45,499 bases of DNA, from the NCBI GenBank assembly GCA_026707285.1, contig JAPOXD010000058.1:1-45499 (forward strand), given 5' to 3'. This DNA comes from Chloroflexota bacterium. Lineage in GTDB: Bacteria > Chloroflexota > UBA11872. Positions 1-45,499 of this stretch are shown in pieces. The position numbers and the translations under genes were made by a program. Every line of letters begins with the position of its first letter. The first letter of the stretch is position 1. The notes beneath the pieces were generated by a model, which saw only the letters and a program-made list of their open reading frames with translations, was not told the origin of the DNA and searched no databases.

Positions 1-68
1 TGGTTGTGGCCCAGCGTCTCCGACACCACCGCTTCCGCGAACGACGGCCGGCCCAGCTCCCGGTGCAT
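1..68 (-). CDS. Possible N-terminus of an unidentified protein, cut by window edge
   Basis: On the minus strand an ATG at 68-66 opens a frame with no stop to the window edge, giving 22 codons that begin MHRELGRPSFAEAVVSETLG. A purine-rich GGAGAGG lies just upstream of the ATG at ribosome-binding distance. The frame would lie downstream of purA in the same direction, after about 150 bases that contain a short repeat. The fragment is too short to assign a family; a transposase-like N-terminus is possible but not shown. It may also be chance, since open frames of this length are common at this GC content. Confidence 0.3.
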   Translation of the reverse strand, partial: MHRELGRPSFAEAVVSETLGHN

Positions 69-132
69 ACGCCCTCTCCAACCTCATCAGCCTGGCGACG
101 CCCCCATGGTCCGCTCCGCCCCTGGATTTATG

Positions 133-163
133 CAAAGGTCTCCCAAGGGAGAGGGAGTCGGAC
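133..163 (+). repeat. Short intergenic repeat, copy A
   Basis: The 31 bases match, in inverted orientation, the segment 45425-45455 near the other end of the window at 28 of 31 positions by hand alignment. The core holds a short palindrome, TCTCCC and GGGAGA separated by two bases. It lies in the spacer downstream of purA. It resembles small dispersed REP-like elements; its genome-wide copy number cannot be seen here. Confidence 0.7.
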
Positions 164-219
164 GCGGGAATGTCGGACCCGAAGTCGCCTGCCAGCCGTG
201 GTTTCGGTGGCGACTCGGT

Positions 220-1518
220 TCAGCCCGACAGGCTGAACGCCGGGTCGCGTGTCGCCACGGCCGTCCGATGCTGGCCGGTGCCGACCATTGCCACGGGAAT
301 GCCCGTAATCTCTTCGATGGTGCGAACGTAGTGCTGGGCGTTTGGCGGCAGCGCGTCGTAGTCCTGCACGCCCTCGGTGGAGGACATCCAGCCGGGCAGG
401 TCCTGGTAGATGGGTCGCGCGCGGCTGAGCGCGTGGGTGTCGGGCGCCAGGTCGACGCGCCGGCCGTCGATCATGTAGCCCTCGCACACGCGCAGCTTCT
501 CGAACCCGTCCAGCGCGTCGATCTTGGTCAGCGCCAGGGCATCGACCCCGCTCAGCGCGCCCACGGTGCGGATGGGCACGGCGTCGAACCAGCCGCAGCG
601 CCGCGGACGGCCCGTCGAGGCGCCGTACTCGCCGGCGCCGACGTTGCGCAAGCGGTCGCCGGTGCTGTCGGTGAGCTCCGTCGGGAATGGCCCCTCGCCG
701 ACCGAGGACGTGAACGCCTTGGCGATGCCCAGCACCTTGTCCAGCGCCTTGGGCGGAATCCCCGCGCCGATGCAGGCGCCCGCGGCCGACGGGCTCGACG
801 ACGTGACGTAGGGATAGTGACCCCAATCCAGGTCGCGCATCACGCCCAACTGGCCTTCGAGCACGATGTTGCGGTTCTGGCTCAGCGCCTCGGATACCAG
901 CGGCAGCGAGTCCACCACGTGCGGACGCAGCGTTTCGCCCCACGCCAGCGCCTCATCGACCAGGGCGCTGGGGTCCAGGGGTTCCAGTCCGTAGGCCTCG
1001 GTGAGCAGCCGGTTCTTCGGCTCGAGGATGCTTGGAATCCAGGTGGACAAATAGTCGGCGTCGAGGAGGTCGCCGACGCGCACCCCTGAGCGAGCCGCCT
1101 TGTCGGCGTAGACCGGCCCGATGCCCCGCAGCGTGGTGCCCTGCACCAGCTCGCCGCGTTGCTGCTCCTCGGCGGCGTCGAGCGCGACGTGATAGGGCAT
1201 CACCACGTGGGCGCGCTCGGCGATCTTGAATGTGTCGAACGAGATGCCCGTGGCTTCGCCAACCTCCCGCATTTCGTCGATCAGCGCCTGCGGATTCACG
1301 ACCGTGCCCGGCCCGAGCAGGTTCACCGTGCCAGAGTGGAAGACGCCGGCCGGCAGCAGGTGCAGCGCATAGGTGCCGTAGTCGTTGACGATGGTGTGGC
1401 CGGCGTTGTTGCCGCCTTGGAAGCGGATGACGAGGTCGGCGCGCTCCGCCAGATTGTCGACGATCTTGCCTTTGCCTTCGTCGCCCCATTGCGCGCCGAT
1501 CACGGCGATGGTGCTCAT
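220..1518 (-). CDS. purA: Adenylosuccinate synthetase PurA
   Basis: PurA joins IMP and aspartate using GTP to give adenylosuccinate, the first committed step from IMP to AMP, in the cytoplasm. The chosen ATG at 1518 gives 432 residues, the usual family length; the frame stays open 12 codons upstream but the family N-terminus MSTIAVIGAQWGDEGKGK starts here. Visible motifs are the P-loop-like GDEGKGK with its catalytic Asp, NAGHT with the catalytic His near residue 41, GTTLRGIGPVYADK, GPFPTEL and STGRPRRCGW. The IMP-binding stretch usually reading EGAQG reads EGQLG, and the segment after it is also divergent, pointing to a variant PurA branch. The Asp of GDEGKGK is kept, unlike in PurZ-type enzymes. 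It sits 92 bases downstream of pyrG on the same strand, probably in one nucleotide-synthesis operon. Confidence 0.95.
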   Translation of the reverse strand: MSTIAVIGAQWGDEGKGKIVDNLAERADLVIRFQGGNNAGHTIVNDYGTYALHLLPAGVFHSGTVNLLGPGTVVNPQALIDEMREVGEATGISFDTFKIAERAHVVMPYHVALDAAEEQQRGELVQGTTLRGIGPVYADKAARSGVRVGDLLDADYLSTWIPSILEPKNRLLTEAYGLEPLDPSALVDEALAWGETLRPHVVDSLPLVSEALSQNRNIVLEGQLGVMRDLDWGHYPYVTSSSPSAAGACIGAGIPPKALDKVLGIAKAFTSSVGEGPFPTELTDSTGDRLRNVGAGEYGASTGRPRRCGWFDAVPIRTVGALSGVDALALTKIDALDGFEKLRVCEGYMIDGRRVDLAPDTHALSRARPIYQDLPGWMSSTEGVQDYDALPPNAQHYVRTIEEITGIPVAMVGTGQHRTAVATRDPAFSLSG

Positions 1519-1610
1519 CGGGTGTCCTCTCGGTGGCGGCGCGTGCGATGCCACGCGCGCCGGGTCCTGCAGTTCATGGTCGTCTTCGAGGGGTCGGGCG
1601 GCGGCGACCC

Positions 1611-3308
1611 TCAGCCGGCCACCTCTGGCACCGATTCAGGCACGGGACTCCGCCCCTCGACGTGCCGCACCGCCGCCTCCAGGAATCCCCAGAACAACGG
1701 GTGCGGGCGCGTCGGCCGCGAGGCGAACTCCGGATGAAACTGGCACCCGACGAACCACGGATGGTGGTCCAACTCCACGATTTCCACCAGTGCGCCGTCC
1801 GGCGAGAGGCCGCTGAGGGTCATGCCCTGCGAGCGCAGGATATCGCGGTAGTTGTTGTTGACTTCCATGCGGTGGCGGTGTCGTTCTTCGATGCTGGCGG
1901 CGCCGTACACGCGCCGGGCTTGCGTGCCGGCCACCAAGTCGCAGCGCCACGCGCCCAGGCGCATCGAGCCGCCCTTGTTGGCCACGTGATAGTACTCCGG
2001 CATCGGGTGGATGGCCGGATGCGGCGTGTCCGGGTTGAACTCAATGCTGGTGCAGTCGTCGGTGCCCAGCACCTGGCGGACAAACTCGATCACGGCCACC
2101 TGCATCCCGAGGCAAAGCCCCAGGTACGGCACCTTCTGGGTGCGCGCATAGTGGGCCGCCATGATCTTGCCTTCGATGCCCCGCGGCCCGAACCCGCCCG
2201 GCACGATGATGCCCGCGACTCCGGCCAGCAGGTCGTGGGGATCGCGGTCCTCGAGCTCCTCCGAATCGACCCAGCGAATGACCGGCCGCACCTTCCAGGC
2301 GATGCCGGCGTGACGGACGGCCTCCACGACGCTGAGGTAGGCGTCGGGCAGCGAGATGTACTTGCCGACGATGGCGATCTCGAGCTCGGGCACGGTGGGA
2401 TCGAGCAGCGCATCGACCGTGGCGCTCCACTCGTCGAGCTCCGGCGTCAATTCGCCCAGGCCCAAGTGCTCGGTGATAAACGCGCCCAGCCCGGCCTCTT
2501 CGAGGACCAGCGGGACTTCGTAGATGGACGCCACTTCGGGGTTCGAAATCACGGCGCGCGATTCGACATCGGCGAACAGCGCAATCTTGTCGACGAGCTC
2601 GGGCGTGAGGCGGTCGTCCGAGCGACAGACCACCACGTCCGGCTGGATGCCGATGCTCCGCAGCTCGCGCACGCTGTGCTGGGTGGGCTTGGTCTTGAGC
2701 TCGAGCGTCGAGCCGAGCCGCGGCACCAGGGTCACGTGGACGAACAGCACGTTGCGCATGCCGACCTCGCGGCGCAACTGCCGCAGCGCCTCGAGAAACG
2801 GGATGTTCTCGATGTCGCCCACCGTGCCGCCAACTTCGACGATCACCACGTCGGGGTCGTCCCCGTCGCCGACGGCTCGAATGCGCGACTTGATCTCGTC
2901 GGTGACGTGCGGGATCACCTGGATCGTGCCGCCCAGGAAGTCGCCCCGCCGCTCACGGGTGATCACGCGGTCGTAGACGGCGCCGGTCGTCAGATTGCTG
3001 GCTCCGGTGAGGCTCTCGTCCACGAACCGCTCGTAGTGGCCGAGATCCTGGTCCGTTTCGGCGCCGTCGACGGTGACGAACACCTCCCCGTGCTCGAGGG
3101 GGCTCATGGTGCCGGGGTCTACGTTGATGTAGGGGTCGAGCTTCATGATCGATACGCGCAGCCCGCGGCTCTTGACCATGCGACCGATGCTGGCGGCCGT
3201 GACTCCCTTGCCGATGGCGGAGACGACGCCGCCCGTCACGAAGATGTAACGCCGCTGGGACGGATGCCGTGCCGCCCGCCCACCGCCCGCCGTTCCGTCG
3301 CGCGTCAC
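1611..3308 (-). CDS. pyrG: CTP synthase PyrG
   Basis: PyrG aminates UTP to CTP using ATP and glutamine. The protein has 565 residues, slightly above the usual 530-550 because of about 20 extra N-terminal residues before RRYIFVTGGVVSAIGKG. The synthetase domain fills roughly residues 20-290, with the ATP-binding GGVVSAIGKG and LDPYINVDPGTM motifs. The C-terminal class I glutamine amidotransferase domain carries the nucleophile in GLCLGMQ (Cys399) and the HPEF pair (His525, Glu527), so the triad is intact. It lies 6 bases downstream of the MBL-fold gene and upstream of purA, which suggests co-transcription of pyrimidine and purine steps. The exact start is uncertain because the first 20 residues are not conserved. 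Confidence 0.96.
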   Translation of the reverse strand: MTRDGTAGGGRAARHPSQRRYIFVTGGVVSAIGKGVTAASIGRMVKSRGLRVSIMKLDPYINVDPGTMSPLEHGEVFVTVDGAETDQDLGHYERFVDESLTGASNLTTGAVYDRVITRERRGDFLGGTIQVIPHVTDEIKSRIRAVGDGDDPDVVIVEVGGTVGDIENIPFLEALRQLRREVGMRNVLFVHVTLVPRLGSTLELKTKPTQHSVRELRSIGIQPDVVVCRSDDRLTPELVDKIALFADVESRAVISNPEVASIYEVPLVLEEAGLGAFITEHLGLGELTPELDEWSATVDALLDPTVPELEIAIVGKYISLPDAYLSVVEAVRHAGIAWKVRPVIRWVDSEELEDRDPHDLLAGVAGIIVPGGFGPRGIEGKIMAAHYARTQKVPYLGLCLGMQVAVIEFVRQVLGTDDCTSIEFNPDTPHPAIHPMPEYYHVANKGGSMRLGAWRCDLVAGTQARRVYGAASIEERHRHRMEVNNNYRDILRSQGMTLSGLSPDGALVEIVELDHHPWFVGCQFHPEFASRPTRPHPLFWGFLEAAVRHVEGRSPVPESVPEVAG

Positions 3309-3314
3309 GGTTCC

Positions 3315-3950
3315 CTAGTTCCTTCGTTCGAGCATGCGCACGTCAACGGGATCGGGAAGCTGTCGGCGGTTGGCGGTGAGGTTGCCGTCGGCCACGGGGT
3401 CCGCGCCGTGAAGCTCCCGCGCCACCAGTCGCCAAGACGCTTCGGGGCTCGCGGCGTCGTCGTCGCCGTAGGGAATCACGATGTTCGGCTCAATGCGAGA
3501 GACCGTCTTGATGATCTGGTCGGGCGAGAGAAACCCGTCGCCGCTGCGCACGCCGATCAGCAACACGTGAATCGTGCCCAATTCATCCAAGAGCGCGTCG
3601 ACCGGGACGCTCGAGAGCTCGGGAACATGCCCCACCGAGACGCCGTCGACGTCGAACGTAAACAGGGTTGTCCGTCGATCGGCCTGGCCGGGCGCGGGCA
3701 CGCCGTGCACGTACACGCCGGCGACCTCGTATTCGCCGGGCCCATCGGCGACGTACGCCGTGAGCGTGCGATCGGAACGCCGCTGCGGCACGCTGGTCCC
3801 ATGGTCGGCGTCCAAGTCGCTCAGCGTCACCACATCGGCCTTGGGCAACGCGGACCGCTGCCTGATGCCGCTGGTGTGTGGGTCGGTGAGAACGGTAGCG
3901 TCACGGCCGCGGAGGCGAAAACAGCCGCCTCCCACCCAGGTGACGTCCAT
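3315..3950 (-). CDS. MBL-fold (UlaG-like) protein with an altered metal-binding motif
   Basis: This 211-residue protein resembles the small metallo-beta-lactamase-fold hydrolases of the UlaG-like group. It opens with MDVTWVGGGCFRLRG, a typical first strand pair, followed by VLTDP. The place of the metal-binding HxHxDH motif reads SDLDADH at residues 44-50, so both leading histidines are replaced by aspartate. The later ligand region reads GHVPEL where a GD pair is usual. It may have lost metal hydrolysis or use a different metal. A GGAGG ribosome-binding site stands just before the ATG. It is the first gene of the MBL-pyrG-purA group and is divergent from the exporter genes. Its role is unknown. 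Confidence 0.75.
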   Translation of the reverse strand: MDVTWVGGGCFRLRGRDATVLTDPHTSGIRQRSALPKADVVTLSDLDADHGTSVPQRRSDRTLTAYVADGPGEYEVAGVYVHGVPAPGQADRRTTLFTFDVDGVSVGHVPELSSVPVDALLDELGTIHVLLIGVRSGDGFLSPDQIIKTVSRIEPNIVIPYGDDDAASPEASWRLVARELHGADPVADGNLTANRRQLPDPVDVRMLERRN

Positions 3951-3996
3951 CCCCCTCCAATGGTGCCTGTGTGTTGGGCAACCCCAGAATCGGCGG

Positions 3997-4002
3997 ATTG
4001 TA
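3997..4002 (-). promoter_or_regulatory. Candidate -10 box for the MBL-pyrG-purA operon
   Basis: Read on the minus strand the hexamer is TACAAT, five of six matches to the sigma-70 -10 consensus, about 46 bases upstream of the MBL-fold start. No convincing -35 box was found at 16-18 bases, so this is only a candidate in the 122-base divergent region 3951-4072. Confidence 0.3.
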
Positions 4003-4072
4003 GCATGGGGCGCGATCCAAACCGGGCGTGACGTGCGCCCGCGAGCCGCCTAGCACGCGCATGGAGCACCAC

Positions 4073-4915
4073 ATGGCACGCGCCGCCGCCTTGCTCAATC
4101 CTTCGTGGGCGCGGCGCGTATGGAGCGCTGCTCGAGAGCTCGCGGACTATACGGACCTTTTGCGCAACCTGGTGGTTCGCGACCTCAAGGTGCGCTATCG
4201 CGGCTCGATTTTCGGCTTCGGGTGGTCGTTGCTCAATCCCCTTCTGATGATGGCCGTGTTCACGCTCGTGTTCCAGGTGTTGGCGCAATACGACGAAATC
4301 CACCTCTACCCGTTCTTCCTTATGTCGGCGCTCGTGCCGTGGCTGTTCACGGCGCAGGCGCTGACTTCCGCCATGCGCAGCATTACGAGCAACGCGCAGC
4401 TCATCAAGAAGGTTTATTTTCCTCGTGAATTGCTGCCAATGAGCGCTGTGCTTGCCAGCTTTGTCAACTTTGTGTTGGCGTTCGTCATATTCTGGATTAT
4501 TGGTCTATTTTTCGGCGTCGGTACGTCTCGCGCCATGCTCATGATTCCTTTAATCATGCTGTTGCATCTTGCGCTTGTCATGGGTCTCAGTTTGATTCTT
4601 GCGATGGCCAACGTGTTCTTCCGGGATACGGAGCATCTGGTCGAGGTTGGATTGCTGGCATGGTTTTTCCTCACGCCCATTTTCTATCCAATTTCGTTTG
4701 TTCCCAACGTTACGTTCCTCGGGCTCGACGTGCACCGGTGGGTGTTCATGCTCAATCCCATGGCCACGCTGACCACCGACTACCGGTTCGCCATCATGTT
4801 CGGGTCCTTCCCCATCCGGCACACCATCGTCACCATTGTCGTGGCGGTGGTGGCGCTCGGCTTGGGCTGGTGGGCCTTTCGACGCTTCGGCCACCGCTTC
4901 GCCGAGGAGTTGTAG
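4073..4915 (+). CDS. wzm: ABC-2 type polysaccharide exporter permease (Wzm-like)
   Basis: This is the membrane subunit of a polysaccharide ABC exporter, moving lipid-linked glycan across the cytoplasmic membrane with the ATPase encoded next. From ATG 4073 it has 280 residues, close to the family norm of about 260-280. An in-frame ATG at 4061 is possible, but GGAG at 4063-4066 sits at the right distance for 4073. The cytoplasmic LRNLVVRDLKVRYRGS motif precedes about six hydrophobic segments, as in Wzm/TagG/KpsM proteins. The stop is 6 bases before the ATPase start. Bases from about 4400 to 4730 are markedly AT-richer than the surroundings (about 50 percent GC by hand count in 4441-4560), with codons such as TTT and ATT that neighbours avoid. 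Confidence 0.92.
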   Translation: MARAAALLNPSWARRVWSAARELADYTDLLRNLVVRDLKVRYRGSIFGFGWSLLNPLLMMAVFTLVFQVLAQYDEIHLYPFFLMSALVPWLFTAQALTSAMRSITSNAQLIKKVYFPRELLPMSAVLASFVNFVLAFVIFWIIGLFFGVGTSRAMLMIPLIMLLHLALVMGLSLILAMANVFFRDTEHLVEVGLLAWFFLTPIFYPISFVPNVTFLGLDVHRWVFMLNPMATLTTDYRFAIMFGSFPIRHTIVTIVVAVVALGLGWWAFRRFGHRFAEEL

Positions 4916-4921
4916 CGCGTC

Positions 4922-6637
4922 GTGCCCGACCACCCACCGCCCGCCATCGAGCTGCGTGGCGTCCGCAAGCGGTTTGTCATCCGCCACGAGGCGGCCCGCA
5001 CGTTTCAGGGAATGGCGCTGGCCCTGCTGGGACGGCGGCCGATGGAGCACGAGGAGTTCTGGGCGCTCGATGACGTAAGCCTCGCGGTGGCGCCCGGCGA
5101 GACGCTGGGGATCATCGGGCCGAACGGGTCGGGCAAGAGCACCATCCTGAAGCTGCTCGCCGGAACGATCCAGGCCACGGAGGGCCAGGTCACCGCACGC
5201 GGTCGGGTGTTTGGGCTGCTCGAGCTGGGGGCCGGCATGCATCCCGACCTCACCGGACGCGAGAACATCTTCCTGAACGGATCGTTCCTCGGCCTCAACC
5301 GGCGCGCGATTCAAGCGATGTACGACGACATCGTGGCGTTTGCCGAGCTCGAGCAATTCATCGACACGCCCGTCAAGCACTACTCGTCCGGCATGTTCAT
5401 GCGGCTGGGGTTCGCGATCGCCATTCACGTGGACCCGGAAATCCTGCTGATCGACGAGGTGCTGGCCGTGGGCGATGCGCACTTCGCGGCCAAGTGCTAC
5501 GCGGCCTTGGCCCGCGTGAAGCGCCGCCGCCGCACGATGGTGCTGGTCTCGCACGATCCCATCCAGGTGCGGCGGTTTTGCGACCGCGTGGTCTGGCTGG
5601 ATCGGGGCAAGGTGCGCCAGGCCGGCGATCCTCACCAGGTCATCCAGGACTACGTGCAGCACATGCAAGGCGCAGCGACGCCCGACGACGCAACGGCCGT
5701 ACGGCGCGACCGGGACGAACCCACCGCCCTACAGATCCGGGCGGCGGTCCTGCGGGAGAGTGCGACCGGACCGGAGCAATACACCGTGCTCCCGGGCGAC
5801 ACGGTCACCGTGGCCGCGGAGCTGGAGGCCGAGACACACCTGACCGACGTGATTGTCGGCTGCGCGCTGCACCGCAGTGACGGGTTGCTGGTTGCCGAGT
5901 CAAGCACGGAGACCACCATCGGCCCGCTGGACCTGCCGCCCGGCCGCACCATCGTCACCTGCCGCCTCGGGCCGGTGCCGGTCGGCGTCGGCGCCTACAA
6001 CATTTCGCTTCGCGCCTGGCCCGAGCTCAAGCGCCACCAGCCATACCATCGGTGGGACAACGCCCTGACATTCTTCGTGGGCAAGTTCGCCGGCCATCAG
6101 CGGGGCGCGGTCGTCGTTCCCGCCCAATGGCGCGCCCGCGTCTCGCGCGATCATCCGCCGCTCGAGCGCGGCGATGCCCCGGTCGCCCAGCCGGACATGA
6201 TCAGCGAGTCGCCGCGCCAGATCTGGCGCCACCCGCCCGCCGAGCTCCGCCTAGGCGACGGCGACGACGACTGGCTCGGCGAGGGCTGGCATCCGGCCGA
6301 GGAGTGGCCGCCCCGCCTCCGCTGGACCACGGATCGCGCGGTGGCCTTTGTCACCCAATCCGTGGGGCAGGGCACCTTGCGGATGTCGGTGTGCCGGCCG
6401 TTTCACGACATCGATGGCGCAAGAGTCCGGATTCGTCTCAATGGGCGGCACGTGGCGACGCTTACCGTGCGGCACATGGACTTCGAGGATGTGATCGTGC
6501 CGCTGGATCCGGTGACCGAGCCCACGACGTTGCAGCTCGAAATCGTCGTCGAGGAGCCGCTGGTGCCCGCGGCGGTGGGCATTGACGACGACACCCGCGT
6601 CCTGGGGCTGGCCGTGCGCACGATCAGCGTGGAATGA
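4922..6637 (+). CDS. wzt: Polysaccharide ABC exporter ATPase (Wzt-like) with two C-terminal beta modules
   Basis: The cytoplasmic ATPase subunit powers export by the preceding permease. The 571-residue protein starts at GTG. Its nucleotide-binding domain (1-245) has Walker A GPNGSGKST (66-74), signature YSSGM (154-158), Walker B ILLIDEV (174-180) and switch His211. Residues about 270-390 form the canonical Wzt C-terminal beta-sandwich, which in known systems binds the end of the glycan. A further region, about 444-570, extends the protein beyond ordinary Wzt length of roughly 400-430. This extra module begins around GEGWHPAEEWPPRLRWTTDRA and resembles a module inside the GT4 at 8037-9626. Its stop overlaps the next gene by 4 bases. 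The second module is inferred to bind glycan too. Confidence 0.92.
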   Translation: MPDHPPPAIELRGVRKRFVIRHEAARTFQGMALALLGRRPMEHEEFWALDDVSLAVAPGETLGIIGPNGSGKSTILKLLAGTIQATEGQVTARGRVFGLLELGAGMHPDLTGRENIFLNGSFLGLNRRAIQAMYDDIVAFAELEQFIDTPVKHYSSGMFMRLGFAIAIHVDPEILLIDEVLAVGDAHFAAKCYAALARVKRRRRTMVLVSHDPIQVRRFCDRVVWLDRGKVRQAGDPHQVIQDYVQHMQGAATPDDATAVRRDRDEPTALQIRAAVLRESATGPEQYTVLPGDTVTVAAELEAETHLTDVIVGCALHRSDGLLVAESSTETTIGPLDLPPGRTIVTCRLGPVPVGVGAYNISLRAWPELKRHQPYHRWDNALTFFVGKFAGHQRGAVVVPAQWRARVSRDHPPLERGDAPVAQPDMISESPRQIWRHPPAELRLGDGDDDWLGEGWHPAEEWPPRLRWTTDRAVAFVTQSVGQGTLRMSVCRPFHDIDGARVRIRLNGRHVATLTVRHMDFEDVIVPLDPVTEPTTLQLEIVVEEPLVPAAVGIDDDTRVLGLAVRTISVE

Positions 6638-8040
6638 CCGGCGCCATCGCCGCCGAGGCGCCGCAACCGGTTGGTGGAATCGGCACCGGCCTGCCCCATG
6701 TCCATGTCGTCGTGCTCACCTACAACCCCGGCGCATTTATCGACCGGTGCCTGAACTCCCTCCTGGACACGGACTATCCGGCCTTCGACGTCACCGTGGT
6801 CGACAACGACTCCACCGATGGCTCCGTGCGCAGTCTGCGCCGGAACTTTCCGGGGGTCGCGCTGGTGGAGACCGGGGCCAACCTCGGCTTTTCGCGCGGC
6901 AACAACCTGGCCATGCGCGAGGCGACCGCCCCGTTCATCGCCCTGCTCAACCCCGATACGGAGGTCGATCCGGGCTGGCTGCGGCCGCTGGTCGAGCGGC
7001 TGTGCACCGACCCGGTGGCGGGAGGCGCCGCGCCGAAGATTCTCTACCTGCACGACCGCGTTCCCGTGGAGCTGCACGCGCCAACCTTCGTGCCCGGCGG
7101 CGGCGACACGCGGGAGCTCGGCGTGCGCCTGTATGCGGATGCGTCCGAAGCCGCCCCGCCGGTCGTCAACCAGGGGGCCTATGGACCCGAGACCGACCTC
7201 GAGGGGGCCGCGTTTCGCTGGACGGGCGGGTCGGCGACGCTGGCCGTTCCCGTCGTCGACGGCAAGGCCCGGATCGCGCTGGACGTCGCCGCCGGCCCCG
7301 ACCGAAATGACGTCGAGCTTGCGGTGAAGGTCGGCGGCAAATCGCTTGCCGCGCTCCCAGTCGCCGCTGAGCGCACCCGCTTCGAACGCGATCTCCCCGA
7401 GGATGCCGTCCGTGAGTTCGCGCGTCCCGTCATCGAAAATGCCGGTATCAAGCCGCTCCCGGACGGCTCCATGCGCGATCGCGGCACCTTCGTGACCCAC
7501 GGCAATGTGTGGCAAGCGTGGGACGGACCGGACTTCGCCGCGCCCCGCGAGGTGTTCGCCGTTAAGGGCGGAGCGGCGCTCTACCGGCGTTCGATGCTCG
7601 AAGCGCTGGACTTCTTCGATTCCGGCATTTTCATGTATTACGAAGACGCGGACCTCGCCTGGCGCGCGCGCCGCCGCGGCTGGCGCTTCTGGTACGAGCC
7701 GGCTGCGGTCGTCCGCCATGCCCACGCGGCGTCCAGCCGCGAGTGGTCCCCCGCATTCATCCGCAACGTCGAGTTTGGCAAGCTGCGCATGTTGGCGAAG
7801 AACGCGCCGTGGCGCTGTGCCGGCCACCACGCGGCGCTGGCGTCGATTCACGGAGGACGCGAGATTCGCCGCGGGCTGGCCGCGGGCGATGCCGAGGCGC
7901 TGGCGCGCGGACGAGCCCGGGCCTCGGCGCTGCGCGCGGCGCTGCGGGCCATGCCGGCCACGCTGCGGCTGCGGCGCACCGAAGCGCGCCTGGGGCCGTT
8001 GGACGCGCGCGAGCTGCACCCCTTCTTCGAGCCCGAGTGA
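6634..8040 (+). CDS. GT2 family glycosyltransferase with a large beta-rich insertion
   Basis: This 468-residue protein is probably a rhamnosyltransferase-like GT2 enzyme adding a sugar to a lipid-linked glycan at the cytoplasmic membrane face. The GT-A start VHVVVLTYNPG (23-33), VVDNDSTDGS and the metal-binding NPDTE (106-110) are intact. The acceptor-side GGAALYRRSMLEALDFFD and YYEDADLAWRARRRGW motifs occur only after residue 310. Residues about 145-305 form an insertion rich in alternating hydrophobic residues, absent from standard members of about 300 residues. It contains AAFRWTGGSATLAVPV, reminiscent of the RWTTDRA motif in the neighbouring modules. The ATG overlaps the wzt stop and the stop overlaps the next GTG, so translation is coupled on both sides. 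The acceptor and donor are unknown. Confidence 0.88.
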   Translation: MTGAIAAEAPQPVGGIGTGLPHVHVVVLTYNPGAFIDRCLNSLLDTDYPAFDVTVVDNDSTDGSVRSLRRNFPGVALVETGANLGFSRGNNLAMREATAPFIALLNPDTEVDPGWLRPLVERLCTDPVAGGAAPKILYLHDRVPVELHAPTFVPGGGDTRELGVRLYADASEAAPPVVNQGAYGPETDLEGAAFRWTGGSATLAVPVVDGKARIALDVAAGPDRNDVELAVKVGGKSLAALPVAAERTRFERDLPEDAVREFARPVIENAGIKPLPDGSMRDRGTFVTHGNVWQAWDGPDFAAPREVFAVKGGAALYRRSMLEALDFFDSGIFMYYEDADLAWRARRRGWRFWYEPAAVVRHAHAASSREWSPAFIRNVEFGKLRMLAKNAPWRCAGHHAALASIHGGREIRRGLAAGDAEALARGRARASALRAALRAMPATLRLRRTEARLGPLDARELHPFFEPE

Positions 8041-9626
8041 AGGCCGCCGTCTACAACCGCTGGCTGCATCAGCGCGGCGGCGGCGAGCGCCACGCCGCCA
8101 TGGCGGCCGCCGTATTGGCCCAGCGCTTCGACGACACACGCCTGGTCACGCATCGCGGCATTGCTCGCGAGGACCTGGAATCCGCCCTGAACCTCGATCT
8201 GTCGAACGTCCAGATCGAGGTCATCCCGGCGCTGCCGCCGAACCGCTTCGCCGAGTACACCGCGCAGTTCGACCTCTTCGTGAACGCCTCGTTCATGACC
8301 TCGCAGCCGTCCGCGGCACACCGCAGCCTGATGCTGGTGCTTTTCCCGTCGCCCATCGAGCGCGGGTGGACCGCGCGCCTGCGACGACGGGTCGGGGAGA
8401 TGCTGATTCGGCAGCTGCTCCTGCCGGAGTGGCTGGACGGGTTCTACGACGTGCATCCGCTGGGCCGCGGCTGGTTCAGGTACACCACGGATCGCGCGAT
8501 CGCGCGTCTCCCCTGGCCGCCGGGCCGCACGTCGGCCAACGTCGAGGTCATCGCCGGCAATTTTCGCCGCGACGAGCCGCTTCCGGTCCGGTGCTTCGTT
8601 GACGGCGAGGTGCTCGCTGAGCGCACGTTCGAGCCTCATCCGGGCGAGTTCGAGCGCTGGCCGTTGCGCGTCCATCGCCCGCGTGGGGCGAACGATCCGC
8701 TCGAGCTCACGCTCGAGTCGCCGGTGTTCAACCCCGCCGACACCCTGGACGAGGCGGACAACCGCGAGGTGGGCCTGGCCGTCACCGACGTGCGCGTGCG
8801 CAGCCCGCGCCGGCTGCTCTACGAGCTGCTGTTCCGCCGCCTGCTGCCTGAAGCGGGCATCCGGCTGGAGGGCCTGCCGACCTATGGGTCGCTCGACTTC
8901 CTGGAGTCCTACGATCTTATCGCGCCCATTTCCGAGTTCAGCCGACGGTGGATGCGCCACTACTGGGATCGCGACGGTCCGTTACTTTTCCCACCGGTTG
9001 ACACCTCATGGGCCGCGCCCGGGCGCCGTCGTCACTCTATTCTTGGGGTGGGCCGGTTCTTTCGCGGCACGCACGAGAAGAAGCACCGGGTGATGATCGA
9101 CCAGTTCATTCGCATGCGGCGCGAGGGCCTCGATGGCTGGACCTTGCACCTGGCTGGGCAGCAGAGCGAGCGCGATATCGACCTGGACTACACCCGTGAC
9201 CTCAAGCGCCGCGCCGCGGGGCATCCCATCGAGTTCCATGTCGGCGCCCCGTTCGCCGACCTGCAACGGTTGTACGGTGAAGCGCAGATCTATTGGCACG
9301 CCGCCGGCCATGGGGAGCGCGAGTCGCGCCATCCGGTGAGATTCGAGCACTTCGGCATCACGGCGGTGGAGGCCATGGCGAGCGGCGCGGTTCCGGTGGT
9401 GCTCGACCGAGGGGGGCTGCCTGAAATCATCACCCACGGCGTGGACGGATTTCGCTGGGCGACGACTCGCGAGCTGCGTGACCACACATGGCGGCTCGTG
9501 CATGACGCCGAACTGCGCCGCCGCATGTCCGAGGCCGCACAGGCCGCGAGCCAGCGATTCAATGTCGCCGCCTTCGCTCGGCGCTTACACGGGCTAGTCG
9601 ATGAGCTTGGGTTTCCCGCCGCGTAG
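8037..9626 (+). CDS. GT4 family glycosyltransferase with an inserted beta-sandwich module
   Basis: Starting at the GTG in the GTGA overlap gives 529 residues beginning with the typical GT4 strand MKAAVYNRWLHQRGGGERHA. The C-terminal GT-B domain has GVGRFF (338-342) and the EX7E motif at Glu437 and Glu445 followed by AMASGAVPVV. Normal GT4 enzymes have 350-420 residues; the excess is a module at about 131-257. That module carries WFRYTTDRAIARLPW, then a predicted beta strand series ending EVGLAVTDVRVRSP. It aligns by eye with the C-terminal module of the Wzt-like ATPase (RWTTDRAVAF through LGLAVRTISV). The module probably binds carbohydrate. Frame continuity upstream of 8037 overlaps the GT2 gene and is not used. 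Confidence 0.88.
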   Translation: MKAAVYNRWLHQRGGGERHAAMAAAVLAQRFDDTRLVTHRGIAREDLESALNLDLSNVQIEVIPALPPNRFAEYTAQFDLFVNASFMTSQPSAAHRSLMLVLFPSPIERGWTARLRRRVGEMLIRQLLLPEWLDGFYDVHPLGRGWFRYTTDRAIARLPWPPGRTSANVEVIAGNFRRDEPLPVRCFVDGEVLAERTFEPHPGEFERWPLRVHRPRGANDPLELTLESPVFNPADTLDEADNREVGLAVTDVRVRSPRRLLYELLFRRLLPEAGIRLEGLPTYGSLDFLESYDLIAPISEFSRRWMRHYWDRDGPLLFPPVDTSWAAPGRRRHSILGVGRFFRGTHEKKHRVMIDQFIRMRREGLDGWTLHLAGQQSERDIDLDYTRDLKRRAAGHPIEFHVGAPFADLQRLYGEAQIYWHAAGHGERESRHPVRFEHFGITAVEAMASGAVPVVLDRGGLPEIITHGVDGFRWATTRELRDHTWRLVHDAELRRRMSEAAQAASQRFNVAAFARRLHGLVDELGFPAA

Positions 9627-9632
9627 CGAGCG

Positions 9633-11912
9633 ATGCGCGCCACGTTTCGGTTCGGCGCGCAACTGATGCGGCTGCACATGCCGGGTTGGATCGTGCAGCG
9701 TCCGGCGCTGGTGCTGTTTCTCCTTGCGCTGACGGTCTATCTGCTCACCGCCGGCGTGAGTCGCAACGGCGTCGGCTACAGCGCCGACGGGACGTTCGCC
9801 TTCGAGATGGCCAAGAGCGTGGTGGTGGACCCAAATCAGAAGTATCTGCGGGAGCACGGCGGCAATTTCTCACGCTGGGGCGTGGGCTTGCCGCTTGCCC
9901 TGATCCCGGTGGTTGCCGCCGCCGAGCCGTTCGCGCAAATCGCGCCGCAGCGTGATCGGCTCCCGATCCATGACGGCGAGCACGAAATACTGTTAGTGAA
10001 CTACGCACCGCTCGGCGGCATGCCACAGCCCAAGAGCACCAGGGTCCTCGACCTTGGCCTCGATCCGGGGCGCTACGACCGGTTGTCGCTGCTCACCCAC
10101 GCCGGCCTGAGCGCCCACTTTGCCCAGGGCCTTCAGGTGGCCAGCCTCATCCTCACCGCCACCGACGGGACCGAGATCGCGCGGCCGATTCGCGTGGGCA
10201 TCGAGACCGCGGAGTGGGCCTATGACCGCGGCGACGTCCAAGCCCGGATTCAACATGCGCGTCCCCGGCCGGCCGGACGCCAAATCGGCAACGCGCGGGC
10301 GTACTACTACCTGGCAACCTGGAACCTTGCGGATCCCATACACCTGGAGTCCGCCCGACTGGAGTACCTGCAGCCGGACGGCAACCTCTACGTGGACGGA
10401 GTGGCCGCACGGCTGGTTGACGGCACCTGGGTTGACGGTCCGGGCATCGGCCGGCTGTGGTCCGAGCGGCAGACGGTCGACTTCTTCCGACGCATTTGGG
10501 TGCCGCTGGTCAATGCGTTGATCACCGCCTTCGGCGCCGTTGTCGTGTTTCGCATCGTGCGGCGCCTGGGCTACGGCGTGGACATCGCCCTGGCCATCGG
10601 CCTCGTCTATGCGCTCGGCACGATGGCCTGGCCCTACGCGGTCGTCGACTTCGCGGAACCGTTGGTGACCCTGCTGGTGCTCGTGTGCGTCTGGCTGCTC
10701 TTGATCTACAACCAGACGCAGCTGCGACGGTATCTGTTGCTCGCGGGGACGGTGGCGCTGGCCGCGGCCGTGACCAAATACGTCACCGTGATCGTCATGC
10801 CGCTGCTCGTGGCGGCGATATTCCTGAGCCACAAGCGCGGACGCACCTGGCGTCAGGCGGGGCGCGAGGGCTTCATGCCGGCGCTCGCGTTTGCCGCGCC
10901 CATCATCGCGGTCGTGCCCGTGGGCCTGGTGGCGGCCGCCTTCCTGTTCGACGTGCGGCTGCTCTACGTCCACGAGCTGTGGGGCGGCATCAGCCGCGGC
11001 TGGCTGGGCCTGCCGATCGAGCTCGGGGTGCACGGGCTGATTTCAAGCTGGGGCAAGGGCCTGCTCTGGTACAACCCGGTGCTCCTGGTGGCGATTCCCG
11101 CGATTCCCTGGTTCATCCGGCGCCACGGATGGCACGCGTTCATTTTCGTCGCCATCCCCATCGGCTACTTGCTGCTCTACAGCAAGAAAGAGGTCTGGTA
11201 CGGGGGCAACGCCTGGGGCCCGCGCTATCTCGTGCCCATCGTGCCGCTACTCGTCATCATGGCCGCGCCGCTGATCGAGTGGCTGGCCCGCAGAGGACGC
11301 CGCGCGCTGCCGCGGGCGGCCTTTGCCGTCGTGCTCCTGGCCAGCCTGGGTGTGCAGCTGATGGGCGTGAGCAAGGACTTCGGCTCCTACCTCGACCTCT
11401 ATCAGCAGCAGGTGGTGGGGGAACTTCCGGAAGACGGCGCGGTGTACGGCGGGGCGGCGTATCAGCCCTGGTCGGCCAAGCAGCCGGAGGGCGACTTCGT
11501 GGCCGTGCTCTACGCCCACCAGTTTTCCCCGCTCCTGGCGCATGCCTGGCTCCTGCGCGCCGACGCCACGAACCTCTTGGCGCCGGATCGGACCGATCTG
11601 CTCGACGACGCCCTGGCGCGCTCACCCTGGTCCCGCTTCGGGATCGACGTGCGTCCGCCGCATCCCGAAAACGGCCTAGGCCTCGACTTCTGGTCGACCA
11701 CGCTGATCGAGTACTACCTGGCCTACCCGGTGGTCCTGGCGCTGGCGGCCCTGGTCCTCGTGGCGCTGCAAGTGATCTCCGTCGGCGCGCTCGCCGCGGC
11801 GACCCACCAACTCTGGCCAAACGGGCCCCATGCCGTACGCTGGCGGCTCGCCGTCGTTGGCGCTTATGGAGCCGTGCTCCTCGCCTTTGACACGCTCCAC
11901 TTCATGCTCTAG
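9633..11912 (+). CDS. Polytopic membrane protein, glycosyltransferase-like, with a large soluble insertion
   Basis: The 759-residue protein has a hydrophobic segment at about 24-41, a second near 84-98, then a soluble stretch from about 103 to 285, followed by a long series of membrane segments. The early ADGTFAFEMAKSV segment and the overall layout resemble GT-C or dolichyl-phosphate-mannose mannosyltransferase-like proteins, which use lipid-linked sugars outside the membrane. The insertion includes VLDLGLDPGRYDRLSLLTHAG and GIETAEWAYDRGDV, suggesting a beta-sandwich on the outer face. A conventional GT-C catalytic Asp or Glu pair could not be placed with confidence; D52 is a candidate. The gene starts 6 bases after the GT4 stop. 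The enzymatic role is inferred only from fold and context. Confidence 0.7.
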   Translation: MRATFRFGAQLMRLHMPGWIVQRPALVLFLLALTVYLLTAGVSRNGVGYSADGTFAFEMAKSVVVDPNQKYLREHGGNFSRWGVGLPLALIPVVAAAEPFAQIAPQRDRLPIHDGEHEILLVNYAPLGGMPQPKSTRVLDLGLDPGRYDRLSLLTHAGLSAHFAQGLQVASLILTATDGTEIARPIRVGIETAEWAYDRGDVQARIQHARPRPAGRQIGNARAYYYLATWNLADPIHLESARLEYLQPDGNLYVDGVAARLVDGTWVDGPGIGRLWSERQTVDFFRRIWVPLVNALITAFGAVVVFRIVRRLGYGVDIALAIGLVYALGTMAWPYAVVDFAEPLVTLLVLVCVWLLLIYNQTQLRRYLLLAGTVALAAAVTKYVTVIVMPLLVAAIFLSHKRGRTWRQAGREGFMPALAFAAPIIAVVPVGLVAAAFLFDVRLLYVHELWGGISRGWLGLPIELGVHGLISSWGKGLLWYNPVLLVAIPAIPWFIRRHGWHAFIFVAIPIGYLLLYSKKEVWYGGNAWGPRYLVPIVPLLVIMAAPLIEWLARRGRRALPRAAFAVVLLASLGVQLMGVSKDFGSYLDLYQQQVVGELPEDGAVYGGAAYQPWSAKQPEGDFVAVLYAHQFSPLLAHAWLLRADATNLLAPDRTDLLDDALARSPWSRFGIDVRPPHPENGLGLDFWSTTLIEYYLAYPVVLALAALVLVALQVISVGALAAATHQLWPNGPHAVRWRLAVVGAYGAVLLAFDTLHFML

Positions 11913-11932
11913 CGTCGAATCGAGGCTACGTG

Positions 11933-12154
11933 ATGTCCGACTCCTCCAACGCCGACCTGATCCCCGCGGATTTTCTCGCCATCCTGCGCTGCGTGAACGA
12001 CGCGCACCCGCGCGATGACGGGGTGTTGCGCATTGTCGGCGAGACGCTCGAGTGCACCGTGTGCGGCTACGCCTACAAGGTCGAGGACGGCATCCCCAAT
12101 ATGCTCTGGGACGAAGCGATTCCGCCGTCCGAATCAACCCCGGCGAGCCCGTGA
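11933..12154 (+). CDS. Small Trm112/YcaR-like zinc-ribbon protein
   Basis: This 73-residue protein resembles Trm112p-like/UPF0434 proteins: a first knuckle ILRC near Cys20, a second knuckle CTVCG (Cys41, Cys44) and the terminal signature YKVEDGIPNML. Family members usually have four cysteines; here the second cysteine of the first knuckle is missing, so three cysteines and perhaps His25 remain. Trm112-type proteins act as small partners of methyltransferases and other enzymes; that role here is inference. The start may be ATG 11933 or the adjacent GTG 11930. Its TGA overlaps the GTG of the radical SAM gene, so the two are translationally coupled and may work together. Confidence 0.75.
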   Translation: MSDSSNADLIPADFLAILRCVNDAHPRDDGVLRIVGETLECTVCGYAYKVEDGIPNMLWDEAIPPSESTPASP

Positions 12155-13239
12155 ACTCGGTCACCCAGGCCAAGGACCTCGTCCTCAAGTTCCGCCGCCA
12201 CAAGGCGGTGGCGCACCCGGGCCTGGCGCGCTTCGCCTACCACTGGATGCGCGGCACCAGCGAGCTGCCCTATGGCCCGCTGAAGATGCACGTGGAGCCC
12301 ACCAGCTTCTGCAATCTGCGCTGCCCCATGTGCCCGCAGAGCGTCGGGGCCAACGCGACAAACGGGTTTATGGAGATGGACCTGTTCAACAAGATCATCG
12401 ACGAGGCCCGCCACTTCACCCGCGAGATCAACCTGTTCTTCCGCGGCGAGTCCCTGATGCACAAGGGCATCTACGAGATGATCGAGATCTGCGAGCGCGC
12501 CGGGATCGCCGCCCACATCAACACCAACGCCACGCTGTGGCGCGACGACGCGATCGCCAATCTGCTGGAAGCCCGACCCTCCAAGGTGACCATCAGCTTC
12601 GATTCCGGCGAACCCGAGACTTACGAGGCAATGCGCAAGGGCGCCACATTCGATCGCGTGCTGGAGCGCGTCTTGCGGTTTCTCGAAGCCCGCAAGCGGC
12701 TTCCCGGCCCGAAGCCCTACGTCGTCATGCAAGTGATCCAGCTCTGGGAGAAGTCGATGGGCGTCGGCGCGCGTCCGGTGATTCCGGCGCACTTCACGAA
12801 TCGCTTCGCCGGCTTGCCGGTCGACGAGTGGGACACCTTCTGGGCTCACGGCTGGGCGGGCACGCTGACCGATTCCGATTTCTACACGGCGCGCCCCCAC
12901 GGTCCTGTCTACTACCCCTGCAACTGGCTGTGGAAATCCATGGCGGTCTACTGGGATGGGCGCGTGCCATCGTGCTGCGCCGACTTCGCCGAAGAGCAGA
13001 TCATGGGCGACCTCAGCACGCAGTCGATCCAGGAAGTGTGGAACAGCGACGCTTATCGGGCCATCCGCGAGGCGCACACGGGCGGTCGTCTAGCCGACTA
13101 TCCGCTGTGCGCCGGCTGCGACGCCAAGTGGCAGGAAGACACCCCGCTCTGGCGGGCGTTTGCCGGCGCCCGGTCGGTGGCCACCACCGAGCCGCTGCCG
13201 GTGCTGCAAAACGGTCGCACGAACGGCCACGCCGGATAG
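12151..13239 (+). CDS. Radical SAM protein with SPASM-type C-terminus
   Basis: The GTG start in the GTGA overlap gives 362 residues. The radical SAM cluster motif CxxxCxxC is present as CNLRCPMC (Cys54, Cys58, Cys61), so a 4Fe-4S cluster and S-adenosylmethionine radical chemistry are expected. The C-terminal third has Cys257, the CC pair 275-276, then MGDLSTQSIQEVWNSDAYRAIREAH and the CAGC pair (320, 323), typical of SPASM or twitch domains that hold auxiliary iron-sulfur clusters. Related proteins modify peptides or small molecules, and some occur in polysaccharide clusters. No precursor peptide was seen beside it, so sugar or lipid modification is a reasonable guess. It follows the zinc-ribbon gene and precedes a 72-base gap. 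Confidence 0.9.
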   Translation: MNSVTQAKDLVLKFRRHKAVAHPGLARFAYHWMRGTSELPYGPLKMHVEPTSFCNLRCPMCPQSVGANATNGFMEMDLFNKIIDEARHFTREINLFFRGESLMHKGIYEMIEICERAGIAAHINTNATLWRDDAIANLLEARPSKVTISFDSGEPETYEAMRKGATFDRVLERVLRFLEARKRLPGPKPYVVMQVIQLWEKSMGVGARPVIPAHFTNRFAGLPVDEWDTFWAHGWAGTLTDSDFYTARPHGPVYYPCNWLWKSMAVYWDGRVPSCCADFAEEQIMGDLSTQSIQEVWNSDAYRAIREAHTGGRLADYPLCAGCDAKWQEDTPLWRAFAGARSVATTEPLPVLQNGRTNGHAG

Positions 13240-13275
13240 CGGTTCCCGAGGGCGGGAGACCTTGGGCTCGCCCGG

Positions 13276-13304
13276 TTGTGACGCCGTACGGTCGGTGCTA
13301 GCGT
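13276..13304 (+). promoter_or_regulatory. Candidate internal promoter in the polysaccharide train
   Basis: The 72-base gap 13240-13311 is the largest in the train. It holds TTGTGA (13276-13281), a 17-base spacer and TAGCGT (13299-13304) with a TG two bases upstream, an extended -10 form. Transcription would begin almost at the ATG at 13312, giving a near-leaderless message. A weak GC-rich hairpin lies just before it (arms near 13250-13254 and 13269-13273). Both box matches are modest, so this is speculative. Confidence 0.22.
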
Positions 13305-13311
13305 CGCGAGC

Positions 13312-14484
13312 ATGCGTCTAACGCTGGTGTCGAACATCTTTCCGCCCGCCGTCGGCGGCCCCGCCACGCACGTGTATCACCTGGCCGAGTCGCTGCATCA
13401 GCGGGGCCACGCCGTGCGGGTGATCGCCGGCACCGACGATCCGGAGGGCGCGGTCAAGGTTCCCTATCCCCTGGTGCGCGTGTCGTGGAGCATGCCGGTG
13501 CCGATCCGCTACCTGCGAGTCATGTGGCACACCTGGCGCGCAGCCTTGCAATCCGACGCGGTGTACATCAACGGCATTGAGCTTCCCGCCAGCCTCGGGG
13601 CGCTGCTGGCCGGCCGCCCGCGCGTGCTCAAGGTCGTGGGCGACTGGGCGTGGGAGTCGGCGATCCGCCGGGGGCTGACGACGCTGGGCATCGAGCCGTT
13701 TCAGACTGCCGCGCATGGCCTCAAGACCCGGTTGTTTCGCGCGATCCAGCGCTTCTATTGCCGCCTGGCCAGCGTGGTCGTCGTCCCCAGCGCCTACGTC
13801 GGTTCCCTGGTCGAGGGGTGGGGCGTCGATGCGGGCAAGACCCAGGTGATCCAGAACGCGCTCACCAGCACGCCGCGTCCCGACGAGGAGCCGGAGGCCG
13901 TGCGTCACGGCCTGGGGCTGCGCGCCCCCGTGGTCTGCAACGTCTCGCGGCTCTATGCCTGGAAGCACGTCGACGCGCTGATTCGCATGGTGCCGCGGTT
14001 CGACCACGGCGCCACCCTGCTCATCGTCGGCGGCGGACCGGAGCAGTCCCGCCTGGAGCAGCTGGCGCGGGAGGTTGGGGTCGCCGAGCGGGTGGTCTTC
14101 ACCGGCGACGTGTCCCATGATCGCGTGGCGACCTACCTGCGGGCGTCCCAGATATGCGTGCTCAACACGCAATACGAGGGCCTTTCGCACACGCTGGTGG
14201 AGGCCCGCCACGTGGGAACGCCGATCGTGACGACCGACGTTGGGGGCAACCGCGAAATCCTGCGCCACGAGCACTCGGCGGTGCTGGTGCCGTTCGGCGA
14301 TGAGGACGCCTTCGTGCGCGCCGTGAATCACCTGCTCGCCGACCCGGCCTACGGTGCGCGGTTGGCCGGCGCCGCGCGGACCGGGCTGGAGCACTTTCGC
14401 TGGGACCGGTTGGTGGACCAAACGCTCGAGGTGCTGCGCGACGCCATCGACCGCCGGCCGGGAGCCGCCCGCGCCGTCGCATGA
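13312..14484 (+). CDS. GT4 family glycosyltransferase
   Basis: The 390-residue protein is a complete GT-B fold enzyme transferring a nucleotide-activated sugar, probably to a growing lipid-linked glycan on the cytoplasmic side. The N-terminal domain begins RLTLVSNIFPPAVGGPATHV, where the glycine-rich loop contacts the donor. The C-terminal domain has NVSRLYAWKHVD, a LLIVGGGPE strand-turn and the EX7E motif Glu289/Glu297 followed by GTPIVTTDVGGNREI. The ATG at 13312 follows the only sizeable gap in the train and lacks a strong ribosome-binding site. Its stop overlaps the next ATG by 4 bases. Sugar specificity cannot be read from the sequence. Confidence 0.92.
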   Translation: MRLTLVSNIFPPAVGGPATHVYHLAESLHQRGHAVRVIAGTDDPEGAVKVPYPLVRVSWSMPVPIRYLRVMWHTWRAALQSDAVYINGIELPASLGALLAGRPRVLKVVGDWAWESAIRRGLTTLGIEPFQTAAHGLKTRLFRAIQRFYCRLASVVVVPSAYVGSLVEGWGVDAGKTQVIQNALTSTPRPDEEPEAVRHGLGLRAPVVCNVSRLYAWKHVDALIRMVPRFDHGATLLIVGGGPEQSRLEQLAREVGVAERVVFTGDVSHDRVATYLRASQICVLNTQYEGLSHTLVEARHVGTPIVTTDVGGNREILRHEHSAVLVPFGDEDAFVRAVNHLLADPAYGARLAGAARTGLEHFRWDRLVDQTLEVLRDAIDRRPGAARAVA

Positions 14485-15611
14485 AACCCAGCCTGCTGAT
14501 GCTCAGCGGCGATCGCGACGTAGCGGCGGGGCGGCGAGGTCCGTTCTACTACACGCTGGAAGGACTGTCGCGGGAGTTCGACCGCATTGACGTGTTGACG
14601 CCGAACGTTCGCCAGGCCCAACCGCGCACGGTCCATCGCGGCGTGCACGTCCATCCGTCGCCGGGCAGGCGGCTCTGGCACGTGCGCTGGCTGGTCCGCC
14701 GAGCGCGCGCCCTGGCCGCCGAGCGGCGCTACCACCTGATCGTGAGCCACGACTACGGCATCTTTTCGAACGGCATCGCCGCCGCGCGTCTCAGCGGGCG
14801 GATTGGCGCGCCGTACGTCAGCGAAATCCACCACGTCCCGGCGCATCCGCGGCGCGCGCAGTGGTGGGAGTCCGCGGCCAAGCTCGGATATCGGGCCTAC
14901 CTCCGATTCGCGGCCGCGCGCGCCCGCGCCATCCGCGTGGTCAACCGGCAAGAGGTGCCCGAGTTGCTGCGACGGTGGGGCGTGCCGGCAGAGAAGATCC
15001 TGGTGCTGCCGTCGGCGCACGTCGATCGAGAGGTGTTTCGTCCGGGCGATCACTCTAGGCCCTACGCGCTGGGCTTCGTAGGGCGCCTGGTCGCCAACAA
15101 GGGCCTGGACCACCTGGTCGAGATCTTCGCGACCGTGGCGGCCGACGCCCCCAATTCGCGATTTCTTGTCGTCGGCGACGGTCCCGAGGCCAACGCCGTG
15201 CAGCGCCGGCTTTCCGCGGCGGGCATCGAGGATCGGGTCGACCGCATCGCCTGGGTTGACGGTCCGGACGACCTGGCGGCGCTCTACCGGCAGATGGAAG
15301 CCCTGGCATGCACGTCGCGGAGCGAGGGCGGACCTCGTGTGTGCCTGGAGGCCATGGCCTGCGGCACGCCGGTGTTCAGCACGCCCGTGGGCCTGATGCC
15401 GGAGATCATCGAGCAGGGCGTGAACGGCTGGCTCTTGCCGTGGAATGCGAAGGCCGGCGGCGACCTGGTCTCGCAGGTGCGCCGCGCACGCGGCGCCCTG
15501 GCCGGCGCCGGTGCGGCGGCGCGGCGGGCAACCGAGCCCTTTACCCGCGAGCGGATCCTCAGCGCCTACGCCCGGGCCTATCGTGACCTGGCGGCGGAGT
15601 CGCTGCCGTGA
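14481..15611 (+). CDS. GT4 family glycosyltransferase
   Basis: The 376-residue GT-B enzyme starts at the ATG of an ATGA overlap. Motifs include LLMLSGDRDVAAGRRGPFYY at the N-terminus, VSEIHHVP in the acceptor domain, FVGRLVANKGLDHLVEIF (199-216), VVGDGPE and EX7E Glu282/Glu290 with AMACGTPVFSTPVG. Length and motif order are standard for the family. It ends in a GTGA overlap with the next glycosyltransferase, so three consecutive GT4 genes are translated in a coupled chain. Donor and acceptor are unknown. Confidence 0.92.
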   Translation: MKPSLLMLSGDRDVAAGRRGPFYYTLEGLSREFDRIDVLTPNVRQAQPRTVHRGVHVHPSPGRRLWHVRWLVRRARALAAERRYHLIVSHDYGIFSNGIAAARLSGRIGAPYVSEIHHVPAHPRRAQWWESAAKLGYRAYLRFAAARARAIRVVNRQEVPELLRRWGVPAEKILVLPSAHVDREVFRPGDHSRPYALGFVGRLVANKGLDHLVEIFATVAADAPNSRFLVVGDGPEANAVQRRLSAAGIEDRVDRIAWVDGPDDLAALYRQMEALACTSRSEGGPRVCLEAMACGTPVFSTPVGLMPEIIEQGVNGWLLPWNAKAGGDLVSQVRRARGALAGAGAAARRATEPFTRERILSAYARAYRDLAAESLP

Positions 15612-16753
15612 GCGAGACCGGGCGCGGGCTGCGGCTGCTGATGATCACGCAGGAGCTTTCGACCGACAGCACCATCCTGGGCTTCGCCCATCTGTGGGCG
15701 GGCGAGCTGGCCGGGCTCGTTGACCACGTGCACGTCATTGCCGCCTCCACGGGCGCGGTGGACTTGCCGCCGAATGTCACCGTGCATGGCCTCGGCAAGG
15801 AGCGCGGGCGCGGGCGCGCATCTCGCTGGCCGTTGCTGCTGGCCCGGTGCCTTCAGCTGATCGGCGGCGGGCGCGTCGACGGCGTGCTGGCGCACATGGT
15901 CCCGGCCTATGCCGTCGCCGCCGCCCCCTGGTGCAAGGCGCGGCGGATCCCTCTCGTGCTCTGGTACGCCAGCCACGGCCTCACGCGAACGCTGCGCGCC
16001 GGCGTGAGACTGTCCAGCGCGACCATCACCTCGGCTCCCGAGAGCTACCCGCTGCCATCGCCGAGCGCATTCATCGTGGGCCAGGGCATCGACACGGCCC
16101 GGCTCGCGGCCATGCCCATCCGATCCGAACCGCCGGCGCGGCCGGTCATTGGCGTCGCCGGGCGGATTACGCCGCTCAAGGGGCTCACCACGGTGATCGA
16201 GGCCGTCGCACGGCTCCGCGACGACGGCGTGCCCGTTGAGCTGCGCGTCGCCGGCGAGCCCTTCTATCCCTCGGATCACGCTTACCTGGCCGATGTTCAC
16301 GAGCGCGTGGGTCAGGCGGGTCTCACTGAGCACGTCTCCTTTCTTGGCGGGCTGCCCAGCACCGAGATGCCGGAGTTCTACGCTGGCCTCGATGCCTTCG
16401 TCGCCTGGCGCAGCGGGACCTCGCTCGACAAGACCGGATTGGAAGCCCTCGCGGCTGGGACGGTGCTGATCACCAACAACATCGCCTATCGCTCGGTGCT
16501 CGATGCATTCGCCGGCGACTTTCTGCTCGAGTCCTCGGCGGAGGCCCTGGCGAACGGCCTGCGACGCGCGCTGGCCCTGCATCCAAATCTGCGCACGGCC
16601 ACGATCGAGCAACTTCGACGGTCGGTCCTGGAGGATCACGCCGCGAGCAGCCTTGCCAAGCGGCTGGTTCAAGTGTTCACGGCGCTGCGCGAGGGCCGCG
16701 AGCCGCCGTTTCCGCGCACCGCGCCCGCCGCGAAAGTGGGCGATGGTGTCTAG
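15608..16753 (+). CDS. GT4-like glycosyltransferase lacking the first EX7E glutamate
   Basis: The GTG start gives 381 residues with a GT-B architecture. The donor-domain entry VIGVAGRITPLKGLTTVIEAV (180-200) is clear. The acidic motif reads SGTSLDKTGLEALAAGT: the second Glu is present (Glu279) but the position eight residues before is Thr271 rather than Glu. Several natural GT4 subgroups vary at this place, so the enzyme may still be active, with a changed donor-binding geometry. The N-terminal domain is also less typical, opening LRLLMITQELSTDSTILGF. The gene overlaps its upstream neighbour by 4 bases and its downstream neighbour by 11. Confidence 0.85.
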   Translation: MSETGRGLRLLMITQELSTDSTILGFAHLWAGELAGLVDHVHVIAASTGAVDLPPNVTVHGLGKERGRGRASRWPLLLARCLQLIGGGRVDGVLAHMVPAYAVAAAPWCKARRIPLVLWYASHGLTRTLRAGVRLSSATITSAPESYPLPSPSAFIVGQGIDTARLAAMPIRSEPPARPVIGVAGRITPLKGLTTVIEAVARLRDDGVPVELRVAGEPFYPSDHAYLADVHERVGQAGLTEHVSFLGGLPSTEMPEFYAGLDAFVAWRSGTSLDKTGLEALAAGTVLITNNIAYRSVLDAFAGDFLLESSAEALANGLRRALALHPNLRTATIEQLRRSVLEDHAASSLAKRLVQVFTALREGREPPFPRTAPAAKVGDGV

Positions 16754-18485
16754 CGAGCCGGTGCGACTTACGGCTCGCGCCCGCTGGGCATTGGAGCGGG
16801 CCTCGGACGCCTTCGAAGGGCTCCTAGGGCACGACGGCTACGCCCGCTGCCCCGAGCACGGCGTTGACCACACCGGCAAGACCGCGCGCGCCATCGTGAT
16901 CAACTGCGCCCTGGCCTCCGAGGACGCGGACGATCGCTACCTCGACCGCGCGGTGCGCGTGGCCCGCGCGATCACCGGCCGGCTCGGTCAGGATGACGCG
17001 GCGGGCGGAGCCTGGGTGTTCTTTCCCACCCGGCCCCACGACATCTCGACGCTCCTCGTCGATTGCGGCGAATGCGTGGACGCGCTGGCGACGCTGCTCG
17101 ATGTGGCCGGCGACCGGCTGCCCGACATCGACCGCGCCCGCATCGAGGAGGCCGTCCGCCTTTGCGCCGAGACGTATCTCGCGCCGACGGCGCCCGGCGC
17201 GCCGGTCATCAGCGAGCGGCTCTGCGGAGCGCTGGGCCTGGCGAGCGCCGCGGCGGTGCTCGACGAGCACGGCTGGACCGGCACCGTGCGGGAGACGGTG
17301 GCCGACGCCCTTGGCGAGATGCGGCCCGACGGGTCATTTCCCGCCGCCGGCGGCACCGCGGTCACCGACCACGGCCGGATCCTCGCCTTCGCGCGCCGCG
17401 CCCTGACACACATTGGCGACCGGGAGTCCCACGCCGAGACGCTGCAACGGGGCGTGGACTTTCTGATCGACATCTTGCGGCCCGACGGCGTGAAACCGCT
17501 GGCGCTCGACGGCCAGCGCTGGTGCTGGGACGCGGATGCCGAGGCCGGCTCCGCGCCCTACGACGCCTACGCCCTGGCGACGGACGGGCGTCCGGCGGCG
17601 CTCCGGCTGGCGGGAATCGTCGCGGCGCGCTCGGCCCAGGCCGTGGGCCCCGACGGGCTGGTCGATGCCTGCCCAACCGGCGCGACGTCCATTTCCCGCG
17701 TCGCGCATACGGCCGACCTCGCCTGGCTCGCGCGCTCCCACGCAGCCGCGGAGCTTGACGATCTGCCGACGAATCCCCCGCCGCCTAAGCCAGCACCGCC
17801 GATCCACCGTGCCGACGCCGGGGTGTTGCGCCTCCAGACCCGCCGCGCCTGCGCCATCCTGCGCGTCCGCAAGGAGCCGGCAAGCGGCCTTGTTGGAGCT
17901 CGGATCGGCGGTGGCGGCCTGGTCTATGTCGGCGACGCCGAGCGCGGCTGGGCCAATGTCCTGGCGCACGTCTGCGAACCCTGGATGCCCGAGGGCGCAT
18001 GGTTCCTATCATCCGCAGCCGAGGCGGCGCCGGGCCCGCTCGACGCCGACGCGTGGTTCCGCCTGCGCCTCGCGCGGATGCACTGGCGCGGCGGCCGCCG
18101 CCGATATGCCCTGCGGATGCTCTATCGCTTCCTTGGGCCGCCCGCGTGGGCGGCGGACGGCCAATTCGCCTCGATCCACGCGCTCAACGGCAATGTCAGC
18201 CTCGACGACGACGGCGTACGGATTGCTTCGTGCCTGGCGCGCGCGGACGGCGAGCCGCACCCGGCCTTGCACACCAAGCGCGTCTATCGCTGGAACGGCG
18301 ACCGCTTGCTGGTCGCCGACGCCGTGAGCATCGCGCAGCCAATCACGGGACTTGCCTATCGCTACCCCAAGGCCACCGAATGGTTCGAGGTCGATGCCCC
18401 GACCAGCTGGCGCGTGAAGGACAACCAGGTGCGATTTGGACCGCTTGGCGCCGGCGTCGCGGCGTCGATCCGCTACGAGATCTGA
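16743..18485 (+). CDS. Predicted alpha/alpha-toroid plus beta-sandwich protein, polysaccharide-lyase-like
   Basis: From ATG 16743 the protein has 580 residues. The first 360 or so consist of amphipathic helices with repeats of the kind seen in alpha/alpha toroids, for example ARAIVINCALASEDADDRYLD and LVDCGECVDALATLLDVAG. A proline-rich linker near 367-380 leads to a beta-strand-rich C-terminal part of about 200 residues ending FGPLGAGVAASIRYEI. This order matches heparinase II/III-like and other toroid lyases or uronyl epimerases, but no family catalytic motif could be assigned. There is no signal peptide, so it should be cytoplasmic, unusual for a degradative lyase. It may edit or proofread the lipid-linked glycan. 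The start overlaps the previous gene by 11 bases; a GTG at 16746 is an alternative. Confidence 0.6.
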   Translation: MVSSEPVRLTARARWALERASDAFEGLLGHDGYARCPEHGVDHTGKTARAIVINCALASEDADDRYLDRAVRVARAITGRLGQDDAAGGAWVFFPTRPHDISTLLVDCGECVDALATLLDVAGDRLPDIDRARIEEAVRLCAETYLAPTAPGAPVISERLCGALGLASAAAVLDEHGWTGTVRETVADALGEMRPDGSFPAAGGTAVTDHGRILAFARRALTHIGDRESHAETLQRGVDFLIDILRPDGVKPLALDGQRWCWDADAEAGSAPYDAYALATDGRPAALRLAGIVAARSAQAVGPDGLVDACPTGATSISRVAHTADLAWLARSHAAAELDDLPTNPPPPKPAPPIHRADAGVLRLQTRRACAILRVRKEPASGLVGARIGGGGLVYVGDAERGWANVLAHVCEPWMPEGAWFLSSAAEAAPGPLDADAWFRLRLARMHWRGGRRRYALRMLYRFLGPPAWAADGQFASIHALNGNVSLDDDGVRIASCLARADGEPHPALHTKRVYRWNGDRLLVADAVSIAQPITGLAYRYPKATEWFEVDAPTSWRVKDNQVRFGPLGAGVAASIRYEI

Positions 18486-18496
18486 GGCCGATCACC

Positions 18497-19693
18497 GTGC
18501 GTCTGATCTTCCTCGCCAATGCGCGCATTCCCAGCGAAAAGGCCCATCCCCTGCAGATCATGCACATGGCCGAGGCGTTTGCGGCGCAGGGGCTGGAGGC
18601 GCTGCTGCTTCATGCCCGCCGGGACAACACCGACACCATGCTGCGCGTCGACAACCCCTTTGCCTACTTCGGCGTCGCGCCCGCCTTCGCGCTCATCGGC
18701 CTGCCCTGCATCGATCTGATCAAGCGCGTCACGGTCGATTGGCCCGTGTTCTACCGCGGACCCATCCCGCAACTGGCGCACCTGCTGCAGCTGGTGACGT
18801 TCACGCTCAGCGCGCTGGTGCTCGTGCGGCGACTTCGCGGCGACGTGATCTACAGCCGCGACTTGTTTCCGCTGACGCTGACGACGCTGCGCCGGCGCGC
18901 GGGCGACCGCAGTTGCTTCGAGTGCCACACGCTGCCGCGGTCGGCGGCGTCGCAGTGGTTGCACCTGTGGGCCGTGCGCCGGGTGGACCGCATCGTCGTC
19001 ATAACGTCGGCGCTGCGCCGGTGGTATCTGGAACGCGGCCTGCCGCCCGAGCGCGTACTCGTGGCGCATGACGCCGCCCCCGCCGCCACCTTCGACCTCG
19101 AGCCGCGGACCGTGGCGCGCCAGGCGCTCGATCTCGCCCTGGACGCGCCGCTCGTCTGCTACGTGGGCCATCTCTACCCCTGGAAGGGCGTCGACACGCT
19201 CGTCGCGGCCGCGGCGAAGCTGCCCGACACCGTGCAGTTCGCCATCGTGGGAGGGATACCGCCCGACCTCGACCGGGTTCGCCAACTTGCGGGCGGCAGG
19301 CGCAACGTGCGGACCACGGGCCATCGCCCGCCGGCCGAGGCGCGGCGCTACCTGGCCGCGGCCGACGTGGCAGTGATCCCCTTCAGCGGCGCGACGATCA
19401 TCGCGCGCGAGCACACCTCGCCGCTGAAGATGTTCGAGTACATGGCGGCCGGCGTCCCCATCGTGGCCAGCGATCTGCCGTCCCTGCGCGAGGTGCTGCG
19501 CCATGAGCACAACGCGCTGCTGGTGCCTCCCGACGATAATGCGGCGCTCGCCGCCGCCATCGAGCGCCTGTTGAGCGACCATGAGCTCGCCGCACGCCTG
19601 GCGCGCACGGCCCGGAATGAGGTAGCGGACTGCACGTGGAATCGACGCGCGGCCAGGATCGTGGAATTCCTCGACCTGCCGCAGCCGGCCTGA
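18497..19693 (+). CDS. GT4 family glycosyltransferase, TSPLK subgroup
   Basis: The GTG start gives 398 residues opening RLIFLANARIPSEKAHPLQI, typical of capsule-type GT4 enzymes. The C-terminal domain includes VCYVGHLYPWKGVDTLVAAA and EHTSPLKMFEYMAAGVPIVASDL, the TSPLKxFEYMA variant that often replaces the usual EX7E start. Residues in the middle contain SCFECHTLPRSA. The length and motifs are standard. It begins 11 bases after the toroid gene and its end overlaps the start assigned to the following YfhO-like gene. Substrates are unknown. Confidence 0.9.
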   Translation: MRLIFLANARIPSEKAHPLQIMHMAEAFAAQGLEALLLHARRDNTDTMLRVDNPFAYFGVAPAFALIGLPCIDLIKRVTVDWPVFYRGPIPQLAHLLQLVTFTLSALVLVRRLRGDVIYSRDLFPLTLTTLRRRAGDRSCFECHTLPRSAASQWLHLWAVRRVDRIVVITSALRRWYLERGLPPERVLVAHDAAPAATFDLEPRTVARQALDLALDAPLVCYVGHLYPWKGVDTLVAAAAKLPDTVQFAIVGGIPPDLDRVRQLAGGRRNVRTTGHRPPAEARRYLAAADVAVIPFSGATIIAREHTSPLKMFEYMAAGVPIVASDLPSLREVLRHEHNALLVPPDDNAALAAAIERLLSDHELAARLARTARNEVADCTWNRRAARIVEFLDLPQPA

Positions 19694-22248
19694 GGCGCAC
19701 CGCCGCTCGGCTGGGGCGAGCGGCCGAGCGCCTGGAGCACGCCGGCGCCAACTGGCACCGGCTGCTGGTGGCCGTCGGCCTGCTCGCGCCACTGCTGATC
19801 CTGTACCGCGGCGTGCTGTTTGCGGGCGAGGCCTGGCTCGATTTCGACCTGCTCTTGACCTTTCAGCCGCGATACCGGCTGCTGGCGGAGGGTCTCGCGG
19901 AGGGCCGGATTCCGTTGTGGATGGACGGCGTGCTCGGCGGATTCCCGGTGGCGTTTTCCGAATTTGGCTGGTTCTATCCCCTGACCTGGGGCCTGCTGCG
20001 CGTGTTCGAACCGCTGCGGGCCTATTTCATCGAGACGTCCCTCGGCCTGATCCTGGCGGCGGCCTCGGCCTATGCCCTCGGTCGCGTGTGGGGCCTGTCA
20101 CGGCGCGGGGCATTTCTCGCCGCCTTCCTCTACGCCTACAGCCCGTTTGTGTTCGCGACGGCCCGCCTCCTCAACTGGGCCGACATCTTTTTCGTCCTGC
20201 CCGCCGGTCTGCTGGCCATCGAACGCATGGCGCAGGGGCGCCGGGCGTGGGCGGTCGGGCTTGCGGTTATCACCGGCATCGCGGGCCTGGGGGGATCGCC
20301 GCAGATTGCCCTGCTCTTCGTCTCGGTTTGGCTGGTGTATAGCTTGTTTCGCCTCACCTGGACGTGGCGCGAGGCCGGGCGGGCCCCCGCGCTCGAGCTC
20401 GGCGCCTGGCTGCTCGCGTCAGTCGTGCTGGGCCTGGTCCTGGGGGCCGTGCGATTTCTGCCGACCATTGAGACCACCGCGCTCTCCGGCCGCGCGGGGG
20501 GCCTGGAGTACACCGCCGCGGCCGCCGGCTCGATCCCGCCCTGGAGCCTGGTGCTCGGCTACCTCTACCCGTCGTTCGAGATTCCGCGCGTGCTTGACGA
20601 GACTCTCAACGCCGAAGAGCTGCTCTATCTCGGGATTCTCACGCCCGTGCTCACCCTGCTGGCGCTGGTGGCCGCGCGGCGGCACCGCGTCGTGCAATTT
20701 CTTGCCGTGCTCGTCGTCGTCGCCTGGGTGCTGGCCATGGGCGCGTACAGCCTTGGGTTCCCGCTGTTGCACAAGCTGCCGTTGTTCAGCTTCTTCCGCG
20801 ATCCCTCGCGGTTCGGGATTCCGGCGACATTTGGCCTGGCCTTCCTTGCGGCCTTCGGCTTTGAGTTGCTGCCCCGGCCCGATCTAGCCACTGCGCGGGC
20901 GGTTGGCTGGCTGGTCCGCGCCTGGACCTGGCTGGCCGGCCTCATCGCCGGGGGCACCCTGGCCGCCACGATCACGCTCACCGGCTTTGCATTCCTGATC
21001 GTGCCCTATGGCTACGACTACATCGACCGGGTGATCGTCGGGTCCGAAGGCCGCTTTCTGACCGCTGAGCGCTACTACCGCACCTTCGACCAGCTCTACG
21101 CGCGGCTGGAATCGGCCTTTAGCCTTGCGGGGCCCACGCCGCGCCTGGTGCTGGTGACCGCGGTTCTCGGCGCGTTGCTGATCTGGGCCTATCGGCGCGG
21201 CGCGCTGCGGGGCGTGCACGCGCAAATGGGCGTCGGCGCCGTGCTCGCGTTCGATCTGCTGCTGGCGCCGGGTCACGTCATTCCCACGGTGCCGGCCGAG
21301 TGGTACGACCGCCCCTCGCCGCTGCTGGCCGTGGCCGCCGACGACCGCGACGGCCGGTTCATTTCCTACCGTCCCCTGGCCCAGAAGTTTGAGCTGTCGA
21401 CGGCGACCGGCGATCGCTTGTCACGCGACCAGCGCGACCTGCTCGAGTGGGTGTTTATGACCGCCACGCGCGCCCCCAACCTGGCGCTGGACGGCGGGCC
21501 GCGGACGATTGACGGCTACGAGAACCTGATGCCGCGGAACACGGCGGAGTTTCTGGCGTTTGTCGGCAGTGAACGCGCCATCGTGCCCGGCTTCGCCAGC
21601 GACGCCTCACTCGACGCCGCCGCCCGCCTCGACATCCTGGAGTCACGTCTGGGCGCCCTGGCCGCGACAAACGTCCGGTACATCACGTCGGGGGTGCCGC
21701 TGCCGATCGAGGGACTGCATGAGGTGCATGCGGGCACGATCCCACTTCCCGAATGGGCCGGCGTGGAGCAGCCGTTGTACGTCTATGAGATTGACAACTG
21801 GCGCCCCGAGGCCTGGATCGCGCGGCGCTGGTCGGTGGTCGACGACGCCGAGTCTCTGCTCGAACAGCTCGCGGAGCGCCCCGACCACGCATTCGTGCCG
21901 CACGAGCCCGGCATCGAGCCCGGTCAAGGCGCCAGCCGGTCCGATGTCATCGGCCCCATCGCCCGCAGCCCGGAGCGCATCGACGTCAGCGTCGACCTGG
22001 CCGCGCCGGGCCTGCTGGTGCTCAACGACGCGCCGTATCCCGGCTGGACCGCCGAGGTGAACGGCCGGCCGGCGGAGATTCTGACGGTCAACCTGGTGGC
22101 GCGCGGTCTCGCGCTCCCGGCGGGCGCGCACGAGATCCACATGCGGTTCGAGCCGCCTGGGTTCGCGGCGGGCGTGATCGCCTCGCTGGTCGCCACGGGC
22201 CTGCTGGCACCGATGCTGGCGTTGAGCGTTTGGAGGCAGCGGGGGTGA
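19636..22248 (+). CDS. YfhO-like large membrane protein
   Basis: This protein of up to 870 residues has about a dozen hydrophobic segments in its first 550 residues and a soluble C-terminal part of about 300. The pattern FDLLLTFQPRYRLLAEGLAEGRIPLWMDG near the first membrane segment and the tail DAPYPGWTAEVNGRPAEI match the YfhO family. Some YfhO members take part in glycosylating cell-surface polymers using lipid-linked sugars outside the membrane. The start is uncertain: GTG 19636 overlaps the previous gene by 58 bases, and a CTG at 19690 in a CTGA overlap would also fit. Its stop overlaps the next GTG by 4 bases. It could act as an outside glycosyltransferase in this pathway. Confidence 0.82.
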   Translation: MESTRGQDRGIPRPAAAGLRRTAARLGRAAERLEHAGANWHRLLVAVGLLAPLLILYRGVLFAGEAWLDFDLLLTFQPRYRLLAEGLAEGRIPLWMDGVLGGFPVAFSEFGWFYPLTWGLLRVFEPLRAYFIETSLGLILAAASAYALGRVWGLSRRGAFLAAFLYAYSPFVFATARLLNWADIFFVLPAGLLAIERMAQGRRAWAVGLAVITGIAGLGGSPQIALLFVSVWLVYSLFRLTWTWREAGRAPALELGAWLLASVVLGLVLGAVRFLPTIETTALSGRAGGLEYTAAAAGSIPPWSLVLGYLYPSFEIPRVLDETLNAEELLYLGILTPVLTLLALVAARRHRVVQFLAVLVVVAWVLAMGAYSLGFPLLHKLPLFSFFRDPSRFGIPATFGLAFLAAFGFELLPRPDLATARAVGWLVRAWTWLAGLIAGGTLAATITLTGFAFLIVPYGYDYIDRVIVGSEGRFLTAERYYRTFDQLYARLESAFSLAGPTPRLVLVTAVLGALLIWAYRRGALRGVHAQMGVGAVLAFDLLLAPGHVIPTVPAEWYDRPSPLLAVAADDRDGRFISYRPLAQKFELSTATGDRLSRDQRDLLEWVFMTATRAPNLALDGGPRTIDGYENLMPRNTAEFLAFVGSERAIVPGFASDASLDAAARLDILESRLGALAATNVRYITSGVPLPIEGLHEVHAGTIPLPEWAGVEQPLYVYEIDNWRPEAWIARRWSVVDDAESLLEQLAERPDHAFVPHEPGIEPGQGASRSDVIGPIARSPERIDVSVDLAAPGLLVLNDAPYPGWTAEVNGRPAEILTVNLVARGLALPAGAHEIHMRFEPPGFAAGVIASLVATGLLAPMLALSVWRQRG

Positions 22249-23375
22249 AGCTGGCCATCGTGGCCGACGAGCTGGACCCGACCAATGGCTGGGGGCGCTA
22301 CGCCGGCGAGCTGGCGCGCGGGCTGATTGCGGCGGGCGTTGACGTGCGCTTGGTCACGCCCGGCGGCACGATGCCCGCCGACCTGCGCGCCCATCCCGAC
22401 CACGCGCCGATCCCGTCGTTTCGCGACGGCACGCCCCACTTCGCCCGCTTGCTGGCGCGGACTATCCGGCCCCTGTGGCGCGCGCTGCGCGGTGTGGACG
22501 CCGTCCACTGCATGGTCGAGCCCTATGCCCCGGCCGTGGCCCTCGCCGCCGGCCTCCGCCCGCTGTTCGTGTCGCTCGTCGGCACCTATTCGGTGCCGTC
22601 CAGCCGTGACTGGCTGGAGTCGCGCCTGCTGCGCCTGGCCATGCGCCGCGCGCGGCGACTGATCGCCATCAGCCGCTATACCGAGCAGCGGGTGCGGCGG
22701 GACACGGGGTTCACGCACTCGTCCGTGGCGCCGCTGGCCGTGCGGGCGAGTGAATTCGCGGTTCCCGACCCGCCGCCGGCGCGCGAGGCCGGGCTGGTGG
22801 TCGCGGTCGGCGAGCCAAAGCCGCGCAAGGGGTTCGACGTGGCGCTGGAGGCCTTCGCCGCGGTGCGCGCGCGCCTGCCGCAGTCGCGCTTCGTCATCGT
22901 GGGGCCGTACGCCCCCAGTTCGTCGTTCGTTGCCCGGCTCCGCGAACGCATCCACGGCTTGGGCCTGGACGACGACGTGATCCTCACCGGAGCCGTGAGC
23001 CACGACGAGCTGGTGCGCTGGTATGCCCGCGCCTCGGTGGTCGTCATGCCCTACCGCTCGGTTGGACGAGACTTCGAGGGGTTCGGCCTGGTACTGCTCG
23101 AGGCCGGGGCCTGCGGTGCGCCCGTGATCAGCTCGCTGGACTCCCCGGCGGAAGAGATCGTGGCGCACGCCGAGACCGGGCTGCTGGTCGCGCCCGGCGA
23201 TGTGACGGCGCTGGAGACGGCAATGCTCCAGGTGTTGACCTCCGCGGACGAGTGCCGGCGCCTCGGGGCGGGCGGCAAAGCTCGCGCGGCAACCATGACC
23301 TGGGAGCGATCGACGGCCCAACTCATCGACATCTACGAGCAGACGCTCAGCCGGCCCATTCGGCGAGGGTCATGA
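22245..23375 (+). CDS. GT4 family glycosyltransferase
   Basis: The GTG in a GTGA overlap gives 376 residues starting MKLAIVADELDPTNGWGRYA. The GT-B C-domain has VAVGEPKPRKGFDVALEAF, a FVIVGPY strand and a complete EX7E motif in FEGFGLVLLEAGACGAPVIS. The opening DELDPTNGWGRYAGEL resembles mannosyltransferase-like GT4 members whose first loop is NGWGRY, but donor specificity is not certain. It ends one base before the flippase gene, consistent with a single transcript. Confidence 0.91.
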   Translation: MKLAIVADELDPTNGWGRYAGELARGLIAAGVDVRLVTPGGTMPADLRAHPDHAPIPSFRDGTPHFARLLARTIRPLWRALRGVDAVHCMVEPYAPAVALAAGLRPLFVSLVGTYSVPSSRDWLESRLLRLAMRRARRLIAISRYTEQRVRRDTGFTHSSVAPLAVRASEFAVPDPPPAREAGLVVAVGEPKPRKGFDVALEAFAAVRARLPQSRFVIVGPYAPSSSFVARLRERIHGLGLDDDVILTGAVSHDELVRWYARASVVVMPYRSVGRDFEGFGLVLLEAGACGAPVISSLDSPAEEIVAHAETGLLVAPGDVTALETAMLQVLTSADECRRLGAGGKARAATMTWERSTAQLIDIYEQTLSRPIRRGS

Positions 23376-23376
23376 C

Positions 23377-24864
23377 ATGACGGCTGAAGCTTCCGAACGC
23401 GAGTCGCCCTCGACCCTGGGCGAGCGAGCCGTGCGCGGGGTGGTTGCGCTGGGCGTGCGCGAGGGCGGCATGAAGCTCGTCTCGTTCACGGGCGACATTG
23501 CGCTGTATCGCCTGCTCACGACGGCCGATTTCGGCGTCGTCGTGCCGATCGCCTTCCTCGCCGGCATTATCAAGCAGTTCACGGATGTCGGGCTGCATCC
23601 GAGCGTGATCCAGCGCAAGGAAGATCCGGCCCGGTCCGATTTGCGCGCGGTGTTCACCCTGCATCTCGGGCTGGTGACGCTTGCCGCGGCTATCGTCGTA
23701 TTTGCCGGCCCGCCGATGCTCACGGAATGGATCGGCGTGGACGCCGATCCGTGGATGATCCGCATCTTCGGCATCTCCATCTGGCTCTCGGCGTTTCGGC
23801 TGGTGCCGGCGGCGCTGCTGGAGCGTCACCTGCGCTTTGGTCGCCTGGCGGCCGCGGACATCGCCGGCACGGTGTGGTACTTCGGCGCCGGCATCGGCTT
23901 CGCCATCGGCGCGTTCGAGGCCTGGAGCCTGATCATCGCCCACGTCGGGGCGAGCATCGTCTCGACGCTGGCGGTGGTCGTCGCGCAGCCGTGGGCGCCA
24001 ATTCCATCCTGGCGACCCGCGGGACTGCGGCACTACCTGCGATTCGGCGCCCAGTTTCAGGGCGCCCGCCTGGCCCTGATGGCCAAGGACTCGCTGATTC
24101 CGCTCCTATCGCCGCGCACGGTCGGTGCTGACGGCACGGGCCTCTTGAGCTGGGCGGACAAGATCGCGTCGCAGCCGCTCACGCTGACGCAGCTGGTGTC
24201 CAGGGTCACGCTGCCCACGTTTGCCCGCATGCAAGACGACATCGAGCGTGTGCGGCGCGGCGCGGAGCTTACGCTCAAGTGGAACGCCATCGTGACGCTG
24301 CCGGCATTCGCGGCGGTGATCGCCTTCGCGCCGGAGATCGCGATCTACATCTACAGCGAGCAGTGGCTGCCGGCGATCCCGGCGCTCTATGCGCTGGCCG
24401 CCAGCGCCGTCCTGGTGCCGATCAACGGCTTGCTCACGCCAATCCTCGCCGCTCTGGGCCGGACGCGGGTAATTCTCGTGATCGCCATCGTCTGGGCGGT
24501 GGCGGCTTGGGCGCTTGCCATTGGCCTCAGCGCGGCCGAGCTCGGCCTGCTCGCCATCCCAATCGCCCTGGCGGCCACCCAATTTGCGGCGGCGCTGGTG
24601 CTGCTGCCGCTGGCGCGGGACGTCTTCGACTTCCGCCTGCTGCGGCACCTCGTGCGACCGCTGGCCGCGGCTGTGCTGGCGGGCGCCTTCGGTCGCCTGG
24701 TCATGCTGCCGCTGCTGACCGACTGGGTGCTGCTGATCCAAGGCGGCATCGTGGTCGTGCTGCTCTATGCAGGTCTCATCTACGTGATGGATCGCGAGAC
24801 CATCCGGCACGAGGTCGGCCTGCTCTTCCGACGCCGTGAGCCCGACGCAGGCGACGGCCCCTGA
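23377..24864 (+). CDS. Oligosaccharide flippase, Wzx/MATE-like
   Basis: The 495-residue protein has around 12-14 hydrophobic segments and the family opening RGVVALGVREGGMKLVSFTGDIALYRLLTTADFGVVVPI, shown here only as a region near residues 19-60. A ERHLRFGRLAAADI stretch and the LVSRVTLPTFARMQDD region resemble WzxC-type lipopolysaccharide flippases of the MVF/MATE group, which turn lipid-linked oligosaccharides to the outer membrane face. It shares the train with an ABC exporter, so two export modes exist side by side. No Wzy-type polymerase or Wzz-type chain-length regulator was recognised in the window. Its last base is the first base of the next ATG. Confidence 0.9.
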   Translation: MTAEASERESPSTLGERAVRGVVALGVREGGMKLVSFTGDIALYRLLTTADFGVVVPIAFLAGIIKQFTDVGLHPSVIQRKEDPARSDLRAVFTLHLGLVTLAAAIVVFAGPPMLTEWIGVDADPWMIRIFGISIWLSAFRLVPAALLERHLRFGRLAAADIAGTVWYFGAGIGFAIGAFEAWSLIIAHVGASIVSTLAVVVAQPWAPIPSWRPAGLRHYLRFGAQFQGARLALMAKDSLIPLLSPRTVGADGTGLLSWADKIASQPLTLTQLVSRVTLPTFARMQDDIERVRRGAELTLKWNAIVTLPAFAAVIAFAPEIAIYIYSEQWLPAIPALYALAASAVLVPINGLLTPILAALGRTRVILVIAIVWAVAAWALAIGLSAAELGLLAIPIALAATQFAAALVLLPLARDVFDFRLLRHLVRPLAAAVLAGAFGRLVMLPLLTDWVLLIQGGIVVVLLYAGLIYVMDRETIRHEVGLLFRRREPDAGDGP

Positions 24865-26021
24865 TGCGCGCCGCCGTCAACCTCCGCAACGCCAATCTCA
24901 TGGTCACCGACGGGCACGGCGAGAGCATGCGCAGCCTCGCGCGCGCCCTCGTGGCAACCGCGGACCCTCACCGTCTCGATCTGCTGATGGATGCGCCGTC
25001 ACGCTATCCCGGATTCGAGGGAGCGAACGCCAGGGTTTGCGTGCTGCGGCCCTTCGGGTTCGGCAACCGGCTCTTGACCCAAGCCTTCGGCGGCGACCCC
25101 TGGTACCGTGCCCGAGTGCCGCTGGCCCGAGCCTGGCGCGCCGCCGACGTGTACTTCCAGAGCGCCCACGAACCTCCGCCCTTTGTCAGCGGTCCGCCCC
25201 ATGTCGCGATGGTTCACGACGTGGCGTTCATGCGGCCCGGGGCCGAGGCCTTCTTCGACGCGCCGACGCGCGACTACCTCGATATTTGGACGGCAAGCAG
25301 CATTCATCGGGCCGACCGCGTCCTGGCGGTTTCCGAATGGGTGCGGGACGAGGTCGTGCGGATCTACGGCTTTCCGGCCGAACGAGTGGACGTGGCGCCC
25401 CATGGCGTCGACGGCGATCGCTTTCGGGCAGATGCGGACCCGCAATCCGTCACCCAGACTTTGAAGCGTCTCGGCATACAGGCGCCGTACGTGTTGTTCC
25501 TCGGCACGCTGCAGCCGCGCAAGAACCTCGGCACGCTGGCCCGGGCCTATGTTGAGGCGCGGCGACGCGGGCTCGCCCACACGCTCGTGCTGGCAGGGGT
25601 CCCCGGCTGGCGCTACACGGATGTGGCCGCGGACCTCGAACGCGTGGGCGGCGAGGGAATCCAGATCACGGGCGCCGTCGATGCCGCCGACCTGCCGGCG
25701 TTGCTGGCCGGGGCCTCGGCCTTTGTCAGCGTCGCCATCGATGAGGGCTTCGGCATGCCGGTGCTGGAGGCCATGGCCTCGGGCGTGCCGGTGGTCGCGA
25801 CGAACCGGGGCGGGCTGGCCAACGCCGCCGGCGATGCGGGGGTGGTCGTCGACCCACACGATCCCGACGCCATCGCCGAGGCGCTGCTGCAGGTCACGAG
25901 TGACGACCCGCTGCGCGAGGATCTTCGGTCGCGGGGCCTGGCGCGGGCGGCGGAGTTCACCTGGACGCGCACCGCGCGGCGGGCGTGGAAATCGCTGGAG
26001 CAAGCATGCGCGTCCTCCTGA
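24864..26021 (+). CDS. GT4 family glycosyltransferase (mannosyltransferase-like)
   Basis: The 385-residue protein has the GT-B arrangement and motifs of mannosyltransferase-like GT4 enzymes: VAMVHDVAFMRPG, VLAVSEWVRDEVVRIYGFP, VLFLGTLQPRKNLGTLARAY and the EX7E region DEGFGMPVLEAMASGVPVVA. The phrase on the GTLQPRKN strand is characteristic of this subgroup. The ATG overlaps the flippase stop by one base. Its last 16 bases overlap the next gene. Mannose as donor is likely from family resemblance but not proven. Confidence 0.91.
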   Translation: MRAAVNLRNANLMVTDGHGESMRSLARALVATADPHRLDLLMDAPSRYPGFEGANARVCVLRPFGFGNRLLTQAFGGDPWYRARVPLARAWRAADVYFQSAHEPPPFVSGPPHVAMVHDVAFMRPGAEAFFDAPTRDYLDIWTASSIHRADRVLAVSEWVRDEVVRIYGFPAERVDVAPHGVDGDRFRADADPQSVTQTLKRLGIQAPYVLFLGTLQPRKNLGTLARAYVEARRRGLAHTLVLAGVPGWRYTDVAADLERVGGEGIQITGAVDAADLPALLAGASAFVSVAIDEGFGMPVLEAMASGVPVVATNRGGLANAAGDAGVVVDPHDPDAIAEALLQVTSDDPLREDLRSRGLARAAEFTWTRTARRAWKSLEQACASS

Positions 26022-27073
26022 TCGGGCCCGAATGGGACACGGGCCTCTGGGCCGAATACTGCGGCGCGGGGCTAGAGGCCGGCGGCCACGAGGTGGCCGC
26101 GCTGCTCTACGGCCGCGACCTGGCGCGTCCGGTGGGCCTCTGGGGCCGCGTGCGGCGTCGGCTGGCGGGGCCGCATCGATTTCACATCGGCCGGGTGCTC
26201 GAGGCCATGCGCCGCGACAACCTTCGCGTGCTGGATGCCGCCGTGCGCCACCGACCCGATCTCACCGTCGTCCTGAAGGGCGAGGTGCTGCTGCCGGAAA
26301 CCGTCGAGCGCCTGCGGGACCTCACGTCGGGACCCGTCGTGCAGTGGTGTGGGGACAATCCCTCATGGTTTCCCCACATCATGGCCGCGGCCCATCTCTA
26401 CGACCGCTTTTTCCTCGCCGAGCCGTCCTATGCGACCGACCTCGCGCGGCTCGGAGTGGGGGCCGAATTCATGACCCATGCCGCCGATCCCGACACCTGG
26501 GGACCGGCGCCCGATGAAGCCCAAGATCCGCCGGAGTGGGACGTGGTGTTCGTGGGCGACGCGCGGCACAACATGGGGCATTTGCCGTCCACGCGCCTGC
26601 GCGTGGACCTGGTCGAAGTCGCCGCCCGCAGCGGCCTGCGCGTGGCGGTTTGGGGCCGCGGGTGGGAGAAGCTCGACGCCGACTCACCGGCGCGGCAACG
26701 ACACGAAGGGCTGACGCTGTTGCCCGCCGCGGCCGTGGCGCGAACCTATCGCCGCGCCAAGATCGCGCTCAACGCGCACCACGCCCAAATGCGCGAGGGC
26801 GTGAACATGCGCACGTTCGAAATTTCGGCTGCAGGCGCCTTCCAGCTCTGCGACGCCAAGGCGCGGCTCGGCGAGCTGCTCGAGATAGGAGACGAAGTCG
26901 CCGTCTACGAGGGAGTCGACGACCTGGCTGACCTGCTGCACCGCTACGCGGCCGACGACGCGGCCCGGGCGCGGATCGCGGAGGCCGGCCGCCGGCGCGT
27001 GCTGCGCGACCACACCTACACCGCGCGCATGGCCCAACTCGTCGCGCGATCGCATGGCGAACCGGCCGCCTAG
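26006..27073 (+). CDS. CgeB-like glycosyltransferase
   Basis: From ATG 26006 the protein has 355 residues and begins MRVLLIGPEWDTGLWAEYCG. It resembles CgeB/SpsB-like glycosyltransferases (GT-B fold): VVQWCGDNPSWFPHI in the N-domain, then VVFVGDARHNMGHLPSTRL at the start of the C-domain and INxR-type ending NMRTFEISAAGAFQLCD, which replaces the EX7E region in this group. These enzymes glycosylate spore crust, maturation proteins or surface polymers in other bacteria. The gene overlaps its upstream neighbour by 16 bases and its downstream neighbour by 20, unless the methyltransferase starts at GTG 27075. Confidence 0.86.
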   Translation: MRVLLIGPEWDTGLWAEYCGAGLEAGGHEVAALLYGRDLARPVGLWGRVRRRLAGPHRFHIGRVLEAMRRDNLRVLDAAVRHRPDLTVVLKGEVLLPETVERLRDLTSGPVVQWCGDNPSWFPHIMAAAHLYDRFFLAEPSYATDLARLGVGAEFMTHAADPDTWGPAPDEAQDPPEWDVVFVGDARHNMGHLPSTRLRVDLVEVAARSGLRVAVWGRGWEKLDADSPARQRHEGLTLLPAAAVARTYRRAKIALNAHHAQMREGVNMRTFEISAAGAFQLCDAKARLGELLEIGDEVAVYEGVDDLADLLHRYAADDAARARIAEAGRRRVLRDHTYTARMAQLVARSHGEPAA

Positions 27074-27902
27074 CGTGCCCGCCGGCTCAGCGTCGCCGCT
27101 GCCCACGGCCCTCGCGGGACGCTCCGACCGCGAGCTCTTGCGGCTGGCGATCGAGGCGCACCTGCATCAGCCGGCAATCGCGCTCTGGCGCGCCACCGAG
27201 TTCGCCATGTTGCGCGAGGTGGCGTTCGGCGCGCCGGTTCTCGATCTGGGCTGCGGCGGAGGCGCCGTCGCCGGAGTGGTGCTTCACGACCACTGGCCGC
27301 GCGACGGCCTCGAATTACTCGCCAGCGAGGCGCGCGCCGCCCGCGACCTGGGCGTCTACCGGGGCGTGATTCGCTCGGACGCGACGCGGGCGCCGCTGGC
27401 CGCGGGCGCCTATGCCGCGGTTTTCAGCCAAAGCGTGCTGGAGCACATTCCGGACGACCGAGCCGCCGTGCGCGAGGCGGCGCGCGCGCTCGCGCCGGGC
27501 GGGCGGCTGGTATTCACCGTGCCGTCGCCGGCATTCGCCGAGCGGATTCGCCGTGGACCCGGCGGTGAGGCCGCCCTGCAAGCAACGAACGACCGGCTGG
27601 GCCACTTCCACTACCGCTCGCTCGATGAGTGGGCCGCGCTGCTGGACGCCTGCGGCCTCGGCATCGTCGACACCGGCGGGCATCTGCCCGCTCGCACGCA
27701 ACACGCCTGGCAGCGCCTGGACGCGCTAATGACGCATCGGCTGGGCCGGCGCCGCATCCTGGATATCTTTCGGGCGCTGCACCGCCGCCGGCTCGTCCCG
27801 CGCCGCGCGTGGATTGCCGCGTGGACCGCGATGCTCTGGCGACCCTTCCGTCGGCCGGTGGACGATCCCGGCGGCTATCTGATCGTGGCCCAGGCGCCCT
27901 AG
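27054..27902 (+). CDS. SAM-dependent class I methyltransferase
   Basis: The 282-residue protein has motif I VLDLGCGGG (62-70), a post-motif acidic region, and the later QSVLEHIPDD and LAPGGRLVFTVPSP segments, all typical of class I S-adenosylmethionine methyltransferases of the Methyltransf_11 kind. Its place among glycosyltransferases suggests O-methylation of a glycan, perhaps to cap the chain, as happens in some Wzm/Wzt systems in which Wzt recognises the cap. That link is inference. The start may be ATG 27054, overlapping the previous gene by 20 bases, or GTG 27075 just after the stop. It ends one base before the last gene of the train. Confidence 0.9.
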   Translation: MANRPPSVPAGSASPLPTALAGRSDRELLRLAIEAHLHQPAIALWRATEFAMLREVAFGAPVLDLGCGGGAVAGVVLHDHWPRDGLELLASEARAARDLGVYRGVIRSDATRAPLAAGAYAAVFSQSVLEHIPDDRAAVREAARALAPGGRLVFTVPSPAFAERIRRGPGGEAALQATNDRLGHFHYRSLDEWAALLDACGLGIVDTGGHLPARTQHAWQRLDALMTHRLGRRRILDIFRALHRRRLVPRRAWIAAWTAMLWRPFRRPVDDPGGYLIVAQAP

Positions 27903-27903
27903 G

Positions 27904-29019
27904 ATGCCGGCGCGTGATCGTCCGCGGGTGCTGCACCTCTCTCCGACGTGGTTCGGGGAGATTTCGGTCATCGGCGGAGGCGAGCGCTTTCCCCTCGAGC
28001 TCGCGCGCGCCATGCGGGACCGAGTGCCGACCCGGCTCGTCGCCTTCGGCGGGCCGCCGACAACCGCCGATGCCGCCGGGTTCCCCATCGAAGTGGCCCG
28101 TACCTGGCGCCACCTGCGGAGCCGACCCTATGACGCCATCGGTCCGGGCTTCATTCCGGCCCTCTTATGGGCCGATGTCGTTCACTGCCACCAGGCGCGC
28201 ACCGGGCTTACGGCGCTGGCGACGTTGCTAGCTCGCCCGCTGGGAAAGCGGGTGTTCGTCACGGATCACGGAGGCGGCGGCGTGGGGTGGCTGCGGCGCG
28301 CTCGCCTGGGGCGCTGGGTCCACGCCCACCTGGCGCAAAGCCGGTTCGTGGTGGACACGCTGCCTTATTTGGGCCGTCGCACGGCAATCGTCCACGGTGG
28401 GGTCGACCCACAGGTGTTCGCGCCGGCGGCGGCCAAGGCTCGCGGCGAAGTGGTGTTTGTGGGCCGCCTGCTGCCGCACAAGGGGATCGAGCACGCCATT
28501 CGCGCGCTGCCCGACGACGCCCATCTTGCCGTGTACGGCCGGCCCGCCGACCTCGACTACGCCGCGTTCCTGCGGCGCGAAGCCGAGGGCCGCGCCGTCA
28601 CCTTCCACGAAAACGCCGGCGACCGGGAGCTCGTACAGGCGCTCAGCCGCGCCTGCGTGGCGGTGATGCCCTCGGTGTTCGAAGACTTTCGCGGCCGCCA
28701 CCAGCAGCATCCGGAGCTGCTCGGGCTGGCCGCGCTGGAGGCCATGGCCTGCGGCACGGCCGTGGTTGTCTCGCAGGCGGGTGGGCTTCCCGAGGTCGTC
28801 GATCCGTCCTACGTCGCCGTTGTGCCTCCGGGCGACTCGGCGGCGCTTCGCGCGGCGCTGCTGCCGTTCACGTCAGATCCCGATCACGCGGCGGCCTGCG
28901 GCGCGCGGGCCCGCGAGCGGGCGCTGCGCGACTTCACCTGGAGCGCCGTGGCCGACCGGTGCCTGGCCGCCTACGGCTACGGTCCGGTGCCCTCTCCCGG
29001 TAGGAGAGGGTTAGGGTGA
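27904..29019 (+). CDS. GT4 family glycosyltransferase with a repeat-encoded C-terminus
   Basis: The 371-residue enzyme closes the plus-strand train. The first domain opens VLHLSPTWFGEISVIGGGERFP and the second has VVFVGRLLPHKGIEHAIRAL. The acidic motif is a variant with an extended loop, EDFRGRHQQHPELLGLAALEAMACGTAVV. The protein proper seems to end near CLAAYGYGP; the last residues, VPSPGRRGLG, and the stop come from the hairpin repeat at 28990-29019. A repeat insertion probably removed the original end and supplied a new stop. It faces the acid-sugar dehydratase gene 30 bases away. Confidence 0.9.
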   Translation: MPARDRPRVLHLSPTWFGEISVIGGGERFPLELARAMRDRVPTRLVAFGGPPTTADAAGFPIEVARTWRHLRSRPYDAIGPGFIPALLWADVVHCHQARTGLTALATLLARPLGKRVFVTDHGGGGVGWLRRARLGRWVHAHLAQSRFVVDTLPYLGRRTAIVHGGVDPQVFAPAAAKARGEVVFVGRLLPHKGIEHAIRALPDDAHLAVYGRPADLDYAAFLRREAEGRAVTFHENAGDRELVQALSRACVAVMPSVFEDFRGRHQQHPELLGLAALEAMACGTAVVVSQAGGLPEVVDPSYVAVVPPGDSAALRAALLPFTSDPDHAAACGARARERALRDFTWSAVADRCLAAYGYGPVPSPGRRGLG

Positions 29020-29020
29020 G
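28990..29020 (+). repeat. Hairpin repeat at the end of the polysaccharide train, possible terminator
   Basis: Perfect 8-base arms at 28990-28997 (CCCTCTCC) and 29003-29010 (GGAGAGGG) enclose a 5-base loop, followed by TTAGGGTGAG. The core CCCTCTCC is shared with the repeats near both window ends. The element contains the stop codon of the glycosyltransferase and lies between two convergent genes, where the stem could stop transcription. No U-run follows, so intrinsic termination is uncertain. Confidence 0.6.
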
Positions 29021-29049
29021 AGTCCGGCCCGTCCGCTCCTAAATCTCCC

Positions 29050-30198
29050 TTAGATATCGGCCACCCCACCGTCGGCGTACACGTCGGAGCCGAACTCCAG
29101 CTCGTGCGGCGGGTTCGCCGCGATGAACACTTCATCCAACTCAACCCCAAGCCCCGGCACCTCCGGCAGCGCGAAGTGCCCATCGGCGAACGCCAGCGGT
29201 TCCTGCAGGACGCTTTCGAAGTAGGGCGGCTTGCGTGCATATTCCAGGATCAGGAAATTCGGCGTGGCCGCCGCCAGCTGGATATTCGCCGCCGTCGCCA
29301 CCGGGCCGTTCGGGTTGTGCGGCGCCATGGAGATGTAGTGCGTCTCGGCGTGCGCGGCGATGCGGCGCAGCTCGGAGATGCCGCCCGCGTAGCAGATGTC
29401 GGGCTGGACCACGTGCACGGCGCGCAATTCGATCAGCTCGCGGAAGCCCCAGCGGGTATAGAGCCGCTCGCCGGTCGCGCAGGGCACCTCGGGCACCGCC
29501 GCGGTCACCTGCGCATAGGCCGGGACGTTGTCCGGCGGGATCAGCTCCTCGGCGAATAGCAGATCCTGGTCGCGCACACCGTGCAGGAAGCGGGCGGCCG
29601 CGGCCGGGTGGAGTCGGCCGTGGAAGTCGATCATCAGATCGAGCTCGGGACCCGCCGCGGCCCGGACGGCCGCCACCAATTCCACGGCGGCCTTGGCCAG
29701 GGCAAACTCGTTAAATCCGCCTTCGAGGTGCGGCGGCGCGATCTTGAACGCCGTGAAGCCTTGTCGCTGGGCGTCCAGCACCTGGTCGATTTCCGAGCCT
29801 CCCAAGTCGGCCCGGGCGTACGCGCGGACCCGATCGCGCACCGGCCCGCCGAGCATGCGGTACACGGGCAGCCCGGCGGCCTTGCCCGCGATATCCCACA
29901 GCGCCATGTCGATACCGCTGATCGCGGCGTTGAGAATCGGCCCGCCGCGGAAGAACGGGTGGCGATACATCTGCTGCCACAGGTGCTCGACGCGGGTGGG
30001 GTCCTGCCCGACAAGAAACGTGCCGAACCGCTCCACCACCTCCGCCACGGCCTGGTTCACCTTGAACAGGCTGCACTCGCCGATGCCGTGGATGCCGCTG
30101 TCGGTTTCGATCCGCACGAAGGTCCATACCCGGTTGAGTCGTGCTCCGGGAGCGGCCGGCGCGCCGCAGTGCATCGTCTGAATGTCGGTGATTCGCAT
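29050..30198 (-). CDS. Enolase-superfamily acid-sugar dehydratase (D-galactonate dehydratase-like)
   Basis: The 382-residue protein belongs to the mandelate racemase group of the enolase superfamily and probably dehydrates an aldonic acid in sugar catabolism in the cytoplasm. Metal ligands appear as Asp191 in MIDFHGR, a Glu at 217 or 218 in FAEELIPPDN and Glu244 in ATGERLYT. The base residues His193 and His294 (MAPHNPNGPV) match the DgoD-type arrangement, in which both histidines act in dehydration. Length is normal. The opening MRITDIQTMHCG fixes the start. It lies 50 bases downstream of the LanC-like gene on the same strand. Galactonate itself is not proven; many relatives act on other acid sugars. 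Confidence 0.9.
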   Translation of the reverse strand: MRITDIQTMHCGAPAAPGARLNRVWTFVRIETDSGIHGIGECSLFKVNQAVAEVVERFGTFLVGQDPTRVEHLWQQMYRHPFFRGGPILNAAISGIDMALWDIAGKAAGLPVYRMLGGPVRDRVRAYARADLGGSEIDQVLDAQRQGFTAFKIAPPHLEGGFNEFALAKAAVELVAAVRAAAGPELDLMIDFHGRLHPAAAARFLHGVRDQDLLFAEELIPPDNVPAYAQVTAAVPEVPCATGERLYTRWGFRELIELRAVHVVQPDICYAGGISELRRIAAHAETHYISMAPHNPNGPVATAANIQLAAATPNFLILEYARKPPYFESVLQEPLAFADGHFALPEVPGLGVELDEVFIAANPPHELEFGSDVYADGGVADI

Positions 30199-30248
30199 GG
30201 GAGTCGCTCGCGGAAACCGGCGCCGAAGCCTAGCGCACGGTCGGCGGG

Positions 30249-31448
30249 TTACTCCGAGTCGGCCCGTGCCGGCGCGGCCATGAGGGGCATGTCGACCGCG
30301 TCCGGTCGAGCCAACCGCAGGAAGAAGTGCCCCAGGCCGGCCGATCCCATCATGAAGTCGGGGCTGTAGTTGCCCGGCTCGTCACCGCGCCAGCGGGCGC
30401 CGTCCGGTCCCTCCTCGCGGTAGGCCGCGGCAGTGTGGCCGAATTCCACGGCTCGCTCGAGCCACAGGTCGTCTCCGAGAACTCGCCACAACTCGAGGAA
30501 CAGCTCGGCGTTTCCGGCCAGGCCGTGGCATTGGCTGGGGTTCGCTCGGATGTCTCCAGCGACGTAGGTCGACTCGGCGGCACGCAGCGCCAGGTCCTCG
30601 AGCTCGTCGTCACCCAGCGCCGCAAAGGCGCGGGCTGCAAACAGCCCAATGCCCGGCGCTCCGTGGCACCACTGCACACTCGCCGGACGCTCGTCGCCGG
30701 GCCAGCGTCGCCACGCCGGCCCGGGTTCCGCATGCGCATCGATCCAGCGCGCCGCGCCCAGCACCGCCTCCGGCAGTCGCGGGTCGCTGGAATAGCGCGA
30801 GAGCTCCGCCAGGAAACAGGCGATGCCCGCCGTCCCATGCGCGAAGCCAATGCCGTCGAAGCTCCCCGAACGGCGATTCCAGCGCCAGTACCAACCACGG
30901 TCGACCGTGAGGGCGCGTTGCAGCAGGTGCTCGCCCGCCGCGACGGCCAGGTCCAGCGCGCCGGCGTCGCCCGCGACCTGGTGCGCGCGCAACAGGAACG
31001 TGCCCGTGCCCGACGCCCCCTCCAGCGGATCCTCTTCCTGATACGCGATGCCGCGAAGCGCCTTGACTCGCGTTCGGGCCAGGTCGAGCCAGCGCTCACG
31101 CCCGGTGCATTCGTAGAGGTGCAGAAAGGTCATGCCGTCGCCCGCCACGCCGAAATACAGGCCTGGATCGCGGTCCGCGGCCGTTAGCGCGCGGCGAGTC
31201 TGCGCCTCGATCCACAGCGCCCCGCTTTCGGCCACGTCGCGAAAGCGGGTCTCCTGCGTCGCGGCGAAGAGGCTCGCCAGCAGGATCACCGGTCCGGCGG
31301 AGCCCGCGAACACGTCGGTGCCGTAGGCGTCCTCGCCGAAGTAGGTGCGCGTGCGCCAGCGCGACCCGGCGACGTCCGGCTCGGCCGCGGCCGCGATCAG
31401 CCGCCCAACGTCGATCGCCAAGTCCAAGAACCGCTCGGTGTCCGGCAT
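30249..31448 (-). CDS. LanC-like zinc protein
   Basis: From ATG 31448, preceded by AGGAG at 5 bases, the protein has 399 residues made of helical repeats with glycine-rich turns, as in the LanC alpha/alpha toroid. The zinc ligands are present: Cys261 in WCHGAPGIG and the Cys307-His308 pair in QCHGLAGN. His204 in AHGTAG matches the catalytic histidine of LanC cyclases. Bacterial LanC proteins cyclise lanthipeptides, while LanC-like proteins add thiols such as glutathione to dehydrated residues. No dehydratase (LanB, LanM or LanL type) and no precursor peptide were found in the window, so lanthipeptide synthesis is unlikely here. It precedes the acid-sugar dehydratase and is divergent from the aminotransferase. 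Confidence 0.85.
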   Translation of the reverse strand: MPDTERFLDLAIDVGRLIAAAAEPDVAGSRWRTRTYFGEDAYGTDVFAGSAGPVILLASLFAATQETRFRDVAESGALWIEAQTRRALTAADRDPGLYFGVAGDGMTFLHLYECTGRERWLDLARTRVKALRGIAYQEEDPLEGASGTGTFLLRAHQVAGDAGALDLAVAAGEHLLQRALTVDRGWYWRWNRRSGSFDGIGFAHGTAGIACFLAELSRYSSDPRLPEAVLGAARWIDAHAEPGPAWRRWPGDERPASVQWCHGAPGIGLFAARAFAALGDDELEDLALRAAESTYVAGDIRANPSQCHGLAGNAELFLELWRVLGDDLWLERAVEFGHTAAAYREEGPDGARWRGDEPGNYSPDFMMGSAGLGHFFLRLARPDAVDMPLMAAPARADSE

Positions 31449-31560
31449 GTCGGCTCCTGCGAGGTCGCTGCGCTTGCCGCCAAGCCTACTTGGCGCACGC
31501 GACAAACCCCGCGGGCGGCGCGTACGCTGCCCACGTCAGACGTGCAGCAAAGCCCGTCCC

Positions 31561-32943
31561 ATGGCTGAGCCCAACTCCCGCTCAAACGGCTCCCAGCATC
31601 CCGGCCTGTCCAACCTGATGGTCGACTTCAATCAGATGCAGGCCTTCATGGAGGACCCGTTGGTCATCGTGGAGGGCTCCGGCGTACGGCTGACGGACGT
31701 AGAGGGCCGGTCCTACATTGACGGGATCGCCGGCATTGCCGCGATGCAGTTCGGCCACGGCAACCGGCCCATCATCGAGGCCATGCAGGCGCAGCTGGAG
31801 CGCGTCGCGTTGACCCTGCCCATCTACGCCACCAACCAGCCCGCGATGGAGCTGGCCGAGCGTCTTATCGACGTCTTCCCGCCGGAGTTCAGCACCGTCA
31901 AGTTCGTGAGCGGCGGTTCCGAGGCCAACGAGACCGCGATGAAGATGGCCCGCCAGTACCACAAGCAGACTGGGAATCCGGGCAAGTACAAGGTGATTTC
32001 ACGCTACTCCAGCTACCACGGCGCGACCCTGGGCGCGCTGTCCGCCACCGGCGGCGCGGCGCGCAAGACCAAGTACGAGCCTCTCCCGACTGGGTTCCTC
32101 AAGGTCCACCCGCCCGACTGTTACCACTGCCCCTTCAAGCTCACCTATCCCGAGTGCGGGGTGCTGTGCGCAGAGATCGTCGACGACGTGATTCGCGGCG
32201 AAGGCCCCGAGACGGTCGCCGCCTTCATCGCCGAGCCGGTGATCATGTCCGCGGAAGCCTTTGTCGTGCCGCCGCCGGAGTACTTCAAGATCCTGCGCGA
32301 GATCTGCGACCGGCACAACGTGGTCCTGATCTACGACGAAATCATCACCGGCTTCGGCCGGCTGGGTGAGCTGTTCGGCGCGGACGTCTACGGGGCCTAT
32401 CCCGACATCATGACGGTGGGCAAGGGCATCAGCGGCGGCTATGCGCCGCTGGCGGCGGCCATCATTCGCGGCAGGATCTCCGAGACGTTTCTCGGCGAGC
32501 GGGACGCCGGGGTGCACTTCAACGCCGGACACACCTACTCCGGCAATCCGGTCGCGTGCGCCGCGGGGCTCGCCGCGCTGAGGCAGATCACGGGCGGCGA
32601 GGTCTTGGACAACTGCCGCCGCCAGAGCCGGCGCCTGCGCCGGCACCTGGAAGACATGGCCGACCGCTACGAGGTGGTCGGACGCGTCGACGGCCACGGG
32701 CTGCTTCTCGGCGCGGAATTCGTGGCCGACCGGTCCACGCGTACCAGCTTTCCCAGCGATCGTCCGTTCGGACGCGCGGTCGCGGCCGAGGCGCGCCGCC
32801 GCGGCCTGATCGGCCGGGCCGGGGACCACGTGTGGGTATTCGCACCGCCGCTCACGTCCACCGACGACGAGATCGACGAGATGGCGGCGATTCTCGACGC
32901 CTCGATCGCCGAGACGCTCGAGACCTACGAGTGGCCGGCCTGA
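31561..32943 (+). CDS. Class III PLP-dependent aminotransferase with a four-cysteine insertion
   Basis: From ATG 31561 the protein has 460 residues. Fold-type I aminotransferase motifs are LIYDEIITGFGR (Asp259, which binds the pyridine nitrogen) and TVGKGISGGYAPLAA (Lys288, which forms the PLP aldimine). The GGSEANETAMKMAR phosphate-binding loop is near 118-131. Residues 187-203 read CYHCPFKLTYPECGVLC, a Cys cluster (187, 190, 199, 203) that may bind metal or form disulfides. The enzyme transfers an amino group from an omega-amino acid, amine or amino sugar to a keto acid; the substrate is not readable. The frame is open upstream to 31345 but that part is not conserved. It is coupled to the next methyltransferase by a 13-base overlap. 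Confidence 0.93.
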   Translation: MAEPNSRSNGSQHPGLSNLMVDFNQMQAFMEDPLVIVEGSGVRLTDVEGRSYIDGIAGIAAMQFGHGNRPIIEAMQAQLERVALTLPIYATNQPAMELAERLIDVFPPEFSTVKFVSGGSEANETAMKMARQYHKQTGNPGKYKVISRYSSYHGATLGALSATGGAARKTKYEPLPTGFLKVHPPDCYHCPFKLTYPECGVLCAEIVDDVIRGEGPETVAAFIAEPVIMSAEAFVVPPPEYFKILREICDRHNVVLIYDEIITGFGRLGELFGADVYGAYPDIMTVGKGISGGYAPLAAAIIRGRISETFLGERDAGVHFNAGHTYSGNPVACAAGLAALRQITGGEVLDNCRRQSRRLRRHLEDMADRYEVVGRVDGHGLLLGAEFVADRSTRTSFPSDRPFGRAVAAEARRRGLIGRAGDHVWVFAPPLTSTDDEIDEMAAILDASIAETLETYEWPA

Positions 32944-33683
32944 CGCAACAGGCCTTCGACGACCGGGTGGCCGGGTATGCCGACTCGGCGTGCCACCGTT
33001 CCGGGCCTAGTCTGCCGCTGGTGCTCGAATTCGCCAACGTCTCGCCCGACTATTTTGTGCTGGATGTGGGAACCGGCACGGGCTTCACGGCGCATGCGCT
33101 GGCGCAGCGCGGCGCATACGTGGACGCCCTGGATGTATCCCGGCCCATGCTGCGCCATACGCGAGCGACCGCTCCGGCGCCATTGCGTGCGCTGCGCGCC
33201 GCCGCCGGAAGCATTCCGGCGCGTGGTCGCAGCTACGACGTGGTCACGTGCCGCCACGCGCTGCATCACTTCGCCGATCCCGCCGACGCCATCGGCGAGA
33301 TGGCCCGGGTCCTGCGTCCCGGCGGACGGGTGGTCATCGCCGACACGCAGAGCCCCGACGATCCGTGGGTGGCGTCCGAGATGCACGACATCGAGACGAT
33401 CCGCGACCCCTCGCACGTGCGCAATCTGTCGGCCGCGGAGTTCCCGCGCTACCTCGGCGCCGCCGGGCTGGTCGTGGCCGCGGACCGTGAGTGCCGTTCG
33501 CCCATGGACTTCGACCAGTGGGTGGCCCGCTCCGGCGGCACGCCCACCATGGCCGACGAGCTATGGCGGCGGATGTCGGAGCCCCGGGTCGCCGCGGCCT
33601 TCGACGCGCATGTGGACGCGGGCGCGCGCCGCTTCGCGTGGCCGGTGCGCGTGATCGCGGCCCGCCGGCCGCTCCGGCCCTAG
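32931..33683 (+). CDS. SAM-dependent class I methyltransferase
   Basis: GTG 32931 gives 250 residues. Motif I is VLDVGTGTGFTAHALA, followed by DALDVSRPMLRHTR, CRHALHHFADPADAIGEMARVLRPGGRVVIAD, as in UbiE/COQ5-like and Methyltransf_11 enzymes. The tail is poorly conserved. A CTG at 32940 overlapping the TGA of the aminotransferase is a less likely start. Genes paired with class III aminotransferases in this way may process a common small molecule, but no substrate is shown. The gene ends 6 bases before the stop of the convergent sugar transferase gene. Confidence 0.88.
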   Translation: MAGLTQQAFDDRVAGYADSACHRSGPSLPLVLEFANVSPDYFVLDVGTGTGFTAHALAQRGAYVDALDVSRPMLRHTRATAPAPLRALRAAAGSIPARGRSYDVVTCRHALHHFADPADAIGEMARVLRPGGRVVIADTQSPDDPWVASEMHDIETIRDPSHVRNLSAAEFPRYLGAAGLVVAADRECRSPMDFDQWVARSGGTPTMADELWRRMSEPRVAAAFDAHVDAGARRFAWPVRVIAARRPLRP

Positions 33684-33689
33684 CTCGAC

Positions 33690-35105
33690 CTAGTAGGCCC
33701 CCCGCCCGCGCGCCACGACCCAGACGGTGCGGGCGAGGATGGAGATGTCCAGCAGCGGCGAGTAGTTCTGGATGTAGAACAGGTCGTATTCCACGTTTTC
33801 GACCAGGGGTAGGTCGCCGCGGCCGTTGACCTGCCACCAGCCGGTGATTCCCGGAAGCACCGAGAGCCGCTGCCGCTGCCAGGATTCGTATTGGTCCACC
33901 ACCCAGGGCAGCTCGGGCCGCGGCCCCACCAGGCTCATCTCGCCGCGCAGCACGTTCCAGAGCTGGGGCAGCTCGTCCAGGCTCGCGCGGCGGAGGACGC
34001 GACCGACCCTGGTGACCCGCATGTCGTTGGCCGGCTTGTAGATGTCTTCGAGCCGCTGGCCGCTCTGCCGGGCGGCCTCGATCTGGGCCTCGGCGTTCGC
34101 CACCATGGTGCGGAACTTGTACATCGTGAAGAGCCGGCCGTTTTCGCCCACCCGACGCTGGGCAAAGATGACCGGGCGCCCGGTTTCCAGCCAGACGGCC
34201 AGGGCGGAACACGCCATCACGGGCGCCATCACCACCAGGGTCAGGAGCCCGAGCACCAGGTCGAACACCCGCTTGACCACCCGATCGAAGCCCGTGATCT
34301 CGGGCGCGCGCACGCTGATCATCGGGATGCCCCAGGTGTCCTCGGCCATCGTGCGCCCGGGCATCAGGTCGAAGACGTCGGGCACCACGCGGATGCGCAC
34401 GTCGGCGCGCTCCAGCGCCAGCACGGACTCTCGCAGCCGGCTGTGGGCGTGCAGGGGCAGCGCGATGATCACGTCGTCGGGTCGATGCCGTTCCACGAGC
34501 GCCGGCAGCTCCTCCACCAGTCCCAGCACCGGTCGCCCGTTCAGCATCGCGCCTTGCTTTTGCGCATCGTCGTCGGCGAATCCCAGCACCTCGTAGCCCG
34601 ACCAGGGCCGGTCGATGATGAGCCGGGACACGCGGTCGCCGACGGGACCGGCGCCGGCGATCAGCACCAGCCGCCGCGTGGCGGGCGAGAGGTGCCGCGT
34701 GCGCAGCGCCAGGTTGAGCAGCCAGCGGAAGTTGATCAGGATCGCCAGGTTGAGCACCACGAAGTAGACGAAGAGCAACCGCGACAGGAACTCGACCTTG
34801 AGCACGAAGAAGGCCGCGAAGAGCGCGCCCGTGGCCAGCAGCACCGCGAACGTGATCGCGCGCGCTTCCAGCACCACGCGCATCACGCGGCGGTGGTCGT
34901 AAACCTTGGCGAAGCGCAGGAAGAACGGCCAGGTGACCGCGACGATGACGTACTCGCGCACACCCAGCCAGTCCAGGTGCTCGGCGGCACCGAAGCCGAA
35001 GGGCAGCGCGTGCCGCAGCGCGTCGGCCGCCAGCAGCGCCAGCATGGTCAGGAGCACGTCGGCGATTGCTAAGAATCCGCCGACGGCGCGAGTTCGACTT
35101 AGCAC
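33690..35105 (-). CDS. Polyprenyl-phosphate sugar-1-phosphate transferase (WbaP/WcaJ-type initiator)
   Basis: This 471-residue membrane protein starts glycan assembly by moving a sugar phosphate from a nucleotide sugar to undecaprenyl phosphate. The N-terminal half has about four membrane segments and a nucleotide-binding-like region with [18 protein letters not shown]. The C-terminal sugar transferase domain has the reentrant membrane part [19 protein letters not shown], the [21 protein letters not shown] motif and [29 protein letters not shown], with the catalytic Asp-Glu pair of SLDELPQ. It starts at GTG 35105, one base after the upstream glycosyltransferase stop. It is the only chain initiator seen in the window and may serve both polysaccharide loci. 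Confidence 0.95.
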
Positions 35106-35106
35106 G

Positions 35107-36291
35107 TCAGTTAGTCCGCACGAGTTCGCGGTATATCGCTGCGGTGGCGCGGGCCATGCCTTGGCGATCCTGCCGCCGGCGCATACCGCACGCCGCCGCC
35201 TGCGTGATGGTGCGAGCCAACGCCGGCTCTGTCAACACGCGAAGCGCCGCGCCGCCAGCCGCGGCTCCATCGCCGGCGTCCACCAGCAAACCCGTTTTCT
35301 GGTCGGTTATCAGATCGCTGGTGCCGATGGCTTGCGCGCCCACGACCGGCACGCCGGCCCACATGGCCTCCATGACGGAATAGGGCACGCCCTCCCAGCG
35401 AGCCAGGTGCAGATAGACGTCCATGGCCGGCAGCAGGGTCCGGGCTTCGGGCACGAACCCGGGACGCAGCGTGGCGTGCAAGAGGCCGAGGTCCGCGAGT
35501 CGCTGCTCCACCACCGTCTGCAGCTCGCCGCCGTTGATCCACAGCAGGCGCGTTTCCGGATGCGCCGCGTGAATCACGCGGAACGCCTCCACGATGTCCA
35601 TCGGGGCCTTCTGGGCGGTGAAGCGCGAGGTCGTGCCGACCACCGGCACGTCGGGGGACAGACCCAGCCGCCGCCGCGCCTCGGGCTTCGCCAGCGGCTC
35701 GAAGGGCTCGAAGCCGTTGGGCACCAGCCGCACGCGCGACGACCCCAGAAGCCTTGCCGCCTCGCGCTGCTCGCCGTCGGATAGGGCGATCACGCGATCG
35801 GTCATCGAACCCAAGAACTTCTCGAGCCCGCGCGCCATGGCGCGACCCGTTCCGCCGGCGAAGTTCAGGTAGTAGAAGCCGTGCGGGGTGTGCACGGTGC
35901 GGACGCGTCGCCACCGGGCGGCGAGCCGTCCGGTGATTCCGGCCTTGGTGCTGTGGGTGTGGACGACGTCGTAGCCGCCCCTGCGGATCAGCCGCGCCAA
36001 GCGAACGATGGTCGTGGAGTCGGCCCACGGGTTCAACGCCCGCAGCATCGGGATTTCCCGCACGGTCACGCCCGCGTCGCGCAGGTCGCTTGCAAACGAC
36101 GTGTCGCCATGCGCCTCGGATCGAACCGGTGGACACGCCACCTCCACCGCCACGGCGTCCGGGTCGAAGGACGTGGTCAGGTCAAACAGGTGCCGCTTCG
36201 TGCCGCCGATGGTCGCCTCCATCACCTGGAGGACACGCAGCGGGCGGTTCGGTGGCGTCAGTGTCGCCCCAGCACCGATTCGCGCAGCCAC
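35107..36291 (-). CDS. GT4 family glycosyltransferase
   Basis: The 394-residue enzyme has the opening LRVLQVMEATIGGTKRHLFDL, typical of undecaprenyl-linked galactosyl- or glucosyl-type GT4 proteins, then VVGTTSRFTAQKAPMDIVEAF and the complete EX7E motif in WEGVPYSVMEAMWAGVPVV. The start at GTG 36291 overlaps the upstream epimerase by 34 bases; a CTG overlapping the epimerase stop near 36261 would be a shorter alternative. Its stop lies one base from the initiator gene. It may add the second sugar after the initiator. Confidence 0.9.
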   Translation of the reverse strand: MAARIGAGATLTPPNRPLRVLQVMEATIGGTKRHLFDLTTSFDPDAVAVEVACPPVRSEAHGDTSFASDLRDAGVTVREIPMLRALNPWADSTTIVRLARLIRRGGYDVVHTHSTKAGITGRLAARWRRVRTVHTPHGFYYLNFAGGTGRAMARGLEKFLGSMTDRVIALSDGEQREAARLLGSSRVRLVPNGFEPFEPLAKPEARRRLGLSPDVPVVGTTSRFTAQKAPMDIVEAFRVIHAAHPETRLLWINGGELQTVVEQRLADLGLLHATLRPGFVPEARTLLPAMDVYLHLARWEGVPYSVMEAMWAGVPVVGAQAIGTSDLITDQKTGLLVDAGDGAAAGGAALRVLTEPALARTITQAAACGMRRRQDRQGMARATAAIYRELVRTN

Positions 36292-37226
36292 GCGTACTCG
36301 GCCTCGAGGCCCTGGCGCACGGTCGTGGTGGGATTGAAGTCCAACTCGCGCCTGGCCTTGCCGATATCGGCCTGGCTGTGAAGCTGATCCGCCGGATTGG
36401 CGTCGGTGTAGATCAGCTCCGCCGGGCGGCCGACGACGTACTCCATCTCCTGCACGAACTCGTTCACGGACACCGTCGGGCCGCTGCCGATGTTGTAGAC
36501 CTCGCCGATCGGCAACACGTCCAGCACCCGGGCCTGCGCCTCCACGGCGTCCATCACGTAGGTCAGCTCGCGCGTCTGCTCGCCGTCGCCGTAGATGGTG
36601 ATCGGGCGGCCCTCGGCGATGGCTTTCAGGCCGATGTGCGCCAGCATGTCGGGGCGCTGGCGGGGGCCGAAGAGCGTGTAGTACCGCAGGATCACGACCG
36701 GCAGGCCGAAGAGCTGGCGGAAGCCATTGAGCACGTGCTCATCCATCAGCTTGGACATGGCGTAGAACGCGCGGGGATTCAAGTCGTGGTCCTCGGGCGT
36801 GGGCAGCTTCGGATTGAAGCCGTAGATCGACGACGTTGACGCAAAGCTGAACAGCTCGACGCCGGATGCCAGGGCCGCCTCCGCCAGCCGCTGCGTCGAG
36901 AGGCAGTTGTCCCGCATGTAGCGGCCGTAGTTGAACGCGGTCCATCCTTCGCGCACGCCGGCGCGCGCCGCGAGATGAAAGATGAATTGCGCCCGGTCGG
37001 TCAGGGGCCGCAGATCCAGGTCCATCAGGTGACCCTCGACGGATTCGTACTCCGGGTGCGCCAGCAGCCGTCGCTCGTTGTCCCGTTTCTGCCGGATGTC
37101 GTAGGAGTCGGTGAACCCGTCCAGGCCGATCACGTGATGCCCCTCGAGGAGCAAACGCTCGGCGAGGTGGGAGCCGATGAAGCCGCAGGCACCGGTCACG
37201 AGGCTGGTCGGGCGGTTACTGGCCAT
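36258..37226 (-). CDS. NAD-dependent nucleotide-sugar epimerase/dehydratase
   Basis: The 322-residue protein is an extended short-chain dehydrogenase acting on a nucleotide sugar to supply donors to the neighbouring glycosyltransferases. It has the NAD-binding TGACGFIG (11-18), FHLAARAGVR, the catalytic STSSIYG region (near 130-136) and Tyr155/Lys159 in YAMSK. The AGVREGW segment resembles UDP-glucuronate 4-epimerases and related UDP-sugar epimerases. The exact substrate is not fixed by these motifs. The gene starts at ATG 37226 after a 77-base gap and runs into the glycosyltransferase gene by overlap. Confidence 0.92.
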   Translation of the reverse strand: MASNRPTSLVTGACGFIGSHLAERLLLEGHHVIGLDGFTDSYDIRQKRDNERRLLAHPEYESVEGHLMDLDLRPLTDRAQFIFHLAARAGVREGWTAFNYGRYMRDNCLSTQRLAEAALASGVELFSFASTSSIYGFNPKLPTPEDHDLNPRAFYAMSKLMDEHVLNGFRQLFGLPVVILRYYTLFGPRQRPDMLAHIGLKAIAEGRPITIYGDGEQTRELTYVMDAVEAQARVLDVLPIGEVYNIGSGPTVSVNEFVQEMEYVVGRPAELIYTDANPADQLHSQADIGKARRELDFNPTTTVRQGLEAEYAWLRESVLGRH

Positions 37227-37274
37227 TCAGGGTCTTCACGTCAAGGTGGCGCGCCCCACGCGCGCCTACTCGGA

Positions 37275-37280
37275 AGTATA
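37275..37280 (-). promoter_or_regulatory. Candidate -10 box before the epimerase gene
   Basis: Read on the minus strand the hexamer is TATACT, five of six matches to the -10 consensus, about 48 bases before the epimerase ATG in the 77-base gap 37227-37303. A -35 element at proper spacing is not clear. It would let the epimerase, glycosyltransferase and initiator genes be transcribed apart from the two upstream genes. Confidence 0.33.
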
Positions 37281-37303
37281 TCGGCGTGACGCGCAGAGCC
37301 ATT

Positions 37304-38434
37304 TCAGTCGCGCGCACCCAACACCTCGTCGTATACGGCCCATGTGGCGGCCCGCATGCGGTCCAGGGCGAAGGCGCCGCGCGCGCGTCGCGCCGCCGCC
37401 GCACCCAGGCGTTCGCGATCGGCGTCGTCTCGGAGCAGGCGGGCCAGCGCTTCCGCGAACCCAAACATGTCGCCCGCCGGGACCAGGATGCCGGTTTCGC
37501 CGTCGCTCACCACCTCGGGCACGCCGCCAACGGCGGTCGCCACCACGGGCCGGCCGGCGGCCATCGCCTCCAAGAGCGCAAGGCCGAACCCTTCCCAATC
37601 CGACGCCAGCGCCACGACGTCGCACGCGGCCAGCAGGCGGCGCATATCGCTCCTGACTCCCAGCCAGCGCACCGCGCCGTCGACCTCGATGAGATCCGCG
37701 AGGGCGTGGAGGTCGCGCTCGTAGACTTCCGACCCGAGCTGCCGTGCGCCCGCCAGCAGCAGCACGGCGTCCGGCTGCTCGCGGTGCACGCGCTCGAAGG
37801 CCCGCAGGAGCATGCCATGGTTCTTCTGCGGGTCGAGTCGCGCCGGGCACAGCACCACGCGGGCGTCCGGCTCGATGCCTAGCTCGGCGCGGGCGGCGGC
37901 TCGGTCCAGCTCCGCGAACGGCGCCGCGTCGATGCCATAGTGCACCATCCGCGACTTTGCCGGCGGCGCGCCGCCCGTGGTGACGGCCCACTCGCGCACG
38001 GCGTCCGAGATGCCGATGGTGAGGTTCGGCAAGCGCGCGGTGCGCCGGTGGAGCCAGCGCCAGACCGGGTGCTCCAGCCGAGCTTCCAGGTTGTGCTTAG
38101 TCGCCACCAGCCCGGGAACCCGAGCCGCGCGGGCGGCCAGCGCCCCGTACATATCGGCGCGCAGCAGATGCGTGTGCACCACGTCGTAGCGGCCGCGGAC
38201 GATGGCGGCAGTGAGCTTCGGCAGCCGCGTCCAGCCCCAAGGCCCGGCCATGGGGACGTGGCGCACCCGGCCGGCCAGACGCTCGGCGTCCGCGCGCAGG
38301 TCGTGGTCGCGGAAGTAGATCACGTCCTGCTCCATGCCGGCCGTGGACTCCGCGATCAACTGCAGCAGATGGCCCTGGGCGCCGCCGACAGCCAGCGAGG
38401 AGATGACGTGGACGATCCGGCGCGGGGCCGTCAT
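37304..38434 (-). CDS. GT4 family glycosyltransferase
   Basis: The 376-residue enzyme has IVHVISSLAVGGAQGHLLQL at its start, the standard glycine-rich loop of undecaprenyl-linked GT4 enzymes, then VVLCPARLDPQKNHGMLLRAF and EX7E in WEGFGLALLEAMAAGRPVVATAVGGVPE. Length is standard. It is coupled by an ATGA overlap to the cysteine-rich glycosyltransferase upstream and is followed by a 77-base gap before the epimerase gene. Sugar specificity is unknown. Confidence 0.92.
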   Translation of the reverse strand: MTAPRRIVHVISSLAVGGAQGHLLQLIAESTAGMEQDVIYFRDHDLRADAERLAGRVRHVPMAGPWGWTRLPKLTAAIVRGRYDVVHTHLLRADMYGALAARAARVPGLVATKHNLEARLEHPVWRWLHRRTARLPNLTIGISDAVREWAVTTGGAPPAKSRMVHYGIDAAPFAELDRAAARAELGIEPDARVVLCPARLDPQKNHGMLLRAFERVHREQPDAVLLLAGARQLGSEVYERDLHALADLIEVDGAVRWLGVRSDMRRLLAACDVVALASDWEGFGLALLEAMAAGRPVVATAVGGVPEVVSDGETGILVPAGDMFGFAEALARLLRDDADRERLGAAAARRARGAFALDRMRAATWAVYDEVLGARD

Positions 38435-39648
38435 GCGGCGGCGATCAGCGCCTCATAGCGCGCCAGCGTCCGTTCCACCTGCCGGTCCAGCGTGAACCAT
38501 TGCGCCACGCGCTCTCGCCCCGCCGCGCCGAGCTCACGGGCGAACGCCGGGTCCTCGACGATGAGCGACAGCCGGTCGGCCAGGCCCATGGTGTCGTCGG
38601 GATGCACGGCGAATCCCGTCTCGCCGTCGGGGACGATTTCCGGTCCGGCGCCGAGCGTCGACGCGATCACCGGCGTGCCGGCGGCCATGGACTCGATCAG
38701 CGTCAGGTTGAACGGGTCCGGGTAGGTCGAGGGCGCGAGGGTGACGTCGGCGGCGTGGTAGGCGTCGCGCAGCGTGTCGGCGTCGACCCACCCGGGCAGA
38801 ACCAGCCGGTCGCCCACGCCCAGCTCCTGCGCCATTTGGCGCAGCTTGGGCGCGTAGCGTGGGTTGTCTCCCGCGATGACGAGACGCGCGTCGGAATTTC
38901 GCGCCTTCGCCAGCGCGTGCAACGCGGCTTCGGCCCCTTTTTCGCGGCTCACGCGGGCAGCCAGCAGCGCCAGCGGCGCGTCGTCCAGGCCAAGCTTCGC
39001 CCGAAACCGCTTGCCGTCGCCTTGCGCCCACCACTCGGCGTCGACGCCGTTGTGCACCACCTCGGCTCCGCCGTAGCCGTTGGCTCGCAGCGCGGTCTGC
39101 AAGGCGCGGCTGATGACGAAGATGTGGGCCACGTGCGAGGACATCTGGCGGTTGATGGCCGTGTTGCGCGCCGGGTTCCAGCGGAAGCGCTGGCACTTGG
39201 CGCAGTTGAACCACCGCTGGCGAAAGTCCACCCGCCCGCCGCTGCAGATGAACTTGATGCAGCAAAACAGCAAAAAGTCGTGCGCCGTATACGCCACCGG
39301 CGCGCCCGTGTCCGCCGCCGTCTCCAGCGACGCGAACGACAGGTGCTGGTGCACGTTGTGCGCATGCACCACGTCGGGCCGAAAGTCCGCCAGCGCGCGG
39401 CGCACGCCGCCCAGCACCATGGGATTCATCATGGCCACCGTGCTGCGGAATCGCTCCGGGTAGCGGGACTGGAGGCGCTGCACCTGCACCGGGCCGTCAG
39501 CGGCCTCCGTGGACGCGTAGGGCCAGGTGGTCACCACCAGCACGTCGTGACCGCGCCCCGCGAACGCGCGCGCCAGGCGTTGCGCCACCACGCCCGCCCC
39601 GCCCCGGTTCGCGGGGGGATAGGTATCAGCCAGCAGGGCGATGCGCAT
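38431..39648 (-). CDS. GT4 family glycosyltransferase with a five-cysteine loop
   Basis: The 405-residue protein is a GT-B enzyme: MRIALLADTYPPANRGGAGV opens the first domain, LALLAARVSREKGAEAALHAL the second. The acidic motif reads DPFNLTLIESMAAGTP, with Asp311 at the first position and Glu319 at the second, as in GT4 subgroups where Asp replaces Glu. Between residues 129 and 152 there are five cysteines, CCIKFIC then CAKC, in the loop after TAHDFLLF. Similar Cys loops occur in some GT4 enzymes and may hold zinc. It is the first gene of the second polysaccharide locus. Confidence 0.9.
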   Translation of the reverse strand: MRIALLADTYPPANRGGAGVVAQRLARAFAGRGHDVLVVTTWPYASTEAADGPVQVQRLQSRYPERFRSTVAMMNPMVLGGVRRALADFRPDVVHAHNVHQHLSFASLETAADTGAPVAYTAHDFLLFCCIKFICSGGRVDFRQRWFNCAKCQRFRWNPARNTAINRQMSSHVAHIFVISRALQTALRANGYGGAEVVHNGVDAEWWAQGDGKRFRAKLGLDDAPLALLAARVSREKGAEAALHALAKARNSDARLVIAGDNPRYAPKLRQMAQELGVGDRLVLPGWVDADTLRDAYHAADVTLAPSTYPDPFNLTLIESMAAGTPVIASTLGAGPEIVPDGETGFAVHPDDTMGLADRLSLIVEDPAFARELGAAGRERVAQWFTLDRQVERTLARYEALIAAA

Positions 39649-39699
39649 GGACGCTTTCCGAACGCGTGTGCCTGATTCTAGAAAGCCGGTAACCGCCGG

Positions 39700-40155
39700 C
39701 TATTCGTATGGACGCCCGCCGATGGGCACGTCGCGTCCCTCGTCGAGGTCCAGGCGGTCGAAGTGCCGCGTGATGTCGGTGCGATGCGCCTGGCCGCAGT
39801 CCGCCAGGAACTCCCGGAATTCGGTCCACGTCCAGCGATCGTTCTCGTCCTCGGGCGTGGCGGCCCACGACTTTCGGTTGAATTCCTCGATCTCCTCCGG
39901 CGTGCGCGGCGTCATGTGCTCGGCGATCCAGGCCCACACGTCCTCGTCCGTCGGACGGTCGCGCAGCGCTTCGAGGAAGTCGTTGGCGGAGACGCCCAGG
40001 AACTCGAACAAGCGCTCCGATCGTCCGGTCCGGGCCACATACTCGCCCAGCGTTCCCGCCAGGTCGGCGCGCCCTTTGTCGATGCTGCGCGGCAGGAACA
40101 CGATCCCGCCGAGCTTCTCGTAGGGGCTGCGCGGCACTTCGTGCGTCAGGTCCAT
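39700..40155 (-). CDS. DUF5069 family protein
   Basis: ATG 40155 gives 151 residues. The segment GIVFLPRSIDKGRADLAGTLGEY and the following FLGVSANDFLEAL are the hallmark of DUF5069 proteins, whose function is unknown. Family members are small and soluble. A strong AAGGAG ribosome-binding site seven bases upstream lies within the last codons of the penicillin-acylase gene, so the two are probably one message. The first 65 residues of the longer open frame are not conserved and are left out. Confidence 0.85.
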   Translation of the reverse strand: MDLTHEVPRSPYEKLGGIVFLPRSIDKGRADLAGTLGEYVARTGRSERLFEFLGVSANDFLEALRDRPTDEDVWAWIAEHMTPRTPEEIEEFNRKSWAATPEDENDRWTWTEFREFLADCGQAHRTDITRHFDRLDLDEGRDVPIGGRPYE

Positions 40156-40159
40156 TGCG

Positions 40160-42562
40160 TCACTCCTTTGGCTGCAACGTCCGCGTGTGGCTGATCGTTG
40201 CGCGCACGTCGTCGCGTTCCAACGGAACCTGGCGATAGCGCCCCGCCAGCCAGTCGGCGAACTGGTCCGCATAGTGCGGGCTGCCCGGCTGTCCCGACGG
40301 TCCGGCCGCGTCGAGCGACCACAGGCAGGGCGGCGACTCCGCCACGTCAACGACTAGTCGATAGTTGGCGCCGCCGGTTGACTCGAATTCGGGCGACGAT
40401 CCCGTGTTGCACACGACGAAGCCGTTTCCGCTCGACGGCTCGCCCCCGCGGTCGAGCAAGCGCCCCAGGTCGCCGCGGTCCGTCAGGAGGTGGGGCAGCC
40501 ACACCTTGTGCAGCCCGCCCCAGCTCCATGCCGACATGTCGTCGCCGAGCCGCTCGGTGAGCAGGTCGAGGGCGCGGACCATGGCCGATCGCGCCGCCGC
40601 GTCGCGCGCTTCGTCCGACTCGAACCAGCCCGCCTCGTCCTCGCCCAGCAGGCGCAGCGACAACGCGCCGATGCCTCCCGCCACGAAAGCCGCCGGATCG
40701 CCTGCGGCCAGCGCCGAGGCATCCGCCGAGAATCGTTCCGAGGCCACCGCCTCGTCCCATTGCTGATGGAAGGCTTCGAAGATCACCGCCCCGGCGCTGT
40801 CGGCGTCCATGCGGCAGTCCCAGGCGCGCAGCGCCGCGGCGGCCGTCTGCAACCGCGCGTCGCCGCCGTCGAGAATGCGCGTCAGCGCGTCGACCGCGTT
40901 CACCGCCCGCAGCGACAGCGGGTCGTACTGCATGGCGGCCACTTCCTCGCGGGTGTGAGCCTGGCGCGACTCGATCATTTCCCGGATGCGCTGCGCGCGG
41001 TAGCCGCTGGGCGACGTGTTCGCCAGCGGGTACGGGTAGTCCGACGGCGCCGGCAGGTTGTTGGCCGTCGCCACCCAGCCGCGCTCGGGGTTGCGCACGC
41101 TGGGCATGCCCTCGAACGGCGTCATCCCCGTCCAGGCGTCGGCGGGGTCCCAGCCGCGGCGGTAGCCGCGCTCAACCCGCGAGCGCAGCGGCACCTGGCC
41201 CGTCGCCCGGTAGCCGAAGCCGCCGTCCACGTCCGCGAGCACCATGCTCAGCGTCGGCGACACCCAGCCCCGCAGGGCGTCCTCGAGTTCGGCGCAGGAG
41301 CCGGCCCGGTTCCACTCCAGCAGCGCCGTCGGCCAGGCGCAGGGCAGCGCCCCGGACCAGCGCAGCGAGACCGGCCCCGTGCCCTGCGCGAATCCCGGCA
41401 GGATGTCATCCACGATCGGGCCGTTGCGCGAGGACCGGATCGTTGCTTCGCGCACCCCCTCGCCGCGCACGGTGACGGCTTCCACCCGTTCCTGTGCCGG
41501 CTCCCAATTGCCGTCGTAGAGGAATGCGCCGGGGTGCGCCGGGTCGGTGCGCTCCTGGTAGAGGTCGCGCTGCGAGCTGATGTTGTTGGTGATCCCCCAG
41601 GCGACGCGGAGGTTGCGACCGAAGATGATCCCCGGCGCCCCCGCGTATCCGGAGCCCGCCACGTTGTACCGGCCACCGACCAGGTGCACCTGGTACCAGC
41701 AGCAGGGCGAGCCGAAGGCGATGTGCGGATCGCTGGCCACCATGCCGCCGCCGGACGCGCTGCGGCTCGGACCGATCACCCAGTTGTTGCTGCCGGTGCA
41801 GTCGTCGACCCCGCCCAGTGCGGGCTCCAGCGGGTCCGCGCCGCTGCCGGCGCCGGCGTACTCCCCGGGATGCAGGATCGTCTCGTCGATCGCCTCGGCG
41901 GTCATGAAGTTGCGATACAGCGGACCGTCGCCCAGGACTCGCCGCGCCACCTCGGGAATGGCAATGACGGGAAACCGCCCCGTGAGATACCAGCGAAACT
42001 CGCCCAGCAGCGCGATGGAGTCCAGCGGCCGCCACGGCTCCGGTCGGTAGTCCAGCAGGTCGAACTCGATGGGCAGCCGGTCGCGGCACTCGTCGATGAA
42101 CACATTCACGCCCGCCGCGAAGGCGTCGTAGCGCTCAGCCGTCTCGGCGGGCAGACGCGCCGTTTCCTCCTCCGCGATGCGATGCAGCCCGACCGTGCGC
42201 ACGAGCCGGTCGTAGTCGAACGCCTCGGGACCCAGGACTTCCGCCAGCCGTCCCAGCGCCCGCCGCCGCAGATAGTCCATCTGGAACAGCCGGTCCTGCG
42301 CCATGGCGTAGCCGTAGCCCACGAACAGGTCGGTCTCGCTCTCGGCGTGGACGTGCGCCAGTCCGCTCGTGTCTCGGTGAATCTCGACCGCCGCGCCGAC
42401 CGGACCCGACCGCTGTCCGTCGGTTGCCGCCAGCCGGCTCTGGAGCTCCTGGTTCCACCAGGCCTCGAACTGGGCGGCGCTCAGCCCGGCGGCGGCGCGG
42501 ACGGCGTCGATCGCCTCGCCGCGGCCCAACTGGTGAAGGATCCGGCGCGAGTCGATGGCCAT
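40160..42562 (-). CDS. Penicillin-acylase-family Ntn hydrolase without signal peptide
   Basis: From ATG 42562 the protein has 800 residues. Penicillin acylase family enzymes cleave side-chain amides after self-processing at an internal serine. The processing and nucleophile site is visible as TGSNNWVIG, with Ser258 as the new N-terminal nucleophile. The alpha chain region has GYGYAMAQDRLFQMD and the beta chain has later SSRNGPIVDD and WGITNNISSQRDLY motifs. Most relatives are exported, but here the N-terminus is a charged helical stretch, RRILHQLGRGEAIDAVRAAA, with no signal peptide, suggesting a cytoplasmic enzyme. It starts 4 bases after the beta-propeller gene. The substrate is unknown; acylated sugars or N-acyl amino acids are possible. 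Confidence 0.9.
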   Translation of the reverse strand: MAIDSRRILHQLGRGEAIDAVRAAAGLSAAQFEAWWNQELQSRLAATDGQRSGPVGAAVEIHRDTSGLAHVHAESETDLFVGYGYAMAQDRLFQMDYLRRRALGRLAEVLGPEAFDYDRLVRTVGLHRIAEEETARLPAETAERYDAFAAGVNVFIDECRDRLPIEFDLLDYRPEPWRPLDSIALLGEFRWYLTGRFPVIAIPEVARRVLGDGPLYRNFMTAEAIDETILHPGEYAGAGSGADPLEPALGGVDDCTGSNNWVIGPSRSASGGGMVASDPHIAFGSPCCWYQVHLVGGRYNVAGSGYAGAPGIIFGRNLRVAWGITNNISSQRDLYQERTDPAHPGAFLYDGNWEPAQERVEAVTVRGEGVREATIRSSRNGPIVDDILPGFAQGTGPVSLRWSGALPCAWPTALLEWNRAGSCAELEDALRGWVSPTLSMVLADVDGGFGYRATGQVPLRSRVERGYRRGWDPADAWTGMTPFEGMPSVRNPERGWVATANNLPAPSDYPYPLANTSPSGYRAQRIREMIESRQAHTREEVAAMQYDPLSLRAVNAVDALTRILDGGDARLQTAAAALRAWDCRMDADSAGAVIFEAFHQQWDEAVASERFSADASALAAGDPAAFVAGGIGALSLRLLGEDEAGWFESDEARDAAARSAMVRALDLLTERLGDDMSAWSWGGLHKVWLPHLLTDRGDLGRLLDRGGEPSSGNGFVVCNTGSSPEFESTGGANYRLVVDVAESPPCLWSLDAAGPSGQPGSPHYADQFADWLAGRYRQVPLERDDVRATISHTRTLQPKE

Positions 42563-42566
42563 GGCT

Positions 42567-44093
42567 CTACTCCCAGGCGTATCCGTACAAGCGAGATCGG
42601 AGCAAATGGAATCGGACCGCGCACTCGTCCAGCGGACACACGTCGCCGCCGGTCCAACGCGCGGGCGCGGCGGTGCTGTCGCCGCGCCAGGGAATGAAGT
42701 CATCCTTGCCGAAGCCCTCCACGACGTTGCCGTCCGGGTCCAGCAGTTCGGCGTGCAACTCGCCCTCCGCCACGGTCGAGGTCGCGGCATTGAGGACCAG
42801 CTGCTTGCCGCCGACGGGCAATGGGTGCGTCGTGAGCGTGCCCACCACATCGCCGCCGGGGCCCGAAACCGCCGCCCAGTAGCGATTGACGGCCCAACTG
42901 GCGCGGCAGATGGCGGAGAAGAACGGCCAGATCGTCGGGCCCTTGGCCGCCGGATCGCCGTGCAGCCCCTCGGTGCCCGAGAAGTACGCGTAGTGCCGGC
43001 CGTTGTGCTCGACCATGTGGTGCGAGGGCCACAGCATGCCGCCGCCGTAGTCGCCCAGCGCGCCGACGGCGACCGCGGGCAGGCGCACGCGCCGGTCCCA
43101 GATGCGTCCGTCGGCACTGCCGCCCAGCTGCAGCTCGATCGTCTGCGTGCGGTTGAGGTAGATGGCGATCACGCCGATGTATCCGCTTCGCACCGGGGTG
43201 ACGCAGAGCTCCATGATCTGGACGTCGTGCGGGTCGTAGATGTCGGGCTGGATGATGGTCTCGAAGGGGCTCCACTCGGAGCCGTCGGGGCTCGTGCGGC
43301 GCGCCATCACCCGGCGGCCCTCGGCGAAGACGTCGTAGGCCACCAGCCCGCCCGGATGCACCGGCTCACCCAGCTTGTGCGTCGCAAAGTAGGTGCCGTC
43401 CGCGTCGCGGAAGACGTAAGTGGTGTCCGCCGTGTGCTTGGGGTTCTCGTAGGGGATCACCAGCCGGACTCCTGGCACCGCCACTTCCAGGACCGGGCCT
43501 TCGCTCACCGTCCAGTTAATGCCATCCGGCGAGAAGTAGCGATACATGCCGCGCGCCTGCTTCTCGCCCGGCGGCGGAGGCGGCAGTCCGCGAATGTGTC
43601 CCGGTCCCCCGCCGATGGTGTTGCTGGGGTCGCGCATCACGAACATCTCGTAGCGGCGGTCGGGCTCGGCGTCGGGGTCGATCATCACCGAGCTGTACAT
43701 GCTGGGGCCGCCCGACTCGAAGTCCAGCAGGATGTTGGTGCGCGGGTATCCCGGCTGCGGGCAGAGGTCCAGCTCGGGACGCGTCCACTCCACGCCGTCT
43801 TCCGACGTGAGATAGGTCACGCGCCGGTAGTTCTCGAAATACCCCGCCGTCAGCGGCGTCGAGACGTGCCAGGCCTTCCACAAGCCGTCGATCGGGTCAT
43901 GGGCGAACGTGCCGTGGGCGAAGACCGAGCCGCTGTCCCAGGGCATGGCCGGCGTCACCAGCGGGTTGTTGGGATCCAGCTCGCCCAACTCTTGCCGCCA
44001 GGCCAGCATGTGCTGCTCGGCGACGTCGTCGACCAGGATCATCGAGAGACAGTCGGTGCGCCGCTTGACGCTCGTGGGAAACGAGAAGGCCAT
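42567..44093 (-). CDS. GH32/GH43-like beta-propeller protein
   Basis: From ATG 44093, with AGGGA upstream, the protein has 508 residues. Repeated blade signatures such as TYLTSEDGVEWTRPELD, YFSPDGINWTVSEGP and RTSPDGSEWSPFETI mark a five-bladed propeller of the GH32/43/DUF-type sugar hydrolases. The C-terminal 100 residues look like a beta-sandwich. No signal peptide is seen, and the three acidic catalytic residues could not be placed reliably; Asp residues in MPWDSGS and in IYDPHDVQ are candidates. It is divergent from the Gfo/Idh/MocA gene and leads the group with the acylase and DUF5069 genes. A role in glycoside use is likely but unproven. Confidence 0.75.
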   Translation of the reverse strand: MAFSFPTSVKRRTDCLSMILVDDVAEQHMLAWRQELGELDPNNPLVTPAMPWDSGSVFAHGTFAHDPIDGLWKAWHVSTPLTAGYFENYRRVTYLTSEDGVEWTRPELDLCPQPGYPRTNILLDFESGGPSMYSSVMIDPDAEPDRRYEMFVMRDPSNTIGGGPGHIRGLPPPPPGEKQARGMYRYFSPDGINWTVSEGPVLEVAVPGVRLVIPYENPKHTADTTYVFRDADGTYFATHKLGEPVHPGGLVAYDVFAEGRRVMARRTSPDGSEWSPFETIIQPDIYDPHDVQIMELCVTPVRSGYIGVIAIYLNRTQTIELQLGGSADGRIWDRRVRLPAVAVGALGDYGGGMLWPSHHMVEHNGRHYAYFSGTEGLHGDPAAKGPTIWPFFSAICRASWAVNRYWAAVSGPGGDVVGTLTTHPLPVGGKQLVLNAATSTVAEGELHAELLDPDGNVVEGFGKDDFIPWRGDSTAAPARWTGGDVCPLDECAVRFHLLRSRLYGYAWE

Positions 44094-44196
44094 AGTCGTC
44101 CCTGTGCGGGCGCCGCAACGTCTTGGGGCGCGGCGAGCGACTCTAGCAGAAACCCTTGGCGGCGCCCCGTGGTAGGTTTCGACAGTCTGGCCGCCC

Positions 44197-44202
44197 AGGA
44201 GG
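44197..44202 (+). promoter_or_regulatory. Strong Shine-Dalgarno before the oxidoreductase gene
   Basis: AGGAGG ends 18 bases before the GTG at 44221, which is too far for efficient initiation. An in-frame ATC at 44212 sits at 9 bases, an optimal distance, so a rare ATC start would add three residues (Ile-Asp-Thr). Confidence 0.5.
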
Positions 44203-44220
44203 ATCGAGCCCATCGACACG

Positions 44221-45180
44221 GTGCGGATTGGCATGGTGGGCGCGGGCCGCCTGGCCAACACGGCCCACTACCCCTCGTTGGCGGCGATGCCGGACGTGGA
44301 GATCGTCGGCATCGCGGAGCTGAACGCCGAACGCCTGCAAGCGACGGCCGACAAATACGACGTCGCCGGGCGCTATAGCGACTTTCGCGAGTTGGTCGCG
44401 CGGGAGAAGCCCGACGCCGTCTACGCGATCATGCCGCCGCAGTACCTGCACAACCTCGTGGTGGACCTGCTGGAGCTGGGCGTCCACGTCTTCGTGGAAA
44501 AGCCGCCCGCCCTCACCACCTACCAGACCGAGGCGCTCGCGTGGTACGCCGACCGCCACGACCGGCTGACCATGGTCGGATTCAACCGGCGCTACATCGA
44601 AATGCTGCGCCTGTGCCGCGCGGCGATCACCGAGCGCGGGCCGCTGCACCAGTGCCTGACAGGGTTCCACAAGTTCGAGGGAAAACCCGACGGCTATGGC
44701 TATGGCCGCGGCGCCGGCTCGCACCTCACGACCGACATCGTCCACTCGGTGGACACCATGCGCTGGATGGCGGGCGGCGAGGTGGTGTCGGTCGCTGCCG
44801 ACAACCGCGCCGTGGACATGCCCTTCGTCAACAACCACAACGCCCTCGTCACCTTCAGCACCGGCTGCACGGCCATCCTCACGGCCTCGCGACGGTCAGG
44901 CCGGCGGGACCACTATTTCGAGATGCACGGGCAGGGCGTCTCGGCCTTCTCGGACGACCAATGGCGCGCCACGATCTATCGCGACGGCGACGCCGAGGGC
45001 GAATCGATCGACGCCGCGGAGGTGGGCGGTGGGTCGGAGGTGATCTATCGCTTCGGCTTCTTCGCCGAGAACCGGCACTTCATCGACTCGATCAAGGCCG
45101 GCCGCCAGCCCGACACGTGCTTTGCCGATGCGGTCAAGACCATGGACCTGGTCGACCGCATCATGCAGTCGCAGATCTAG
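44221..45180 (+). CDS. Gfo/Idh/MocA family oxidoreductase
   Basis: The 319-residue protein has the Rossmann motif RIGMVGAGRLANTAHYPSL, the invariant EKPPALT (Glu93-Lys94-Pro95) and a C-terminal domain of the usual kind. Family members oxidise or reduce sugars and inositols with NAD(P). The HLTTDIVHSVDTMRWMAGG stretch holds the Asp and His residues generally used in catalysis. The GTG at 44221 is the conventional start, but the ribosome-binding site fits an ATC at 44212 better. The gene is divergent from the beta-propeller gene across 127 bases. It probably belongs to the same sugar-use region. Confidence 0.92.
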   Translation: MRIGMVGAGRLANTAHYPSLAAMPDVEIVGIAELNAERLQATADKYDVAGRYSDFRELVAREKPDAVYAIMPPQYLHNLVVDLLELGVHVFVEKPPALTTYQTEALAWYADRHDRLTMVGFNRRYIEMLRLCRAAITERGPLHQCLTGFHKFEGKPDGYGYGRGAGSHLTTDIVHSVDTMRWMAGGEVVSVAADNRAVDMPFVNNHNALVTFSTGCTAILTASRRSGRRDHYFEMHGQGVSAFSDDQWRATIYRDGDAEGESIDAAEVGGGSEVIYRFGFFAENRHFIDSIKAGRQPDTCFADAVKTMDLVDRIMQSQI

Positions 45181-45228
45181 GTGGCCGGTCCACACCCCGG
45201 CGGGGGCTTTGCCTAACCGTCAGTCTCG

Positions 45229-45254
45229 GTAGGAGCAGCCCTTGTGGCGGCCGG
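45229..45254 (+). repeat. Single-arm copy of the GTAGGGGCAGCCC repeat
   Basis: The segment closely matches the left arm of the inverted repeat at 45312-45336 but lacks a partner right arm at similar distance. It looks like a decayed or partial copy. Confidence 0.7.
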
Positions 45255-45259
45255 GATCA

Positions 45260-45281
45260 CCGGCGGCGCGGGCGCCGCCGG
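45260..45281 (+). repeat. Perfect GC-rich inverted repeat, possible terminator stem
   Basis: CCGGCGGCGC at 45260-45269 and its exact complement GCGCCGCCGG at 45272-45281 flank two bases. It lies 80 bases downstream of the oxidoreductase gene. The two-base loop is too tight for a simple hairpin, though opening a base pair or two would allow one. No T-run follows. Confidence 0.5.
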
Positions 45282-45311
45282 ATCTCGACCACCGCACGAA
45301 ACCGGTTCGGT

Positions 45312-45375
45312 GTAGGGGCAGCCCTTGTGGCTGCCCTGATCGAATCGGACGGGCGCCCACAAGGGACGCCCCTAC
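45312..45375 (+). repeat. REP/MITE-like inverted repeat
   Basis: Two 25-base arms at 45312-45336 and 45351-45375 pair at 21 of 25 positions around a 14-base spacer. Together with the lone arm at 45229-45254 this indicates a dispersed palindromic element. Such elements are common in uncultured Chloroflexota and other phyla, but its mobility is not known. Confidence 0.75.
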
Positions 45376-45424
45376 AGGATTGCGCCACGGTCTCTCACCT
45401 GGCAGGGGCTTGGGCTGAGCGACG

Positions 45425-45455
45425 GTCCGGCTCCCTCTCCCACGGGAGACCTTTG
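45425..45455 (-). repeat. Short intergenic repeat, copy B
   Basis: This is the inverted counterpart of 133-163, matching at 28 of 31 bases by hand alignment. It lies 50 bases beyond the palindromic element. The core includes the CCCTCTCC string also present at 28990. Confidence 0.7.
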
Positions 45456-45499
45456 AATAATTGGGGATGGCGCGCGTGGGGAAGGGCATCGGGACGTGC

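Follow-up and report, generated by a model that had tools for sequence, protein, structure and literature searches.

A recurrent gene pair of a Trm112-like protein and a BtrN-like radical SAM enzyme in a Chloroflexota class, and its possible role in the modification of a surface-glycan sugar

In this study, we found that a Trm112/UPF0434-like small protein and a radical SAM/SPASM-Twitch enzyme are encoded by two overlapping genes in a glycan gene cluster of a Chloroflexota bacterium, and that the two genes lie side by side in most copies of the pair's enzyme gene in the class. The window, that is, the whole stretch of DNA that was analysed, comprises 45,499 nucleotides (contig JAPOXD010000058.1 of assembly GCA_026707285.1). 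Named relatives that are nearly identical place the window genome in Chloroflexota. Our leading explanation, held tentatively and at slightly less than an even chance, is a functional unit in which a Trm112-type accessory subunit and a Twitch-type radical SAM enzyme would act on a surface-glycan sugar, with the product used by the GT4 glycosyltransferase encoded downstream. The domains are known; the partnership is new and testable, and its mechanism is one that we infer. The features of the locus, in positions of the window, are as follows.

9633..11912, + strand: membrane glycosyltransferase-like protein, upstream; weak PMT_2 and DUF2079 matches, both below the cut-offs
11933..12154, + strand: Trm112/UPF0434-like small protein, 73 aa; Cys at residues 20, 41, and 44, with Asp 23 as a possible fourth zinc ligand
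12151..12154, + strand: GTGA start/stop overlap, 4 bases common to both ORFs; probable translational coupling
12151..13239, + strand: radical SAM/SPASM-Twitch enzyme, 362 aa
12310..12333, + strand: CX3CX2C motif of the radical SAM cluster (C54, C58, C61), invariant in 44/44 sequences
12919..13122, + strand: SPASM/Twitch region with Cys residues C257, C275, C320, and C323, all four invariant in 44/44 sequences; aligned to the BtrN C-terminal domain
13312..14484, + strand: GT4 glycosyltransferase, directly downstream of the enzyme

The Trm112-like ORF starts with ATG at 11933 and stops with TGA at 12152-12154, and an in-frame GTG at 11930 is a possible alternative start. The radical SAM ORF starts with GTG at 12151, and its stop ends at 13239. 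The first-pass annotation had described a small Trm112-like ORF and a radical SAM ORF sharing a GTGA, and its coordinates proved exact. The enzyme scored 69.3 bits against Pfam Radical_SAM PF04055 (cut-off 29.5) and 58.3 bits against Pfam SPASM PF13186 (cut-off 21.5). The call for the window copy of the small protein was weak, with 19.5 bits against Pfam Trm112p PF03966 (cut-off 22); among the copies adjoining the enzyme in four relatives, three were above this cut-off (37.1, 29.4, and 24.7 bits) and one was below it (20.5 bits). Both genes of the pair are under purifying selection. Among four genomes of family f1, namely the window genome and three relatives (f1 to f5 are family labels from the search tool), the dN/dS range was 0.06-0.12 in the Trm112-like gene and 0.02-0.07 in the enzyme gene. 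No natural fusion of the two proteins was found in the in-frame upstream stretches of 12 loci examined. A scan of 9400-14600 returned no sigma-70-like promoter, the consensus being not informative for Chloroflexota.

The conservation of the pairing was investigated in a class sample of 41 genomes, of which 32 contained the enzyme at E<=1e-30 (33 copies). Adjacency was scored for 32 copies, G012 being left out because its gene is split over two contigs. The Trm112-like gene adjoined the enzyme (within 120 nt) in 27 of the 32 copies; three were without it, and two lay at contig ends. A 4-nt overlap was present in 23 of the 32. All 18 copies in f1 were adjacent, 17 with the 4-nt overlap and G006 with a 70-nt gap. 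Every copy was likewise adjacent in f2 (4/4), f5 (2/2), and f4 (2/2). The count for f3 was 1/6, with G028 and G032 at contig ends and hence unscorable, and G038, G026, and G024 without an adjacent Trm112 gene. The Trm112-like gene also adjoined the enzyme in UBA6077, a named record counted apart. The class enzymes form one clade (tree support 0.996). The first-pass annotation had called for a look at relatives with other neighbours and had allowed that the pair might be rarely adjacent there. These counts run the other way, and the pair was retained both in the exporter/glycosyltransferase cluster of f1 and at the ruvB locus of f4.

In f4, the gene order is reversed: at the ruvB locus, among different neighbours, the Trm112-like gene follows the enzyme after a gap of 43-44 nt. 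Its product represents a divergent Trm112 type, in which a long insert separates the Cys-containing start from the IPVML end and a single Cys remains. These insert-bearing proteins are encoded at L041:5963-6214 and, on the reverse complement, at L042 10266-10517. Chance adjacency was put at about 1 in 1,500, a rough estimate for an f4 genome with approximately 3,000 genes and a single Pfam Trm112 match. Inheritance of a single gene order does not readily account for the type and position of the f4 gene, and it seems that in f4 the same partnership was either arranged independently or replaced. Given the low dN/dS among the four f1 genomes and the recurring adjacency, the pair is more than chance. 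These results demonstrate a solid genomic link between the Trm112-like gene and the enzyme.

The Trm112-like gene is also found on its own. It is kept without the enzyme in four class genomes, G019 (f2) and G025, G027, and G031 (f4), and therefore its product must also do something else. In the three f4 genomes, the gene is still constrained (dN/dS 0.05-0.10), and the flanks of the f4 locus are conserved whether the enzyme is present or absent. Neither gene was found in G003. The Trm112-like protein thus looks like a hub with the enzyme as one client, and not like the servant of the enzyme alone. The same genomes and flanks speak for the strongest of the rival explanations, simple co-expression without contact, in which the Trm112-like gene has a housekeeping or envelope role of its own, the overlap serves co-expression with the enzyme only, and the two proteins form no complex. 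We consider this a serious possibility, although on balance an unlikely one, because the adjacency is seen in five families and involves two types of Trm112 and both gene orders. It is also opposed by a phylum sample of 151 genomes, 85 of them with a Trm112 match: no enzyme of the profile was found within about 1.5 kb on each side of the 30 best Trm112 loci, in a search that was not exhaustive and in which one of the 30 loci was that of G019. Among the named relatives, an adjacent Trm112-like gene was present at 16 of 79 loci, all within the close clade. In 57 distant relatives (identity approximately 28-37%), no Trm112 was found within the available flanks, some of them short; the sole exception was a weak match in L112 at a distance of 5.9 kb.

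Trm112-like genes with other neighbours were observed as well. The f3 genomes carry a Trm112-like protein elsewhere; at 5/5 loci taken, one with an N-terminal hydrophobic stretch adjoins a GHMP-type kinase (L133:7490-7885, L134:7133-7543, L135:955-1413, L138:3197-3646, and L141:3131-3529; Pfam-confirmed in L133 only). The GHMP-type kinase may be a second partner of Trm112-like proteins, again from sugar metabolism. In G019, a four-Cys Trm112-like gene (L139:6813-7163) is immediately followed by a citrate-type transporter, and purA is close by; this is the place where the f2 relatives have the pair.

The pair in the window is surrounded by genes for an ABC2/Wzt exporter, many GT4s, a GT2, a flippase, and a methyltransferase, and an initiating sugar transferase is encoded on the other strand. 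The earlier placement of the pair inside a polysaccharide operon agrees with these surroundings. A GT4 gene lies directly 3' of the enzyme in f1, f3, f5, and UBA6077; no glycosyltransferase was found 3' of the enzyme in f2 or f4. At 29053-30198 (- strand) of the window, a mandelate racemase/enolase-type enzyme is encoded between two glycan gene blocks.

According to a 2017 review (PMC5372719), Trm112 proteins activate SAM-dependent methyltransferases in eukaryotes, and probably in archaea as well; their function in bacteria is unknown. As the clients described there are methyltransferases, the client of the Trm112-like protein might, as in eukaryotes, be a SAM-dependent methyltransferase, here one encoded in the same cluster. 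A methyltransferase is encoded at 27054-27902 in the window, and in the class member G034 a 335-aa protein (L140:6022-7029) appears to join an N-terminal Trm112-like zinc ribbon to a putative methyltransferase. We regard this explanation as improbable, because the methyltransferase of the cluster is 15 kb from the pair and, of the 16 named loci that carry the pair, only L064 gave a phmmer match to it within the available flanks. As it is not a constant neighbour of the pair, the cluster methyltransferase was rejected as the partner.

We examined the predicted fold of the window Trm112-like protein. Its first PDB matches were UPF0434/Trm112 chains, with Foldseek E values of only 0.05 and up and a model pLDDT of 74. 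Compared with the [C/D]xx[C/D]...CxxC signature, the putative zinc ligands are C20, D23, C41, and C44 in the window copy, and there are two Cys in the f2 copies and four in the f5 copies. Asp 23 is a possible ligand by the [C/D]xx[C/D] part of this signature (PMC5372719). The number of Cys residues varies among the Trm112-like copies, and the tail is unconserved. The window genome contained no second convincing Trm112 match.

The model of the enzyme (pLDDT 88.1) matched BtrN best, with Z 22.5 and an rmsd of 2.5 A over 231 residues. The next matches were DesII (Z 20.3), the peptide enzyme SuiB (Z 19.6), and BlsE (Z 17.7), and SkfB was also matched. Sequence profiles of the enzyme family gave BtrN first (E 6.7e-32), followed by BlsE, SuiB, and others. 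BtrN was aligned in two stretches, the CX3CX2C motif and the Cys residues of the C-terminal Twitch domain. BtrN, a Twitch-type radical SAM enzyme, dehydrogenates an aminocyclitol in aminoglycoside biosynthesis. The substrates of BtrN, DesII, and BlsE are cyclitols or sugars, as the PDB titles also indicate. With BtrN and DesII as the best structural matches of the model, sugar-type chemistry is favoured. Fold alone does not settle the substrate, because DesII, SuiB, SkfB, and others are within a few Z units of BtrN (VIA-align). The BtrN match and the downstream GT4 together favour a sugar substrate, short of proof, and the peptide enzymes are close behind in fold.

Since SPASM enzymes often modify peptides, and the fold matches include SuiB and SkfB, the small protein could instead be the substrate, a RiPP-precursor-like protein encoded just upstream of its maturase. 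The position and overlap fit this idea, and the Trm112-like ORF is the only small ORF in precursor position at the locus. We judge it the least probable of the explanations, as the small protein is a conserved folded Trm112 domain with a variable Cys count and an unconserved tail, and as its gene is retained without the enzyme and lies downstream in f4. The first-pass annotation had left room for a clearly known peptide-modifying family; among the NCBIfam matches listed, no curated peptide-maturase cut-off was passed, and with a folded Trm112 domain as the upstream small ORF, a peptide-maturase identity was set aside as improbable. Maturation of a tungsten aldehyde oxidoreductase (AFOR) or another protein by the enzyme is also very improbable. 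TIGR04317 was the best NCBIfam match of the enzyme, and 25 of the 32 genomes with the enzyme also had AFOR. However, the match reached only 101.7 bits against a cut-off of 380, seven genomes had the enzyme without an AFOR match, and G003 and G040 had AFOR without the enzyme. The distribution of the enzyme does not follow AFOR, no enzyme of its profile was found in the 15 kb examined at the AFOR gene, and the AFOR maturase was rejected. A defence role was rejected as well, because the PADLOC matches were limited to viperin-like ones that cover the radical SAM core alone, which we read as superfamily similarity.

In the functional unit that we favour, the 73-aa protein would be an accessory subunit of the Trm112 type and, as a small hub, would serve more than one client. 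It would bind the enzyme in a physical complex and stabilise or position this Twitch-type radical SAM protein. The enzyme would abstract hydrogen from a carbon of a sugar or cyclitol. The most likely outcome would be a nucleotide- or lipid-linked sugar that is oxidised or otherwise modified, and the downstream-encoded GT4 would then build the modified sugar into the surface glycan. The earlier proposal of a modification module for a sugar, lipid carrier, or small peptide is thus upheld in part: the pairing is conserved and sugar-type chemistry is favoured, but the persistence of Trm112 in the four genomes without the enzyme weighs against it. More broadly, bacterial Trm112-like proteins could be general partners of SAM-using enzymes, one of them here activating a BtrN-like enzyme that makes an unusual sugar for the Chloroflexota surface glycan; we think this rather unlikely, and put it forward as a speculation.

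We found no paper on a Trm112-radical SAM pairing in the open-access literature; papers naming both terms concern, by their titles, tRNA or RNA modification and disease. The class offers a concrete and recurrent candidate client of Trm112, probably coupled to it in translation, that is not a methyltransferase. With these two small genes, the question of bacterial Trm112 function becomes testable. If the proposed unit is correct, candidate radical sugar chemistry would be added to glycan assembly.

Among known systems, BtrN shares with the class enzyme the radical SAM motif and the Cys residues of the C-terminal cluster region. The class enzyme exceeds BtrN in length by about 100 residues, has a helical N-terminal part, and contains a GLPVDEWD..HGWAG stretch that is conserved in the class; the identity is approximately 21%, and the enzyme gene sits in a glycan cluster and not in an antibiotic cluster. 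Owing to this context, we treat the enzyme as BtrN-like and did not file it as BtrN. DesII and BlsE, radical SAM enzymes of sugar nucleotides or nucleosides, resemble it in fold at the Z scores given above, but the identity is only 16-17%, and to our knowledge no Trm112 partner is known for either. The TIGR04317 tungsten oxidoreductase maturase is the best NCBIfam match, but it is far below its cut-off and differs in distribution. The small protein resembles the Trm112/UPF0434 (YcaR) family, PF03966, in its length, fold, and C...C...Y...GIP.ML core. Unlike this family, the window copy falls below the Pfam cut-off, its first CxxC is reduced to CxxD, and it is encoded with a radical SAM enzyme and not with a methyltransferase.
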